This document shows positions 1 through 64,000 of a DNA stretch of 64,000 bases, in pieces. Positions within the stretch are counted from its first letter, which is position 1, and every line of letters starts with the position of its first letter. The notes below the pieces were generated by a model. That model saw only the letters and a program-made list of their open reading frames with translations. It ran no database searches and was not told the DNA's origin. A program made the translations under genes and the position numbers. The stretch is from an uncultured Glaciecola sp. Lineage in GTDB: Bacteria > Pseudomonadota > Gammaproteobacteria > Enterobacterales > Alteromonadaceae. The stretch is from the NCBI RefSeq assembly GCF_937770335.1, contig NZ_CALJHY010000003.1, positions 1 through 64,000 on the forward strand, in the 5' to 3' direction.

Positions 1-92
1 TGTGGAGATATCCGCATATTTGATTTCTCAAGCATGGGAATGATGACGATGAGTGCGATAAACAAAACCGCTAAAATGCCTAAAACTGCCAT
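1..92 (-). CDS. N-terminus of a membrane protein, cut by the window edge
   Basis: The minus strand opens with ATG at 92-90, seven bases after a GGAAG ribosome site, and stays open to the window edge for 30 codons. The visible part starts MAVLGILAVLFIALIVIIP, which is one hydrophobic segment typical of a signal anchor, followed by a short polar stretch. Too little is present to name a family. It lies just downstream of ubiF on the same strand, so it could be co-transcribed with it. Confidence 0.55.
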   Translation of the reverse strand, partial: MAVLGILAVLFIALIVIIPMLEKSNMRISP

Positions 93-185
93 AAATACTT
101 CCTTTTTATATACTTAAGCAACTATCAGCTGCTTAAACTCTGTTTTCTCTCGACCTTATACCCTTTAAATACGATAACCAAAGGC

Positions 186-1351
186 TTACTCTATGCCCAT
201 CGCGTATTTAAGCACTTTATGCTTAATTGGCCCCGCCATATTAGCCACTTGAACACCTAAATTACGGATCATTTTTAACGCGCTAATGTTATTGCTAAAG
301 GTTTGATAAAAAATATCCATCGCACTCATCATTAATAAGTTAGCCGTTCTTCGGCTCTTTTCATAATTTATCAGCGCCTGTTTATTATCAGCAGTAATGG
401 GGTTGTTTTGAATGGATTCAACCAAGGTATCTACGTCCTTTAAACCCAAGGTTCACTCCCTGACCTGCCAATGGGTTAATTTGATGTGCTGCATCACCTA
501 TTAACACGACATTTTTTCGCCAATATTTATTGGCGTGCATTCGCCTCAATGGAAAACCAGTTTTATCTAGGATCTCGAAATCACCTAAAATAGACGGAAA
601 CCGAGCAAGAACTTCGGTTTTAATATCATCATTGTTCATATTTCGAATATATTGACTCGTTGGTGAGTCCGCGTACCAAACTAAGTTTGCATGCCCATGA
701 AACAAGGGCAGGAATGCAACCGGTCCTTGTGGTGTAAATTGTTGCCATGTTGCTGATTCAAAGTTAGATGCCATTTTCACTAGTAGCACATTAGCTTGCT
801 GTTCATATTGCCAGCCCGTGATGCCAATATTAGCTTGTTGGCGTAATTGTGAGTTTCCGCCGTCTGCGCCAATTAGTATATTGGCTTGAATATGAATATC
901 GTCATCTAGTTCCACACTAGCTTCATTCACATTGATGCTGATTGCTCTGCCGTAGACCACATGAATGTTATCAGCATGCTCTTGTTCGATAGTGTCGATT
1001 AACGCTAATTGTAAAATACGGTTTTCAACAAAATGCCCTAAATAGGATTCGCCTATTTGTGACGCCTCGAAATGCAGCGCTCTGGCACTGTTTTCCCACA
1101 CCGAAAGCCGCTGGTATTGCTGACATCGCATCGCTGTTACTTTGTCCCATACATTGTAACGCGTTAACAAGCGCTGAGTGAGGCGGGTTTAAGGCTGAAA
1201 CTCTCAAATCGGGTAAATCAGCTTTATCGAATGGTTTAGGTTTATGTGCTTCTATCACAGCTACTTTGTAGCCTAGCTTTGAAAGTCCTATCGCCATGGC
1301 GCCACCTACCATGCCGCCTCCAAAAATGCAGTAATCTACGGTTATATCCAT
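186..1351 (-). CDS. ubiF: UbiF, ubiquinone-biosynthesis flavin hydroxylase (frameshifted as given)
   Basis: This is an aromatic-ring flavoprotein monooxygenase of ubiquinone biosynthesis; UbiF adds the C6 hydroxyl to the demethoxyubiquinone ring. The N-terminus has the FAD dinucleotide motif GGGMVGGA. The middle has the WQQFTPQGPVAFLPLFHG block and the C-terminal part has GDAAHQINPLAGQGVNLGF, all matching E. coli UbiF as I remember it. Reading it needs two single-base corrections: one surplus base near 1182-1187, after RVSALNP, and one surplus G (read on the minus strand) at 437-438, after GVNLGFK. With both removed the product is 387 residues, close to the usual 391. No catalytic motif is lost, so sequence error is likelier than decay. 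UbiF and UbiH are paralogues; the adjacent miaB supports UbiF. Confidence 0.88.
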
Positions 1352-1633
1352 TCGGCCCTACTTTTTATGACATTATTTATGTTCATGCTTACTCACTATA
1401 CAATGGTGGACAAACGGTCGATCAGTTGTTTTTGACTATGGGTTGAGAAAGAATTCATTGCTCTCGTCTTAACTACGCTTTAACTAGCAAACAGTTCACG
1501 AACTTACACGTTATGCTGTGTGCTGAACATTAAATCCCGCTAATTATAGCTAAATCGCTACGTGGTTTGTTACGCAAGCTAACGTTAAGAAACTACCCCG
1601 CTCGTAAAGTTAGCATACAACGTTCGTATTCTC
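1352..1633. other. ubiF upstream region, no gene seen
   Basis: This stretch lies between divergently read genes (ubiF on minus, the small ORF and miaB on plus). I find no convincing open frame with a ribosome site on either strand, and no strong hairpin. It presumably holds the ubiF promoter, but I cannot point to one -35/-10 pair with confidence. Confidence 0.3.
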
Positions 1634-1817
1634 ATGCGCCAACTCAACAATAGAATAAATAAAGTGTTGCTAGGTGCGATTGGCACTCGCTGTTTTTGAA
1701 GCATTTTTTGCCGCCATTATTGGTTATGCATTTTGGGACAAACCACTAACATTGGCCATGTTTTTTGACGCCATTCTTCTAATTTTGGCTGCAAATGTAA
1801 CGTTTAGACAACGATGA
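1634..1817 (+). CDS. Small two-TM membrane protein of unknown family (one frameshift)
   Basis: A 60-residue protein can be read from ATG at 1634 to TGA at 1815-1817 if one G of the pair at 1682-1683 is dropped. The result has a basic start (MRQLNNRINK), then two hydrophobic stretches (VLLGAIALAVFEAFFAAIIG and LAMFFDAILLILAANV) and a basic RQR end. That is a typical small inner-membrane protein with a positive-inside pattern. The surplus base fits the pattern of surplus bases in all its neighbours. I do not recognise the family, and no strong ribosome site is visible. It sits just upstream of miaB on the same strand. Confidence 0.45.
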
Positions 1818-1996
1818 TTTATTTAATCAATAATAAAATATAAACTACTGAAGGATTACACTAGCGTCTATAGCTCTTTCAGTCTAAAATGGACGGTTAA
1901 ACGTACGTATTCCAAGCGGAAAAATAGCCGATGCGGACAAGAGAATCTCTTACGCTCGGGGCTTATATACCTAATAAAAGACGAAATATCGCTATT

Positions 1997-3426
1997 ATGA
2001 ACAAAAAGTTATTTATCAAAACCTGGGGCTGCCAGATGAACGAGTATGATTCTCAGAAGATGGCAGAACTTCTCGATGCGACACATGGCTATACGTTAGC
2101 AGAAGAAGCGGAAGATGCAGATGTCATCCTATTGAATACGTGTTCGATTCGCGAAAAAAGCGCAGGAGAAGGTATTCCATCAATTAGGCCGCTGGAAGAA
2201 TTTAAAACAACACAAACCAGGTCTAATAATCGGTGTAGGCGGTTGTGTTGCCTCTCAAGAAGGTGCCGAAATTAGAAAACGTGCGCCATATGTCGATATT
2301 GTTTTTGGCCCACAAACATTGCATCGTTTGCCTGAGATGATTAAACAAATCCAAGGGGGTGACAAAGCAGTTGTTGATGTTAGCTTCCCTGAAATCGAAA
2401 AGTTTGACCGCTTGCCTGAACCGCGCGCAGATGGCCCAACTGCCTTTGTGTCAATTATGGAAGGGTGCTCAAAGTATTGCAGCTTTTGTGTAGTACCCTA
2501 TACTCGTGGCGAAGAAGTTAATCGCCCTGTAGATGACGTGCTGCTTGAAATCGCTCAACTTGCGGCACAAGGTGTACGTGAAGTTAATTTATTAGGTCAA
2601 AACGTGAATGCATTCAGAGGCCCGCATTATGACGGTAGTATTTGCCGTTTTGCTGAGTTACTCGAACTTGTCGCATCTATCGATGGCATCGACCGCATTC
2701 GTTACACAACCTCACACCCAGTTGAATTTACGGATGATATCGTAGAAGCTTATAAACACATTCCAGAATTAGTTGATCACCTGCACTTGCCAGTTCAAAG
2801 CGGGTCTGATCGTATTCTTAATCAAATGAAACGTGGCCACACCGCCATCGAATATAAGTCTACTATTCGGAAATTGAAAAAAGTACGTCCTAATCTTTGC
2901 ATGTCATCGGATTTTTATTATTGGTTTCCCGGGTGAGACAGATGCTGATTTTGAAGCCACAATGGATTTGATTAGTACCATTGATTATGACATGAGTTTT
3001 AGTTTCATTTATAGCTCGCGACCTGGCACTCCTGCAGCTGATATCGTTGACGATGTGAGTGATGCAACCAAGAAGCAGCGTCTACAGCTTTTACAACAAC
3101 GTATCAACCAAAACGCGCTGCGCATTGCGCGCAATATGGTACAAACAACTCAACGCATTTTGGTTGAAGGTCCGTCGAAGAAAAATGTGATGGAATTAAC
3201 CGGCAGAACGGAAAATAATCGTGTTGTTAATTTCGAGGGTTCTCCTGACATGATTGGTGAATTTGTTGACGTTGAAATTACAGAGGTTTACAGTAATTCA
3301 TTGCGTGGTAAAGTGCTAAGACGAGAAAAAGATATGGGATTACGCGTTGCCGTATCGCCACAAAGCATTATGGCTAAACAGCCGCAACCTGATAACACGG
3401 GTGCGACTCAATTTATTCCTGCGTAA
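1997..3426 (+). CDS. miaB: MiaB, tRNA ms2i6A37 methylthiotransferase (frameshifted as given)
   Basis: MiaB is a radical-SAM enzyme that adds a methylthio group to i6A37 of tRNA. The N-terminal MTTase domain has [20 protein letters not shown] and [11 protein letters not shown], whose three Cys bind one iron-sulfur cluster. The radical-SAM triad is in [17 protein letters not shown], and the C-terminal TRAM domain ends the protein ([12 protein letters not shown] onward). Two surplus bases break the frame: one A in the six-A run at 2154-2159 and one T in the five-T run at 2912-2916. After correction the product is 475 residues, matching the E. coli length (474). The start [12 protein letters not shown] is placed by homology. 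It heads the miaB-ybeZ-ybeY-corC-lnt run. Confidence 0.93.
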
Positions 3427-3518
3427 TCTGTTGGTAACAATAGGTAACTGAAAAGCTGGATTAGAAACAGAGTGTGCCATTTCAGAATAAGCGGAAGTCT
3501 TAAATTAAAGAGGTTATA

Positions 3519-4626
3519 TTGAGCAAGTTAGTAAGTAATGAAATTGTGTTACAGCCACAAGACAATAAACGTTTAGCGAGTCTTTGTGGCCCATTTGACG
3601 ACAACATCAAGCAAATTGAACGCCGCTTAGGTGTAGAAATAACCTATCGTGCAAACGAGTTTAAGGTCTTAGGTGACTTGCAACAAGCGAATGGCGCCAG
3701 CGAACTGCTAAAGTTGTTATATATAGAAACTCAACCCGTCAAAGGCAGTGTTTCCTAATTTAGAGCCTAACCAGGTGCACTTAGCTATTCAAGAAGTAAA
3801 ATGCTTGGAAGCGGCTGAAGCTGGCGATTATGGTAAAGAAGTCCATATAAAAACGAAACGAGGGGTTATAAAACCTCGTAACCCAAATCAATCAAAGTAT
3901 GTTTCTAACGTACTTACTCACGATATTACTTTTGGTATCGGCCCTGCAGGAACCGGTAAAACTTATCTTGCGGTCGCTTGTGCAGTTGATGCACTTGAGC
4001 GTCAGGATGTTAGACGCATTTTGTTAACCCGCCCTGCTGTAGAGGCAGGTGAGAAGCTAGGCTTCCTTCCTGGTGATTTATCACAAAAGGTTGACCCTTA
4101 TTTGCGCCCTTTATACGATGCACTATTTGAAATGTTGGGCTTTGAAAAAGTTGAAAAGCTCATTGAGCGTAATGTGATTGAGGTTGCACCTTTAGCCTAT
4201 ATGCGCGGTCGGACATTAAATGATGCTTTTATTATTCTCGATGAAAGTCAAAATACGACAGTAGAGCAAATGAAAATGTTCTTAACGCGTATTGGTTTTA
4301 ACTCGCAAGCGGTAATTACCGGTGATATTACGCAAATTGATTTACCTAAGGGGGCAAAGTCAGGTCTGCGTCATGCCATTGAAGTATTGGATGGCGTGAA
4401 CGATATTTCGTTTAACTTCTTCTCAGCACAAGATGTTGTCCGCCATCCTATTGTTGCTCGCATTGTTCAGGCTTATGAAGAATACGAAGCAAACAAAGAA
4501 ATCGAGTTACAAGAAAAGAAACAACGTAGAGATGAGCAAATTCGCCATGCTAGTCAGCACATTAGCGAACAAAATTTAAACCAACCTTACACAGGTAAAC
4601 AGCCTAGTAATGACGATTCTCGTTGA
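3519..4626 (+). CDS. ybeZ: YbeZ, PhoH-like ATPase (one frameshift)
   Basis: This is a PhoH-family P-loop ATPase, the partner of the endoribonuclease YbeY in ribosome and RNA quality control. The Walker A motif is GPAGTGKT and the Walker B region is [10 protein letters not shown]; the family block [20 protein letters not shown] follows Walker A. The N-terminal part (TTG start at 3519 after an AGAGG site) holds a KH-like region. One surplus T at 3751-3753 separates it from the ATPase part; dropping it gives [12 protein letters not shown] and a product of 368 residues. The C-terminal tail after residue 320 is charged and Gln/Glu rich. Its 3' end overlaps the ybeY start by 17 bases, a sign of translational coupling. 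Confidence 0.92.
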
Positions 4627-5182
4627 TTTACAAGACGTGGTTGACCAGGACAAGCTCAACCACGCTTTACCCCACAATAGAGCAAATTGAAAAATGGCTA
4701 AATGAGACTATTCATGAGTTAAGATCACACACCTCTGCGAAAAAGACGGGGGGAATTAGAGCTTGATATGAACGCATCTCCTAATTCTGCAAGTGATAGC
4801 GATATTGAGAATATACAGCAACAAGCTTTTGAAGTTACCCTGCGCATAGTGGATATCATTGAATCTCGTCAGCTCAACTTAGATTATCGGAAAAAAGATA
4901 AGCCGACAAATGTGTTTATCCTTTCCATTTGAGGCACCTGAGCATATCGATATGCCTTTTTTAGGTGATTTAGTTGTTTGTGCTGCTGTTGTTGAACAAG
5001 AAGCTAAAGAACAAAATAAGCAGATTATTGATCATTGGACACATTTATGTGTTCATGGATTGTTGCATTTATTAGGTTACGATCATATGCAAGAAAATGA
5101 AGCGCAAGAAATGGAAGGTATTGAAACCGCTATACTTGCCAAACTAAACATTGACGATCCTTACCAAGACCGTCAGATATAA
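4610..5182 (+). CDS. ybeY: YbeY, endoribonuclease for 16S rRNA maturation (three frameshifts)
   Basis: This is a zinc-dependent endoribonuclease acting in 16S rRNA 3' processing and 70S quality control. The metal motif [11 protein letters not shown] (three His) is intact, as is KDKPTNVLSFPFE. The true start is ATG at 4610, inside the end of ybeZ. Three surplus bases must be removed: one C in 4670-4673, one G in the six-G run 4748-4753, and one T in 4915-4917. The corrected product is about 189 residues, longer than the 155 of E. coli because of a polar insertion (about residues 44-70, Ser/Asn/Asp/Glu rich) between the first helix and the core. Without correction only the last 90 residues are open, which hides the gene. 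Confidence 0.88.
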
Positions 5183-5208
5183 AGTACTAGGAAATAAACA
5201 AAAATATC

Positions 5209-6070
5209 ATGAGCGACGACAACCCCCACTCTACCAGCGGTTCCTCGAATAGGAGCTGGCTAAACCGCTTAGCCTATTCTTTTAAAGGGGAACCGAGAAG
5301 CAGAGAAGAGCTTTCTGAAGTTATTTCAGACGCCGAGCAGCGTGAACTAATTGATCCTCAAACCAAAGAAATGATTGAAGGTGTGATGACAGTTAGTGAA
5401 ATTCGGGTCAGAGAAATTATGATCCCTAGAGCCACAAATGGTCACTATCGATATTGAACAAACTGTTGAGCAGTTCCTCCCTATTATGCTCGATCATGCC
5501 CACTCCCGATACCCCGTTATTTCCGAAGACAAAGACCATATTGAAGGTATTCTGCTTGCTAAAGACCTGCTCCCTTATGCATTTTTGCCTGACAGAGCAT
5601 TTAAACTAAAAGAAGTGGTACGCGAAGCTATCATCGTGCCTGAAAGCAAACGCGTAGACGTTTTACTGAAAGAATTCCGTCAACAGCGTTATCACATGGC
5701 CATTGTAGTCGATGAATATGGCGGTGTATCTGGTTTAGTGACTATCGAAGATATTCTGGAATTGATTGTTGGCGAAATCGAAGATGAATATGATGACGAT
5801 ATAAAGGAAACAGACGAGATTCGACCACTAAATAAGCATACTTATTCAGTTAAGGCATTAACATCTGTCGAAGATTTTAATCGTTTCTTTGAGACCAGCT
5901 TAAATGAAGATGAATCCGATACTATTGGTGGCGTGGTACTGCGCGCGTTTGGTCATATGCCAGATACCGATGATAAAGTGATTATTGAAAATATAGGATT
6001 TAAGGTTACTAACTCTGATAAGCGCCGTATCCTGCAATTAAAGATCACACTGCCAGATTCAGAGGACTAG
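5209..6070 (+). CDS. corC: CorC/YbeX, CBS-domain protein (one frameshift)
   Basis: This is a soluble CBS-domain protein of the CorC/HlyC family, associated with divalent-cation efflux in older work and with ribosome metabolism through its operon. The N-terminal block [15 protein letters not shown] is followed by two CBS repeats (for example [17 protein letters not shown] and [20 protein letters not shown], then [14 protein letters not shown]). The C-terminal transporter-associated domain contains [15 protein letters not shown]. One surplus C at 5432-5433 breaks the frame; removing it gives [13 protein letters not shown] and a 286-residue product, near the family length of 292. It lies 26 bases after ybeY and directly before lnt. 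Confidence 0.92.
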
Positions 6071-6073
6071 TTT

Positions 6074-7610
6074 CTGAATATTTGGTTAAAAGGAATTTTA
6101 CTTTTCATTTTGGGGGCAAGCCTAACGTTTGCTTTTGCCCCATTTAATGGTTGGTGGATCCCCTTTATTGTTTTGCCTATTTGGTTTTTCGTTCAAGCCA
6201 ATGTAACTAAACACAGTTTCAAAACTGCCTGGTTTTTTAGTTTTGGGTATTTTGCTGCTGGTATTAGTTGGATCCATGTCAGCATTGCAGAACACGGAGG
6301 TCTCCCTTTAATTATTTCCATTGGCATGATGTCTGTACTTTGCGCTTACCTCGCTGTTTTTCCCGCTATCGCAATTTGGTTAACAAACCGTTTTTTTTTC
6401 TAAACGACTTTGGCCTTTAACGCTTCCTCTTATTTGGTTGGCCTTAGAATTTGCTCGCGCACATTTCATGACTGGATTTCCTTGGTTATCGATTGGATAT
6501 AGTCAGCTCAAAGGGCCTCTCAGTGGTTGGATCCCCATTATCGGTGAGATTGGTGTCAGTGCGGTATTAATACTCATTACAGTCAATCTTGGCTTAACAC
6601 TCAGACTGATACAAGCGCATACATCTTGGCGTATTAAAGGACTTCAGACTATAATTGTGGGCGTCATCTTTTGTGTCTCAGGATTAGTGTTGAATTCAAT
6701 TAATTGGACACAGCCGAGTGGTGAAATAAAACGCGTTAGTATGGTCCAAGGGAATATTGAGCAAACTATTCGATGGGTACCAGAGCAAGATGACCCCACC
6801 ATGGGAAAGTATTGGGATTTAAGCAGTGAACACTGGAACTCTGATTTAATTATATGGCCAGAAGCGGCTATTCCGAAACTTGAAATTGCTGCCACAGATT
6901 TCCTTGAGTTAATCGATAAAAAAGCAACAGAAACAAATACAGCACTCATTACCGGTATCGTTGACGTTAATTATAGTACAGAAAAAATATACAATAATTT
7001 AATCAGTTTGGGCAATGATAAATTAAGCCAAAATACTATCCCTTATGCATATGGACACAAAAATCGTTTTGCAAAGCATCATCTATTACCGATTGGCGAA
7101 TTTGTGCCATTTGAATCTATTTTAAGAACACTAGCCCCTATATTTGATTTACCAATGTCGTCTTTTACAAGGGGGAGTTATGTACAAGCAAACTTATTAG
7201 CAAACGGAATGAAACTCACACCGGCCATTTGTTTTGAAATTGCTTTTCCAAACCAAGTCAGAGCCAACTTAAATGATGACACAGATGCTATAATAACAGT
7301 CAGTAATGATGCCTGGTTTGGTAATTCACATGGCCCCCATCAACATTTAGAAATAGCACAAATGCGTGCCAAAGAATTTGGGCTACCGGTATTGCGCTCA
7401 ACCAACACGGGTGTTACAGCGTTTGTAGATCATAAAGGTGCGATCAGCGCTATAGCCCCACAATTTGAAGATATAGTGTTAACTCAAGATGTATTGCTAG
7501 TTACCGGAAAAACCCCTTATAGAGAGCTTGGCAACTTCCCCGCTTACTTGTTTTTTCTTCTTCTATTTATTATTGGTATCTTTTTTCAGCGTAAAATAAA
7601 GATATCATAA
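6074..7610 (+). CDS. lnt: Lnt, apolipoprotein N-acyltransferase (one frameshift)
   Basis: Lnt adds the third acyl chain to lipoproteins at the periplasmic face of the inner membrane. The N-terminal half is a bundle of membrane helices and the C-terminal half is a nitrilase-type domain. The catalytic triad is visible: Glu in IIWPEAAIP, Lys in RFAKHHLLPIGEF, Cys in PAICFEIAF. SNDAWFG and RSTNTGVTA are further family blocks. A nine-T tract at 6391-6399 carries one surplus T; with eight T the frame runs through NRFFSKRLWPLTLP. The start is uncertain: the frame opens just after corC with CTG at 6074 near an AGAGGA site, and TTG at 6110 is an alternative. The gene is essential in most gammaproteobacteria, so real inactivation is unlikely. 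Confidence 0.92.
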
Positions 7611-7695
7611 TTCACCTCCAGTAAATATCAGGTAACTTTGTAAGATTTAACTAAATAATAAGTCTAAAAATGAATACGAAGCTAGCTACTTGATT

Positions 7696-7712
7696 GCTCG
7701 AAAAATTCGAGC
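7696..7712. repeat. Perfect 7-bp hairpin upstream of nhaA
   Basis: GCTCGAA and TTCGAGC pair perfectly around an AAA loop, about 75 bases before the nhaA start. No T-run follows, so it is not an ordinary terminator. It may be part of the nhaA leader or a protein-binding palindrome. The role is unknown. Confidence 0.35.
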
Positions 7713-7787
7713 TATAACCAATAATTAATCGACTTTTCTTGCATATAAATATTACGTAGACTGCGGCGAGACTTATTAGGAGCTGAT

Positions 7788-8990
7788 ATGCTAGAAAAAT
7801 TAAAACAGGTATTCAATCACGATGCCGCTGGCGGCGTATTATTAGTATTTGCCGCTTTACTAGCCATGGTAATGGCGAATACTCCCTTAAACGGTTTCTA
7901 CAACGACTTATTCAGTACGCCCGTTGCCGTCAAATTTGGTGCGTTTGAAGTAAACAAACCTCTCATTCTTTGGGTTAACGATGGCTTAATGGCAATATTC
8001 TTCTTTCTTGTTGGCCTAGAAGTCAAACGAGAGGTACTTGATGGCCATTTAAAGTCAAGAGACCAAGTCATGTTACCCGCCATAGGCGCTATCGCGGGTA
8101 TTACCGTGCCTGCGCTAGTTTATGTCTTTTTTAACTATGATGATCCTGTTGGTATTAACGGTTGGGCAATTCCTGCGGCAACCGACATCGCCTTTGCTTT
8201 AGGCGTTTATAGTTTATTCGGAAAATCACTTCCCGTTACCTTAAAACTGTTCCTTCTGTCGGTTGCTATTTTTGATGATATTGGTGCCATCATTATCATC
8301 GCACTGTTTTATTCGGCCGAGTTATCTACGACATCATTGATTATTGCCGCTGTGGGCATGTCAATTATGTTTGTCTTTAATCGTCTCAAAGTTCGTTCTG
8401 AAGCCATGTATATACTTGTGGGTGTGGTAATTTGGGCAGCGGTTTTAAAGTCTGGTGTACACGCGACATTGGCTGGATTTGCGATGGCATGGTTTATTCC
8501 TCTTAAAGGGCACAACCGCAGTGGGCAGGCAATGTTGCCGCACTTAGAGCATAAATTACATCCTTGGGTCGCGTTTGCAATATTACCTATTTTTGCCTTT
8601 GCTAATGCAGGAGTGCAACTAATTGGTACAACCAGCGAGCAAATATTCAACCCTATCGTTATTGGTGTTATGGCGGGCCTATTTGTTGGTAAACAGGTCG
8701 GTATATTTGGTGCATGTTGGTTGGCTGTGAAAGTTGGCTTTGCAAAACTTCCGGATGGTGTAAGTATGGGCCAGTTATATGGCGCATCGATACTGTGTGG
8801 CATCGGATTTACCATGAGCCTATTTATCGGTACTCTAGCATTTGAAAATATGAGTGCCGATTATCTCAACAGCGTAAAAGTTGGTGTATTGGCAGGTTCA
8901 ATTCTGTCTGCAATACTGGGTGGTATTGTCATATCACGCTCGTCAAAGAGCTTTAATAGAAGACAGGCAGCAGATCAAACCACTGCTTAG
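7788..8990 (+). CDS. nhaA: NhaA, Na+/H+ antiporter
   Basis: NhaA is an inner-membrane electrogenic antiporter that expels Na+ in exchange for two H+. The 400-residue product is close to the E. coli length (388). The unwound-helix and ion-binding region is intact: ATDIAFALGVYSLFG followed by AIFDDIGAIIIIALFYS, where the adjacent Asp pair binds the ion. The N-terminal ML..FFNHDAAGGVLL-type start and the late GIGFTMSLFIGTLAF block are also typical. The start ATG is set by a strong AGGAG site six bases upstream. The gene stands alone, with a terminator at 9015-9046. A bicarbonate transporter follows in the same direction, which would use the Na+ gradient this protein maintains. Confidence 0.97.
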   Translation: MLEKLKQVFNHDAAGGVLLVFAALLAMVMANTPLNGFYNDLFSTPVAVKFGAFEVNKPLILWVNDGLMAIFFFLVGLEVKREVLDGHLKSRDQVMLPAIGAIAGITVPALVYVFFNYDDPVGINGWAIPAATDIAFALGVYSLFGKSLPVTLKLFLLSVAIFDDIGAIIIIALFYSAELSTTSLIIAAVGMSIMFVFNRLKVRSEAMYILVGVVIWAAVLKSGVHATLAGFAMAWFIPLKGHNRSGQAMLPHLEHKLHPWVAFAILPIFAFANAGVQLIGTTSEQIFNPIVIGVMAGLFVGKQVGIFGACWLAVKVGFAKLPDGVSMGQLYGASILCGIGFTMSLFIGTLAFENMSADYLNSVKVGVLAGSILSAILGGIVISRSSKSFNRRQAADQTTA

Positions 8991-9014
8991 ACGATAGCAG
9001 GTATACTACGAAAA

Positions 9015-9046
9015 AAAGTAAGGCGCTCCATGAGCGCCTTACTTTT
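9015..9046 (+). terminator. Rho-independent terminator after nhaA
   Basis: AAGTAAGGCGCT and AGCGCCTTACTT pair around a CCATG loop and are followed by TTTT on the plus strand, with an A-run on the other side. It separates nhaA from the SulP gene. Confidence 0.85.
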
Positions 9047-9179
9047 GACTTAACACTTTGAAATAATTATTCACGAAAGATTTCTTGGGGTTCGAGCAAT
9101 AATATAATGTTATTTGACAAAAATAATAAGAAAACGCTTTACCTACAACTTGGCAATGCGTTGATAAAGGTGGTCAGTT

Positions 9180-10874
9180 TTGCAAATTTTCAATACTATA
9201 AATAAGCGCAATCTGCGCGGTGATATCCTAGGTGGTGTGACAGCCGCTATCGTGTCGCTGCCACTCGCATTGACTTTTGGTGTTGCATCCGGCGTTGGAC
9301 CTGAAGCTGGTTTATATGGCGCAATAATTATCGGATTATTCGCTGCACTGTTTGGCGGCACACCTACCCTAATATCAGAACCAACCGGACCTATGACTGT
9401 CATTATGGCCGCGGTCGTTACCACTTTAGTTGCCGACAATCCAGATAACGGATTAGCAATGGCATTCACCGTAGTCATGATTGCCGGTTTCACTCAAATT
9501 CTTTTTGGTGTGATGAAGCTAGGTAAATATATCACCATGATGCCATACAGTGTGATAAGCGGATTTATGTCTGGCATTGGGTGTATTTTAATCGTAATGC
9601 AACTTGCTCCTGCTTTAGGTTCCCCTTCACCTAGTGGCGGTGTAATGGGCACACTTACGTCATTACCTGAGATCATTAGAAATATCAGTTTTACAGAATT
9701 TGGTATGGCAATTGCCACTATTGCGATATTGTTTTTAACACCTAAAAAACTCAAGAATATTGTACCTCCACAACTCATCGCACTTGTCATGATATCGCTT
9801 GTTTCGGTGTTGTTCTTCCAAACCGTGGATATTAGAAGGATCGGTGAAATAAACGTAAGTTTGCCTTCCATTATTTTTCCTGAGTTTACGCCAGATCAAA
9901 TAAAAACGATGGTCCTCGACGGTATTGTGCTTGGCATGCTCGGCTGTATCGATTCAATGCTGACCTCTGTCATTGCAGACAACCTAACCCGAAGCGAACA
10001 CAAATCAGACAAAGAACTAATAGGTCAGGGTATCGGTAACATAATGTCTGGTTTATTTGGCGGTTTACCAGGGGCTGGTGCAACCATGGGAACCGTAGTT
10101 AATATCCAAGCGGGAGCGAAAACAGCGCTCTCCGGATTGATCCGCGTCCTCATATTAGTTGTCGCAGTATTTGGCGCTTCTGGATTAATTTCTGTTATCC
10201 CCATTGCAGTACTCGCGGGTATAGCTGTCAAAGTCGGTATCGACATACTCGATTGGAGCTTTATTAAACGTGCTCACAAGGTGTCTAAACAATCTTCATT
10301 AATAATGTATGCGGTTTTACTACTCACGGTGTTTGTCGATCTTGTTGTTGCCGTGGGTATTGGTGTTTTCATTGCCAATATAATAACCATTGAAAAGCTC
10401 AGTGCCTCTCAAGCTAAAAACATTAAAGCGATTAGTGATGTAGACGGTAGCTTGCCACTCACGATTGAACAACGACAATTACTTAATAAAGCAAATGGTC
10501 AAATTTTATTCTTCTACTTAAGTGGCACCATGATATTTGGCGTATCAAAAGCATTGTCGCGGGAATTAAGCAGTATGACGGAACATAAAGTGATTATTAT
10601 AGATTTAAGCGATGTCTCATTCCTAGATGATACAATTGCTCTGGCTATTGAAAATTTAATTAAGGATGCAAACCAGTTAGAGAAACATATCCTCATGCTA
10701 GTAAAACACGGCAGTTCAAAGACAAAGCTTCAAAAGATGGGCTTTGCAGAGATATTGCCGCCTGATGCATTTGTAAATAACCGTACAGAGGCACTCACTA
10801 AAGCTACCGATTGGTTACATTCACAGGAATTAGCAAAAAAATCAGAGGGCGATAACGTAACTATCAGTGACTGA
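9180..10874 (+). CDS. BicA-like SulP-family Na+/bicarbonate transporter
   Basis: This is a SLC26/SulP inner-membrane anion transporter with 10-14 membrane helices (residues 1-420) and a cytoplasmic STAS domain (about 430-545). From memory the sequence is strikingly like cyanobacterial BicA over its whole length: the start NLRGDILGGVTAAIVSLPLA, the block FGGTPTLISEPTGPMTV, then GKYITMMPYSVISGFMSGIG, and later SEHKSDKELIGQG and GAGATMGTVVNIQ. Na+-dependent bicarbonate uptake is therefore a better guess than sulfate. The start is TTG at 9180, with an AAAGGTGG site upstream. In the STAS domain VIIIDLSDVSFLDDTIALA is the conserved loop. No carbonic anhydrase lies next to it. The exact substrate is inferred, not shown. 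Confidence 0.85.
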   Translation: MQIFNTINKRNLRGDILGGVTAAIVSLPLALTFGVASGVGPEAGLYGAIIIGLFAALFGGTPTLISEPTGPMTVIMAAVVTTLVADNPDNGLAMAFTVVMIAGFTQILFGVMKLGKYITMMPYSVISGFMSGIGCILIVMQLAPALGSPSPSGGVMGTLTSLPEIIRNISFTEFGMAIATIAILFLTPKKLKNIVPPQLIALVMISLVSVLFFQTVDIRRIGEINVSLPSIIFPEFTPDQIKTMVLDGIVLGMLGCIDSMLTSVIADNLTRSEHKSDKELIGQGIGNIMSGLFGGLPGAGATMGTVVNIQAGAKTALSGLIRVLILVVAVFGASGLISVIPIAVLAGIAVKVGIDILDWSFIKRAHKVSKQSSLIMYAVLLLTVFVDLVVAVGIGVFIANIITIEKLSASQAKNIKAISDVDGSLPLTIEQRQLLNKANGQILFFYLSGTMIFGVSKALSRELSSMTEHKVIIIDLSDVSFLDDTIALAIENLIKDANQLEKHILMLVKHGSSKTKLQKMGFAEILPPDAFVNNRTEALTKATDWLHSQELAKKSEGDNVTISD

Positions 10875-10987
10875 GTGATTACGCTAAACAGGAATGGTTT
10901 GGTGTGAAAAAGCTAGAAGAGTGAACTGGTATAATGCCAACCCACTCGTCTGTAGTAAAAGATAATAACGCAGTGATACATTTAAAA

Positions 10988-11464
10988 TCAGATGTATTTC
11001 ACCTCGATAATTTCAAATTCAACTTTGCCTGCTGGAGTTTGAATATTAACTACATCATCTGCTACTTTACCGATAAACCCCCTAGCAATCGGTGAATTAA
11101 CTGAAATAAGCAGTTTTTTGATATCAGACTCATCGTCACCGACAATTTTATAGGTGATCTCTTCTTCTGTTTTGCAGTTCATTACCGTAACAGTTGTGCC
11201 AAATATGACCTTACCGTTGTTTGTCATTTTAGTAACATCGATTATTTGTGCATTCGATAATTTACCTTCTATATCTTGAATTCGCCCTTCACAAAAGCTT
11301 TGCTGATCACGCGCTGCGTGATACTCAGCGTTTTCCTTCAAATCGCCATGTTCACGGGCCGTAGCGATAGATTTAATAATTTCAGGACGCTTCACCGTTT
11401 TTAACTCAAGCAATTCTTTTTGTAACATTTGAGCGCCATGGGCAGTCATGGGATATGTGGTCAT
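10988..11464 (-). CDS. greA: GreA, transcript cleavage factor
   Basis: GreA enters the RNA polymerase secondary channel and stimulates cleavage of backtracked transcripts. The 158-residue product has the N-terminal coiled coil with the catalytic-tip block [22 protein letters not shown], containing the acidic tip residues. The C-terminal FKBP-like domain contains [12 protein letters not shown]-like sequence (here [19 protein letters not shown]). The length matches E. coli GreA. It lies downstream of carB, as in other gammaproteobacteria, but a terminator at 11581-11605 separates them, so it probably has its own promoter within 11465-11580. Confidence 0.97.
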
Positions 11465-11580
11465 GTATCTACTCTTTATTTATTTGTATTATCTGAGACG
11501 GAAGAGTGATGCTAATATTTTTATAATAGCCTCTTTATAACAGCTTGCCCTAAAACGTCGTTCAGCTATCCATGCTAGAC

Positions 11581-11605
11581 AAAAATGCGCCATCTAAGGC
11601 GCATT
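11581..11605 (-). terminator. Terminator after carB
   Basis: Read on the minus strand, AAATGCGCC and GGCGCATTT pair around a six-base loop and are followed by further T residues. It ends the dapB-carA-carB direction before greA. Confidence 0.8.
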
Positions 11606-11692
11606 TCATTTTCAATCAAAGATGATTATATACTATTTTTGAATTGACTAAAGCCCGATAATTAACTTCAACACAATTTTAACCAAGTTCTT

Positions 11693-14600
11693 TTAAGCCT
11701 TCAATCGCTTATGCAGTTCTTGAACTGAGGTCACATTGGTTTTTGCATCAGCAGTCCTAGCTCTAATCGTTGCAAAAGCAGCATTGATAGTCGTAGTATA
11801 ACTGGTCTTGCTAAGCAAAGCTTCGCGACGGATATAAACAGAATCGGTTATCGCTTGCCTACCCTCTGTCGTGTTTACAACGTAGCAGTATTCACCATTT
11901 TTAATAGCATCAACAATATTTGGACGACCTTCAGATAGTTTGTTCACGGTACCGCAAACGACACCATGTTCACCTAAGAACTGAGCCGTTCCTTTGGTTG
12001 CTTCAACAGTAAAGCCCTGCTCTAGCATTTCTTTTGCTAATCCAATTAAGCGTTGCTTATCATTATTACGAACCGATAACAAAACTTTACCTTCAACAGG
12101 CAGCGGCGCCGAGGCTCCTAAATTAGCTTTAGCGTAAGCTTCTTCAAAGCCATCACCAACGCCCATGACTTCACCCGTTGAACGCATTTCTGGCCCTAAT
12201 AGTGGGTCAACCCCTTGGAACTTCGCGAAAGGCAGAACGACCTCTTTTACAGAAAAGTAAGGCGGAATAATTTCTTTAGTAAAGTTTTGTTCTGCTAAGC
12301 TTTTACCAGCCATTACTCTCGCTGCAATTTTCGCGATAGGAGCACCCGTTGCTTTTGACACAAAAGGGACTGTTCTTGCTGCTCTTGGGTTAACTTCAAT
12401 CAGGTAAACCTCATTATCTTTTATTGCAAACTGGGTATTCATTAAGCCAACAACTTCAAGCTCTAAGGCCATTTGCGTCACTTGTTTACGCATTACATCC
12501 TGAATTTCTTTTGAAAGTGTGTAAGGAGGTAAACTGCATGCGGAATCACCTGAATGCACACCTGCTTGCTCAATATGCTCCATGATCCCGCAAATAACCA
12601 CTTGTTCACCATCACAAATTGCATCTACATCAACTTCAATAGCATCGTCTAAGAAACGATCTAGTAGTACAGGACTATCATTGGACACTTTCACCGCTTC
12701 GTTCAAATAGCGACGCAGATCTTGAAGGTCATATACGATTTCCATCGCACGACCACCTAGCACATAAGACGGACGCACGACCAATGGGAAACCAATGATC
12801 TCGGCTTGAGTTAGCGCTTCTTCCATATTACTTACTGTAGAGTTAGCGGGTTGCTTTAAACCTAACTTGTTAACCATATGCTGAAAGCGCTCACGATCCT
12901 CAGCACGATCGATTGCGTCAGGCAATGTACCGATGATAGGCACGCCATTTTCTTTCAATGCTCTGGCTAACTTAAGCGGAGTTTGACCTCCGTATTGAAC
13001 AATAACGCCTACCGGCTTTTCAATACGCACAATTTCTAGCACGTCTTCTAACGTTACTGGCTCAAAATATAAGCGGTCTGATGTATCGTAATCGGTTGAC
13101 ACCGTTTCAGGGTTACAATTAACCATGATCGTTTCATAACCATCTTCGCGCAAAGCTAGTGCCGCATGCACACAACAGTAATCAAACTCAATGCCTTGAC
13201 CTATGCGATTTGGACCGCCTCCAAGCACCATGATTTTCTTTCTGTCTGAGGGATTGGACTCGCACTCTTCATCATACGTACTATACATATAAGCGGTCGA
13301 TGTACTGAATTCAGCAGCACAGGTATCAACGCGCTTATAAACAGGGAATATATCGAACTTTTTGCGTGTATCACGCACATCATCTTCAGCCACATTGGTT
13401 AGCTCAGCCAATCTTGCATCAGCAAACCCTTTGCGTTTCAGATTTCGCATCAAGTTTTCGTCAATCTCAGATAAACCGATGCGTTCAACTAATTGTTCTA
13501 ATTGTACAATTTCTTCAATTTGCACCAAATACCAACGATCTATATTGGTAAGTGTATTAACTTCATCTACTGACATGCCCATTCTGAACGCATCACCTAT
13601 ATACCAAATGCGCTCTGCACCTGGTTCACGAAGCTCGTAAATCAACTTATTTTTAGCTTCTGGGTCTTTCAAATCAAGAATTGGGTTTAAGCCAGATACA
13701 CCAACTTCAAGTCCGCGTAACGCTTTCTGAAGTGATTCTTGCATATTTCGACCAATTGCCATTACTTCGCCAACTGACTTCATTTGAGTTGTCAAACGAT
13801 CGTTAGCCCCAGCGAATTTTTCAAAGTTAAAACGTGGGATTTTAGTCACAACATAATCAATTGCAGGCTCAAACGATGCTGGTGTTAAACCACCTGTAAT
13901 ATCGTTTGCTAACTCATCCAATGTATAACCAATCGCAAGTTTTGCTGCAATTTTAGCAATCGGGAATCCTGTCGCTTTAGATGCCAATGCAGATGAACGA
14001 GATACGCGCGGGTTCATTTCAATGACAACCATGCGCCCCGTATCTGGACAAATGCCAAATTGCACATTTGAACCACCAGTCTCAACACCTATTTCACGTA
14101 ATATTGCCATGGATGCATTACGCATAATTTGAAATTCTTTGTCTGTCAGCGTTTGTGCTGGCGCAACCGTAATTGAGTCACCAGTATGTACACCCATCGG
14201 ATCGAAGTTTTCAATCGTACATACAATAATGCAGTTATCTGCTTTATCGCGAACCACTTCCATCTCGTATTCTTTCCAGCCAATTAATGATTCATCAATA
14301 AGTAGCTCTGTCGTGGGCGATAAATCAAGGCCACGTGTACAAATTTCAGTGAATTCATCTTTATTGTAAGCAATACCACCACCGCTTCCACCCATGGTGA
14401 ACGACGGGCGAATAATGCATGGAAAGCCGATGCGAGTTGATACGTCGTAGGCCTGTTCTAAGCTATGCGCTATTTCAGCTCTGGGGCATTCCAAACCAAT
14501 AGATTTCATTGCTTTATCGAAGCGTTCGCGGTCTTCTGCTTTGTCGATAGCATCTGCAGATGCACCAATTAACTCAACATTAAACTCTTCCAGAACACCA

Positions 14601-14914
14601 AATTTGTTTAGGTCTAGCGCACAGTTTAGTGCAGTTTGACCACCCATTGTAGGTAAAACAGCGTCAGGTCGTTCTTTAGCAATAATATTGCGCACAACTT
14701 CCCAATGAATAGGCTCGATATATGTCGCATCTGCCATGTCCGGGTCGGTCATAATGGTGGCTGGGTTAGAGTTCACAAGAATAACTCTGTAACCTTCTTC
14801 TCGTAACGCTTTACAAGCTTGCGCTCCGGAATAATCAAACTCACAAGCTTGACCGATCACGATAGGTCCAGCACCAAGAATTAAGATACTCTTGAGGTCG
14901 GTACGTTTTGGCAT
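11693..14914 (-). CDS. carB: CarB, carbamoyl-phosphate synthase large subunit
   Basis: This enzyme makes carbamoyl phosphate from bicarbonate, ammonia (from CarA) and two ATP, feeding pyrimidine and arginine synthesis. The 1073-residue product has the two homologous ATP-grasp halves. The first starts [20 protein letters not shown] and has [12 protein letters not shown] and [15 protein letters not shown]. The second starts [18 protein letters not shown] and has [12 protein letters not shown] and [15 protein letters not shown]. The C-terminal MGS-like allosteric domain follows (about residue 935 onward). The length is as in E. coli. It is 17 bases downstream of carA and clearly in one operon. 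Enterobacterial carAB is controlled by arginine and pyrimidines; I see no certain ArgR box here. Confidence 0.98.
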
Positions 14915-14931
14915 AGTCTAATTTCCTACTA

Positions 14932-16071
14932 TTAAGCTTGTTTTTGAGACTGAACTATTTGTTCAATAAATTTATCGAATAACGGCGCTGCATCATGCGG
15001 ACCAGGGCTTGCTTCAGGATGACCTTGGAAGCTAAACGCCGGTTTATCTTTGCGCTCTATACCCTGCAACGATTTGTCGAATAAAGATACATGAGTCACA
15101 TTAAGATTATCTGGTAGCGATGATTCATCTACTGCAAAACCATGGTTTTGGCTCGTAATCATGACAACTCCACGGGCTAAATCTTTCACTGGATGATTTG
15201 CGCCATGATGTCCAAATTTCATTTTTTGTGTTTTTGCACCACTCGCGATTGCAAGTAATTGATGACCAAGACAAATACCAAAAATTGGAATAGATTTTTC
15301 TAGAAATACTTTGATAGCTTCAATTGCATAAATACAAGGTTCGGGGTCGCCCGGTCCATTCGATAAGAAAATACCATCTGGATTTAGCGCTAACACTTCC
15401 TCAGCAGAAGTTTGCGCTGGAACCAAGGTAAGTTTGCAACCGCGGTCTACCAACATTCTCAGAATATTATTTTTAGCGCCAAAATCATAAGCAACGACGT
15501 GATAAGGCAGGTGTTGCTGGTTGGTCGCATAACCCTTACCGAGCTCCCATGACCCGTCAGTCCATGTTGTGTGTTGCGCTCTGGATACCACTTTTGCTAG
15601 ATCCATTCCTTTTAATCCAGGAAATGCTTTTGCTGCAGCCAACGCTTGTTCTTGGGTTAACGTATCAGCAGTTACAATACAGCCGCGTTGGGCCCCTTTG
15701 TCGCGCAAGATGCGCGTCAAGCGTCGCGTATCGATGTCAGCTATTGCAACGATATTATTAGTCCGTAGGTAATCAGATAGGGATTGTTCGCTTCGAAAAC
15801 TACTAGCGACCAGAGGAAGATCTCGAATTATTAGGCCTTTAGCCCATATTTTATTGGATTCAACATCTTCGGAATTTATTCCGGTGTTACCAATGTGAGG
15901 ATATGTGAGTGTAATTATTTGTTCAGCGTACGATGGGTCGGTAAGAATCTCTTGATAACCGGTCATTGATGTATTGAAGACAACCTCTCCAACACTATGA
16001 CCTAAACAACCTATAGCTGTACCGTTGAAAACAGAACCATCTTCTAGCACTAAAAGAGCAGAAATAGCCAA
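14932..16071 (-). CDS. carA: CarA, carbamoyl-phosphate synthase small subunit
   Basis: This is the glutamine amidotransferase subunit that hydrolyses glutamine and channels ammonia to CarB. The N-terminal CPSase domain contains [18 protein letters not shown] and the C-terminal class I GATase domain has the nucleophile Cys in [15 protein letters not shown] and the His/Glu pair in [11 protein letters not shown]. The 379 residues match the family. The start is TTG at 16071, fixed by an unusually good AGGAGGT site four bases upstream. It lies between dapB and carB, the order known from many gammaproteobacteria. Confidence 0.97.
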
Positions 16072-16392
16072 GTCAACCTCCTAAAATTAAAGGTAACAAG
16101 GGAAATAACAGCGAAACGCTAATATTTCCGAAAAATACGTCAAAAGCGGCAAAAAACAGCTTTTTCGGTAGCTTCTTCGCGAATCGTCACATTTTCAATA
16201 CATGAGCGCTAGCTCAATCGTATGGCTTTTCTTGCCAAAGATTTATGCTTGCGCCTAGAGCGAAATTGCAAGTTTGTGGCAAATTCCGCTGATTATATAT
16301 TAATGCTTAAAAATGATCTATTTGTTTCTTGGATTAAAAGAGAAAATATAGCAAAACAAGCACTATGGTTAATATTGGCTACGAAAGCATCA
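16072..16392. other. carA upstream region, no gene supported
   Basis: This is the leader and promoter region of carA on the minus strand. The carA ribosome site AGGAGG lies at its left end. A GAGCGCTAGCTC palindrome lies near 16204-16215. A plus-strand open frame (16222-16461) has no ribosome site and unusual composition, so I do not call it a gene. No certain ArgR or PurR box was found by eye. Confidence 0.3.
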
Positions 16393-16428
16393 AAAAGTAC
16401 ATATATCAAAATCGATATTTATACTTTT
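16393..16428. repeat. Imperfect AT-rich inverted repeat between dapB and carA
   Basis: Two 15-base arms (16393-16407 and 16414-16428) pair with two mismatches around a six-base loop; the inner part is ATATC-N6-GATAT. On the minus strand it starts 25 bases after the dapB stop and is followed by a short T-run. It is either a weak dapB terminator or an operator for carAB. Confidence 0.5.
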
Positions 16429-16452
16429 ATGCTTGTGTGGCGTAACGTTAAA

Positions 16453-17256
16453 TTATTGTAAGTTCAGCACTTGTTGCATGCTGTAGAGACCTGCCGGCTT
16501 ATTTTTAAGCCAAATAGCAGCAGTTAATGCCCCATTCGCAAACGTTAAGCGACTGGATGCTTTATGGGTTAATTCTATTCGTTCACCTATCGTGGCAAAT
16601 ATAGCGGTATGTTCGCCAACTATATCACCCGCGCGGATCGTACAGAAACCAATGCTTTGTTGATCGCGCTCCCCCGTGTCACCTTGCCTACCATAAACCG
16701 CACATTTAGACAGGTCACGGCCTAATTCATCTGCAATGGCTTCGCCAATAGCCACGGCAGTGCCTGACGGAGCATCTTTTTTATAGCGGTGGTGTGCCTC
16801 TACTATTTCAATATCCGCATCTTTTCCCATTACCGCACTTGTTTGTCTTACTAAGCTGAGCAATAAATTGACGCCAACACTGTAATTGGCTGCAAACACA
16901 ATCGGAATTGATTTCGCTGCTTGGTCAATCATCCTCAACTCGGGCTTTGAAAGTCCAGTAGTACCGATAACGATTGCCTTATTATGACTGACACACCAAT
17001 CAAGATTGGATTGCAAGACTTGCGGCAAGGTAAAATCAATAATAATATCCGCAATACCCGTGGGTTTTTGCTGAGTATCGCAAACGTTAATGTACTGTTT
17101 AGCAACTCCTGCCAGTTCACCTGCATCGATACCAATTAATGAGGAACCGCTTCTCACGCTAGCAAATCCAAGAGATACGTCGGTATGCTGATAGCAAGCA
17201 TCAATTAACACTCGCCCCATGCGACCATTCGCACCCAAAACACCTATTTTAGTCAT
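16453..17256 (-). CDS. dapB: DapB, 4-hydroxy-tetrahydrodipicolinate reductase
   Basis: DapB is the second committed step of lysine and diaminopimelate synthesis and uses NAD(P)H in the cytoplasm. The N-terminal nucleotide-binding motif is GVLGANGRMGRVL. IIDFTLPQ and VIGTTG follow, and the catalytic block EAHHRYKKDAPSGTA contains the conserved His and Lys. The product is 267 residues (E. coli 273). It lies upstream of carA in the same direction with a 380-base gap, so carAB probably has its own promoter. Confidence 0.97.
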   Translation of the reverse strand: MTKIGVLGANGRMGRVLIDACYQHTDVSLGFASVRSGSSLIGIDAGELAGVAKQYINVCDTQQKPTGIADIIIDFTLPQVLQSNLDWCVSHNKAIVIGTTGLSKPELRMIDQAAKSIPIVFAANYSVGVNLLLSLVRQTSAVMGKDADIEIVEAHHRYKKDAPSGTAVAIGEAIADELGRDLSKCAVYGRQGDTGERDQQSIGFCTIRAGDIVGEHTAIFATIGERIELTHKASSRLTFANGALTAAIWLKNKPAGLYSMQQVLNLQ

Positions 17257-17454
17257 ATAAACTCTATCTTTTTTACGTTTGTGATATATTGCCCGAATAA
17301 CATAAAAAGCTAAAGCTAGATTTAAATTAATAATAACTCTGGAACAATTTTATTTGAGTTATAATGATGAATAATGGATAAGATGAGTCGAAACTCCAAG
17401 ACTCGCTAACGTGCGTTGGTTCAACTCATTGGTATATTGAAATACGGAACATTC

Positions 17455-18144
17455 ATGCAAAAATTGTATATTTGGGATTTCCCTACTCGTCTTTTTCATT
17501 GGTTGTTGGTCATTGCAATTGCCTCCCAATACGTCACAGCAGAACTAATTGATGACGCTATTCAGTGGCATTTTTATGGTGGCTATTTTATTTTAGGGCT
17601 CTTGATATTTAGATTAATTTGGGGCATTTGGGGAGCTTATTATGCTAAGTTTTCGCAATTTATTGTGTCCCCACAACGCGCAATACAATATTCAACCACA
17701 TTCACTAAAAGTAACTACAAGCCAATTTTAGGTCACAACCCCTTGGGTGCTTATTCTATAATTTTTATTCTAACCGTATTGCTAACGCAAGCTATCAGTG
17801 GCTTATTTATCACCGATGACATTTTTCATAGCGGTCCCTATTACAACGCTATAGGAGACGACACACGAGATATAATGAATTGGCTGCACAACCAGGGATT
17901 TAAAGCAGTCTGGCTTTTTCTTAGTTTGCATATCGGCGCAATGATTGTCTACAAATTTGCTAAAAAACAGAACTTAGTTGTAAGTATGATCACGGGATAT
18001 AAGTCACATAAAAACCAAATACGAGCTATTCAGGCGCAAAATCATTGGTTAAAGTTTGCGGTCTTCGCCTGCCTTTCAGCAATAATCGTCTACCTCATTG
18101 TCGTTACTTTCGCACCGGAAGTTGTTGACGATTTCTACTACTAA
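17455..18144 (+). CDS. Cytochrome b561-family membrane protein
   Basis: This is a diheme-type cytochrome b of the b561/hydrogenase-b family in the inner membrane, passing electrons between the quinone pool and periplasmic partners. The start MQKLYIWDFPTRLFHWLLV is typical, so ATG at 17455 is preferred over the upstream GTG. Four membrane helices are visible. His residues suited as heme ligands occur in TRLFHWLL, QWHFYGGYF, and near the end in WLHNQGFKAVWLFLSLHIG. The 229-residue length fits the family. A cytochrome c' gene lies convergently 640 bases away, which hints at a shared redox role; that link is inference. Confidence 0.9.
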   Translation: MQKLYIWDFPTRLFHWLLVIAIASQYVTAELIDDAIQWHFYGGYFILGLLIFRLIWGIWGAYYAKFSQFIVSPQRAIQYSTTFTKSNYKPILGHNPLGAYSIIFILTVLLTQAISGLFITDDIFHSGPYYNAIGDDTRDIMNWLHNQGFKAVWLFLSLHIGAMIVYKFAKKQNLVVSMITGYKSHKNQIRAIQAQNHWLKFAVFACLSAIIVYLIVVTFAPEVVDDFYY

Positions 18145-18235
18145 ATAACTTCTATCTATTCAGATGCATAATGGGCTGTACGACTATTTTAGGGCTAAAG
18201 CGAGGGTAAGAAGCGTCTGTAAAAAGCGTCAGATA

Positions 18236-18275
18236 AAAAAAGAGCCAAGGTTATTCACCTTAGCTCTTTTATTGA
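18236..18275 (-). terminator. Strong terminator, best read on the minus strand
   Basis: AAAGAGC-C-AAGGT pairs with ACCTT-A-GCTCTTT around a five-base loop. On the minus strand a seven-T run follows, so it ends the 30-residue gene at 18300-18392. On the plus strand four T follow, so it may also serve the b561 gene. Confidence 0.8.
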
Positions 18276-18299
18276 AGGACTCTACACTAACGACTTATA

Positions 18300-18392
18300 C
18301 TAGAAAAATGCGTTCGCTTGAGAAATTGTCAATCCATAAAGAATAGTTAAACCCACTGCAATTGCTGTTTGTTTTAATGCATCTTTTGACAT
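18300..18392 (-). CDS. 30-residue single-TM peptide with strong ribosome site
   Basis: ATG at 18392-18390 follows an AAAGGA site on the minus strand; the frame ends with TAG at 18302-18300. The peptide begins MSKDALKQTAIAVGLTILYG and ends ISQANAFF, that is a short polar start, one hydrophobic helix and a short tail. A clear terminator follows 25 bases after the stop, and a hairpin-rich region lies upstream. Ribosome site, start, stop and terminator together support a real gene, although codon statistics cannot be judged at this length. Size and layout recall the YnhF-type small membrane proteins, but I cannot show homology. Function unknown. Confidence 0.6.
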   Translation of the reverse strand: MSKDALKQTAIAVGLTILYGLTISQANAFF

Positions 18393-18446
18393 ACTGGCCA
18401 ATCCTTTTTTTGTTTTTATCTAGGATTTAGCGCTAGTAACTTCCTT

Positions 18447-18558
18447 GTTTCCATAGAAACCTCAAAGGGTTTTGAGGACTCTTCTCTACAATCATTGTAA
18501 TTGCTATAAATAGCAATTATAGCACTGATACAATAAACAGGTTTCTCCCAAAACCTGT
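18447..18558 (-). promoter_or_regulatory. Hairpin-rich leader upstream of the 30-residue gene
   Basis: Five inverted repeats lie in 112 bases. They are GTTTC/GAAAC at 18447-18460, CCTCAAA/TTTGAGG at 18460-18477, TACAAT/ATTGTA at 18487-18499, AATTGCTA/TAGCAATT at 18499-18518 and ACAGGTTT/AAACCTGT at 18537-18558. Neighbouring stems abut, so they could stack coaxially. The first minus-strand hairpin (18558-18537) is followed by TTTATT, which is terminator-like. This could be a structured 5' leader, a small RNA, or a short repeat element. Confidence 0.5.
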
Positions 18559-18681
18559 CATCGTTAACAAGAATATTACATAAAAATCACATTAAAGAAA
18601 CACTAATTTTTTAGGTCAATTTGAGTCTTAACGATATTATAATTTTAAGTGACATTAATTTTTTAACTTTATAAATTTAAA

Positions 18682-18717
18682 AACAAGGTGCTTTAATATT
18701 GCGATTAAAAAAGCACC
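18682..18717 (-). terminator. Probable terminator of the cytochrome c' gene
   Basis: GGTGCTTT (18687-18694) pairs with AAAGCACC (18710-18717) around a 15-base AT-rich loop; on the minus strand TTGTTTTT follows. It lies 60 bases after the cytochrome c' stop. Confidence 0.6.
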
Positions 18718-18779
18718 ATTTCTGTTTGTTTTATAAAAATTAAGTATGTATACATTTTATGGATATTAATCTTCCCAAA

Positions 18780-19247
18780 TCAATCTTTCTTAAATTTATC
18801 ATGACACGCTTTACAAGTTGAACCTAAGTCACCTATGGCCTTGCGATAATTACTTTCGTCTTTAGCCATTGCGACTTTTTGTAGGCTCGCGGCGGCATTA
18901 ATCAGGTCTTGTGTTTTGCTTTTAAAGTCATCCATTTCTTCCCAAACAATATCTCGAGCATCGGTTTTCACTGGAAACTTCCTGGTATCCAATGCAAAGT
19001 AATCACCCATCATCGACGCGAGTTGTCCAATACGTAATGAATTTGTTGTCATGACATCTGCGTCATAATCAATTTGACCTTTAGCCATGGCGCCAAGCGG
19101 GCCCATATTGCTTCGAACCAATTGCAATACTGCTTTCCTAAAATCGACCGCCGTGTTTGCCTGTTTTTCTGAACTGGCTTCTTTTGCAAAAACTAAAGGT
19201 GTCGCTAAGATCGCAGCTATAGTTAGTGAAGTAAGTATTTTCTTCAT
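18780..19247 (-). CDS. Periplasmic cytochrome c'
   Basis: This is a class II c-type cytochrome, a four-helix bundle with one heme near the C-terminus, which in characterised members binds NO or CO and can protect against nitrosative stress. The heme motif CKACH is followed by DKFKKD at the very end, as expected for the family. An N-terminal Sec signal MKKILTSLTIAAILATPLVFA precedes residues such as FRKAVLQLVRSNMGPLGAMA (the conserved first helix). ATG at 19247 is preferred because a GGGACA site lies just upstream. The mature protein would be about 134 residues. Confidence 0.92.
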   Translation of the reverse strand: MKKILTSLTIAAILATPLVFAKEASSEKQANTAVDFRKAVLQLVRSNMGPLGAMAKGQIDYDADVMTTNSLRIGQLASMMGDYFALDTRKFPVKTDARDIVWEEMDDFKSKTQDLINAAASLQKVAMAKDESNYRKAIGDLGSTCKACHDKFKKD

Positions 19248-19441
19248 ATTATGTCCCTGTATTAACATTTAATTACTGATATTAAAATTTTACTATTATA
19301 AAGGCATAGATTGACAGTTTATCTGCATGATGTCCCTTAAATCAAATTAACGTAATCTTTATTAAGAATAGATTAAGTGTGATAAACAAACCTTCTTCAT
19401 GAACATAATAATATGATTACTTTGTTATAAACAATATGGAA

Positions 19442-19477
19442 AGCAAAAAAAAACGCTCAATTTACGTGAGCGTTTTT
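19442..19477 (-). terminator. Terminator of the dnaK-dnaJ transcript
   Basis: AAACGCTCA and TGAGCGTTT pair around a seven-base loop. On the minus strand a long T-run follows, and it lies 56 bases beyond the dnaJ stop. Confidence 0.85.
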
Positions 19478-19532
19478 ATATTTTGTTTGCAAGCACTTAA
19501 GACATCCGGTCTATGCAAGCGGATAGTACAAA

Positions 19533-20654
19533 TTACTTGGTTAAATCGTCGAAGAATCTCTTCACACCATCAAAAAATCCCTGCTCCTTTGGTCGATGCT
19601 TACCGCCACCAAGAGAAGCATCAAACTCTTCTAACATTTCTCTTTGCTTGGGTGATAAGTTAACTGGCGTTTCAATCACAACTTTACACATCAAGTCACC
19701 TACACTGCCGCTGCGAACAGATTTAACCCCTTTCCCTCTAAGACGAAACATTTTACCTGTTTGCGTCTCTAGCGTGATCTTTAGCTTCACTTTGCCATCT
19801 AAGGTAGGAACTTCAATTTCACCGCCTAGTGCCGCAGTAGCGAAACCTAAAGGTACTTCGCAATATAAATTATTACCGTCGCGTTCAAAAATTTCATGCT
19901 CACGAATGTTAACCTGGACGTAAAGGTCTCCAGCAGGAGCTCCATTTTCGCCAGCTTCACCTTCACCAGTGAGACGAATTCTATCACCCGTATCAACGCC
20001 TGCAGGCACCTTCACAGATAACGTTTTAGTTTTTTCTGTGCGACCTTGGCCACGACATGGACTACATGGGTCGCCAATAATTTTACCCTTACCAGAGCAA
20101 GTAGGACAGGTCTGCTGGACAGCAAAGAAGCCTTGGCGCATTTGTACCTGACCGTTTCCTTTACAAGTTGGGCAACCGGTCGGCGTTGATCCCTTATTCG
20201 CTCCTGAACCATGACAGCTATCGCATTCAACTAAGGTGGGAACGCGAATTTCAACGTCCTTACCGCGAACGGCCTCCTCTAATGACATCTCAAGGTTGTA
20301 ACGTAAATCGGACCCTTGGCGAGCACGCGATTGACGGCCTCGACCACCACCAAAAATATCACCGAAAACATCACCAAAGATATCGCCAAACTCAGCACCT
20401 TGACCATGCCCACCGCCGCCGCGACTTTGATCAACTCCGGCATGACCATATTGGTCATACACAGGGCGCTTTTTAGAATCAGTTAAAATTTCATGCGCTT
20501 CCTGCGCTTCTTTAAATTTTTCTTCCATACCCTTGTCGCCTTGAGTGCGATCGGGGTGGTATTTCATGGCGAGCTTCTTATAGGCTTTCTTAATGGTGCG
20601 TTCATCAGCACTGCGTTCTACGCCTAATACTTCGTAGTAGTCTCGTTTGGACAT
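19533..20654 (-). CDS. dnaJ: DnaJ, Hsp40 co-chaperone
   Basis: DnaJ delivers unfolded clients to DnaK and stimulates its ATPase. Domains in order: the J domain (residues 1-70, with YHPDRTQGD containing the HPD motif), a Gly-rich linker (about 75-110, [17 protein letters not shown]), a zinc domain with four CxxCxGxG repeats ([32 protein letters not shown]), then the two beta-barrel client-binding domains. The start [11 protein letters not shown] at 20654 is chosen by homology; upstream in-frame Met codons are not conserved. The product is 373 residues (E. coli 376). It follows dnaK on the minus strand with a hairpin in the 200-base gap. Confidence 0.97.
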
Positions 20655-20794
20655 AAGATAAAAATTTCCCGCATTGTGTGTCTTTGTTTTATAAAGGCTC
20701 TTTAGGCCATCATTCAGCATTCAACTTAGTGCTTAAAAGTGCTTATAAAACAATAAATTAATATAGATAAAGTCAGTTAACTTGAATACAAACA

Positions 20795-20824
20795 GGGCGC
20801 AATCTGAATTTATCAGTTGCGCCC
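20795..20824 (-). terminator. Hairpin between dnaK and dnaJ, possible attenuating terminator
   Basis: GGGCGCAA-TCTGA and TCAG-TTGCGCCC form a stable stem. On the minus strand only TGTTTG follows, so termination would be partial, which would give more DnaK than DnaJ. Confidence 0.55.
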
Positions 20825-20853
20825 AATTTATTAGCTTAGCTAATTAACAAAAA

Positions 20854-22779
20854 TTACTTTTTGTCGTCTTTAACTTCTTCGAACTCAGCATCAACAACAT
20901 CGTCATCTGCATTCTCAGATTTCGCTTCGCCACCTTCTGGTGCGCCTTGGCCTTCTGCTGCTGCTTTCGCTTGAGCAATTTCCATCAGCTTCGTTGACGC
21001 TTCCATCAAGGCTTCTGTTTTAGCTTCAATTGCCGCTTTATCATCGCCCTTACGCGCAACTTCTAAAGCATCAATCGCTTCTTCAATCGCTTTTTTGTCT
21101 TCTTCTGGTAATGCTTCACCCGCTTCTTCAATCTGTGTGCGAGTTCCGTGTATCATACCATCAGCTTGGTTACGAGCTGCAACTAATTCTTCAAACTTGG
21201 CATCAGCTTCTTTGTTAGCTACTGCGTCTTGAACCATTTGTTCGATTTCTTCATCGCTCAAACCTGAGTTAGCTTTGATAGTAATCTTCTGCTCTTTACC
21301 CGTATCTTTATCTTTGGCTGATACATGCAAAATACCGTCTGCATCTATGTCAAAAGTGACTTCAATTTGAGGTGCACCACGTGATGCGGGGCGAATACCC
21401 TCTAAATTAAATTGGCCTAATGATTTATTGCCCTGAGCTTGCTTACGCTCACCTTGAAGTACATGAACAGTTACCGCAGCTTGATTATCTTCAGCTGTTG
21501 AGAAGGTTTGAGACTTCTTAGTAGGTACTGTCGTGTTCTTCTCGATTAACGTTGTCATTACGCCGCCCATTGTCTCAATACCGAGTGACAGTGGTGAAAC
21601 GTCAAGTAACAATACGTCTTTAACTTCGCCTGACAATACGCCACCCTGAATAGCAGCGCCTACGGCAACAGCTTCATCCGGGTTTACATCTTTACGCGGC
21701 TCTTTACCGAAGAACTCTGTCACGTACTTTTGCACTAATGGCATGCGTGTCTGACCGCCGACAAGAATGATATCGTTGATATCGCTCACTGATAATTCAG
21801 AATCGGCTAAAGCCTGCTTTAATGGCTCTAGTGACTTTTTAACTAAATCTTCAACAAGAGACTCTAATTTTGCACGTGTTACTTTGATCACTAAATGCTT
21901 AGGACCAGAGGCATCTGCAGTGATATATGGCAAGTTAACTTCTGTCTGTTGTGCAGAAGAAAGTTCAATCTTTGCCTTTTCGCCTGCTTCTTTTAAACGT
22001 TGCATTGCTAGCGGGTCTTTACGTAAGTCAAAACCTTGGTCTTTCTTAAATTCTTCAACCAAATAGTTAATCATGCGGTTATCGAAATCTTCACCACCTA
22101 AGTGAGTGTCACCATTGGTCGCTAATACTTCAAAAGTAGTCTCGCCGTCAGCATCATCGATTTCAATAATTGAAATATCGAATGTACCACCACCTAGGTC
22201 GTATACAGCAATAACGCTATCACCTTTTTTCTTATCCATACCGTAAGCAAGAGCGGCCGCAGTTGGCTCGTTAATGATACGTTTAACTTCTAGCCCAGCA
22301 ATACGACCAGCGTCTTTCGTTGCTTGACGCTGAGCGTCATTGAAATAAGCAGGTACTGTAATAACAGCGGCAGTTACTTCTTCACCCAAATAATCTTCAG
22401 CTGTTTTCTTCATTTTTTTCAAAATTTCAGCAGAAATTTGTGGTGGTGCCATCTTCTCGCCATTTGCTTGAACCCAAGCATCGCCATTGTCAGCTTTGAC
22501 AATTTTAAAAGGCATGATGTCGATATCGCGCTGTACTTCTTCGTCTTCAAAACGACGACCGATTAAACGCTTAATCGCGTAAAGTGTATTTTCTGGGTTA
22601 GTCACAGCTTGACGCTTTGCTGGTTGCCCAACTAGCGTTTCGCCTTCTGAACTATAAGCGATAACCGAGGGTGTAGTACGATCACCCTCTGAGTTTTCGA
22701 TAACTTTTGCTTTGTCGCCGTCTAGCACTGCGACACATGAATTTGTTGTACCTAAATCGATACCAATGATTCTACCCAT
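20854..22779 (-). CDS. dnaK: DnaK, Hsp70 chaperone
   Basis: DnaK is the ATP-dependent central chaperone of the cytoplasm. The nucleotide-binding domain starts [20 protein letters not shown] and has the Hsp70 signatures [18 protein letters not shown] and [13 protein letters not shown]. The substrate-binding domain begins after the linker [16 protein letters not shown]. The C-terminal lid ends in an acidic tail ([17 protein letters not shown]), as usual. The product has 641 residues (E. coli 638). A sigma-32-type promoter lies 58 bases upstream of the ATG. Confidence 0.99.
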
Positions 22780-22836
22780 TTGTGTGTCTCCAAAATATGA
22801 TTTTTTGCATTATGCATTTCTGCGTTATGCCGTAAT

Positions 22837-22863
22837 AGATGGGGCTAATACCCCTGTTTTCAA
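22837..22863 (-). promoter_or_regulatory. Sigma-32 (heat-shock) promoter of dnaK
   Basis: On the minus strand TTGAAA is followed, after 13 bases, by CCCCATCT, a close match to the RpoH consensus CTTGAAA-N13-CCCCATNT. It lies about 58 bases upstream of the dnaK start. Confidence 0.8.
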
Positions 22864-22950
22864 TATGTATTTTTAAAAAAAATTAATTTTTTTACTTCTT
22901 ACACCTAACTTAACGCTACCGTTCTAGCTATTAAGTGAGGCGTTAACCCA

Positions 22951-23574
22951 TTAAACTTGTGTATCTACTCCGCCGCTGGCTGCGCGCGATACCATTACCA
23001 TTGCAGGGCGCAACAAGCGTCCATTTAAGGTGTAGCCTTTTTGCATAACAGCCATAACTGTGTTCGATGCAAACTCGGTGGTTTCTTGCATCGACATTGC
23101 TTGGTGTAATTCTGGATTAAATGCATCACCTTGCGGATCAACAATTTCCATTCCAAATTTTTGAACGCCACTGATAAATGATTTAAGCGTTAAATCAACG
23201 CCTTCTAAAACAGGTTTAATCGCTTCATTTTCGACATCCGCAACTTGCATCGCTCGTTCCAAATTATCGAGAACCGGTAATAACTCAGCAGCGAATCGTT
23301 CGAGAGCAAATTTACGCGCTTTATCAACTTCTTGCTCAGCACGGCGCCTTGCATTTTCCATGTCAGCTCTGGCACGTAATACAGAATCCTTTTGACCCTC
23401 TATCGTTCCATTAGCAACTTCAAGCGCAGCTTCAAGCTGTGCGATGCGAGCAATATTTTCGTCTTCATTCATCGCTTGCTCTAGTTCGTCAGCAGTCATT
23501 GGTTGTTCTTTATCCTGGACCAGTTCAGCTTCTACTTCTTGTTCGTTTTCCTGTTTACTCTGTTCGTCACTCAT
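22951..23574 (-). CDS. grpE: GrpE, nucleotide exchange factor of DnaK
   Basis: GrpE releases ADP from DnaK and works as a thermosensor dimer. The 207-residue product has a long acidic coiled-coil N-terminus (residues 1-60, rich in Glu and Gln), the helix [20 protein letters not shown], the dimer region [16 protein letters not shown], and the C-terminal beta domain with [12 protein letters not shown] and [18 protein letters not shown], all conserved. It lies upstream of dnaK in the same direction, so the whole grpE-dnaK-dnaJ cassette is kept together. A second sigma-32 promoter precedes it. Confidence 0.97.
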
Positions 23575-23645
23575 TCTATTCTCCGCGGATCTTTCACTTA
23601 CTTTTTTCGTTCAGGTAATTACACCAGAACTTTCGCATGGGCTTT

Positions 23646-23673
23646 TAATGGGGTTACTTTTAATGGCTTCAAG
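23646..23673 (-). promoter_or_regulatory. Sigma-32 (heat-shock) promoter of grpE
   Basis: On the minus strand CTTGAAG, a 13-base spacer and CCCCATTA match the RpoH consensus almost perfectly. It lies about 72 bases before the grpE start. Confidence 0.82.
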
Positions 23674-23811
23674 GGATGATGACAGATTAAATGCATTTTT
23701 TTTCAATTAACGCTCCGCATAACGAAAGTCTGATACCTTTTTTATAAAAAAGGCATTAATCTAGTATCCGATTTAACCATACTCGTCTTATTGTTTTCGC
23801 GGGAGTTTTGC

Positions 23812-24342
23812 TTGTTTTCGATTTATACTGTTGGCCTTATTACACTCATCTACCTAGGTGTGCTTTTTGCTATTGCTTTTTATGGAAATAAAAATGAATC
23901 TGAGATGTTGCTGGCAAAGTGGCTATTTCCATTGTTTTTGCATTACTAATTGCATTAGCGGACATATTCTATTGGATACAACTCAGTTTTTCACCGACAG
24001 CTTTGTTCTATTTATGCTGACTAGAATGGGTATACATTTCTTCTTATATTAGCTGAATATCGGTGGCCAAGAGCAATTTCAAAATTTCAATGAATGACCT
24101 ATTAGAGCTTTTTCGCTGCATTATTCCTAAACACCTCGCCAATGTGTTTTCTGATCGCGTGTCGTCGTCAGATACTGTTAGTTTAGTTTATGTCGAACGG
24201 TTGTTTCTTGCTCATGCGAAAAGACTACTGTCATCATATGTGGCGAATACCAGTGTTCGCATGTTTCTTGCCACAATTTCAATTAAAAAAAGACCTTAAC
24301 CAACACAATGAATGGATTGAACAAGGTTCATCAACTTTTTAA
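23812..24342 (+). pseudogene. Decayed fragment, probably N-terminus of an Na+/solute-symporter-type sensor kinase
   Basis: A GGGAG site and TTG at 23812 open a frame beginning LFSIYTVGLITLIYLGVLF and AIAFYGNKNES, which is the usual first helix of sensor kinases with a sodium:solute symporter domain (the CbrA/PutP-like type). After about 45 codons the frame is closed by stops. In the same frame beyond the stops one can still read RTYSIG (compare the family SWTFFG), then LLILAEYRWPRAIS, and in another frame VAKSNFKISMNDLL (compare RVAKSNNITSLADFL). Several stops and shifts are needed, so simple sequencing error does not explain it. A last piece ends QFQLKKDLNQHNEW to a TAA at 24340-24342. The kinase domain is absent. 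The family assignment is by eye. Confidence 0.45.
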
Positions 24343-24509
24343 TTCAATCATGAATGATTACAATCCGAGGTTGCACATATTTCCTAAGGAATCTTTGTAA
24401 TTAATTCGGATTTGATTTTAATCATGTTAAATCAAAAACATATCGCGATTTAGTTAACCAACTAGCGCACCTTCTTTACTAATTAATACTGTCATTAAAT
24501 CATTATAAT

Positions 24510-24544
24510 AGTCGTTTCCACTTTAACAAAAACGACTGTTTTTT
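24510..24544. terminator. Bidirectional terminator
   Basis: AGTCGTTT (24510-24517) pairs with AAACGACT (24530-24537), with a T-run on the plus strand and an A-rich loop on the other. It sits at the end of the minus-strand lipoprotein gene and after the plus-strand pseudogene. Confidence 0.6.
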
Positions 24545-25097
24545 AAAGCTTTGGAATCAGTTTAATAGCACCTTCAACGACTTTGATATTCATAGGTATT
24601 GCACTTAACAATGCTATTTTAGGATTACTCTCAACTAACTTATACACTGGGTTTACTGCCAAAAAAGCGTTAAACACTTGCATAACTTTACCTTTAAGCA
24701 AGCCTAAATTACCGGAAAAACCAGCTGCGTTGATACTTGAGTCGAGGAGTTTTATGTTACGTAAAAAAATGGCTTTTTTCTCATTATCGTAAAAAGGACG
24801 GCCCTCTATCTTTAAGCTTAAACGTATTGAATACTCCAACAGAAACGCATTAATTATAGCGCTTGAATCAACACCTAGCAAAACTACATCACGATTATTC
24901 GGACCGATATTTACACTTAAATTATTTACTAAAAATTTAACCGGTAGACCTCTTAAGTCTATTTCTTCTCTTAACTTTGGTAGTTGTTGCATCAATACAG
25001 GCTCTAACTGTGAGTTTGTGAATGAATAAACAGATAAGCCTTGGGTGCTGCTGCATGCAGTTAAAAATAAAGCAGTGACAATCAGTAACATTCTCAT
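24543..25097 (-). CDS. DUF1439 (YceB-like) lipoprotein
   Basis: The start MRMLLIVTALFLTACSS is a lipoprotein signal with lipobox LTAC, so the mature protein is lipidated at its Cys and probably goes to the outer membrane. The rest (QLEPVLMQQLPKLREEIDL, then LVNNLSVNIGPNNRDVVLL) matches the general pattern of the YceB/DUF1439 family: an alpha-beta lipid-binding-like fold of about 180 residues. The function of this family is not settled. It is a single gene with its own terminator. Confidence is good for a lipoprotein and moderate for the family. Confidence 0.75.
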   Translation of the reverse strand: MRMLLIVTALFLTACSSTQGLSVYSFTNSQLEPVLMQQLPKLREEIDLRGLPVKFLVNNLSVNIGPNNRDVVLLGVDSSAIINAFLLEYSIRLSLKIEGRPFYDNEKKAIFLRNIKLLDSSINAAGFSGNLGLLKGKVMQVFNAFLAVNPVYKLVESNPKIALLSAIPMNIKVVEGAIKLIPKL

Positions 25098-25252
25098 ACA
25101 AAACCTTTGTATTGGATAAACAGAATTAATAGAAAAACATCGATTTTGTATGGAGTAGTAGCAACTAATGTTTTGTAATCTTCAATTAAACTAATGCAAG
25201 CACATGCAATTATACGTTTATTTTTGGTAGCATCTTACTTTTGAAACTTCTA

Positions 25253-25942
25253 TTACAAACTCCCACCTTTATCATTCTCTATTGCCACATCCAATCTTTT
25301 AAGCAAATCTGCTCTCGCCTTTAATTTCGTATTATAGTGAGCCCTCATGTCTAACTTTGTCATCGTTTGTGCAATAAAGTTAACTGTTGGAAAAAATTCA
25401 GATTCACTCACTACTTTATCCAAGAACCCCATGGTTATGGCGTCTTGAGGCGATACCATTTCAGCCAAAATGACACTGCGATTAAAGAATACAGGTGCTA
25501 AGCGACCTCTAGCTAATTCAACACCAGCACCATGCATACTCAAGCCAATAGCAACCTCGTTTAAGCCTATTTTAAAGTTACCTTCAACGCCTATCCTATA
25601 ATCGGCAGAAAGTAGTAAAAATGCACCTTTTGCAACAGCATGACCCGGGCAAGCAACTAATACAGGAAACGGAAATGAGAGCAGCCGTCTAGATAAAATC
25701 GAGCCTTTCTCGACTAACTGCATCGCGGCGCTCACACTTTCTCTCATCACGTTTAAGTCATATCCACCAGACAGCATACCTGGTTTACCGGTGATAACGA
25801 CAACCGCTTTTGCCTCTTGTGCTTGGTCAAGGGCTTTGTTCATTTCCTCAATAACTTGATGGGAAATTGCGTTCACTTTACCGTTTTGAATGGTAATAGT
25901 TGCAACCTGATTTTCAATTTGAATAGCAACAACGTTAGTCAC
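25253..25942 (-). CDS. Crotonase-fold enoyl-CoA hydratase/isomerase family protein
   Basis: This is a member of the crotonase superfamily, acting on a CoA thioester. The oxyanion-hole regions are seen in ITGKPGMLSGGYDLNVM and in PVLVACPGHAVAKGAFLLL. The first catalytic Glu may be that of KIGLNEVAIGLSM, but at the second hydratase Glu position (near NRSVILAEM) no clear equivalent is seen, so isomerase or another chemistry is possible. At 229 residues it is shorter than typical hydratases (about 260), lacking part of the C-terminal helices. A dehydrogenase remnant lies just upstream on the opposite strand, so this may be what is left of a fatty- or hydroxy-acid locus. Confidence 0.85.
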   Translation of the reverse strand: MTNVVAIQIENQVATITIQNGKVNAISHQVIEEMNKALDQAQEAKAVVVITGKPGMLSGGYDLNVMRESVSAAMQLVEKGSILSRRLLSFPFPVLVACPGHAVAKGAFLLLSADYRIGVEGNFKIGLNEVAIGLSMHGAGVELARGRLAPVFFNRSVILAEMVSPQDAITMGFLDKVVSESEFFPTVNFIAQTMTKLDMRAHYNTKLKARADLLKRLDVAIENDKGGSL

Positions 25943-26037
25943 GTGTTTCTCCTAATAGTTACGTCTAAGTATTTAATGTAATGTTAAATACAGTTTCTTG
26001 TCAATTTATCAAAATTTGACTCTAAGCAACATTGTAA

Positions 26038-26181
26038 ATTTACAATAAAGTGTTTTTTCTTAAAAAAGCCTTTATAGAAATTGAAGAATTGGCGCAAACT
26101 GCACACTTTTTAATTGGCCCAGCAGCGAAGAATATCTCAGGGCAAACGCTCTTATTAGATGGCGGTTGGACTGCAAGGTAA
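26038..26181 (+). pseudogene. C-terminal remnant of a short-chain dehydrogenase
   Basis: An open frame without a start runs through EELAQTAHFLIGPAAKNISG and QTLLLDGGWTAR to a TAA at 26179-26181. That is the typical end of a classical SDR such as 3-hydroxybutyrate dehydrogenase (pattern GxxxxVDGGWTA). Nothing of the Rossmann fold, the Tyr-x-x-x-Lys motif or a start survives upstream; only about 45 codons remain. It ends 87 bases before nadK. Confidence 0.7.
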
Positions 26182-26268
26182 ACAAGTTTACAAATTTACG
26201 CTTGCAAGTCTCAGACAATTGGGTAAAAGTTAGCGTATATAAGAATAATAATTATCTGAGAACAATTA

Positions 26269-27144
26269 ATGAGCTATTCAACCGTTGGCTTGATTGGTAA
26301 AACAGACCATGACGGCAGCCGGGTAAGTCTCAACGCACTTGTTACCGAACTAAAACAGAGAAACTGCACTATTTTGGTAGAAGAACGCATAAAAGAAGAA
26401 GTCGACGACCGTTCTTTGGAAATCTGTGATCTCGAGACTATCGGAGAACGAGCCGAACTGGCAATTGTTGTTGGTGGTGACGGATATATGCTAGGTGCTG
26501 CACGGGTTTTGGCTAAGTATGACACTGATGTAGTTGGTGTTAACCGCGGAAATTTGGGGTTTCTTACCGACATTAATCCAGAAAACATTAGCCGCCAAAT
26601 TGCGCATATTTTTGAAGGTAATGTTTATCGAGAGGCTCGTTTCTTATTAGAAGCTAGCGTATTTAGAAACGATGAGCATCAAGATACCAATTCAGCAGTA
26701 AACGAAATAGTGCTGCATCATGGCAAAGTAGCTCACATGATGGAGTTTGAGCTATATGTTGACGACCAGTTTGTTTTTAGTCAGCGCTCCGACGGATTAA
26801 TTATAGCAACACCAACAGGTTCAACAGCGTATTCGTTATCCGGTGGAGGTCCTATTTTAATGCCGCAATTAGATGCCCTTACACTTGTTCCTATGTTTCC
26901 GCATACTCTGAGTAGTCGACCTATCGTTGTGGATGCTAATAGTGAAATAACCTTAAAAGTGTCGAATGTTAATACCGATAATCTACAAGTAAGTTGTGAT
27001 AGCCACAGTGTTATTTCATTAATGCCCGGTGACGAAGTACGTATTCGCAAGAACCCCGATAAACTCCATTTAGTGCATCCACCGGACTACAATTATTTTA
27101 ATGTACTGCGCACTAAACTCAATTGGGGCAGCAAACTCTACTAA
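26269..27144 (+). CDS. nadK: NadK, NAD kinase
   Basis: NadK phosphorylates NAD+ to NADP+. The 291-residue product has the catalytic GGDGYMLGAAR motif, the block VVGVNRGNLGFLTDINP, the conserved VNEIVLHHGKVAHMMEFE and the glycine-rich RSDGLIIATPTGSTAYSLS, all in the expected order. It matches the E. coli enzyme in length (292). The gene is followed by anmK with a TAATG overlap, and then by recN and bamE, the usual neighbours. Confidence 0.97.
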   Translation: MSYSTVGLIGKTDHDGSRVSLNALVTELKQRNCTILVEERIKEEVDDRSLEICDLETIGERAELAIVVGGDGYMLGAARVLAKYDTDVVGVNRGNLGFLTDINPENISRQIAHIFEGNVYREARFLLEASVFRNDEHQDTNSAVNEIVLHHGKVAHMMEFELYVDDQFVFSQRSDGLIIATPTGSTAYSLSGGGPILMPQLDALTLVPMFPHTLSSRPIVVDANSEITLKVSNVNTDNLQVSCDSHSVISLMPGDEVRIRKNPDKLHLVHPPDYNYFNVLRTKLNWGSKLY

Positions 27145-28331
27145 TGCTGAAACACGTTGAGAAACTACAAAGGATTGCAATAGCGAGTGATCGCCTTGTC
27201 ATAGGCTTAATGAGCGGAACCTCGCTTGATGGTCTTGACATTGCGTTGTGCAGAATATCAGGTCACGGTCGATCGACGCTGTTACAGTGTGAGAAATTCA
27301 TCTCCGTTGCCTATACCAAAGAGCTAAAAGATGCAGTCCAACAGGTGTTTGCAAAACAACGTGTTTCCCTAGATTCACTTTGTTTGTTGAATGCTCAAAT
27401 AGGTCTTTTACATGGTAATATGGTTAATCAAGTTTTAATTGACTGGAATATATCCAATAGCAGCATCGACTTGATTGCGAGTCATGGGCAAACTATCTAT
27501 CATCGACCGTCATCGTTTCATCAAATCAAAAATCAGCCCAACAGCACGTTACAGGTTGGTGATGGCGATCATATTGCCGCTCTCACCGGAATAATCACGC
27601 TCAGTGATTTTCGTCAAAAACATATAGCACACGGCGGCGAAGGCGCGCCTCTCGCAATTTATGGAGACTATTTATTGTTAAGTAGTCCGCATGAGCATCG
27701 CACATTGTTGAATATAGGCGGTATTGCAAATATCACCTATCTGCCGTCTAATACTTCGTTTGACAATGTCATCTGTTCGGACATTGGTCCTGGTAATACC
27801 ATCATGGACGCACTTGCCAGAAAGCACAGCGACGATGACTTCGATAAAGACGCTACTATCGCTAAACAAGGCAGTATAAATGCATCATTACTCACGCATC
27901 TATTGCAGCACCCTTTTATAAAGTTAGCATTGCCTAAAACTACTGGGCCAGAGACATTCAATCTTGATTGGTTCGTATGCCAACTAAAAGTAATGCGTTT
28001 GCATGATTTAACTGTACCTGATCAAATGGCTACATTGAACGCATTCACCGCTCATTCTATCGTCAATACAATTAATCAGTTACCCACATTATCAACGGTT
28101 TATGTTAGTGGTGGAGGTGCTCATAATCCACTTTTATTGGACAACATTTCTAAGTTACTTACGAGGCCTGTGTTTTTAACTAACGAGTTAGGTATCAATA
28201 CCGATGCAAAAGAAGCTATCTTGTTTGCGATACTTGCAAATGAATGTATCGCCGGCGATGAACATGCTTTTTCAAGCGACAAAACTAACCAACCCAACGT
28301 CAGTATGGGCAAGCTGTCATTTCCTTCCTGA
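27144..28331 (+). CDS. anmK: AnmK, anhydro-N-acetylmuramic acid kinase
   Basis: AnmK cleaves and phosphorylates 1,6-anhydro-MurNAc in cell-wall recycling, giving MurNAc-6-phosphate. The ATP-binding start LVIGLMSGTSLDGLDIALC is followed by LIASHGQTIYHRP, TLQVGDGDHIAALTG, and the late VYVSGGGAHNPLLL and TDAKEAILFAILANE, all family blocks. The start ATG overlaps the nadK stop (TAATG), giving 395 residues; this is about 25 longer than E. coli AnmK because of an N-terminal extension. Translation is probably coupled to nadK. Confidence 0.96.
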   Translation: MLKHVEKLQRIAIASDRLVIGLMSGTSLDGLDIALCRISGHGRSTLLQCEKFISVAYTKELKDAVQQVFAKQRVSLDSLCLLNAQIGLLHGNMVNQVLIDWNISNSSIDLIASHGQTIYHRPSSFHQIKNQPNSTLQVGDGDHIAALTGIITLSDFRQKHIAHGGEGAPLAIYGDYLLLSSPHEHRTLLNIGGIANITYLPSNTSFDNVICSDIGPGNTIMDALARKHSDDDFDKDATIAKQGSINASLLTHLLQHPFIKLALPKTTGPETFNLDWFVCQLKVMRLHDLTVPDQMATLNAFTAHSIVNTINQLPTLSTVYVSGGGAHNPLLLDNISKLLTRPVFLTNELGINTDAKEAILFAILANECIAGDEHAFSSDKTNQPNVSMGKLSFPS

Positions 28332-28409
28332 GCTCGCTCGAGAATCGTATTACTTACAAACAATAATTTAGACTTTTCATAAAAACTGATCTTTACACTG
28401 TTTAAAACA

Positions 28410-28425
28410 CTGTATATATTACCAG
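28410..28425 (+). promoter_or_regulatory. LexA (SOS) box upstream of recN
   Basis: CTG-TATATATTAC-CAG, flanked by CA and TG, is a near-ideal LexA box of the gammaproteobacterial type (CTGT-N8-ACAG). It lies 27 bases before the recN ATG. The GTG just inside the box would start an extended RecN, which is unlikely. Confidence 0.88.
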
Positions 28426-28451
28426 TGTTAAAACTTTTTGGTAGACTTAAA

Positions 28452-30125
28452 ATGCTTGCTCATATTTCAGTTAAAAATTTTGCTGTTGTAAAACAAATCG
28501 GGATCGATGTCGCTCATGGTTTAACCGTCATTACAGGCGAAACGGGGGCGGGTAAATCTATTGCAATAGATGCATTAAGTTTGTGTCTTGGCGACCGCGC
28601 CGACGCCGCATCCGTTAGAAAAGGAGCGGAAAAAGCGGAAGTTGTCGTGCATTTCGATATTAACAAAGTCCCGTTAGCAAAAGCATGGTTGGAAGAACAT
28701 GAGTTGGTTCAAGAAGACAACCCTAACGAATGCTTTATCAGGCGACTAGTGAGTAATGAAGGCCGTTCAAAAGCGTTCATAAACGGTGTTGCTGTTTCTT
28801 TAAATCAACTCAAGTCACTTGGCCAGTATTTAGTCAGTATTCATGGTCAAAACGCTCACTATCAGCTACTAAAGCCAGATAACCAGCGCAAGCTACTGGA
28901 TAGTTTTGCAGGACACAAGCCGCTCTTAACCGATGTTACCGTCGCTTACGATGTATTAAAGCAAAAGCAACAGTTACTAAAACAATTAACTTCCGTTCAA
29001 AAACAACGAAATGATCGTAAAAATTTACTCGAATATCAAGTTCAAGAATTGGACGAGTATAGCATTGGCGAAGACGAGTTTTTACAATTAGAACTGGAAC
29101 ATAAGCGCCTGAGCAATAGCCAAACCTTGTTGGAGCAGGCTCAAATAAGTTTTTACCAATTATATGAGGCCGAGGATTTTAACGCACTTTCAGCAATACA
29201 AAGCAGTGTTGATAATTTATCTGAACTGCAGGAGCATGATCCAACCCTTAGTCCAATTGTAGATATGCTCACTGAAGCAGCTATTCAAATTGAAGAAGCG
29301 TCGCAGGAAATTCGCCAATATTGTGATCAGTTGGAAATCGATCCAATGAAACTACAACAGGTTGAACTGCGATATTCTGAAGCAATGGACCTATCGAGAA
29401 AGCATCATGTTAAACCAGAAGAGCTGTATACGATGCACATGCAACTAGCTGCGGAGTATGCAGAGTTGTTGAAAGACGAGAATAACTTATCTGCGCTAAC
29501 TAAAGAATGTGAAAAACAACGCGAAGAATACGAAACAGCTGCCCGCAAGTTACATGAGTCAAGAACAGAGAAAGCGAAGGCTCTAGCGAGTAAAATTGAG
29601 TCTCATGTAAAAGATATGAATATGCAGCATGCCAAAATTTTTATAGCTGTTGATTATGATGAGTCTTCTGCGCCTAGTCCTCAAGGAAAAGACAACGTAT
29701 TAATTAAGGTAACGACTAACCCTGGACAACCTGCCGATGCATTAGATAAGGTGGTATCTGGTGGTGAGCTTTCAAGAATTGGTTTAGCTATCCAAGTTAT
29801 TACATCCAGCGGGAACCAAGTTCCGACGATGATATTTGATGAAGTTGATACAGGCATTAGCGGACCAACAGCGTCTATTGTTGGTCGGTTATTGCGTAAA
29901 CTTGGAGAAGCATCTCAAGTTGTATGTGTAACCCATTTACCGCAAGTCGCTGCGCATGGTCATAATCAATTGTTTGTTACTAAGCTGACCGACGGTGATA
30001 CTACAGAGACAAAAATGTTGAAGTTAACTGACAATGACCGTGTAAACGAGATTGCACGACTGCTAGCTGGCGATAAATTGACCGATACTGCTATCGCAAA
30101 TGCCAAAGACCTTTTAAAATTGTAA
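28452..30125 (+). CDS. recN: RecN, SMC-like DNA repair protein
   Basis: RecN acts in double-strand-break repair and is one of the most strongly induced SOS genes. The N-terminal Walker A is TGETGAGKS, followed by DALSLCLGDRAD. Two long coiled-coil arms fill residues about 160-360. The C-terminal half has the ABC signature VVSGGELSRIGLAIQ and the Walker B stretch PTMIFDEVDTGISGPTA. The start MLAHISVKNFAV at 28452 gives 557 residues (E. coli 553). The LexA box supports SOS control. Confidence 0.98.
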   Translation: MLAHISVKNFAVVKQIGIDVAHGLTVITGETGAGKSIAIDALSLCLGDRADAASVRKGAEKAEVVVHFDINKVPLAKAWLEEHELVQEDNPNECFIRRLVSNEGRSKAFINGVAVSLNQLKSLGQYLVSIHGQNAHYQLLKPDNQRKLLDSFAGHKPLLTDVTVAYDVLKQKQQLLKQLTSVQKQRNDRKNLLEYQVQELDEYSIGEDEFLQLELEHKRLSNSQTLLEQAQISFYQLYEAEDFNALSAIQSSVDNLSELQEHDPTLSPIVDMLTEAAIQIEEASQEIRQYCDQLEIDPMKLQQVELRYSEAMDLSRKHHVKPEELYTMHMQLAAEYAELLKDENNLSALTKECEKQREEYETAARKLHESRTEKAKALASKIESHVKDMNMQHAKIFIAVDYDESSAPSPQGKDNVLIKVTTNPGQPADALDKVVSGGELSRIGLAIQVITSSGNQVPTMIFDEVDTGISGPTASIVGRLLRKLGEASQVVCVTHLPQVAAHGHNQLFVTKLTDGDTTETKMLKLTDNDRVNEIARLLAGDKLTDTAIANAKDLLKL

Positions 30126-30235
30126 ATAAGAACTAATTAAAAGTTGAATGGTCTGATATTAGTGGGTAGCATCTGTGCCTATGAACTTTGGCATATGCCT
30201 TACAATATAAAAGTATTACTAATTCGGACTATTAA

Positions 30236-30592
30236 ATGAAGTTAACGCAACTACTGATTATCATTACGCTGATATTGACGACCTCTGCTTGTAAGAATTG
30301 GATTTATCGAATTGATATACCTCAAGGTAATTATCTAGATGATAGAGACGTAAAAAAGCTCAGGATCAGTATGACGAAAGAGCAGGTAATATACGTGTTA
30401 GGACGTCCTGTTGTTGAAGACTCTTTTGATAAAAACACGTGGTATTATGTATATGAAATGAAGCGCGGAATGACTACCCGCGGAGATGATTTCAAAAAAG
30501 ACCTTATTATTAGTTTCGAAGATGGGAAACTAGTGAAGGTTGAAGGTGATTTTGAACTAGCTGAAGAGTTCGACACACCGTTAGACGCATAA
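30236..30592 (+). CDS. bamE: BamE, outer-membrane assembly lipoprotein
   Basis: This is a small lipoprotein of the BAM complex, which folds beta-barrel proteins into the outer membrane. The signal MKLTQLLIIITLILTTSAC gives the lipidated Cys at residue 19. The mature part has YRIDIPQGNYLDD and MTKEQVIYVLGRPVVEDSF, then NTWYYVYEMKRG, all conserved in BamE (SmpA/OmlA family). It has 118 residues (E. coli 113). The position after recN is standard. Confidence 0.96.
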   Translation: MKLTQLLIIITLILTTSACKNWIYRIDIPQGNYLDDRDVKKLRISMTKEQVIYVLGRPVVEDSFDKNTWYYVYEMKRGMTTRGDDFKKDLIISFEDGKLVKVEGDFELAEEFDTPLDA

Positions 30593-30596
30593 ATAG

Positions 30597-31591
30597 CTAC
30601 TTGTTAACTAAGTCAGCGGCTGAATAAAACATATTTCGGCCGTTTTCTTTTGCCTTATAAAGTGCCCTATCCGCTTGTTCAAATAACTTATCTTTTATAA
30701 TTATTGCCGGCATATCTGCATCAATCATTGTCGTTGCAGTGCCAATAGATACCTCAACATCGTGAAGTTGAATGTCGGTGAGGATGTCTTGGCAAACTTT
30801 ATCAACCTCCTCCTGCGTTGCATCGTACATGACTATTGTAAACTCGTCTCCGGCGAGCCGACACGGAAAGTCATATTGCCGATTACATACTTCAGTTAAT
30901 ATAGTCCCCAAATTCGACAAGCAGTCGTCACCATACGCATGTCCGTACTTATCATTAATTTCTTTAAAATTATCAATATCGATGATGGCGAGGGATAGCT
31001 CTTTATTTTTTGTTTTTGCTTGCTGTATTAAATGTAGAGTTTGTTTTTTAATCCGGTAAGTCCGTCAGTGATTGAATCACCATACAATTGTTGGATGACA
31101 TTATAATTATTTGTCAGTATGCGCCGTAAACTAGCGCTCATGATCAAACACATAAGTACAACGCTGGCATAAACTGCGATCTGAAAACCAACCTCTAATG
31201 TTACCCCTCCACCCAGAAAGTTAACTAAAAACATAATGATTAATAAGAGAAAACTAACTAACGCTGTGGGCACAAGCGGCAGTGCTGCCATCAAACACCC
31301 AAACAAAATCAACAAGATAAAGCCTAATTCAGAATACTGTATGTCTACATTTGCTCTTGCTAATGCGAACACAAAAATATGTACTAGGCCCGCATTTAGA
31401 TAAATAGCTAAATTAAGACCAAGATAAGAGCGAGTTCTTGAAATAGGCTTAGCCCAATGAACAAATGCTGCAATACTCAAGGGAATAACAACGAGTAAAA
31501 TCCTAACAGGAATGGTGGTTGTATAAACTTCTGGTGGAAAGCGAACAAGATCCATAAAAGTAAAACCACAATAAATAATCAAACTTATCAA
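30597..31591 (-). CDS. Membrane-bound GGDEF diguanylate cyclase (frameshifted as given)
   Basis: The N-terminal part (about 180 residues) holds five or six hydrophobic helices; the C-terminal part is a GGDEF domain for making cyclic di-GMP. The domain starts ITDGLTGLK, continues ELSLAIIDIDNFKEINDKYG and has the active-site motif RLAGDEFTIVMYD, in which Ala replaces the first Gly of GGDEF; AGDEF forms are reported active in other proteins. The frame breaks at the six-A run (minus strand) at 31044-31049. Here a base is missing, or four bases of an AAAC repeat, unlike the surplus bases elsewhere. The start is uncertain: TTG at 31591 is used, but the frame extends further upstream without a clear start. 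It follows fimV on the same strand. Confidence 0.8.
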
Positions 31592-31697
31592 AAAAGTCCA
31601 TTTCTTAAATACTAATGTCGATTTTGCTAAAAAAATATCCTACTCTAGATCAGGACTTTGATTAAGACTGTTCTTTGCTATTTCAGTAATCATTAAG

Positions 31698-34600
31698 TTA
31701 GCCCTTAAGCTGCTCTAATAGTGCTTTAGCCTCTTCCTTTTGTTCGTCATTACCTTTCTTAACTACTTCATCTAGGGCTTCAATCGCCGCTTCATTGTCT
31801 TCCATATCAATATAAACTCTAGCTAAATCTAGATTGCTAGCTTGATCGGCATCTATATCAACATCGATCTCGGCTCCGTCATTTAAAAACTTGTCTAATG
31901 ACATATCTAAATCCAGTGCTAGCTCGTCGTCCGTTGCGGGCGTGACATTTTCACTCTCTTGCAACAAGCTATCTACATCAATAAAGTCTTTTGAATTATC
32001 AATTACCGACTCATCAAACAAGGCAGTCAAATCTAAATCTGGATTATCTAGCGTTTGGGTATCTTGTTCCTTTAACCTATCTTCAAAAACGCCATCATCT
32101 GCGCCATCAGATAGTTTATCTATTTCAGCAGCCGTTTGTTCATCAGAAAGAGAACCCATCTCGGCGAGTAATGAATCAAAATCAGCTTCTTCAATCTCGC
32201 GTAAAACATCATCTTCTGAATCTGTCTTATTGAATTTATCTAATGCTTGAACAAGCTCGGTATCATCTTCATCGAGCCACTCATCAAGACCCGGTAAATC
32301 TAATAAATCTTCATCTGATTCAATAGAGACATAGCTGTGTTTAGAATCGGTATCATCCTCAACATCACTTAAGTGCTCTTTGGCATTGCCTTCAGAAGCG
32401 CTCCCGCGGTTAGCTTGACGTTCTTCACTGGAAAAACTAGGAATGTCATCTAGTGCTAGATTATTTTCCTTCGCAGCCTCCAATGCATCGGATTCAATCA
32501 CGGCTAAATCTTGTGTGCCTAAATCAATATCATCTAATTTAATTTCGTCTAAGGCTTCAGTTGAGTCTAATTCATTTAGCATCTCATCAGAGATATCATA
32601 AGATTCTTGATGCTGATCTTCTTTATTTTCTAATTCTGCATCCAGCATTTGAAATGTATTGTCACGACTATTTTTGTATTCATATAATTTTTCAATGGTC
32701 GTATCAGAATTGCTATCCAAGTTAATTTCTGGCTCTAAATGCTCATCTAATATAAAGTCTGGGTCTAGGTTTGCTTCTGGATCACGTTTGGATTCAATTG
32801 CTGGGTCAGGTTCGGACTCAGATGATAGTTCAAGCTTGGACTCGGATGTTGGCTCAGACTCGGTAGCAGATTCTATTACTGACGAGTCAATATTAGAATC
32901 ATCATCAGCTAAATCGAGGTCATCATCATCTAGCTGATTATTAATTAAGTCATTTAAACTATCATCCAGTACCGAATCAATGTCGATACTTTCTGGCTCT
33001 TCGTTATCATCTTCGGCTAATTCAACGTCAGACGACTCGTCTACAGGCAATACATCTTTATCGAGTAAGGCATCTTTTAGATCATCAGTTAACTCTTCAT
33101 GTTGCTCAAAGTCTATGGTCCCTGTATGCAATTCATTTAAGCTACTTTCTAAAACTGAGTCGATGTCTAAATCATCAATTTCATCCGTAATAGGCTGGCT
33201 TAATAAATCTTCAATATCAGAGTCTACATCACCAGGCAGCTCAGCACCCAACTCTGTAAGTAGTTCGTCCGTTAGCGGACTATCGAGACCATCACTATCC
33301 AACGCATCAAACGTATCATCATCTTTCACATTCGCAATCGCGTCTGCTATATCGTCCTCAACCCCTTTGGTAATATCGTCCAATGGACGAATAGATTTCT
33401 GTTGGTCAGGGCTTACAGGGGTTTTACTGCTCGAATCAATATCGTCGTCTATGTCAATCTCGAGGTCTGAATCGTCATCCACAGAATCATTGCTCGTCAG
33501 TTCTTCATAAAAACTTTCAGTTAGTGTATTAAGCTCAATATTTTTTTCTGCAATTTCAGCTTCAATTTGCCCAATAACTTTTTCATCTATTTCACCCGAC
33601 ACATTGAATGAAAAACCTTCAGGCGTGTCTCCATCTAGCGCATTCTGTTCTAGTAGGTCATCAATATCAATTTCAGACTGCTCGTCATCATCTTGTGCTG
33701 GTAACAAATCAGACTCGGCTAAGTTCTCTGCAAATGAACCATCTTCTTCAGAAAATTCATCTCCTTCACTTAACTGCTTGATAGCATCAGCCTCAACTTG
33801 GCTAATATCAACACTCTCCTCATCAAGAATACTGTCTATATCAACTTCTTCAGGCTCAGCGTCCAAACCATCAAAATCATCTAGTTGGTCACTACTATTA
33901 TCGTCACCATCAAGGCCAATCTTCTCGTCGTCTAAATCGATGCTATTGAGTTCCGCCTCAAGCATATCATCGTCAACACTAAGGTCGGGATTACCAAGAT
34001 CCGCTAGCGCATCACTAATCTCATCATCTGATGTTTTTTGTCGTTGATTAGGCACCAACATTTCATCATCAATTTCACCAAAATCATCCGTGTTCAGCGC
34101 AACTTCATCGATAGAATCCTCCAAGTCATCAGACAGAATATCATCTAATAAGTCATCATCAGAAATATCACCACTTTCTAATATCGCTAACAAATCATCA
34201 GCATCATTTGATGCTTTCTCATCGATTGAGTCAGAATCTAAGTCTTGTGCGCCATCTTCGACTTTTGCGTTAACATTTGTCGGTTTACGCAGAAGTAACA
34301 TTGCGATTAATACGAAGATAAGGAAGAAAGCGACTGTGGCCGCGATAATAATAAAAATAGGTTTTCTGATCAGGTTGCCAAACGAGTCATTTTCTTGTGC
34401 TTGTTCTTTCATTTTAGCCAAGGCGAAAAATTCTCGTAATTCCTGAATTTGCGCCGCCTGATCATCTAGTTTTGATTGAAAATCTTCGGATAGCTCCGTT
34501 TTAAGTGCAATAAATTCTGCATCTTTTTTAGCTAACTCTTCGAGGACGAGCTTGTTCTCATCTACAATATTTTGAGTTGCTTGTATTGACTCACCAAGCT

Positions 34601-35168
34601 GCTTTTTCAAATCATTTACAATGTTTGTTTGTTGGCGTTTGAGTGAATTTATTTGCTGTTGGAATTGTTTTTGTGTTGCGTCTAATTCTTCTTTGTTAAC
34701 TAAAGGGACGTCTGGCTTTAAGTTTGCCGATTGCGCCTGGCCGTCAGAGGTTTCGTTAGCGCTTTGTCCTTGGCGACCGGTAGATTGGGTAAATACACGG
34801 TCATCTTCCTCGGCTTTAATTTTTGCTCGTTGAGGATCAATTCTAGCTATATAGCGGTCAGTAGGAAGTTGCAGAGTTGTGCCATTGACCATCGTATTAA
34901 AGTTACGATTTACAAATCCCCTAGGATTCAGTTCATAAATGGCGAGCATCACCTGATAGACGGTGAACTGTTGATTTTTTCGATATTGGCTAGAAATAGC
35001 CCACAACGTGTCCGATCGATCTATTGGACCATAAACAACCCCTGAATAAACATCAGCGGCGTCACGAGGCCCCTGAATTTGCGTTCCTTGCGCTACTGCA
35101 TTAGATGTTGCTGACAAACATAAAACAGCAACAACGATTGCACGAATGAATAATGATGGCCACTTCAT
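31698..35168 (-). CDS. fimV: FimV, polar inner-membrane hub protein
   Basis: FimV organises the cell pole and supports type IV pili or flagella in relatives. Domains in order (1156 residues, start at MKWPSLF, ATG 35168): signal peptide ending SNAVAQ; LysM-like peptidoglycan-binding region (about 53-101, with DTLWAISSQYRKNQQF); predicted coiled coil (about 163-253); one membrane helix (about 269-293); then roughly 800 highly acidic, Asp/Glu/Ser-rich residues. The conserved C-terminal FimV/TPR motif is LDLARVYIDMEDNEAAIEAL. Short acidic repeats of the type (E/D)xDIDS(V/I)L recur. The upstream in-frame start at 35219 would add 17 residues and break the signal, so it is not used. Confidence 0.93.
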   Translation of the reverse strand: MKWPSLFIRAIVVAVLCLSATSNAVAQGTQIQGPRDAADVYSGVVYGPIDRSDTLWAISSQYRKNQQFTVYQVMLAIYELNPRGFVNRNFNTMVNGTTLQLPTDRYIARIDPQRAKIKAEEDDRVFTQSTGRQGQSANETSDGQAQSANLKPDVPLVNKEELDATQKQFQQQINSLKRQQTNIVNDLKKQLGESIQATQNIVDENKLVLEELAKKDAEFIALKTELSEDFQSKLDDQAAQIQELREFFALAKMKEQAQENDSFGNLIRKPIFIIIAATVAFFLIFVLIAMLLLRKPTNVNAKVEDGAQDLDSDSIDEKASNDADDLLAILESGDISDDDLLDDILSDDLEDSIDEVALNTDDFGEIDDEMLVPNQRQKTSDDEISDALADLGNPDLSVDDDMLEAELNSIDLDDEKIGLDGDDNSSDQLDDFDGLDAEPEEVDIDSILDEESVDISQVEADAIKQLSEGDEFSEEDGSFAENLAESDLLPAQDDDEQSEIDIDDLLEQNALDGDTPEGFSFNVSGEIDEKVIGQIEAEIAEKNIELNTLTESFYEELTSNDSVDDDSDLEIDIDDDIDSSSKTPVSPDQQKSIRPLDDITKGVEDDIADAIANVKDDDTFDALDSDGLDSPLTDELLTELGAELPGDVDSDIEDLLSQPITDEIDDLDIDSVLESSLNELHTGTIDFEQHEELTDDLKDALLDKDVLPVDESSDVELAEDDNEEPESIDIDSVLDDSLNDLINNQLDDDDLDLADDDSNIDSSVIESATESEPTSESKLELSSESEPDPAIESKRDPEANLDPDFILDEHLEPEINLDSNSDTTIEKLYEYKNSRDNTFQMLDAELENKEDQHQESYDISDEMLNELDSTEALDEIKLDDIDLGTQDLAVIESDALEAAKENNLALDDIPSFSSEERQANRGSASEGNAKEHLSDVEDDTDSKHSYVSIESDEDLLDLPGLDEWLDEDDTELVQALDKFNKTDSEDDVLREIEEADFDSLLAEMGSLSDEQTAAEIDKLSDGADDGVFEDRLKEQDTQTLDNPDLDLTALFDESVIDNSKDFIDVDSLLQESENVTPATDDELALDLDMSLDKFLNDGAEIDVDIDADQASNLDLARVYIDMEDNEAAIEALDEVVKKGNDEQKEEAKALLEQLKG

Positions 35169-35323
35169 AGTAATTGTTTCGACTCTCCACTTTAGGGCTG
35201 GGTATACCAATTGCGTCACGTTACAAAATACTACCAGTAACCGACAAAGACAGTTATTGTGCCGACACCATTATTGAATATTGGTATAACAACAATAGGT
35301 TATCGGCATGTAGTCATATAAAT

Positions 35324-36340
35324 TTACAGATAATCTCTAATCAATGTCTCAGCTATCTGCACACTGTTGGTCGCCGCACCTTTTCTAATGTTGTCCGAGA
35401 CAACCCAAAGGTTAATTCCGTGCGAATGAGAAATATCATTTCTAACGCGACCTACATGCACTGAGTCATTTCCACTGGCTGATGAAACCTGAGTTGGAAA
35501 ATCTTCCGGTTTTTCATATAGCGTAATGCCCGGCGCGTCGCGTAACAACTCTTTCACGGCCTCTGCATCAATTTGTTGACGCGTTTCAATATGTATTGCT
35601 TCACCATGACCATAAAATACAGGAACACGCACAGCGGTAGCGTTCACTAGAATACTATCATCACCCATGATTTTTTGCGTTTCCCACACCATTTTCATTT
35701 CTTCTTTGGTGTAGTCATTATCCAAAAATACATCAATTTGCGGGATCACGTTAAATGCAATTTGACGAGAAAAATCATCACCAGTGACTGCTTTTGCATT
35801 TAACAGTTCTGCAGTTTGTCTAGCCAATGCTTCCATTGCAGTTTTCCCCGCACCAGAAACAGACTGATATGTACAAACGTTGATGCGTGCTATACCGACG
35901 GCATCGTGGATAGGCTTTAATGCAACCATCATTTGAATGGTCGAACAATTAGGGTTCGCAATAATGTTGCGATTTCTAAAGTCAGCCAAAGCATGCGCAT
36001 TAACTTCAGGCACCACCAGCGGAATATCAGCTTCATAACGAAAGTGAGAGGTATTATCAATAACAACACAACCCGCTTCGGCTGCCACAGGCGCGTACTT
36101 TTCAGAAACGCTGCCTCCAGCGGAAAAGAAAGCAAATTGCACTTTAGACCAGTCAAATCTATCGGCATTCAAAACCGTTATTTTTTCGCCTTTAAATTTA
36201 ATGACAGTACCTGCTGAACGCTCGCTAGCGAGCAGGTAAAGTTTATTGATTGGAAAATCACGTTCTTCCAATAGTTCCATCATTGTTTGGCCAACTAAGC
36301 CTGTTGCGCCTAAAATGGCAACGTCAAACGCTTGCGACAT
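35324..36340 (-). CDS. asd: Asd, aspartate-semialdehyde dehydrogenase
   Basis: Asd makes L-aspartate 4-semialdehyde for lysine, threonine, methionine and DAP. The NADP motif is AILGATGLVGQTMM. The catalytic Cys is present in IIANPNCSTIQMM, and SVSGAGKTAMEAL and HVGRVRNDISHSHGINLW are conserved. Because the catalytic Cys is present, this is a true Asd rather than a USG-1-type paralogue. It has 338 residues. It sits between fimV and pdxB, the position often held by usg/asd. Together with dapB in this window it belongs to the lysine/DAP route. Confidence 0.94.
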   Translation of the reverse strand: MSQAFDVAILGATGLVGQTMMELLEERDFPINKLYLLASERSAGTVIKFKGEKITVLNADRFDWSKVQFAFFSAGGSVSEKYAPVAAEAGCVVIDNTSHFRYEADIPLVVPEVNAHALADFRNRNIIANPNCSTIQMMVALKPIHDAVGIARINVCTYQSVSGAGKTAMEALARQTAELLNAKAVTGDDFSRQIAFNVIPQIDVFLDNDYTKEEMKMVWETQKIMGDDSILVNATAVRVPVFYGHGEAIHIETRQQIDAEAVKELLRDAPGITLYEKPEDFPTQVSSASGNDSVHVGRVRNDISHSHGINLWVVSDNIRKGAATNSVQIAETLIRDYL

Positions 36341-36388
36341 GAGTAAATATCTCCGAAATTAAATTATGATTAGGTTAAATGACTATCG

Positions 36389-37537
36389 TTAGTTGGCTAT
36401 TTTAAACCCTATTGACGCGGCCATTTGTGCCACGCTCTTGCTATTCTTTTTGCTTGCTGTGTCTTTATACAATTCAAGCTCTAAAGCACTAAACTCTCGT
36501 CGCACTGGATAGTGTTTTCGAATATCAGCAAACGCTTCTGATTTTGCCATGCGAGCGCGAAAAATACCATCATCCTTTTTGACGTCATACATATGCTTAA
36601 CCATCTGAAATAATTGATTAAAAGATGAAAGTGATGAATCTACAGATAGGTTATTTTCAAATTTAGGTAAAAAACCTTCTAATTTAAGCACATTTTGTTT
36701 ATTTAAGTGACGACAAAAGGCATCATAAACCATCGATGTCCCTCTCGCTTTGCCTTCCAAAGTATGCCCCGCAATATGTGCAGTTGCTATACGAATATAA
36801 GGAATTAAGTCATGTTTAATTAAGGGTTCGTTCTCCCAAACATCCAGCACAACATTTAGTTTTTTACCTATTTCAAAACAACTTAATAAGGCTTCGTTAT
36901 CAATAACTTCTCCCCGACAAGCATTAATAAGATATTGATTCTCGGATAACATTGATAATTCATTGCTACCAAACATATGCAAGGTAGGAAATTCACCGTT
37001 GATAATAAGAGGTGTGTGCAAGCAAATAATATCAGCTTGCATTGCTGTTTCGACGTTCACAAATGATCGATTGTCATCGGTTGCTTGCAACGGTGGATCG
37101 CATAAAACATAGTCTATATTTAGGTCATTTAGAATAGTGGCGAGTGCTGATCCTACATTCCCAGCTCCGATAATAGCGACCTTTTTAGCCAAGGGATCGA
37201 ATTTATCTTCAGATGAAAGCTGAAATATAACGCTTATTACATATTCAGCTACCGCTATCGCATTGCAACCACCTGCAGAGTACCATTTCACATTATGTTG
37301 ATTCAGATAGTCGATATCGAGGTGATTAAAACCTGCGGTTGCAGTTGCCACAAATTGTAATTTGTTCGCCTTTGCTAATAATTCAGCATCCACTTTTGTA
37401 GTAGAACGCACAAATAACGCATCTATATCAACTAGCGATTCACAGGTTAGGCCGCCTAATTCGAACGCTTTTGCCTCACCCAAACTGTCAAAGAAAGCCG
37501 CTGCATAAGGCATTGCAATATCATACAAAATTTTCAA
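36389..37537 (-). CDS. pdxB: PdxB, erythronate-4-phosphate dehydrogenase
   Basis: PdxB is an NAD-dependent 2-hydroxyacid dehydrogenase of the DXP-dependent vitamin B6 pathway. The start is MKILYDIAMPYAAAFF. The substrate domain has FVRSTTKV and the NAD domain has VAIIGAGNVGSALATIL. LINACRGEVIDNEALL and VLDVWENEP hold the catalytic Arg and Glu, and TAHIAGHTLEGKARGT holds the catalytic His. The C-terminal dimerisation domain (about 290-382) is typical of PdxB. It has 382 residues (E. coli 378). It lies between fabB and asd on the minus strand. Confidence 0.96.
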   Translation of the reverse strand: MKILYDIAMPYAAAFFDSLGEAKAFELGGLTCESLVDIDALFVRSTTKVDAELLAKANKLQFVATATAGFNHLDIDYLNQHNVKWYSAGGCNAIAVAEYVISVIFQLSSEDKFDPLAKKVAIIGAGNVGSALATILNDLNIDYVLCDPPLQATDDNRSFVNVETAMQADIICLHTPLIINGEFPTLHMFGSNELSMLSENQYLINACRGEVIDNEALLSCFEIGKKLNVVLDVWENEPLIKHDLIPYIRIATAHIAGHTLEGKARGTSMVYDAFCRHLNKQNVLKLEGFLPKFENNLSVDSSLSSFNQLFQMVKHMYDVKKDDGIFRARMAKSEAFADIRKHYPVRREFSALELELYKDTASKKNSKSVAQMAASIGFKIAN

Positions 37538-37617
37538 TTACCGTTCTCCATGCTACCGGTGTTATCAGAAGTACTGACGACGAGCATTATACAAGTACTA
37601 CCAATTACCACTGATAT

Positions 37618-37649
37618 AAAAAAACCATTCAATATTGAATGGTTTTTTT
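37618..37649 (-). terminator. Terminator of fabB
   Basis: AAAACCATTCAAT and ATTGAATGGTTTT form a perfect 13-base palindrome with T-runs on both sides. It lies 39 bases after the fabB stop and before pdxB. Confidence 0.88.
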
Positions 37650-37687
37650 ATTCATTCTCTAGCTATTAGAGCAGGTAAGTGACGCCA

Positions 37688-38902
37688 TTAAGCGTGATAT
37701 TTTTTAAATACCAACGTAGCATTAGTCCCACCAAAACCAAAGCTATTTGACATAACAAGGTCTAACTTTGCCTCTCTAGTTTGAGTCACAATATCCAAAC
37801 CTTTGGCTGCATCGTCTAGATTTTCAACGTTGATTGACGGTGCAATAAAGTCGTTTTCCATCATCAGCATGCTATAGATAGCCTCGTTAACTCCGGCAGC
37901 ACCTAAGGCGTGTCCAGTGAGTGACTTTGTTGCACTCATAGGCGGACTATTTTCACCGAACAAAGTCTGAATAGCTTCCAATTCTTTTACATCACCAACA
38001 GGTGTTGATGTACCATGCGTATTCAAATAATCTACAGGTTGATCAATTCCTTGCAACGCTTGTTTCATGCATCGAACGGCACCCTCACCTGATGGTGCAA
38101 CCATATCATATCCATCAGACGTAGCACCATATCCTACAATTTCAGCATATATTTTTGCGCCACGCGCTAATGCATGTTCTAACTCTTCAACGACGACCAT
38201 ACCGCCGCCACCAGAGCTCACGAATCCGTCGCGAGCAACATCATATGTGCGCGATGCTTTTGTTGGATCATCATTATATTTAGTTGATAACGCGCCCATT
38301 GCATCAAACTGGCTAGATAGTGCCCAATGCAATTCTTCGCCACCACCAGCAAAAACCATGTCTTGTTTGCCTAGCTGAATCATCTCTAGCGCATTACCGA
38401 TACAATGCGCACTAGTCGCACAAGCAGAAGAAATGCTGTAGTTCACTCCTTTGATCTTAAAAGGAGTTGCCAAACAGGCTGAAACCGTACTTCCCATGCA
38501 ACGAGTAACCATATACGGACCAATTCGCTTTACGCTTTTGTCACGTAAAGTGTCAGCTGATATCACTTGATTTTCAGAAGATGCTCCACCAGAACCAGCA
38601 ATAATGCCTACTCGTTCATTCGAATACTGCTCTTCTGTTAATCCAGCATCTTCTATCGCTTGCTGCATAGCAATATAAGCATAGCTAGCGGCATCGCCCA
38701 TAAAACGTAGCGCTTTACGGTCAATATGTTCAGAGAACTCTATGTTAAGGTCTCCCCAAACTTGGCTGCGTAACCCCATATCAGCAAACTGTTGGGAAAA
38801 AGTAATTCCAGAACGACCTTCTCTTAATGAATCAGTCACTTCTTGTTTGTTATTGCCTATGCTCGATACGATGCCAAGGCCAGTAATCACTGCTCTTCTC
38901 AT
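37688..38902 (-). CDS. fabB: FabB, beta-ketoacyl-ACP synthase I
   Basis: FabB performs chain elongation of fatty acids and is needed for unsaturated fatty acids. The catalytic Cys is in [18 protein letters not shown], and the two His are in [16 protein letters not shown] and [19 protein letters not shown]. The start [18 protein letters not shown] is standard and the 404 residues fit. A candidate sigma-70 promoter is at 38940-38968. In E. coli FadR activates fabB and FabR represses it; fadR is in this window, but I see no certain FadR site here. Confidence 0.97.
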
Positions 38903-38939
38903 TTTTCACCTAATATATTGTTGCGAATTCATTATTATT

Positions 38940-38968
38940 TTTATACTGCGCGATTCTTATTTTTGCAA
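38940..38968 (-). promoter_or_regulatory. Candidate sigma-70 promoter of fabB
   Basis: On the minus strand TTGCAA and TATAAA are separated by exactly 17 bases, 38 bases upstream of the fabB ATG. It matches four or five of six positions in each box. Confidence 0.5.
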
Positions 38969-39443
38969 ATCTACAACGAAAAAACACCCGCATCTTGTTA
39001 GTTCACGAAAACGTAATCATTCAGACTTTCGTTTAACGTATTCGTCGCTTTGAAAGCTATAGTAACGGTTTTAGTGATTAAAGTGGTTCGATATCTAAAA
39101 AAATTGACCATCAGTAGACTAAAATCCTACAAACAACATTGTTACAACCTGCACCAAAGTATTGGAAACGATGCCAAAGCATTATTCTCAACCTAGTGTA
39201 ACCTGTTTAAGACGCGCCGTCTTTAGCGCTTAGATGCTGCTGTAAAACTGGTGTAAAGTGAACACCGTGGCTGTGTCAGGAAGTTTTCACATGATATACT
39301 ACTGTAATGATACAAGGGGGTGAATCAAACCGCGATCGATAGCACTAAGCGTGCGTAAGTTTGCCTCTTTAAAACCTAATGTTCAATTTCACTATAACTA
39401 ACAATATCACCCGCGTTTTATTTGATAAGCGAGATGTATTTTT
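38969..39443. other. fabB-mnmC divergent intergenic region
   Basis: This holds regulatory DNA for fabB (minus) and mnmC (plus). A small hairpin AAGACG-CGC-CGTCTT lies near 39209-39223. I find no tRNA, no gene with a ribosome site, and no large repeat. Confidence 0.35.
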
Positions 39444-41537
39444 TTGAAAATATCCAATGCCAATATTACTTTTAACGAAAAAGGAACGCCGCTTGCCACT
39501 GATTTCGATGACCTCTACTTTTGTAATAAAGGGGGTATTCAAGAAACTCAGTATGTGTTTATCCAAGGCAATCACCTTAATGAACGTTGGATTACTTCTG
39601 TTCACCCTACCTTTAATATAGGTGAAACCGGTTTTGGGACAGGCCTTAACTTCCTCGTGACAGCGCAGGATTTCATTGCCTTTAGGTTAAAAAATCCAAC
39701 ATCTACGTTAACGCAGCTATATTTTTTTAGCTCAGAGAAATACCCATTAACGAAGAAAGATTTGAGTCAAGCATTAGCGCTATGGCCGCAGCTATCAGCA
39801 TTAAGTGAGTCTTTGGTTGAGCATTATCCAATGCCATTGCCTGGCTTACATCGAATCCATCTATTCAATAATCAAGTGGTCCTAGATTTATGGTTAGGCG
39901 ATGCTACAGAAGGCTTAACTCATGCTCATGCGCATTCAGAAGGTCGCATAGATGCCTGGTTTTTGGATGGCTTCGCACCTAGAAAAAATGCATCGATGTG
40001 GCAACCAGCTCTATTCGAACAAATTAAGCGATTAAGCCGAAACGAGGCCACTTTTGCAACATACACGGCTGCCAGCATTGTAAAAAAAGTGCTACGCGAC
40101 GCTGGCTTTGCACTGCAGGTAAACAAAGGTTTTGACAAAAAACGCGAGATGCTTTGTGGTGGCATAAGCGGTAAACAAAATGATCAATTTATAACTAAGC
40201 AAGCGCCAGTATATCATCGCCATCCACCAACAATGGCAACTCAATCTGCGAACCAGCAACATATTGCAATCATTGGCGGTGGTATAGCTGCTGCAATCTG
40301 TGCATTGAAACTCATTAGAATAGGCAAAAAAGTGAGTTTGTTTTGTGCAGACAAATCATTAGCTGAAGGTGCTTCAGGTAATGAACAAGCCGGTTTTTAT
40401 CCCCAACTGAATGCAGAAGCAGGTATTGCAAGTCAAATACATGCTCATAGCTTTTTATATGCACGCCAGTTTTACGACCAATTATTATTCGAAGGGTATT
40501 CGTTTCAGCATCAGTGGTGCGGTGTTTTGCAGTTATGTTTCAATGACAATGTGACAACCCGCTATCAGAATATGATGCGTAACCAAACCTGGCCTCGCTC
40601 GCTCGTCGATTGGGTGGAACCAGAGCAGGCCTCATGCATTGCGAATATGCATATCCCGAGCCCCAGCTTGCATTTGCCATTAGGCGGATGGTTATCGCCG
40701 CCCGACTTAGTGAAAGCGTGCATTAACGCTGCGCGTCAAGGCGATTTTAATCTTCATTTTAACCATCGACTCGTTAATACGGTGCAAATTGACGATCAAC
40801 GTCAAACTCAACTAATATTTGAGTGTAATGGAAATAATGCTCAGACGACTGTTGATACTGAAGCGGATATCGTGGTGCTTGCTTGCGGCGCTGAGTCACA
40901 CCTATTAACTGGCTTAGATTTACCTTTTCGCATGACCCGTGGACAAGTAGAGCGAATACCAACCAACACAAGTTTGTCACCGCTGAGCACCGTTTTATGT
41001 CACAAAGGTTATATGACGCCAACACATAACAATCATCACGCAATGGGGTCAACTTATGTCAAAAATGATATGAATACTGAGTATCGAGAAAGCGAAGCAG
41101 CGTTAAATTTGAACATGCATCAAGAAGCATTAAATAAAGCGTCATGGTCGGATAAATTGGCGTTAAATGCAGCCAACAGCGAGGATGATTCGAGTCCTGT
41201 TTTAGTTGATAACGATTTACGCGGAAGAGCCGCTATTCGGTGTAGTCTACCCGATCATTTGCCCGTCGTTGGCGCTTTTCCGTTAATTGAAAAGCAAAAG
41301 ACAGAACTACGTGAACTGTACAAGGCAAAAGCCGATAGTTACTATCCCGTTCCTTCTGTTCAGCCTAATGTTTACTTGTTGACTGGTTTAGGTTCGAGAG
41401 GCTTAACAACTGCCCCGTTAATGGCTGAAATACTCGTAAGTCAGTTATGTTCGAGGCCATTACCGCTCGACAATCGATTACTAAACGCACTTAATCCTAA
41501 TCGCTTTGTAGTGAGAGATTTAATCCGTCGTCGATAA
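39444..41537 (+). CDS. mnmC: MnmC, bifunctional tRNA wobble-uridine (mnm5s2U) enzyme
   Basis: MnmC makes the last two steps of mnm5s2U34: the C-terminal FAD domain removes the carboxymethyl part of cmnm5s2U and the N-terminal domain adds a methyl from SAM. The methyltransferase part has FNIGETGFGTGLNFLV and DAWFLDGFAPRKNASMW. The oxidase part starts IAIIGGGIAAAICALKLI, continues SLAEGASGNEQAGFYPQL and ends YLLTGLGSRGLTTAPL. It has 697 residues (E. coli 668). The start is TTG at 39444 by homology, as no in-frame ATG is better placed. It converges with the FlgO-like gene, overlapping by 18 bases. Confidence 0.96.
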   Translation: MKISNANITFNEKGTPLATDFDDLYFCNKGGIQETQYVFIQGNHLNERWITSVHPTFNIGETGFGTGLNFLVTAQDFIAFRLKNPTSTLTQLYFFSSEKYPLTKKDLSQALALWPQLSALSESLVEHYPMPLPGLHRIHLFNNQVVLDLWLGDATEGLTHAHAHSEGRIDAWFLDGFAPRKNASMWQPALFEQIKRLSRNEATFATYTAASIVKKVLRDAGFALQVNKGFDKKREMLCGGISGKQNDQFITKQAPVYHRHPPTMATQSANQQHIAIIGGGIAAAICALKLIRIGKKVSLFCADKSLAEGASGNEQAGFYPQLNAEAGIASQIHAHSFLYARQFYDQLLFEGYSFQHQWCGVLQLCFNDNVTTRYQNMMRNQTWPRSLVDWVEPEQASCIANMHIPSPSLHLPLGGWLSPPDLVKACINAARQGDFNLHFNHRLVNTVQIDDQRQTQLIFECNGNNAQTTVDTEADIVVLACGAESHLLTGLDLPFRMTRGQVERIPTNTSLSPLSTVLCHKGYMTPTHNNHHAMGSTYVKNDMNTEYRESEAALNLNMHQEALNKASWSDKLALNAANSEDDSSPVLVDNDLRGRAAIRCSLPDHLPVVGAFPLIEKQKTELRELYKAKADSYYPVPSVQPNVYLLTGLGSRGLTTAPLMAEILVSQLCSRPLPLDNRLLNALNPNRFVVRDLIRRR

Positions 41538-42299
41538 TCTCGTTACGTAGTTGGGGCGCAGACTTTGTCCAATAAAGTGCGGAATGAGCACTGATGCGCT
41601 GGCAACCACCCGATTATTCTCGACCGAGATGATACGCGCATTGATTTGAACCCCTTTTTGCTTATCAATCATTGTGCCTGACAACATATGGTCCATTTTC
41701 ATGTCTTGTGCGAGTTCAAGTGAATCTCGCGAAAACACAAAATCACCCCGCTGCGTTACGTTCAGTGCACTAGCCATCTTAAAATCGACGACTGCCAGTC
41801 CAAATTGCTGTATTTCAGATATAAAGTATTCAGCAAGCTGATTACCCAATATATTGGTTTGTTGTAAGCTTCTGTCCAAACGCACAAATGAAGCAACTCC
41901 AATTAAGTCATTTTTTTTCATACCTGCGCTATTGCGCAATAATTGCATGGATAGTTGCCCTGCATAATCTTGCAGTGATTTGTGCGAGAAACTAGGGCGA
42001 AACAAAGTAGAGGGAGCTTGCCATGGCTGCGTATAATGAGCGGCTCCCATATTGTCTATTGCATTATCATGCATAGATTGCCCGATTTCATCACCTTTGT
42101 AATTTTCGAGTGAAATACCGGAACGTTCCCTGGATAACATATCGTCATTTACCAGTAATTCACCATCCTCTTGCTCGCGCAATAGATCAGCGATAGTTTG
42201 TGGTGGTGTATAACCCGCCATAAGCATTTTACTCACTGCACAACCATTTAAGAAAACAACACTAGCTACTACGATAATCAATTTTTTATTGGGACTCAT
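41520..42299 (-). CDS. FlgO-like lipoprotein 3
   Basis: This is a lipoprotein of about 259 residues, with signal KLIIVVASVVFLNGCAV (lipobox LNGC). The C-terminal half (about 95-235) is a FlgO-type domain: LIGVASFVRLDRSLQQTNIL, then GNQLAEYFISEIQQFGLAVV, DFVFSRDSLELAQ and LSGTMIDKQKGVQINARII. The ATG at 42299 is one base after the stop of the upstream paralogue and uses an AAGGGTG ribosome site inside that gene's end. It is the last gene of a three-paralogue run. FlgO-domain proteins are outer-membrane lipoproteins of the Vibrio flagellum, but no flagellar genes are nearby, so the role here is open. Confidence 0.85.
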   Translation of the reverse strand: MSPNKKLIIVVASVVFLNGCAVSKMLMAGYTPPQTIADLLREQEDGELLVNDDMLSRERSGISLENYKGDEIGQSMHDNAIDNMGAAHYTQPWQAPSTLFRPSFSHKSLQDYAGQLSMQLLRNSAGMKKNDLIGVASFVRLDRSLQQTNILGNQLAEYFISEIQQFGLAVVDFKMASALNVTQRGDFVFSRDSLELAQDMKMDHMLSGTMIDKQKGVQINARIISVENNRVVASASVLIPHFIGQSLRPNYVTRLSTTD

Positions 42300-42300
42300 G

Positions 42301-43039
42301 TTAATCACCCTTTATTAATCTAACGCCATCAACTATTTCAGTCACCTTACTTGATTCACTGGGTATTAAAGCGTCAACAACATAAAATGGAACGAACATC
42401 TGCGAACTTGCCACAATCACGTTAGACTCCATGCCCAACATTCTAGCGTTTATAATGTAACCGCCTTGGTGCTTAGTCATCGTGCCGGTTAATACATATT
42501 GAATCGGCGTTGTGCTATTTAGGTCAAGAAAGTCACGTGACATAATAAAGTCACCGCTGTCGGTCACTCGAATAAACTGTGTCGCTTTAAATTCGACGAC
42601 AGGCATTCTGAATTTATGAAATTCGTGAGTAAACGATTCTGCTATTTGGTAGCCCAATAGGTTAGTTTCTTTGAGGTCGCTGTCAATCAATGAAAAATGT
42701 GTCACCGCCACAGGGGTTCTCTCTGTTACGTACTCCATATTTGATACAAGGTCTTGGGCCATGTTACGCACATAATCACCAATATTTTTGGCCAAAGGGC
42801 GACTTTTGTAAGCGCCATTGACACTAGAATAAACAGTGGGTTTTACAATTGCGCCAAATTCGTCAATACCGAGTTCTTTACTCTCCTGCGCCACCAGTGT
42901 GTTGTCTATCTCTTGGATATTAATAATGTCGCTTGGTGCCTCGGATGCAACGGTATCCTCGTTAAAAAGTTTCATATCTGGCATCACTGAACAACCTGAC
43001 AAAGTCACAAGTGCAATGGTAGTAAGGTAAAAGCTTCAT
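42301..43039 (-). CDS. FlgO-like lipoprotein 2 (one frameshift)
   Basis: This is the middle member of the FlgO-like trio. From ATG at 43039, dropping one surplus base at 43026-43027 gives MKLLLTTIALVTLSGCSVMP, a clean lipoprotein signal with lipobox LSGC, and a 245-residue product. Without that correction the signal is lost. The FlgO-type part runs TPVAVTHFSLIDSDLKETNL, then LGYQIAESFTHEFHKFRMPV, GDFIMSRDFLDL and LTGTMTKHQGGYIINARML. The ATG overlaps the stop of the upstream gene (ATGA), so translation is probably coupled. The layout and motifs mirror the other two copies, while the sequences are well diverged. Confidence 0.8.
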
Positions 43040-43679
43040 AGTGCTGCTCCGTTAGATTTATTTTCGATTCTGTATAGCTTTCCGCCACGCGTAGTTACTT
43101 GCTCTGTTTCCCAAAAAATATCGCCTGGAAAGAATTTTGTTGCAGCAGCAACTACATCTTTGCTTCTCGCATTAATAATTCTGGCATTGACTACTGCACC
43201 AAGTTGCTGCTCCGTTATTGTCCCAGTAATAAAAAAATCAACACGTTGCACTGCGGTCAATTTATCCACGTCACGTGACAAAATGCGGTCAGAATTTTCC
43301 GTAATGGTGATGCTATTTGCCGCTTTATAATCTTGAGCAACAAAATCCACGCTTCACGGCTTCAGTCATTAAGCCTTGCTCAAGCTGTTGGCCAAGTAAC
43401 ATAAAGGGGGATTGGTGTTTGTGATTAGGTTTAAATGTGTCGACAGGTACAAAGCCAGCTACCGCGAAGCGATAGTTGCGGTCAGGTCTTAAAGAAGCAA
43501 AAAAGCTCATTTGCTAATTGGTTTGTGTGGTATTCAATGTTCCCAAGCGATGTGGGTCTCGGACTTTTCGCTTTTGCGAGCGTGGGACTGATCATCGAAC
43601 AGCCAGACAAACTGAGCATCAACAACAGACTTAACAAACTGAGAATAAAAACAGCATAAGGTGCAAATGAATTTTTCAA
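43036..43679 (-). CDS. FlgO-like lipoprotein 1 (two frameshifts)
   Basis: This is the first gene of the trio. Removing one base from the six-A run at 43499-43504 (six T on the minus strand) and one at 43342-43345 restores a 213-residue lipoprotein. The signal is LLSLLLMLSLSGCSM. The family blocks are NQLANELFASLRPDRNYRFA, then LLGQQLEQGLMTEAVKRGFV, SDRILSRDVDKL and ITGTITEQQLGAVVNARII. This copy is nearest to genuine FlgO (the LGQQLEQGL-TEA-RG block). The start is TTG at 43679 by position of the signal; the ribosome site is weak, and a long hairpin sits just upstream. Confidence 0.8.
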
Positions 43680-43686
43680 AACGATT

Positions 43687-43751
43687 TCTCACAAAGTGGC
43701 AAACTCTTGTATTTGCATGGAGGTTGCAAGAAGAGTTCCACTTTGTAGAGA
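43687..43751 (-). promoter_or_regulatory. Long hairpin between yfcL and the FlgO-like genes
   Basis: Stems are TCTC:GAGA (43687-43690 with 43748-43751), ACAAAGTGG:CCACTTTGT (43691-43699 with 43738-43746), AACTCTT:AAGAGTT (43702-43708 with 43731-43737) and TTGCA:TGCAA (43713-43717 with 43725-43729). The bulges are small, giving about 25 pairs in 65 bases. Its base touches the weak GAGA ribosome site of the first FlgO-like gene. No T-run follows, so it is not a plain terminator. Confidence 0.6.
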
Positions 43752-43776
43752 TTTACTTAATCGTTGATAAAATAAA

Positions 43777-44070
43777 TTATGATTTGAATAGAGAATTAAA
43801 CAACCCGGTAACTTGTTCGGCATCTACAGAGCTAAGCTCTTTGTTATCGAACGCTTTTTGTAATTGTGCGTCAAGTGTCGCTTGTAAGGTCAAAATAGGG
43901 TTATCTTGACCCTGCTCAATCAGTTTTTCAACATTCGCAACCGCAACATCAAAATGACCATGTAAATAACTGGCTATGAACAGTTCTTGGTCACTTCCAT
44001 CTGCGATGAATGAATCTAAATGTGCCTGCATTTTGTCGGTTTTTTCGATGAAAATCGAATCTTGACTCAA
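43777..44070 (-). CDS. yfcL: YfcL family protein
   Basis: This is a small conserved soluble protein of unknown function. The 97-residue sequence has IADGSDQELFIASYLHGHFD and VAVANVEKLIEQG, then LDAQLQKAFDNKELSSVDAE, which matches E. coli YfcL as remembered (DDELFASGYLRGHL and SLEKAIGAGELSPRD). It lies between mnmC and epmC, exactly as in E. coli, here separated from mnmC by the three lipoproteins. It is all helical and has no signal. Confidence 0.88.
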   Translation of the reverse strand: MSQDSIFIEKTDKMQAHLDSFIADGSDQELFIASYLHGHFDVAVANVEKLIEQGQDNPILTLQATLDAQLQKAFDNKELSSVDAEQVTGLFNSLFKS

Positions 44071-44229
44071 ACCTTTCTCCTTTTTGTATAAACGGGTATT
44101 GTGAATAAATATATGTTATCCAGCAATTGTTGCTCTTATTAGAACTTGTTGATACTCACTACAATGGAAACATGGTCTCTCATCAAGTATCAAACTACAA
44201 TCGACAATCGCAAAGTACCTTTTATTCTC

Positions 44230-45363
44230 TTAAACAGACCCAACTGAATATAAAACTAAGTCATGGAAACCTGTAATAACTGGAATTGGGCCTACTAGCA
44301 TATCATCTAACGCAGCGTCGCCAGAGTCAGAAACTAAAGGTCTACCATCCAAACTCTGTAATTTTGATTTTGTTGCAACGATTAAAATATTTGGTTTGCC
44401 TACCATTTCAATTAAAGCCGGCGATAGTTGCTGATTGCCACGCCCAAGAATATGACCTTGCCCGCCAATAAGAGTGAGCACTACTTTAACTTGCTTATTT
44501 GCGCATAGCTCAAGCAAAGACGCAGCGGTAAGATCGTTAGCGATCAATCGCTGACCTCTAACCAAATCGACACCTAGTAACGTATTTGTAAGGCCTAGTT
44601 CCTGCATAATACTGTCAACCGTTGAGCCTGACCCCATCACAAATAAGGTATCCGGCTCATCGTCCATCAATTCAATGACATGCGCAGCAATATCCAAAAG
44701 CACAAGTTCATCTGACTCTTTTCCTCCCATTTTCACCGCTTGAATGTAACTTAACTCCTCTGGCACTAGCATTTCACCATAATGTTTTGCTACGACTCGG
44801 CCTGCTCTAAACTCAGATTCGTCAATGTCTTTTACTTCGCCTGACATTAAACTCACCAGCTCGCCATGAACAACTTGTGCGACAACCTTACCTGCCGCTT
44901 TTGGCGTTATAGCATAAACACCGCTATGTATCTTGACACCTGCAGGCACACCTACAACTGGACATTGATTTTCCACAACTTCGCAAATATTTCTTGCCGT
45001 TCCATCGCCTCCTGCAAACAAAATTAAATCTACTGTTTGTGCCATCAGTGCAATCGCCGCAGCTTTTGTATCAGTTGATTCAGTTTGTTGTGCTTGATGC
45101 TGATAAACAACAACATAATTAAAGCCCATTGATGAAAGGATATCTTCTCCCATTTCACCAGATGCAGTAAAAATACAAAGTTCGTTTTTGAGCGGCAGTA
45201 AAGCTTGTAAAGCAATCGTCATTTTTTTACCTGATAACTTTTCAGCACCTCTCATTAAAGCCTGTTGACGTATATCGGGCCCATCACTTCCTTTTAATGC
45301 GAGTGCCCCACCAATACCCGAATAAGGGTTAATTATTAAGCCTAGTTTAAATAATCGTTTCAA
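44230..45363 (-). CDS. ATP-NAD kinase-like / AcoX-like family protein
   Basis: This 377-residue cytoplasmic protein of the NAD-kinase superfamily is distinct from the canonical NadK of this window. The start LGLIINPYSGIGGALALKG and the glycine-rich LILFAGGDGTARNICEVV give the kinase nucleotide site. VGVPAGVKIHSGVYAI and FVMGSGSTVDSIMQEL follow, and LTLIGGQGHILGRGNQQLS near the end is characteristic of this subfamily, often annotated as polyphosphate/ATP-dependent NAD kinase. The substrate is not established. Its start overlaps the epmC stop by four bases (ATGA), so the two are probably translated together. Confidence 0.85.
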   Translation of the reverse strand: MKRLFKLGLIINPYSGIGGALALKGSDGPDIRQQALMRGAEKLSGKKMTIALQALLPLKNELCIFTASGEMGEDILSSMGFNYVVVYQHQAQQTESTDTKAAAIALMAQTVDLILFAGGDGTARNICEVVENQCPVVGVPAGVKIHSGVYAITPKAAGKVVAQVVHGELVSLMSGEVKDIDESEFRAGRVVAKHYGEMLVPEELSYIQAVKMGGKESDELVLLDIAAHVIELMDDEPDTLFVMGSGSTVDSIMQELGLTNTLLGVDLVRGQRLIANDLTAASLLELCANKQVKVVLTLIGGQGHILGRGNQQLSPALIEMVGKPNILIVATKSKLQSLDGRPLVSDSGDAALDDMLVGPIPVITGFHDLVLYSVGSV

Positions 45364-45944
45364 CCTTGCGCTCCATAGTCGGAATTGTTCTGTTTGGAAT
45401 TAAATGCTGTCAAAGGAGGTGTATTATACAAATCATGTAGCGCATTTAAAAACAACTGAGTCCTTGGGTTAAAACCCGATTGAATTAGCGTTGCCAATTG
45501 ATTGTCGACAGCTCTCTCAAATGTATCACTAGATGTTTGTTCGTTGTTTAAGTTATCGATACTCACTCTAAATTTAATGTCCGAGGCCAATGAAAAAGCA
45601 TGTTCTATTGCTTGTGGTTTTACTTCTGCGGCTTCGAATTTTGCTTGCTGACAAGGATCACGGCCATCTGGATAATACCAATAAGCATAATCGACATGAC
45701 TCCTGCGCTCTTTGCCCGCGATGCACCAATGCGCAATTTCATGTAAAGCGCTGGAAAAGTAATCACGCGTAAAAAAAACTCGATTATACTGACATTTATC
45801 ACCCGCAGGCTGATAAATAGGTTCCTCCGCGCCACCAAGTAAAATCGTATTTTCTGTATTCGCAAAACAATGATTAAATAGCTTCACTAAATCTTCAGCT
45901 TGTTTAATAGTGCCTGGCTTATTTGGAAATGGTAACGTTTTCAA
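45360..45944 (-). CDS. epmC: EpmC, elongation factor P hydroxylase
   Basis: EpmC hydroxylates the beta-lysylated lysine of EF-P, the last step of its modification. The 194-residue product has the metal-site motif SSALHEIAHWCIAGKERR and the block DYAYWYYPDGRDPCQQAKFE, both characteristic of the YfcM/EpmC family. EpmA and EpmB are not in the window. It lies next to yfcL and mnmC, as in E. coli. It is the first gene of a two-gene unit with the NAD-kinase-like gene. Confidence 0.94.
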   Translation of the reverse strand: MKTLPFPNKPGTIKQAEDLVKLFNHCFANTENTILLGGAEEPIYQPAGDKCQYNRVFFTRDYFSSALHEIAHWCIAGKERRSHVDYAYWYYPDGRDPCQQAKFEAAEVKPQAIEHAFSLASDIKFRVSIDNLNNEQTSSDTFERAVDNQLATLIQSGFNPRTQLFLNALHDLYNTPPLTAFNSKQNNSDYGAQG

Positions 45945-46057
45945 AAGTACAAACTCGTTAAATTGACAGAATTTTTATAAACAGACTCCTACTATACTGT
46001 AAATCGAGTTAATCTGGGCAGTGCTTTGAAATTTTTGTCTAAAAAAAGGAGGTCAAA

Positions 46058-46555
46058 TTGAACAAACAGACACAACAAATACTGAATGTCAGCGATCACC
46101 GTATACTCGCACTGGCGTGGCAGAGAAACCTACCGTTTGTCAGCACTTGGCGTATTCAAGAGCAACACATAGATCATTATGAGCATGTCAACAATGTGGC
46201 GTACGTTTCTCAGCTTGAAACGCTTGCTTGGCAACATTCCAATTATTTGGGATTGAGCATGCAAGCATATAAAGAGCTCGACCGAGGTATGGTTATTCAG
46301 CAACATGTACTGAATTATGAACTAGCCTCGCATCTGCATGACGACATTGCTTGTGCTACTTGGATAGTGTCTTGTGACAACAAACTTAGATTGAGCCGTG
46401 AGTTTCAGTTTATTTCACTGCGGACTCAGAAAACAGTATTTACAGCGAAAACCCATTTTGTCTGCGTGTCACTTTCAACAGGTTCGCCCAAGAAGATGCC
46501 CAAACAGTTTGTGGAAATATATGGTAGTGCAGCTTCACCTCATCAACTGGGCTAA
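46058..46555 (+). CDS. Hotdog-fold acyl-CoA thioesterase (4HBT type)
   Basis: This is a 165-residue hotdog-fold protein that probably hydrolyses acyl-CoA or acyl-ACP thioesters. The motif IDHYEHVNNVAYVSQLETLAW is the YbgC/4HBT pattern, in which the expected catalytic Asp lies near the start (IDHYEHVNN; the more usual form is MDxxxHVNNxxY). The following GMVIQQHVLNYELASHLHDD is the second strand pair. An AAAGGAGG site lies six bases before the TTG start at 46058. The gene is divergent from epmC and followed by the protease gene with a 36-base gap. Physiological substrate unknown. Confidence 0.85.
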   Translation: MNKQTQQILNVSDHRILALAWQRNLPFVSTWRIQEQHIDHYEHVNNVAYVSQLETLAWQHSNYLGLSMQAYKELDRGMVIQQHVLNYELASHLHDDIACATWIVSCDNKLRLSREFQFISLRTQKTVFTAKTHFVCVSLSTGSPKKMPKQFVEIYGSAASPHQLG

Positions 46556-46591
46556 TTGTTTCAATGAACCAAAAGAATCGGATATTTAGAT

Positions 46592-47761
46592 ATGCAAAAA
46601 GTTTTCGCGCTCATTCTGCTGATTTCTTTAAGTTTGAATACTTATTTCTTACTTAAACTGAAAGCCGAAAAAACAATGTTATCGGATACAAGAATGCGCT
46701 TTGATGAGCGTATTTCTGCTGATGTCGACAAACCTGATACCTATTTAAAAGTAATTGATGAGCAGCGTGACGAAGCAACAAGTTCAGCTGAAGATGATGT
46801 GTTGCAGCAGCAGACCGTTAATGCTTATCAAGACCCCCGAGCATTGCCGGCTAATGAATTTTTTAGATTACTCCAAACCTTACAATATAGGAAAAAATAT
46901 GCTGATTTAAAGCTTCCTTTGCGTGAATATTTGAAACTTTACCCAAATGACTATAAAGCGTGGCTAATTGAAGCTGACCTTATATTGCATACTGAGCCAC
47001 TTAGTGCCGCAATTTTATTTTATTATAGTTTATTAGAAAAGAGTCTTCCGGAGGAGGAATACAAAAAGGTTAACCATATTATTCAAGTGAATACTTCAAA
47101 GGTCATCCAACAACTTACCAGTGACACAGCTTGGGATTTATTGGCCACATTCATTGAGCCCTTGTTACAAATTGATCCTCTGAATCATCAATATATAATG
47201 GGGTTAGCAAACGCGTACGGCAAACAAGGCCAAGTCATATTGATGGAAAATGCACTTGCCGCACTCCCTTATGACAACCCTAAAGCGCAACAACTACGAA
47301 AATTGATTTATGTCTCCACACCCACAGAACTGAACGATGACAGCATAAATGATGCGACCCAAACGGCTCGTATACCAAAGCGAAGCGTACCGGTAATAAG
47401 TAATGGACAACAATTTTTTGTAAGTACAAAAATAAACCAATCTAGCCCCTTATTATTGCTTGATACCGGTGCGTCGACTACCGCTATTAGTCGTCGCGTA
47501 TTTATAAAATTAGCTGAAAGTGATAAAGAATTTGTGGGTCGTTTTACTGTACAAACCGCAGGAGGTAAAATTGAAGCACCGCTTTATAAGTTAACCGCGA
47601 TTACTATTGGTAGCATAACCATCAATGATGTCAGTGTGATTGTATTGCCCAATGACAGTTTTAGAGGCCATTTTCAAGGATTACTCGGAATGAACGTTTT
47701 GAGAAATTTCGATTTCAGATTTGATCAAGAGAAGCAAAAGATGACGCTATTTGAACGTTAA
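46592..47761 (+). CDS. Membrane-anchored retropepsin-like aspartic protease
   Basis: This is a 389-residue protein with one N-terminal membrane anchor (residues 4-22, FALILLISLSLNTYFLLKL), a helical TPR-like middle (about 85-240) and a C-terminal retropepsin domain (about 265-389). The active-site motif is LLLLDTGASTTAIS at 287-300. The later blocks TAGGKIEAPLYKLTAITIG and FQGLLGMNVLRNFDFRFDQ are typical of bacterial clan-AA proteases (TIGR02281-like). Such domains work as homodimers because each carries a single catalytic Asp. The orientation puts the protease in the periplasm. Targets are unknown. Confidence 0.88.
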   Translation: MQKVFALILLISLSLNTYFLLKLKAEKTMLSDTRMRFDERISADVDKPDTYLKVIDEQRDEATSSAEDDVLQQQTVNAYQDPRALPANEFFRLLQTLQYRKKYADLKLPLREYLKLYPNDYKAWLIEADLILHTEPLSAAILFYYSLLEKSLPEEEYKKVNHIIQVNTSKVIQQLTSDTAWDLLATFIEPLLQIDPLNHQYIMGLANAYGKQGQVILMENALAALPYDNPKAQQLRKLIYVSTPTELNDDSINDATQTARIPKRSVPVISNGQQFFVSTKINQSSPLLLLDTGASTTAISRRVFIKLAESDKEFVGRFTVQTAGGKIEAPLYKLTAITIGSITINDVSVIVLPNDSFRGHFQGLLGMNVLRNFDFRFDQEKQKMTLFER

Positions 47762-47790
47762 AGATAGTATTTATTAGGCTGCATAAATAA

Positions 47791-47822
47791 AAAGGGCAGA
47801 TTACGTAAATAATCTGCCCTTT
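47791..47822. terminator. Bidirectional terminator between protease gene and fadH
   Basis: AAAGGGCAGATTA and TAATCTGCCCTTT form a perfect 13-base stem with a six-base loop between two convergent genes. Confidence 0.88.
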
Positions 47823-47882
47823 GGTGTTGTCATCTTTATGGCCTTATCAACCTTTTCAAACAACCCTATTTTGATGCAATCA

Positions 47883-49931
<2,049 letters not shown>

Positions 49932-50089
49932 CTATGCGTTACTAAAACGAAGCCAAGAAGCTCTTTTTATTTTTATAAATATCTTTTTTAGTAATGCCTA
50001 CTTTGCGCTACACAGACCGCTCACTGTGGCTGCCATTTGCACTTTAAATCAAATTTAATGTGGCATATGCTCAAATAAGAAGTTATCAG

Positions 50090-50800
50090 TTAGTCGACGA
50101 TATTAGTTGGTAAGTCTTGTCTAACTTGCTGCCAAATTTTGCCACTTTCTATACCGTACTTTCTTACCACTAAAATTGCGCGCTCAGCGTCATCATTCGC
50201 TAACACTTCAAGCAGTTGTTGGTAATATTCAGTCACTACATCCCGGGCCGCTTGATGTGAGAAAAAGTAACCGCCAATTCGGGCATAAAAACTTCTAAAA
50301 CCATTCATCATCAGCACGTAAACAGGGTTATTCGAAGCGAATGCGAGATCATGATGCATTTGGTAGTCAAAATGCGCAAAAGACTTACCGTCCTGTTCAA
50401 CATCAGAATAGCGCGATATTATTTCTTTGCATTTTTCTGCATTTTGTTTAAAAGCGGCTCGCATAAACACGGCGCTCAAATTTGTGCGTGCAGACAATAG
50501 GTTATCGACTAATTGTGGGCGGCCATCTTGGTCCAATCGAGCCAGTGTTTCCAATATATTCAGTCCGCACGTTTCCCAATAATTATTTACTTTGGTTGGC
50601 TTTCCATGCTGGATGGTTAGCCAACCATCCCTCGCTAAACGCTGCAATACTTCACGTAATGTTGTTCGAGTAACACCAATTAGCTCAGACAGTTCACGCT
50701 CGGCTGGTAAGATAGTGCCCGGAGAAAAACGACCACTCCAGATTGACTCAACAATATACTCTTCAGCGAACCCTGCTGGACTTTGAGATTTATAAATCAT
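50090..50800 (-). CDS. fadR: FadR, fatty-acid metabolism regulator
   Basis: This GntR-family regulator represses fad genes and activates fabA/fabB; long-chain acyl-CoA releases it from DNA. The winged helix is almost unchanged from E. coli: SPAGFAEEYIVESIWSGRF, then GTILPAERELSELIGVTRTT and LREVLQRLARDGWLTIQHGK. The C-terminal acyl-CoA domain runs from about residue 75. The start MIYKSQSPAGF at 50800 gives 236 residues (E. coli 239); more upstream in-frame ATGs are not conserved. The window also contains fabB, fadH and fadD, likely members of its regulon. Confidence 0.96.
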   Translation of the reverse strand: MIYKSQSPAGFAEEYIVESIWSGRFSPGTILPAERELSELIGVTRTTLREVLQRLARDGWLTIQHGKPTKVNNYWETCGLNILETLARLDQDGRPQLVDNLLSARTNLSAVFMRAAFKQNAEKCKEIISRYSDVEQDGKSFAHFDYQMHHDLAFASNNPVYVLMMNGFRSFYARIGGYFFSHQAARDVVTEYYQQLLEVLANDDAERAILVVRKYGIESGKIWQQVRQDLPTNIVD

Positions 50801-51209
50801 GGTTATTACAAACAACATATTATTAATAATTTGACAGATTGTAACAAAATGTTTTAACAAGGGAAGTATTAATCCACCAACAAATTTTTTGCAACAACGG
50901 TAAGGCTCTCCGATATTTTCGATTTTAAGATCTCTATAAGAATCATTATAAAAATTTAAGTACCTCAAAATGAAATAATTAACAACAATTGAGCAACGTG
51001 AAAGATAAGAAATAACAAAATAGTAAAAAGGTGTAGTAAAAAAATAACTGCCATTAGTTATTTTTAATACGGGCTAGGCACTTTCTTCTATTTTCTGTAC
51101 AATGCGCTAAAAGCAAATTAGTTTTTATTAATATGTTGCCTTACCCTGTGCAAATGCAGTCGCTTATATTTGGCATCGTACGAGAACCTTTAAAGAGTCC
51201 AGTAACTAA
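50801..51209. other. fadR upstream region, no gene supported
   Basis: This is an AT-rich divergent region between fadR (minus) and the small unknown gene (plus). The in-frame extension of fadR through it has no conservation that I recognise and is not used. No clear operator palindrome or tRNA was seen. Confidence 0.3.
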
Positions 51210-51533
51210 ATGAAACCATATGCAAGCACTGTCGAACTAATTGAGACATTAGAGTTGGAAATACAGTCAATTACAGATACAATCAATACATTGAAGCAAG
51301 AACCGAAGAGTTTCAATGAGCAGATTATCTTTAAGTACATTGATACTGCAAGCACAGGTAAGACTAAAGATTTTGTAAGATCGTTGGACGTGAAATCTGA
51401 ACGCGGTTCATTATTTTCATCGGGTGACGTAAGTAAGTTGATAAAAGACGGAGCTGAAGATATTTCACCAGACCTACTCGTAATTGCGAGAAAGGTGGTT
51501 AATATCAAAAAGAAAAACAGCAAAAACCGTTAA
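51210..51533 (+). CDS. Conserved-looking 107-residue protein of unknown family
   Basis: The start ATG at 51210 follows an AAAGAG site and the frame ends at TAA. The first 35 residues form a predicted amphipathic or coiled-coil helix (TVELIETLELEIQSITDTIN). The middle has FKYIDTASTGKTKDFVRSLD, and the end DLLVIARKVVNIKKKNSKNR is very basic and may bind nucleic acid. There is no signal or membrane segment. I do not recognise the family. It lies 145 bases upstream of a cold-shock gene in the same direction, with that gene's leader between them, so the two may or may not share a transcript. Confidence 0.6.
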   Translation: MKPYASTVELIETLELEIQSITDTINTLKQEPKSFNEQIIFKYIDTASTGKTKDFVRSLDVKSERGSLFSSGDVSKLIKDGAEDISPDLLVIARKVVNIKKKNSKNR

Positions 51534-51578
51534 TTCCTGATATACTGGAAAAATAGTTAGTGATATATTATACTAACG

Positions 51579-51644
51579 AAACGGTTACTAAGGTAATCGA
51601 AATAAATTTTAAAGTCTGACTTTGTGATGGTGATAGCGAGTCAG
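51579..51644 (+). promoter_or_regulatory. Structured leader of the cold-shock gene
   Basis: Two hairpins lie in the 5' region: CGGTTAC-TAAG-GTAATCG (one wobble), and CTGACT (51616-51621) with AGTCAG (51639-51644). Cold-shock mRNAs commonly have temperature-sensitive leaders; that this one does is inferred. Confidence 0.4.
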
Positions 51645-51678
51645 AATTATATTTTTCACTTAAGACAAAGAGAGCAAT

Positions 51679-51885
51679 ATGAGTAAAGGTACAGTTAAGT
51701 GGTTCAATGCAGATAAAGGTTTCGGTTTTATTACTCCAGAAGACGGTAGTAAAGACTTGTTCGTTCATCATTCAGAAATTCAGTCTGGCGGTGATTACGC
51801 TACATTGAACGACGGTCAAGCAGTTGAGTTTGAAGTTGGACAAGGTCAAAAAGGCCCATGTGCAAATAAAGTTGTAGCTGTCTAA
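51679..51885 (+). CDS. CspA-family cold-shock protein
   Basis: This single-strand nucleic-acid-binding OB-fold protein of 68 residues acts as an RNA chaperone. RNP1 is KGFGFITP and RNP2 is LFVHHSEI, both intact, within the full start [14 protein letters not shown]. The gene has a long AT-rich leader with hairpins and a GAGAG ribosome site. CspA/CspD/CspE-type members cannot be told apart from sequence alone, so no symbol is given. Confidence 0.96.
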
Positions 51886-52115
51886 ACGATAGTACGCAAT
51901 TAGGTAGCTGGAAGTTTTTAACTTCTGGCTATCAAATCCCCTCCATTTAAAGCAATATTAACTAAATAACCCCTTTACCCGCGCACCACCAAAAATAATC
52001 CTCAAGTTCTGACTACTTTCAACCGAAAACTCTAGCACCTAATACTTTATTTTTCTAAGCGATGAAAAGTGGTACACTGCAAAAAAATAAAACCCACGCA
52101 AAACAAGGCAATAGG

Positions 52116-52247
52116 ATGAAAACCACTATCGTGGAATCAGTCTGTAGTAATTGTTGTGGTCTGGCACCAGATTGGTATAAACAACTATTGTCGGATACTT
52201 TGGACTGTTGGAAAGCACTGAAGGTTGTGTCATCAACACTTAATTGA
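52116..52247 (+). CDS. Possible 43-residue Cys-rich leader ORF upstream of dsbB
   Basis: ATG at 52116 has an AAGG site seven bases upstream and the frame ends with TGA at 52245-52247. The peptide starts MKTTIVESVCSNCCGLAPDW and has four Cys, three of them in CSNCC. It ends eight bases before the first arm of a long-range inverted repeat in the dsbB leader. A further in-frame ATG at 52062 lacks a good ribosome site. It could be a small protein, a leader peptide or chance. Confidence 0.35.
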   Translation: MKTTIVESVCSNCCGLAPDWYKQLLSDTLDCWKALKVVSSTLN

Positions 52248-52255
52248 ACATCAAA

Positions 52256-52328
52256 GTGCAACTGAACTCCCCGACAAAGACTTTAGTGGGGCCACTTACT
52301 TTATTAACTCATCTCATTTGAGTTGCAC
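52256..52328 (+). promoter_or_regulatory. dsbB leader with mutually exclusive hairpins
   Basis: GTGCAACT (52256-52263) can pair with AGTTGCAC (52321-52328), enclosing a CCCC/GGGG stem (52269-52272 with 52288-52291). Alternatively AACTCA (52306-52311) can pair with TGAGTT (52319-52324). The last two options use the same bases, so only one can form. No T-run is present. Confidence 0.45.
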
Positions 52329-52357
52329 AAATTAACATCAAATAAGGGAACAATTTA

Positions 52358-52900
52358 ATGTTTTATGATATCCAACAATGGTCACATTCCCGTGTAGCAT
52401 GGCAGGTACTATTTTTATCTGCTATCTCGCTTCTAGCTGCCGCTCTTTACTTTCAGCATGTGCAAGGATTACAGCCCTGTATAATGTGTATTTATCAGCG
52501 TACTGCCGTCATCGCTATATTGATTGCAGCGTTTGTCCCATTACTTAGCAACTCATTTTTTATGAGACTAATTGGTTTTGCACTTTGGGGCACCGCATCG
52601 GTACAAGGCCTCTTAGTTTCAACTGAACACAAAGATATTCTGTTTGGAGAGAACTCATTTTTAGTGCCGTGTGCAATTGAACCTAATTTCCCCAGCTTTA
52701 TGCCTCTGCACCAATGGTTCCCAGATTTATTTGGAGCCCCAGGAGATTGTTATGAGAATACGTGGCAGTTTTTTAGTCTGGGCATGGCTGAATGGATGCA
52801 AGTGATCTTTGCTATTTATAGCGCTGTCTTTGCTTTCATGTTTATTTTGCAATTTATTTCTTTTTCTAATAACAAAACCATTAGACAAAAGAAGGTCTAA
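52358..52900 (+). CDS. dsbB: DsbB, disulfide-bond oxidoreductase
   Basis: This inner-membrane four-helix protein re-oxidises DsbA and passes electrons to quinone. The first periplasmic Cys pair is in GLQPCIMCIYQRTAVI. The second pair is split over the second periplasmic loop (VPCAIEPNF and GAPGDCYENTW). Four hydrophobic segments are visible in 180 residues (E. coli 176). An AAGGGA ribosome site precedes the ATG. The 3' end overlaps the convergent ycgN by four bases. DsbA is not in the window. Confidence 0.96.
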   Translation: MFYDIQQWSHSRVAWQVLFLSAISLLAAALYFQHVQGLQPCIMCIYQRTAVIAILIAAFVPLLSNSFFMRLIGFALWGTASVQGLLVSTEHKDILFGENSFLVPCAIEPNFPSFMPLHQWFPDLFGAPGDCYENTWQFFSLGMAEWMQVIFAIYSAVFAFMFILQFISFSNNKTIRQKKV

Positions 52901-53436
52901 TCTAAGTCTGCCAATGGCCAAGTCACTATGTACTCTTCAAACGATTCCATGTCGACTTCATTTTCATTCTCCGTTCGACCACGAGTAGACACACCTAGTT
53001 CATGCATCTTGGCTTTTTTACCTTTATTTAGTAAAGGATGCCAAGACGCTAAACCTCGGCCTTCATGCATTCTTCGATAACTGCAGGATTTGGGCATATA
53101 AAATATATCTTTTAGATTAGCCTTGGTCAATGTGACGCAATGTGGGACTAACTCGCTTCGTCTATCATATTGAGTACACTCACAATTTTTTGTATGCAAG
53201 AATTGGCAGACGATATTGGTAAAAAAGACTTCTTCTCCTTCGCTACCAACAGCTGTTGGCATCGCTTCTTGTTCGCTAATATCACCAGCATCATCATCAT
53301 CTATAAATTTATGCAGGCAGCACTTTGCACAACCATCACAAATGGCTTCCCATTGCGATTTGTTCATTTCTTCCAACTGCGTAGTTAGCCAAAATTCAGA
53401 ATCCATCAATGCTTTTGTATAAGGTGTTTTTCTCAT
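52897..53436 (-). CDS. ycgN: YcgN, CxxCxxCC-type (UPF0260) protein
   Basis: This is a cytoplasmic protein of the YkgJ/UPF0260 family that probably binds a metal ion or iron-sulfur cluster through its eight conserved Cys. The leading motif is WEAICDGCAKCCLHKF; further Cys are in VCQFLHTKNCECTQYDRR, VPHCVTL and PKSCSYRR. LASWHPLL is also typical. It has 179 residues, the usual length is about 150, and no signal. Its start overlaps the end of the upstream gene by four bases. Function in the cell is unknown. Confidence 0.9.
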   Translation of the reverse strand: MRKTPYTKALMDSEFWLTTQLEEMNKSQWEAICDGCAKCCLHKFIDDDDAGDISEQEAMPTAVGSEGEEVFFTNIVCQFLHTKNCECTQYDRRSELVPHCVTLTKANLKDIFYMPKSCSYRRMHEGRGLASWHPLLNKGKKAKMHELGVSTRGRTENENEVDMESFEEYIVTWPLADLD

Positions 53437-54128
53437 TGGCTGATTACTCTTGTTGATATCGATAAATGCCCTTCCAATACAGCCGTGATTTTATCATCTA
53501 CATGCATAGGGCCAACTCCTTTGGGTGTGCCAGTCAATATCACATCCCCAGGTAGTAACGTGAAAAAGTGTGAAATCTCTGCAATTAACTGCAACATTGG
53601 CGTCAACATTAGTGCAGTGTTACCGTTTTGAACTAAGCGCTCATTTATATGCAGTTGAAATGTAAAATATTTCTGCTTAGAAAGTGAATTGTTCATTACG
53701 AAAGGTGACAAAGGGCAACTACCGTCAAATGCCTTAGCGCGCTCCCAAGGTTGTCCTAATTGCTTTAAACGTTGCTGCTCATCTCTGAGTGTTAAATCTA
53801 ATCCTAAGCCTATCCCACAAACCCCTTTAGACGCTTGCTCTGAATCTACTTTAGTCATCTTAGTGCCAATTAATAAAGCGACTTCAAGCTCATTGTGACA
53901 GGGCCCGTGATTAGTAGGAATTGCTAAAAGCTCGCGCATATCAACTAGAGCGGTGGATGGTTTCATAAACAGAAGTGGTGTATCACTTACTTCATTGCTC
54001 ATTTCCTGAATGTGATCCATGTAGTTTCTTCCTACACAAACCACCTTCCCCAAAGGCAACCGAATAGCTTGACCATGTTCATCAGTATGCTGATAAGACG
54101 CTATATGAGTAGATTGGCTTACCGACAT
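53433..54128 (-). CDS. YcgM-like fumarylacetoacetate-hydrolase family protein
   Basis: This FAH-fold metal enzyme of 231 residues (start MSVSQSTHIASYQ, with a GGGAG ribosome site) is probably an acylpyruvate or oxaloacetate hydrolase/decarboxylase. The family blocks are KVVCVGRNYMDHIQEM, HNELEVALLIG (metal-binding Glu pair), DLTLRDEQ and VILTGTPKGVGPMHVDD. It resembles E. coli YcgM, which lies in the same place next to ycgN and ycgL. The true substrate cannot be read from sequence. Confidence 0.88.
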   Translation of the reverse strand: MSVSQSTHIASYQHTDEHGQAIRLPLGKVVCVGRNYMDHIQEMSNEVSDTPLLFMKPSTALVDMRELLAIPTNHGPCHNELEVALLIGTKMTKVDSEQASKGVCGIGLGLDLTLRDEQQRLKQLGQPWERAKAFDGSCPLSPFVMNNSLSKQKYFTFQLHINERLVQNGNTALMLTPMLQLIAEISHFFTLLPGDVILTGTPKGVGPMHVDDKITAVLEGHLSISTRVISQ

Positions 54129-54129
54129 A

Positions 54130-55188
54130 TTAACTCCCTTTTCGGATCCTATCGGCCAAATAACCAACGGAGACACCGAAATAAAGAGAGCGATTCCATC
54201 GCATTAAAGTATGAAAGTTATTGTATGCAAGGTAAATACGACCGCTAGCATCATCCGGTAAAATCAATGACGCAGTTATGTTGACGCCAGGTAAATCGTC
54301 TCCATCAAACTTTGTCACACCCAAATTACTCCATGCTCGCAGTAATAGCATCTTGTCTTTGGCTAAGCCTGAGTAATCATTTATTACGGATGTATCGAAA
54401 TTGTCACTCAATTTAACTTGGCGCCCCCACGTCTGTTGGCGGTTCCAGCCTTCTTTGGCGAGAAAATTTGCAATCGATGAAAATACGTCTTCAGGTGTAG
54501 ACCAGATATCTTTTTTACCGTCACCATTCCCATCCACGGCATAAGACAAGAATGAGGTCGGCATAAACTGACTTTGCCCCATTGCTCCCGCCCATGATCC
54601 TGTAAAGTCATCAATCGCCACATGTCCCTCAGATAATATTGTTAGTGCCGCAAAAAACTGCTTTTTAAACAGTGCCTCTCGGCGACCATCAAAGGCTAAG
54701 GATGCCAGCGATGAGAGCACAGGATGGTTGCCTTGTATGCGTCCAAAGTTACTTTCATTACCCCATAAAGCAACGATAAAGCGTTTTTGAACGCCGTATT
54801 TTTTTTCTACTTTATTGAGCAATTCATCATGCTCTTGCATTTTTTCTAACGCCTGCTTTACTTTCCAATCAGGTACTCTAGTGTTTAGATACTTATCTAA
54901 GGTTAGCTTCGTCTCAGGTTGGTTTTTATCTGCCTTAACTACTTTTTCACGCATTTTGATGGAAGCAAAGGCGGCGTCAAGCAACTCAGCTGCAAAACCT
55001 TTATCTTCTGCTTCAGTTCGCAATTGCGTTAAATATTCTACGAATTGCGTATTTAGGCTGCGCTTCTCAACTAACGTATCGCCTTGTGCAAACAATGAAG
55101 TAGACAAAAACACTAGTATTGAAAATATGAGCATACTGGTAATTTTGTTTCTTTGAGTATTGCGCAACTCAAAAATAAATAATGACAT
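54130..55188 (-). CDS. Lytic murein transglycosylase, MltB family
   Basis: This periplasmic enzyme cuts peptidoglycan with formation of 1,6-anhydro-MurNAc. The catalytic Glu is in IVALWGNESNFGRIQGNHPV. SWAGAMGQSQFMPTSFLSYA and DVFSSIANFLAKEGW are also diagnostic of the MltB/SLT_3 type. The N-terminal hydrophobic stretch (about residues 18-34, MLIFSILVFLSTSLFA) is a Sec signal; no lipobox is present. ATG at 55188 gives 352 residues and is well spaced from an AAGGA site. AnmK elsewhere in the window would recycle its product. A transglycosylase between ycgL and ycgM is common in relatives. Confidence 0.93.
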   Translation of the reverse strand: MSLFIFELRNTQRNKITSMLIFSILVFLSTSLFAQGDTLVEKRSLNTQFVEYLTQLRTEAEDKGFAAELLDAAFASIKMREKVVKADKNQPETKLTLDKYLNTRVPDWKVKQALEKMQEHDELLNKVEKKYGVQKRFIVALWGNESNFGRIQGNHPVLSSLASLAFDGRREALFKKQFFAALTILSEGHVAIDDFTGSWAGAMGQSQFMPTSFLSYAVDGNGDGKKDIWSTPEDVFSSIANFLAKEGWNRQQTWGRQVKLSDNFDTSVINDYSGLAKDKMLLLRAWSNLGVTKFDGDDLPGVNITASLILPDDASGRIYLAYNNFHTLMRWNRSLYFGVSVGYLADRIRKGS

Positions 55189-55199
55189 AATCAATTCCT

Positions 55200-55496
55200 T
55201 TAGAATTTCTTATCAGGTTGCTCATTCAGCCCTTGTGAGCGACGATGTTGAGAAAGTAAACTCTCTTCTGTTGGCGGTATTTGTAAGTAAAAACCCTTTT
55301 CCTTTAGATTTTCAGTCAACTTCTCAATGCTAATATTGGCGATTTTACGAGGTTTATGCAAAGGCACAAGCATCACGAATTTAGGCAATCCGAAAGTTTC
55401 AAGCAGCATTTTAGGTACTTCTGAAAAATCATCTCTTTTGTTAATATACAGATAAGTGTCAGCTTTTTTACGAGACTTATAAACTGCGCAAAGCAT
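55200..55496 (-). CDS. ycgL: YcgL family protein
   Basis: This is a small cytoplasmic protein of about 98 residues. MLCAVYKSRKKADTYLYINK is the conserved start, and LPKFVMLVPLHKPRKIAN-like sequence plus KGFYLQIPP are the remaining family blocks. The correct start is ATG at 55496, inside the end of rnd (20-base overlap), because this is where similarity begins. Function is not well defined. It is followed closely by the transglycosylase gene. Confidence 0.92.
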   Translation of the reverse strand: MLCAVYKSRKKADTYLYINKRDDFSEVPKMLLETFGLPKFVMLVPLHKPRKIANISIEKLTENLKEKGFYLQIPPTEESLLSQHRRSQGLNEQPDKKF

Positions 55497-56643
55497 TAAA
55501 TTCTCCCCCTTCAGAGTTAAATAAACGGGCAAGTTCTTGTGCAAAAATATCTCTGCGCCAGCCACTCACTATATCAGGTTGCAGGTTTACCGAATCTAAT
55601 TCATCAATTTCAAACCAGCACCATTTCAACCATTGGTTTAGCTGTTTTTTAGAGGCCAGCACTTCGACTCTGGTAGCATGCTTTTCCGCTAACGTTTCAC
55701 AAACGTCTTTGAGCACAGACAGTGCTTTTTTATAATCATTAAAATCGGTTAAACGCTGCACTTTCGAAGGACAATCTTCTGGAGCAGTATTAAGCGCATT
55801 TTGTACTAATTGTAATAATATATCGGTATGTATTCGGGCTTCTTTTGGTGTAATTGACTCCAATTGGAATAGTGTTGCTTTATTTTCAGGAAGCTTAGTG
55901 GCAACTTCAAGCATGCCTTGCTCACGCAGTACAAAGTTAATTGCCATGTCCCGTTTTTGTGCCTGCTGTAAACGCCAACTTGCGATTTCTTTTAGTGCTT
56001 GACGCGATTGAGCACCAATTTTCCAATTATTTTTGAGCGATAAGTAAGCTAAATCACTCGGTATTTCTGCACGTTTTTTTGATGACAAAAAAGCCGACTC
56101 TGCAAAAACCCAATCTGTCTGTCCAATTCTTTCTATTTGCTCAGCGAGTTGGCGATAGACAGGTAATAAATAGAATACATCTGCCGCAGCATATTTTAAC
56201 TGCTCAACTGATAATGGGCGGGTAATCCAATCTGTTCTAGACTCGCCCTTATCGACATGAACATTCAACATCTGCTCAACTAAATTGGCATAGCCAAGGG
56301 TTTGGCCCATATCTAGCAGGTTAGCCGCAAACTGAGAATCAAAGAGTGGCGTTGGTGTTACTTTTAAGTTAAACCACAATGCATCTAAGTCTTCAGAGCA
56401 TGAGTGGAGTACTTTTATAATTGATGGATCAACCAAAATTTCGTTAAAAGCTGATAAATCATCCAGTGCAACAGGATCAATTAGACCTAGGTGCTCTCCA
56501 TCATAAACTTGGATAAGACCAAGTTGCGGCACGAGTGTTCTAGTGCGCACAAACTCAGTATCAATTGCTAAGGCATCTGCATTAGCAATGCGCGCGCAGT
56601 AATCCGTTAATGCTTCAGGCGTATCTATATATTCAAAATTCAT
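55477..56643 (-). CDS. rnd: Rnd, ribonuclease D
   Basis: RNase D is a 3'-5' exoribonuclease acting on tRNA precursors. The DEDD-type residues are in ADALAIDTEFVRTRTLVPQL (Asp-Glu), VLHSCSEDLDAL (Asp), and LKYAAADVFYLLPVY (Asp with Tyr), giving the DEDDy site. HRDC-type domains follow from about residue 205. It has 388 residues (E. coli 375). The ATG is directly adjacent to the fadD stop, so the pair is likely co-transcribed, as in E. coli. Confidence 0.96.
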   Translation of the reverse strand: MNFEYIDTPEALTDYCARIANADALAIDTEFVRTRTLVPQLGLIQVYDGEHLGLIDPVALDDLSAFNEILVDPSIIKVLHSCSEDLDALWFNLKVTPTPLFDSQFAANLLDMGQTLGYANLVEQMLNVHVDKGESRTDWITRPLSVEQLKYAAADVFYLLPVYRQLAEQIERIGQTDWVFAESAFLSSKKRAEIPSDLAYLSLKNNWKIGAQSRQALKEIASWRLQQAQKRDMAINFVLREQGMLEVATKLPENKATLFQLESITPKEARIHTDILLQLVQNALNTAPEDCPSKVQRLTDFNDYKKALSVLKDVCETLAEKHATRVEVLASKKQLNQWLKWCWFEIDELDSVNLQPDIVSGWRRDIFAQELARLFNSEGGEFNALRSL

Positions 56644-58296
56644 CTAATCTCGCAGTTCTCGACGTAATATTTTACCGACATTAGTTTTTGGTAAGTCATC
56701 TCTAAATTCGATAATTTTAGGAACCTTATAACCCGTCAATAACGATTTACAATGCTCAATAATCTGTTGTTCTGTGACATTATCATCTTTCTTCACAACA
56801 AATAACTTTACAACCTCACCAGATACTTCATGGGGAATACCAATTGCTGCAGCCTCAAGCACACCATCATGCATTGCTGCGATCTCTTCAATCTCATTTG
56901 GAAAGACATTAAAACCTGAGACTAAAATCATATCTTTTTTGCGGTCGACGATATAAAAAAAGCCATCATCATCCATCTTCGCAATATCACCGGTTGCCAA
57001 CCAGCCATCTTTCATAATTTCTTCAGTCGCTTCAGGACGATTTAAGTAGCCCAACATGACCTGCGGACCTTTTACATATAACTCACCCGCTTCGCCATGT
57101 GCGACTTCGTTACCATCATCATCAACCAGTTTTATATCGGTTGATGGCACAGGTAAACCAATTGAACCTTTGTACGCTTTGATGTTAGTCGGATTTACGG
57201 TTACCACTGGAGAACATTCTGTAAGTCCGTAACCTTCCAATAAAACAGTTCCCGTTACTTTTTCCCACTTTTCGGCTACGCCACGTTGTACAGCCATACC
57301 GCCGCCCAATCCAAATTTAAAATTGGAATAATCAAGCTCGGCAAATCCCGGTGTATTTAACAAGCCATTAAATAAGGTATTAACACCCGTGATAACAGCG
57401 AATGGGTATTTATTTAACTCGCTAACAAATCCTTTCATATCTCGAGGATTGGTTATCAATAAATTGGGACAACCATATTTTAAAAACGTCAAACAATTAC
57501 TCGTTAACGCAAATATGTGATAAAGCGGCAATGCGGTAACGACTAAATCTTTGCCTACCGTTATAGACGCTTCGAGCGTACCCGATACTTGTTCTAAATT
57601 CGCCACCATATTCTTATGCGTCAACATAGCCCCTTTTGAAACACCGGTTGTTCCGCCGGTGTATTGCAGAAAAGCAATATCAGAGGGCAATACTTTAGGA
57701 CGAGAATATGTTTGATTTTCGCCTATTGCCATCGCATGTGTAAAACGCTTGGCCTGAGGAAGATTAAACTCAGGTACCATTTTCTTAATATATTTTACTG
57801 CAAAGTTAACTAACCATCGTTTCGGAGCTGGCAGCATATCGGCAATACTAGTTAATAAGACTTCTTTTACTGATGTGTTGTCGATGACTTCAGCCAATGT
57901 GTGAGCAAAATTTTCAACAATAACGATGGTTTTAACATTCGCATCGATAAGTTGATGTTGCAGTTCACGTGCGGTGTATAAAGGATTTACATTAACCACC
58001 GTCATACCTGCTCTCAATACGCCAAACAAAGCAATCGGATATTGCAGTAAGTTGGGCATCATTATCGCGATAGCATCCCCTTTTTGCAGTCCTTTGCTTT
58101 GCAAATAAGCAGCAAATTGCATAGATAATACGTCTAAATCTTCAAACGTAATTTCATGCCCCATGTTGATGAAGGCTGTTTGATTTGCGTATTCAGCAAC
58201 AGAAGACTCAAATATTTCCAAGAGTGTTGATAAGCTATCAACATTTATCTCGGGCTGCATGGTTTTGTCGTAATGCTTTAACCAGACTTTTTCCAC
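56644..58296 (-). CDS. fadD: FadD, long-chain fatty-acid CoA ligase
   Basis: FadD activates imported fatty acids to acyl-CoA using ATP. The AMP-binding P-loop is [36 protein letters not shown] and [20 protein letters not shown] follow, and the C-terminal lid has VGKILRREL with the conserved catalytic Lys. It has 550 residues (E. coli 561). The start is GTG at 58296 after an AAAGGA site. FadD products are the FadR ligand, so fadR here and fadD form a feedback pair; a FadR box could not be confirmed by eye. Confidence 0.96.
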
Positions 58297-58536
58297 GTTG
58301 TGTCCTTTAAAATAGTTGTTGTGTGCGCCACGCTTATGCGAAGTCTTAATTTTATGTAGATATTTTTTTAACCAAACTTGGCTATTTCAACCAAAAGCTT
58401 AGCGGATTAAGGCTACATAATTGAGTGCATTTTACACGCTAATACTAAAGGATGATTGCGCAAAGATAAACTTGAACAGCCATTCATCTGATGAATACAA
58501 ACAATATGTTTAATTAATCATCATTTATAGTAGTTA

Positions 58537-59385
58537 TTAACTGCAATGTTGGATAATAATTTCTGAAATTAAACTATCAGCTTCCATATGAACATGATGC
58601 CCACCTTCAACTATTGTTAACTTAGCGTCCTTAAATAACGCTTTTCGTTGTGCTATGAGCAAATTGACTTTACTAAAACCTCTATTTCCTAACACAAAAT
58701 GAATCGGGCATTGAATACCCTGCATTAAATTTTCCGCTTGGGCTTGGGTTAATCTAAGTGACGATATTGTCCTCAATCGTTTATCTGTCGACCACTGAAT
58801 AGCGCCAGATTGAACATCAATTGTGATATTTCTTTGCAGTATAGTCGTTGCATTTTCTGTATTGAGGTCACTAATTTTTTGGCGCGACCGCACAATTGAT
58901 TCTACATTTTTAGGATGTTTAATGACTTTTTCATTGGTATCAATTCTACTTATAATTGCTTTCTTTAACTGCTCTATGCTGGTTGACTCTGGCTCTGTAA
59001 GAGGCCCTGCTGACTCGATACAGACAAACCTCCGGACAAATTCGGGGAAGATAGCGCAATACATGCTTGATATGATACCTCCCAATGAGTGACCAACAAT
59101 GGAGAATTGAGTCCATCCTTGAGCATGCACTAAACAATGTAAGTCATGTACATAATCCGATAGGTGATAATGCGCATCTGCACTTCGATGGGATGACTTT
59201 CCGTGCCCCGGTAAATCGATCGCAATAACATGGAAATCATCGAGTAACTCAATTAGCTTAGTAAAGCTCGCGGCATTATCTAACCAACCATGCACCATCA
59301 ATAATAAAGGCTTGTCAGTTTGACCATTACTCAGTGCTGCGATCTTGCGGTTTGGGATCGTAAAAATCAGTTCAGTGCTGCTCAT
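58537..59385 (-). CDS. Alpha/beta-hydrolase fold protein
   Basis: This is a 282-residue serine hydrolase. The oxyanion region is LLMVHGWLDNAASFTKLI, the Asp-Gly pair is in IDLPGHGKSSH, the nucleophile elbow is FSIVGHSLGGIIS, and the late His is in IVEGGHHVHMEAD. There is no signal peptide, so it is cytoplasmic. Substrate cannot be told: it could be an esterase, epoxide hydrolase or acyl-CoA-related enzyme. A tight terminator follows slp upstream, so this gene probably has its own promoter. Confidence 0.88.
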   Translation of the reverse strand: MSSTELIFTIPNRKIAALSNGQTDKPLLLMVHGWLDNAASFTKLIELLDDFHVIAIDLPGHGKSSHRSADAHYHLSDYVHDLHCLVHAQGWTQFSIVGHSLGGIISSMYCAIFPEFVRRFVCIESAGPLTEPESTSIEQLKKAIISRIDTNEKVIKHPKNVESIVRSRQKISDLNTENATTILQRNITIDVQSGAIQWSTDKRLRTISSLRLTQAQAENLMQGIQCPIHFVLGNRGFSKVNLLIAQRKALFKDAKLTIVEGGHHVHMEADSLISEIIIQHCS

Positions 59386-59427
59386 TTATAGGGATTTTCC
59401 CATTAGGTAAAATTGACAAATAAAACA

Positions 59428-59447
59428 AAAGCGGCAATTGCCGCTTT
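59428..59447 (-). terminator. Terminator of slp
   Basis: AAAGCGGCAA and TTGCCGCTTT form a perfect palindrome; on the minus strand TTGTTTTATTTG follows. It ends the slp transcript before the hydrolase gene. Confidence 0.8.
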
Positions 59448-59493
59448 ATAACTATTGAAATTGCAAGTGGAGAAAGTCCGTAGTCGACCCTAC

Positions 59494-60156
59494 TTATTTA
59501 GGATGCTCTTGCGTCTTACTTTTTAATCTATCACTTTCTCCTGACCTTACACGGTTCTTAACGCCCGCAGTGCCTGCCCTACTTTTATTCGTTTGCACTC
59601 TAATTGTCGCTCTAGTATGGAAAAAACCGTAAGGTCTCCAGTAATCCCGTCGTATACCCGTTCCCCAATACGGTGATAGGTCAGAATAATAGAATCCAGA
59701 CGTGCGATATTCTTCAGTCTCTTTCCACATATAATAACCGCCAGCTAACAAGACCGGGTAGATATAAGCTTGCTCTCCAATAATGCCCTCTGAAGGCTCT
59801 CCTAACTCACCTAAAAATGTAATTAATCGGCCTTTCTCGAATACGAGCGGATCGATGAAACCTGCTACTTGTACTTTAAAGCGACCAGCGCTATCAAGGT
59901 TGGCCCGCGGCTTGCCATACGGATTACTAGGATATTGTAATATTTCTATTTCTGAATACTCTTCTTTGTTTTCAACATTAACGATTTCACCGCCCCAGCG
60001 CGCCTTTGCGCCCTGACCAGTTTCACTACCATTAATGATACTTTCAAATGGGATCAGATTTTCGTTGTCCGATACTTTTATCTGTTCGGGCACAATAACG
60101 CATCCAGCTACCAATAAGGTAAGCGCTACTACAGATGTTTTTAATAATGAATGCAT
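59494..60156 (-). CDS. slp: Slp-family outer-membrane lipoprotein
   Basis: This is an outer-membrane lipoprotein of the Slp/YeaY family (E. coli Slp is starvation-inducible). The signal is SLLKTSVVALTLLVAGCVIVP, with lipobox VAGC, at residues 4-24. The mature part has ARWGGEIVNVENKEEYSEIE, ILQYPSNPYGKP, and GRLITFLGELGEPSEGIIGE, all Slp blocks. The last 45 residues are very basic and look disordered. It has 220 residues, somewhat longer than the 188 of E. coli. It lies in the fadD-slp-tsaB order, as in E. coli. A GGAG ribosome site is present. Confidence 0.92.
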   Translation of the reverse strand: MHSLLKTSVVALTLLVAGCVIVPEQIKVSDNENLIPFESIINGSETGQGAKARWGGEIVNVENKEEYSEIEILQYPSNPYGKPRANLDSAGRFKVQVAGFIDPLVFEKGRLITFLGELGEPSEGIIGEQAYIYPVLLAGGYYMWKETEEYRTSGFYYSDLSPYWGTGIRRDYWRPYGFFHTRATIRVQTNKSRAGTAGVKNRVRSGESDRLKSKTQEHPK

Positions 60157-60242
60157 CGATTTACTCCAAGATTATCGTTGATATACGATTGAGTGGGTGC
60201 TATTTACTGTAAACTCTTTTTATATATTTCGTATTGAAAGAT

Positions 60243-60272
60243 TTTATAAAAAATAGTTGGCTAACTTGACAA
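60243..60272 (-). promoter_or_regulatory. Candidate promoter of slp
   Basis: On the minus strand TTGTCA and TATAAA are separated by 18 bases, about 87 bases before the slp start. It is a moderate match to sigma-70. Confidence 0.4.
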
Positions 60273-60524
60273 GATTACTTTCTAAATCGCTTCTAGAATA
60301 TATTCTGAAACCACTCGAAATTAACTTATATTCAATTTGGCTGTCGTTTAATCGTTTGGTTCACTTTTGCTCTTTTTTCCTCGTTTGGTATTATTTCTTA
60401 CGAATACAAAACTAAATGGATTGGTTTAATATATCACCTTTATTCATTGCCTAAGTATCCGCATCTTATGTTTTGCATAATCAAGCCATAAGAAGTGTAA
60501 ACACTCAGTTGATTTTTTTATCAT
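60273..60524. other. Region between the unknown gene and slp, nothing else seen
   Basis: This is the rest of the intergenic stretch, AT-rich with no open frame that has a ribosome site and no strong hairpin. An AGTGTAAACACT-like palindrome lies near 60493-60507. Confidence 0.3.
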
Positions 60525-60854
60525 TTAAGCGTAAATATCGACGCCTAAAAGCTGAGTAATATCATCTCTTTTCTGTTGCGTTTCTATTGATTTATAAATC
60601 GCTAGCTCTTGGCGAATACGCAAGTTAGACGTATCGTCATAGTTAGTGGACTGCTTAAAGGATTCCGCTCTTTGGAATACCTCCTCATTACCTGCAACTA
60701 ATCTCTGTTGCTCAGCCTTTACAACGCCTTTCTGCTCTGGATCACTGAATTGCTCTGGCAGAGCACGTTTAATAATTGGAGTTTGGGATGCATTTTCAAT
60801 AGAGTCCTTCGCAATAAAAATTGCATTGCTACTCTTGATATTTGCCGTATCCAT
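60525..60854 (-). CDS. Conserved-looking 109-residue protein of unknown family
   Basis: This polar, helical, soluble protein has no signal. It starts MDTANIKSSNAIFIAKDSIE, has an Ala/Gln/Glu-rich middle (VKAEQQRLVAGNEEVFQRAE), and ends KRDDITQLLGVDIYA, which I recall as a typical end of a small protein found beside tsaB in Alteromonadales and Shewanella. That memory is not a database result. It is 42 bases downstream of tsaB on the same strand, so it is likely the last gene of the yoaA-tsaB unit. Function unknown. Confidence 0.6.
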   Translation of the reverse strand: MDTANIKSSNAIFIAKDSIENASQTPIIKRALPEQFSDPEQKGVVKAEQQRLVAGNEEVFQRAESFKQSTNYDDTSNLRIRQELAIYKSIETQQKRDDITQLLGVDIYA

Positions 60855-60896
60855 TTACTCTCCCATTAACGCTATAACCATATGTGTGGCGTCAGA

Positions 60897-61607
60897 TTAT
60901 TCTTTACCTGGCAACTTTTTCCAAGTCACTTTGTCACGTAAGTAAACAGGTGTGACATCATCAACACTGATCGTTTTTCCATCTTTAAATGCTTGTTCGG
61001 CAATCGGCAGAATATACTCTGCAGAGGGGTACAGTACGTTAATAGGAGCGGCGTTTTGCAGTATTTCAAGCGCCTCGCTGTGTGCATCCCAACCTGTTCC
61101 CGCTCTTCCATATGGTTGATTATCATCGCTAATTTCTGCGAATTTTGCAACAGCCTCTGCTGGCGTCAAAACAGCTTCACTTTGACGCTCTTTAACAATG
61201 CCCCCGGTAACACCCTGCTGAATCTCAAAATGACCGAAATACACCTCTTGCATTCTGGCATCAATCAACACTTTTGTGATCAGATCACCATGCTGCATAT
61301 AATTTTGTTGAGCCATTGCTGCGAGTGTAGAAACCTCGATAACCGGTAAGTCTGCACCAAGCGCTAATCCTTGCACAACTCCTGTTGCAATTCGCACTCC
61401 GGTAAAACTACCAGGTCCTCTGCCATAAGCTAGTGCATCTAAATCACCAATTTTAATGCCATGTTTGGTTAGCAACTTATCTATCATTGGCAGTATACGT
61501 TGGCTGTGCTGTTGCGGACAAATTTCAAAAATCACGTCTGTTATATCGTCATTTAACAATGCCACCGAACATGCTTCGGTCGCGGTATCTATCGCTAATA
61601 TTTTCAT
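60897..61607 (-). CDS. tsaB: TsaB, tRNA t6A synthesis scaffold
   Basis: TsaB is an inactive homologue of TsaD that bridges TsaD and TsaE for making t6A37 on ANN-decoding tRNAs. The start MKILAIDTATEACSVALLND and the block YGRGPGSFTGVRIATGVVQ, then VSTLAAMAQQNY and IDARMQEVYFGHF, are clear family motifs. It has 236 residues (E. coli 231). Its ATG shares a base with the yoaA stop, so it is translationally coupled to the helicase. TsaD and TsaE are not in the window. Confidence 0.95.
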   Translation of the reverse strand: MKILAIDTATEACSVALLNDDITDVIFEICPQQHSQRILPMIDKLLTKHGIKIGDLDALAYGRGPGSFTGVRIATGVVQGLALGADLPVIEVSTLAAMAQQNYMQHGDLITKVLIDARMQEVYFGHFEIQQGVTGGIVKERQSEAVLTPAEAVAKFAEISDDNQPYGRAGTGWDAHSEALEILQNAAPINVLYPSAEYILPIAEQAFKDGKTISVDDVTPVYLRDKVTWKKLPGKE

Positions 61608-63520
61608 TATTCAATCTTATTTAAAAAGGCGGCAACCACATCCAAACTTCGAGTTCGCTTCATATTTGGTAAACTCGCAATAAACGTCTGGCCATATTGT
61701 TTTGTCACTAAGCGGTTATCGCAAATAACTAATACTCCTTTATCTGTTTCATCACGAATAAGACGCCCAGCGCCTTGCTTTAATGTAATCACCGCTTGTG
61801 GAATTTGTATCTGCGCAAAGGCGTTACCTCCCTGCTTCTTGCAATCCTCTATACGCGCTTGCAATAGAGGATCATCAGGTGATGCAAAAGGTAATTTATC
61901 GATCATAACACAGAGCAAATCATTGCCCTTAACATCAACACCTTCCCAGAATGCTCCGGTCCCAAACAGAACCGAATTTTGATTTTTCAGATACTCGTCT
62001 AATAGCGCTTGTTTGGTTGTGCTACCTTGAACTAATATCGGATTATCTATCTTTTCTTGCACAAGTTCAGCCACTTCACGCATCATTGCGTGGCTAGTAA
62101 ACAGAATAAATGCTCTACCTTTGCTCGCATCTATTAGACGACACGCGATATCCACTAAATTGTACTTGATTGCTCTATCGTTCGGTTCAGGTAGAAATCG
62201 TGGGATACATAACATCGCTTGATTTTGATAGTCAAAAGGACTGCCTAATGACAAGGTTTTTGCATCATAGAGACCCATATGATTTCGGTAATGATCGAAG
62301 TTATCGTCCACCATTAGCGTTGCAGAGGTGAATATCCAAGCGGCATTTTGTGCTTCCATTATCGCTGAAAACTTATCGGCTATGCTCAGCGGGGTAAGGT
62401 GCAGAACAATTTGTTTCGGGGTCGTCTCAAACCACAAGCTCACACCTGTTCGTTGAATATCAGTTACATGCCCTAAACATTGGCTAAATTCAGACACACG
62501 CTCAATCATCATGTCGAGATCTTTGTCACGACCTTGTTGAATATTAGCAATTGAAGATAACTGTTCAAGACTTTGTTTAATAATAGCTATTTGATTAGCA
62601 ATGTCAGTTTGTTCGAGCTTTTGAGCCCAATTACCACGGCTAGGATTATGCGGAAATAACAAACGTAAGTCGGCAACATGCATTTGGCACTTTTCCGCAA
62701 TCTTACCCAACTGGTCAGCATCTTTTAGCACTGACCTTGTTATTGCAATAATATCTTTGGTTAAATCCTGAACTTGTCGACTCGAAAAATTTTCACCAAA
62801 GTATTCACTAGCTATATCAGGCACTTGGTGTGCTTCATCAAAAATAACGACGTCTACATCCGGAATTAGTTCACCGAAACCAGTATCTTTTAGTGCTAAG
62901 TCTGCAAAAAACAAATGATGGTTAACAACAATCACATCTGCTTCCATAGCATTTCTTCTCGCTTTTACTAAATAGCAGTCTTCATAACTCGGGCAATCTT
63001 TACCTAAACAATTATCCACTGTAGAAGTGACGATTGGCAGCACCTTAGCGTCTTCTTTAATACTTTTTAATTCTCCAATATCACCTGTTGAGGTGGTGCT
63101 CGCCCACTTTCTCACTAAACTAAATTCGTTAAGCACTTCTTTTTCAAGTAATACGTTGCCGCCACCGTGCTGAGAAAGACGGTGTAAACAAAGATAATTG
63201 GCACGTCCCTTCAATAGTGCTGTTTTTCTAGTTTTGTCTATGGCTTTTTTTACTGTTGGTAAGTCGCGGTGAAATAGTTGTTCTTGTAAGTTTTTTGTCC
63301 CTGTCGATACAATAAACTTCTTCTTGGACAGCAGTGCTGGCGCCAAATAAGCAAAGGTTTTTCCGGTTCCAGTGCCTGCTTCAACAATCAAAGAACCTCG
63401 CTCTTTGATTGTCGTGGCGACAGCTTTAGCCATTGTTGTTTGCGCTTCTCTTGGGGTAAATCCGGAGATAACTTCAGCCAACGGACCAGGATTCGAGAAA
63501 AAAGACTCTATTTCAGACAT
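61607..63520 (-). CDS. yoaA: YoaA, DinG-like Fe-S helicase
   Basis: This XPD/DinG-family ATP-dependent 5'-3' DNA helicase has 637 residues (E. coli 636). Walker A is VEAGTGTGKTFAYL, and motif II is VVIFDEAHQVPD. Four Cys in the Fe-S region are at NYLCLHRL, DNCLGKDCPSYEDC; the C-terminal half holds VLFGTGAFWEGVDV and IQIPQAVITLKQGAGRLIRD. In E. coli YoaA works with the polymerase subunit HolC at stalled forks. No LexA box was recognised upstream. It heads a unit with tsaB and the small unknown gene. Confidence 0.95.
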   Translation of the reverse strand: MSEIESFFSNPGPLAEVISGFTPREAQTTMAKAVATTIKERGSLIVEAGTGTGKTFAYLAPALLSKKKFIVSTGTKNLQEQLFHRDLPTVKKAIDKTRKTALLKGRANYLCLHRLSQHGGGNVLLEKEVLNEFSLVRKWASTTSTGDIGELKSIKEDAKVLPIVTSTVDNCLGKDCPSYEDCYLVKARRNAMEADVIVVNHHLFFADLALKDTGFGELIPDVDVVIFDEAHQVPDIASEYFGENFSSRQVQDLTKDIIAITRSVLKDADQLGKIAEKCQMHVADLRLLFPHNPSRGNWAQKLEQTDIANQIAIIKQSLEQLSSIANIQQGRDKDLDMMIERVSEFSQCLGHVTDIQRTGVSLWFETTPKQIVLHLTPLSIADKFSAIMEAQNAAWIFTSATLMVDDNFDHYRNHMGLYDAKTLSLGSPFDYQNQAMLCIPRFLPEPNDRAIKYNLVDIACRLIDASKGRAFILFTSHAMMREVAELVQEKIDNPILVQGSTTKQALLDEYLKNQNSVLFGTGAFWEGVDVKGNDLLCVMIDKLPFASPDDPLLQARIEDCKKQGGNAFAQIQIPQAVITLKQGAGRLIRDETDKGVLVICDNRLVTKQYGQTFIASLPNMKRTRSLDVVAAFLNKIE

Positions 63521-63786
63521 TAATTTTTATTTGTTCCGGTGTGGGGGAATTCAGATTTAATATGACATTATGCCAAATAAGCGAATCAAGTTTTTAATTA
63601 TTTCAAGCCAATTGCCGTAATTTATTGTTTAAGTCGAAAATAACAAACGGTTACTGGACAATGACACATCTCATTAATTGATTCTATAGAACAATAGTGT
63701 GTAATAAAAAGCGCCGACATGTCATAGACAACCAAGCTTTTGTTACGATTGACAAACGTTTAAAAATAATTTGAAATCGATGTTGC

Positions 63787-64000
63787 TTATCTAAATAATA
63801 CTTTTTCTTGTTTAAACCAATAGATGCAAAATGCGAGTAAACCACCGGCAATAATCGCTGTTGAGCCAAATATGGCAAACAATTGAACATAGTCCATGGT
63901 GCCTTTAATCAATTCTTTGATAGCCAGCGCCACATTAGTCAACGGCACCCAAGCCCAAATTCCTTTGAGTTGAACACCTGGAAGCATTGCAAATATTACT
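63787..64000 (-). CDS. C-terminal end of an ABC-type transport permease (NatB/ABC-2-like), cut by window edge
   Basis: The minus-strand frame runs from the window edge to TAA at 63789-63787. The sequence ends AMLPGVQLKGIWAWVPLTN, then IKELIKGTMDY, a last membrane helix (IIAGGLLAFCIYWFKQEKVL) and FR. That is the usual end of the NatB-type ABC-2 permease (compare MLPGxxLNxxxALxPxxNxxL). The rest and the start lie outside, so the class is provisional. Confidence 0.6.
   Translation of the reverse strand, partial: VIFAMLPGVQLKGIWAWVPLTNVALAIKELIKGTMDYVQLFAIFGSTAIIAGGLLAFCIYWFKQEKVLFR

Follow-up and report, generated by a model that had tools for sequence, protein, structure and literature searches.

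Between the genes for cytochrome c' and cytochrome b561, in a 64,000-nucleotide stretch of DNA from an uncultured Glaciecola sp. (the window), lies an open reading frame (ORF) of only 30 codons preceded by a series of inverted repeats, which raises the question of whether this ORF is a gene and whether the repeats control its translation. The preferred answer, held with a probability of about 0.62, is that the locus encodes the mRNA of a small membrane peptide, the translation of which is off by default and is opened by some factor. According to this model, the leader of the mRNA would fold into a conserved set of hairpins, of which the last helix (P6, AAUCCU/AGGAUU) would cover the Shine-Dalgarno sequence; because the Shine-Dalgarno sequence lies inside P6, little or no translation would be expected until P6 opens; and a trans-acting RNA or protein would open P6, upon which the 30-residue peptide would be made.

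The locus and its predicted transcript

The features of the locus are listed in Table 1, in the direction of transcription; the genomes that possess the peptide gene are called carriers. The AAAGGA site, the 30-codon frame and the terminator with seven T that an earlier note had described on the minus strand are all present in the window. The ORF list contains the same frame with an upstream TTG start, as a protein of 33 amino acids. The upstream neighbor, on the same strand, is the cytochrome c' gene (PF01322, E 1.5e-32), and the cytochrome b561 gene (PF01292, E 1.3e-23) is downstream and convergent. The earlier note had drawn from this location a hint of respiration or stress, a link that comes from gene order only; the peptide gene comes with a terminator and a promoter-like block of its own. 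Judging by the position of the -10-like block, which a promoter scan scored in only two of the six carriers (G003 and G012), transcription probably starts near 18568, and a single-gene transcript of approximately 330 nt would extend from this block to the terminator. Seven terminator-like sites are found at positions 17000-20000, compared to a mean of 1.9 in shuffled sequence; the terminator of G012, inspected by eye, is a hairpin with a different stem sequence. Another hairpin (19449-19477), between dnaJ and the cytochrome c' gene, has a terminator-like score on both strands.

Table 1. Features of the peptide locus, with positions numbered as in the window.
Feature	Position	Strand	Remarks
Extended -10-like block TGTAATATT	18572-18580	minus	TGTAAT invariant in 6/6 carriers
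P1, 5'-terminal hairpin, GGGAG in loop	18530-18564	minus	15 pairs, 7 with changes on both sides
P2 5' arm, AGUGCUA, long-range helix	18520-18526	minus	paired in 100% of cells
P3 hairpin	18500-18517	minus	paired in 83% of cells
P4 hairpin UACAAUGAUUGUA	18487-18499	minus	4/5 pairs never vary
P5 hairpin	18455-18482	minus	consensus structure
P2 3' arm, UAGCGCU	18429-18435	minus	partner of AGUGCUA
P6 5' arm, AAUCCU	18422-18427	minus	pairs with AGGAUU over the Shine-Dalgarno sequence
P6 A-rich loop	18406-18421	minus	partly in step with A-R-N triplets
Shine-Dalgarno sequence, AAAGGA	18402-18407	minus	AAGGA columns invariant in 6/6 carriers
P6 3' arm, AGGAUU	18400-18405	minus	partner of AAUCCU
Peptide ORF MSKDALKQTAIAVGLTILYGLTISQANAFF and stop TAG	18300-18392	minus	30 codons, one predicted helix; ATG at 18392, TAG at 18302-18300
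Intrinsic terminator, seven T	18235-18270	minus	stem 18270-18238, 14 pairs; T run 18241-18235

Conservation and distribution of the peptide

The small hydrophobic-peptide gene proposed in the earlier note is borne out by conservation of the peptide in 6 of the 13 genomes of its genus (Glaciecola sensu lato), which match a profile of the peptide with E of 1.9e-22 or better; the next-best match in the 13 genomes has E of 0.099. In all six carriers, the gene is flanked by the cytochrome c' gene on one side and the b561 gene on the other. Their peptides have 90-100% identity to that of the window, with 25 of 30 columns invariant, and the codon positions of the ORF that vary among them are the third position in 19 of 30 codons, the first in five and the second in two. 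Of the 15 pairwise dN/dS values, 14 fall within 0.03-0.12; the exception, 0.34, belongs to the closest pair, in which changes are few. These codon comparisons show the peptide to be under purifying selection, and by the same comparative evidence the 30-codon ORF is a true small gene.

The structure predicted by AlphaFold from the six near-identical sequences is a single helix of residues 3-29 with a mean pLDDT of 91.7. Hydropathy reaches a peak of 1.9 over the 15 residues that start at residue 9 (GRAVY 0.73), lysines are found at the start of the peptide, and an invariant SQA is close to its end; from this combination the peptide is likely to be a single membrane helix or an uncleaved signal anchor. 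A role in membrane stress or in slowing of growth is a guess.

The earlier note looked to the Alteromonadales for relatives, but only six species, all of one genus, gave credible matches. When 295 genomes of the family were searched, the peptide profile had 28 matches with E up to 0.1, namely the six carriers and 22 others that were rejected as relatives (E 0.0028 or worse, several of them within long frames or containing stops), so that no credible relative was found there beyond the carriers. The named records that matched in a search of genome contigs are four Glaciecola loci, including one of G. pallidula. No relative was found in viral contigs, plasmids or phages, no sequence of the PDB matched, and no family of Pfam, NCBIfam, PADLOC or PHROGs matched the peptide; likewise, the accessible portions of the open literature on Glaciecola/Brumicola small RNAs, toxin-antitoxin systems and small proteins of Alteromonadales gave no description of the locus. 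The locus thus adds a peptide gene outside all of the family libraries searched, with comparative evidence for both the peptide and RNA control. A match of 57% to the peptide in an Erysipelotrichaceae MAG, with E of 2e-5 calculated relative to candidate stretches only, is likely due to chance.

The cytochrome c' and b561 genes are close together in all 13 genomes of the genus, at distances of 98 to about 1,290 bases. In a tree of the two flanking proteins (midpoint root), the six carriers group together with support 82/90, and the simplest history consistent with this tree is one gain of the peptide gene at the base of the group, losses elsewhere also being possible. In four of the non-carriers (G001, G002, G005 and G006), an ORF of approximately 340-355 codons, which we take to be alcohol-dehydrogenase-like, is found at the gap between the cytochrome genes; no such ORF was seen between them in G004, G007 and G011.

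Conserved pairing in the leader RNA

The leader has a length of about 176 nt, and its segment 18572-18404 folds at -43.3 kcal/mol (z -4.1), with none of 200 shuffles as low. The five inverted repeats that the earlier note saw upstream are a fair description of four consensus hairpins (P1, P3, P4 and P5) plus the Shine-Dalgarno hairpin. Per 20-nt block, the mean pairwise identity ranges over 0.60-0.89 across 18592-18393, whereas outside the leader it is 0.19-0.52 in the spacer (18792-18613) and 0.10-0.17 just past the terminator. Divergence of the leader is 0.05-0.24 per site among five carriers and 0.39-0.43 between G012 and the rest; synonymous sites of the ORF diverge by 0.37-0.62 among the same five, except for the pair G008/G009.

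Covariation was evaluated in an alignment, built without reference to structure, of six sequences of which four are close. The structure evaluated, itself derived from these six sequences, has 49 consensus pairs that are paired in 92.5% of cells, and 11 of the 49 have changes on both sides, compared to 3.7 in shuffles (0 of 500 reached 11) and 1-5 in slid controls; P1 accounts for seven of these pairs. At least as many further pair types were counted in 50 of 500 shuffles. On the strength of these comparisons, the leader is shown to be a conserved, covarying RNA. The helices differ in how they vary. Only one of the seven pairs of P2 has changed on both sides (G-C to A-U in G012), and five never vary; the pairing of P4 is hardly tested because of its invariant pairs. 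All six pairs of P6 are kept in all six carriers with zero variation, so P6 is not supported by covariation and might be conserved for its sequence. Roughly where P5 lies, G012 has an unrelated sequence that folds alone at -10.0 kcal/mol.

When single leaders were folded at 37 C and compared to 200 dinucleotide shuffles each, those of four genomes beat all shuffles, that of G008 did so only weakly (8 of 200 as low) and that of G003 did not (54 of 200). The consensus fold at this temperature has a predicted energy of -19.9 kcal/mol versus a minimum of -37.7 in G003, -31.4 versus -43.0 in G010, and 0.4 versus -42.4 in G012, where P3 and P5 misalign. For G000 (0.006-0.08) and G003 (0.07-0.11), the full P2 helix is rare in the model.

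A model of the leader found only the six carriers at E under 1e-3 among the 13 genomes of the genus, with weaker matches from E of 0.0014 (G002) upward. In 196 genomes of the family, searched with stricter filters, six matches had E of 0.01 or better, namely five carriers and G219 (0.004); the matches listed do not include the carrier G010. The weak matches in G219 and G002 and one in G008 were rejected as poorly aligned, those in G219 and G008 also being inside coding sequence. No Rfam family matched the window or the six loci at its gathering score; the best match below threshold at the leader, sau-41, was rejected (31.5 bits versus a threshold of 80).

Predicted occlusion of the Shine-Dalgarno sequence and its candidate openers

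Complementarity to the Shine-Dalgarno sequence is shown by the alignment to be invariant in all six carriers. In every carrier, AGGA is predicted to be unpaired with a mean probability that does not exceed 0.04 between 0 and 42 C, and the modeled cost of opening is 3-10 kcal/mol; the occlusion would probably operate in the cell as well. The earlier note had suggested RNA-level control and had named lack of conservation of the peptide and of the pairing as grounds against its own reading; both are conserved, and the conserved pairing with the Shine-Dalgarno sequence inside a helix provides good comparative evidence for RNA-level control of the peptide gene. Since the predicted occlusion persists across 0-42 C, heat alone would not open the start site, and an RNA thermometer was rejected.

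The opener would presumably be a trans-acting RNA or protein, and the leading candidates, put forward tentatively, are a small RNA with Hfq or a protein of the CsrA type; hfq and csrA genes are present in all 13 genomes of the genus. mRNAs controlled by CsrA have several GGA motifs, one of them at the Shine-Dalgarno sequence. The leader has GGA motifs in the P1 loop (five of six carriers), in GGAAGU (all six) and in the Shine-Dalgarno sequence (all six), a layout that resembles the one used by CsrA, the binding of which is putative here. As for Hfq, A-R-N triplets next to the Shine-Dalgarno sequence are reported in the accessible part of the literature on Hfq-bound E. coli mRNAs, and such triplets adjoin the Shine-Dalgarno sequence here too, at a frequency near chance. 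The P6 loop has A-R-N triplets in step with AGG, with three variable columns at the N place and the first triplet broken in G000. A run of four triplets before AGGA occurs once in the window and in 25 of 100 shuffles, and no run of five was found in the window; because 0.32 matches of four are expected in the window, the A-R-N reading is weak, and the P6 loop is at most a possible Hfq distal-face site.

The bases UAGCGCU of P2 could also take part in an extended Shine-Dalgarno helix. A bolder version of the model, which is distinctly unlikely, would make the peptide a lineage-born membrane effector, P2 and the extended Shine-Dalgarno helix a bistable switch acting all in cis, and an Hfq-small RNA pair, CsrA or a metabolite the opener, with no adjacent antitoxin RNA. 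Freeing of the Shine-Dalgarno sequence by P2 itself was rejected, as the energy model favors it by at most 1.9 kcal/mol, and by practically nothing in several cases.

Comparison with type I toxins and other explanations

In its layout, the locus resembles the mRNAs of the type I toxins timP and tisB. In the part of the report on timP that was available (PMC11228461), the ORF begins at nt +145, the Shine-Dalgarno sequence is trapped in the last stem-loop, and the product is a small inner-membrane protein with a signal sequence. Shared with timP (formerly RyfA, RF00126) and its antisense TimR of enterobacteria, as far as these are described there, are a transcript of approximately 300 nt, a multi-hairpin leader that is conserved in structure, the Shine-Dalgarno sequence in the last stem-loop, and a small hydrophobic protein with a signal-like N-terminus; unlike timP, the peptide here has 30 residues rather than 38, and no divergent complementary small RNA was found. 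Neither the window nor the six loci contain a match to RF00126 that reaches its gathering score, and at the locus none appeared up to E of 10. The available part of a report on tisB (PMC7708055) describes a sequestered ribosome-binding site, a highly structured leader and a small toxin, and the likeness to tisB/IstR-1 of E. coli is one of layout alone. Type I toxins are small hydrophobic peptides, typically under 60 residues, and many but not all have an occluded ribosome-binding site; the peptide has 30 residues, and its site is predicted to be occluded in all six carriers.

By analogy with TimR/timP, an excess of the peptide would damage the membrane and an antisense small RNA would repress the structured mRNA, an interpretation that is unlikely. 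In its favor, four of six carriers have a divergent promoter-like match located 238-245 nt ahead of the ATG. The search of the divergent strand upstream yielded no antisense small RNA, and the six carriers do not all share an antisense promoter-like match, although an overlapping or distant antisense RNA may exist. In none of the six does the complementarity of the mRNA to the divergent strand, over 60-240 nt ahead of the inferred start, exceed that of shuffles (26-88 of 100 as low), and G012 has only about 80 nt between the cytochrome c' stop codon and the inferred transcription start. Repeats exceed those of 40 shuffles in G000 (18 bases with two mismatches, versus at most 16) and in G003 (11 exact versus a shuffle maximum of 10, within the end of the cytochrome c' coding sequence) but not in the other four. 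Also against a toxin are the net charge (+1 to +2) and the moderate hydropathy calculated for three versions of the peptide, the lack of a PADLOC match, and strong purifying selection at one fixed genomic place. If the peptide is toxic, this would be a timP-like locus with no antisense RNA found next door; if it is non-toxic, it would be a clear example of a small protein that is young, limited to one clade and controlled by RNA. In the window, the divergent promoter-like match is at 18613-18643 on the plus strand. The near repeat of G000, which resembles codons of the ORF, is at 18716-18733 on the minus strand, between the cytochrome c' stop codon and the peptide gene; it is absent at that place in the other carriers and is probably due to chance.

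The remaining alternatives concern the leader. The peptide might be an ordinary small membrane protein, translated constitutively, for example by a standby route, from an mRNA that the hairpins mainly stabilize; P1 is the best covarying element, and the GGGAG of its loop (absent from G003 only) could act as a standby site, but the invariant complementarity to the Shine-Dalgarno sequence leaves this explanation with a low probability. That the locus produces a dual-function RNA, with hairpins that pair with other mRNAs and the peptide as a second product, is very unlikely: the transcript is compact with its own terminator, there is one strong copy per carrier and the leader is conserved, but conservation peaks at the Shine-Dalgarno helix and the ORF, and pairing explains much of the rest. 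The separate small RNA from the leader that the earlier note considered is not needed. An origin of the leader as a decayed upstream gene, or its translation as an upstream ORF, is extremely improbable. An ATG does occur at one alignment column in the six genomes, opening frames of 13, 20, 26, 26, 26 and at least 35 codons that are similar in four of them, but G000, G010 and G012 deviate in length and frame, and no Shine-Dalgarno sequence precedes the ATG. Among four genomes (G000 and G012 being left out, as their frames break), five of the six pairs have a dN/dS of 0.58-1.75 for the leader frame and the other has an infinite value, which indicates no purifying selection, and it is the pairing of the leader that covaries.
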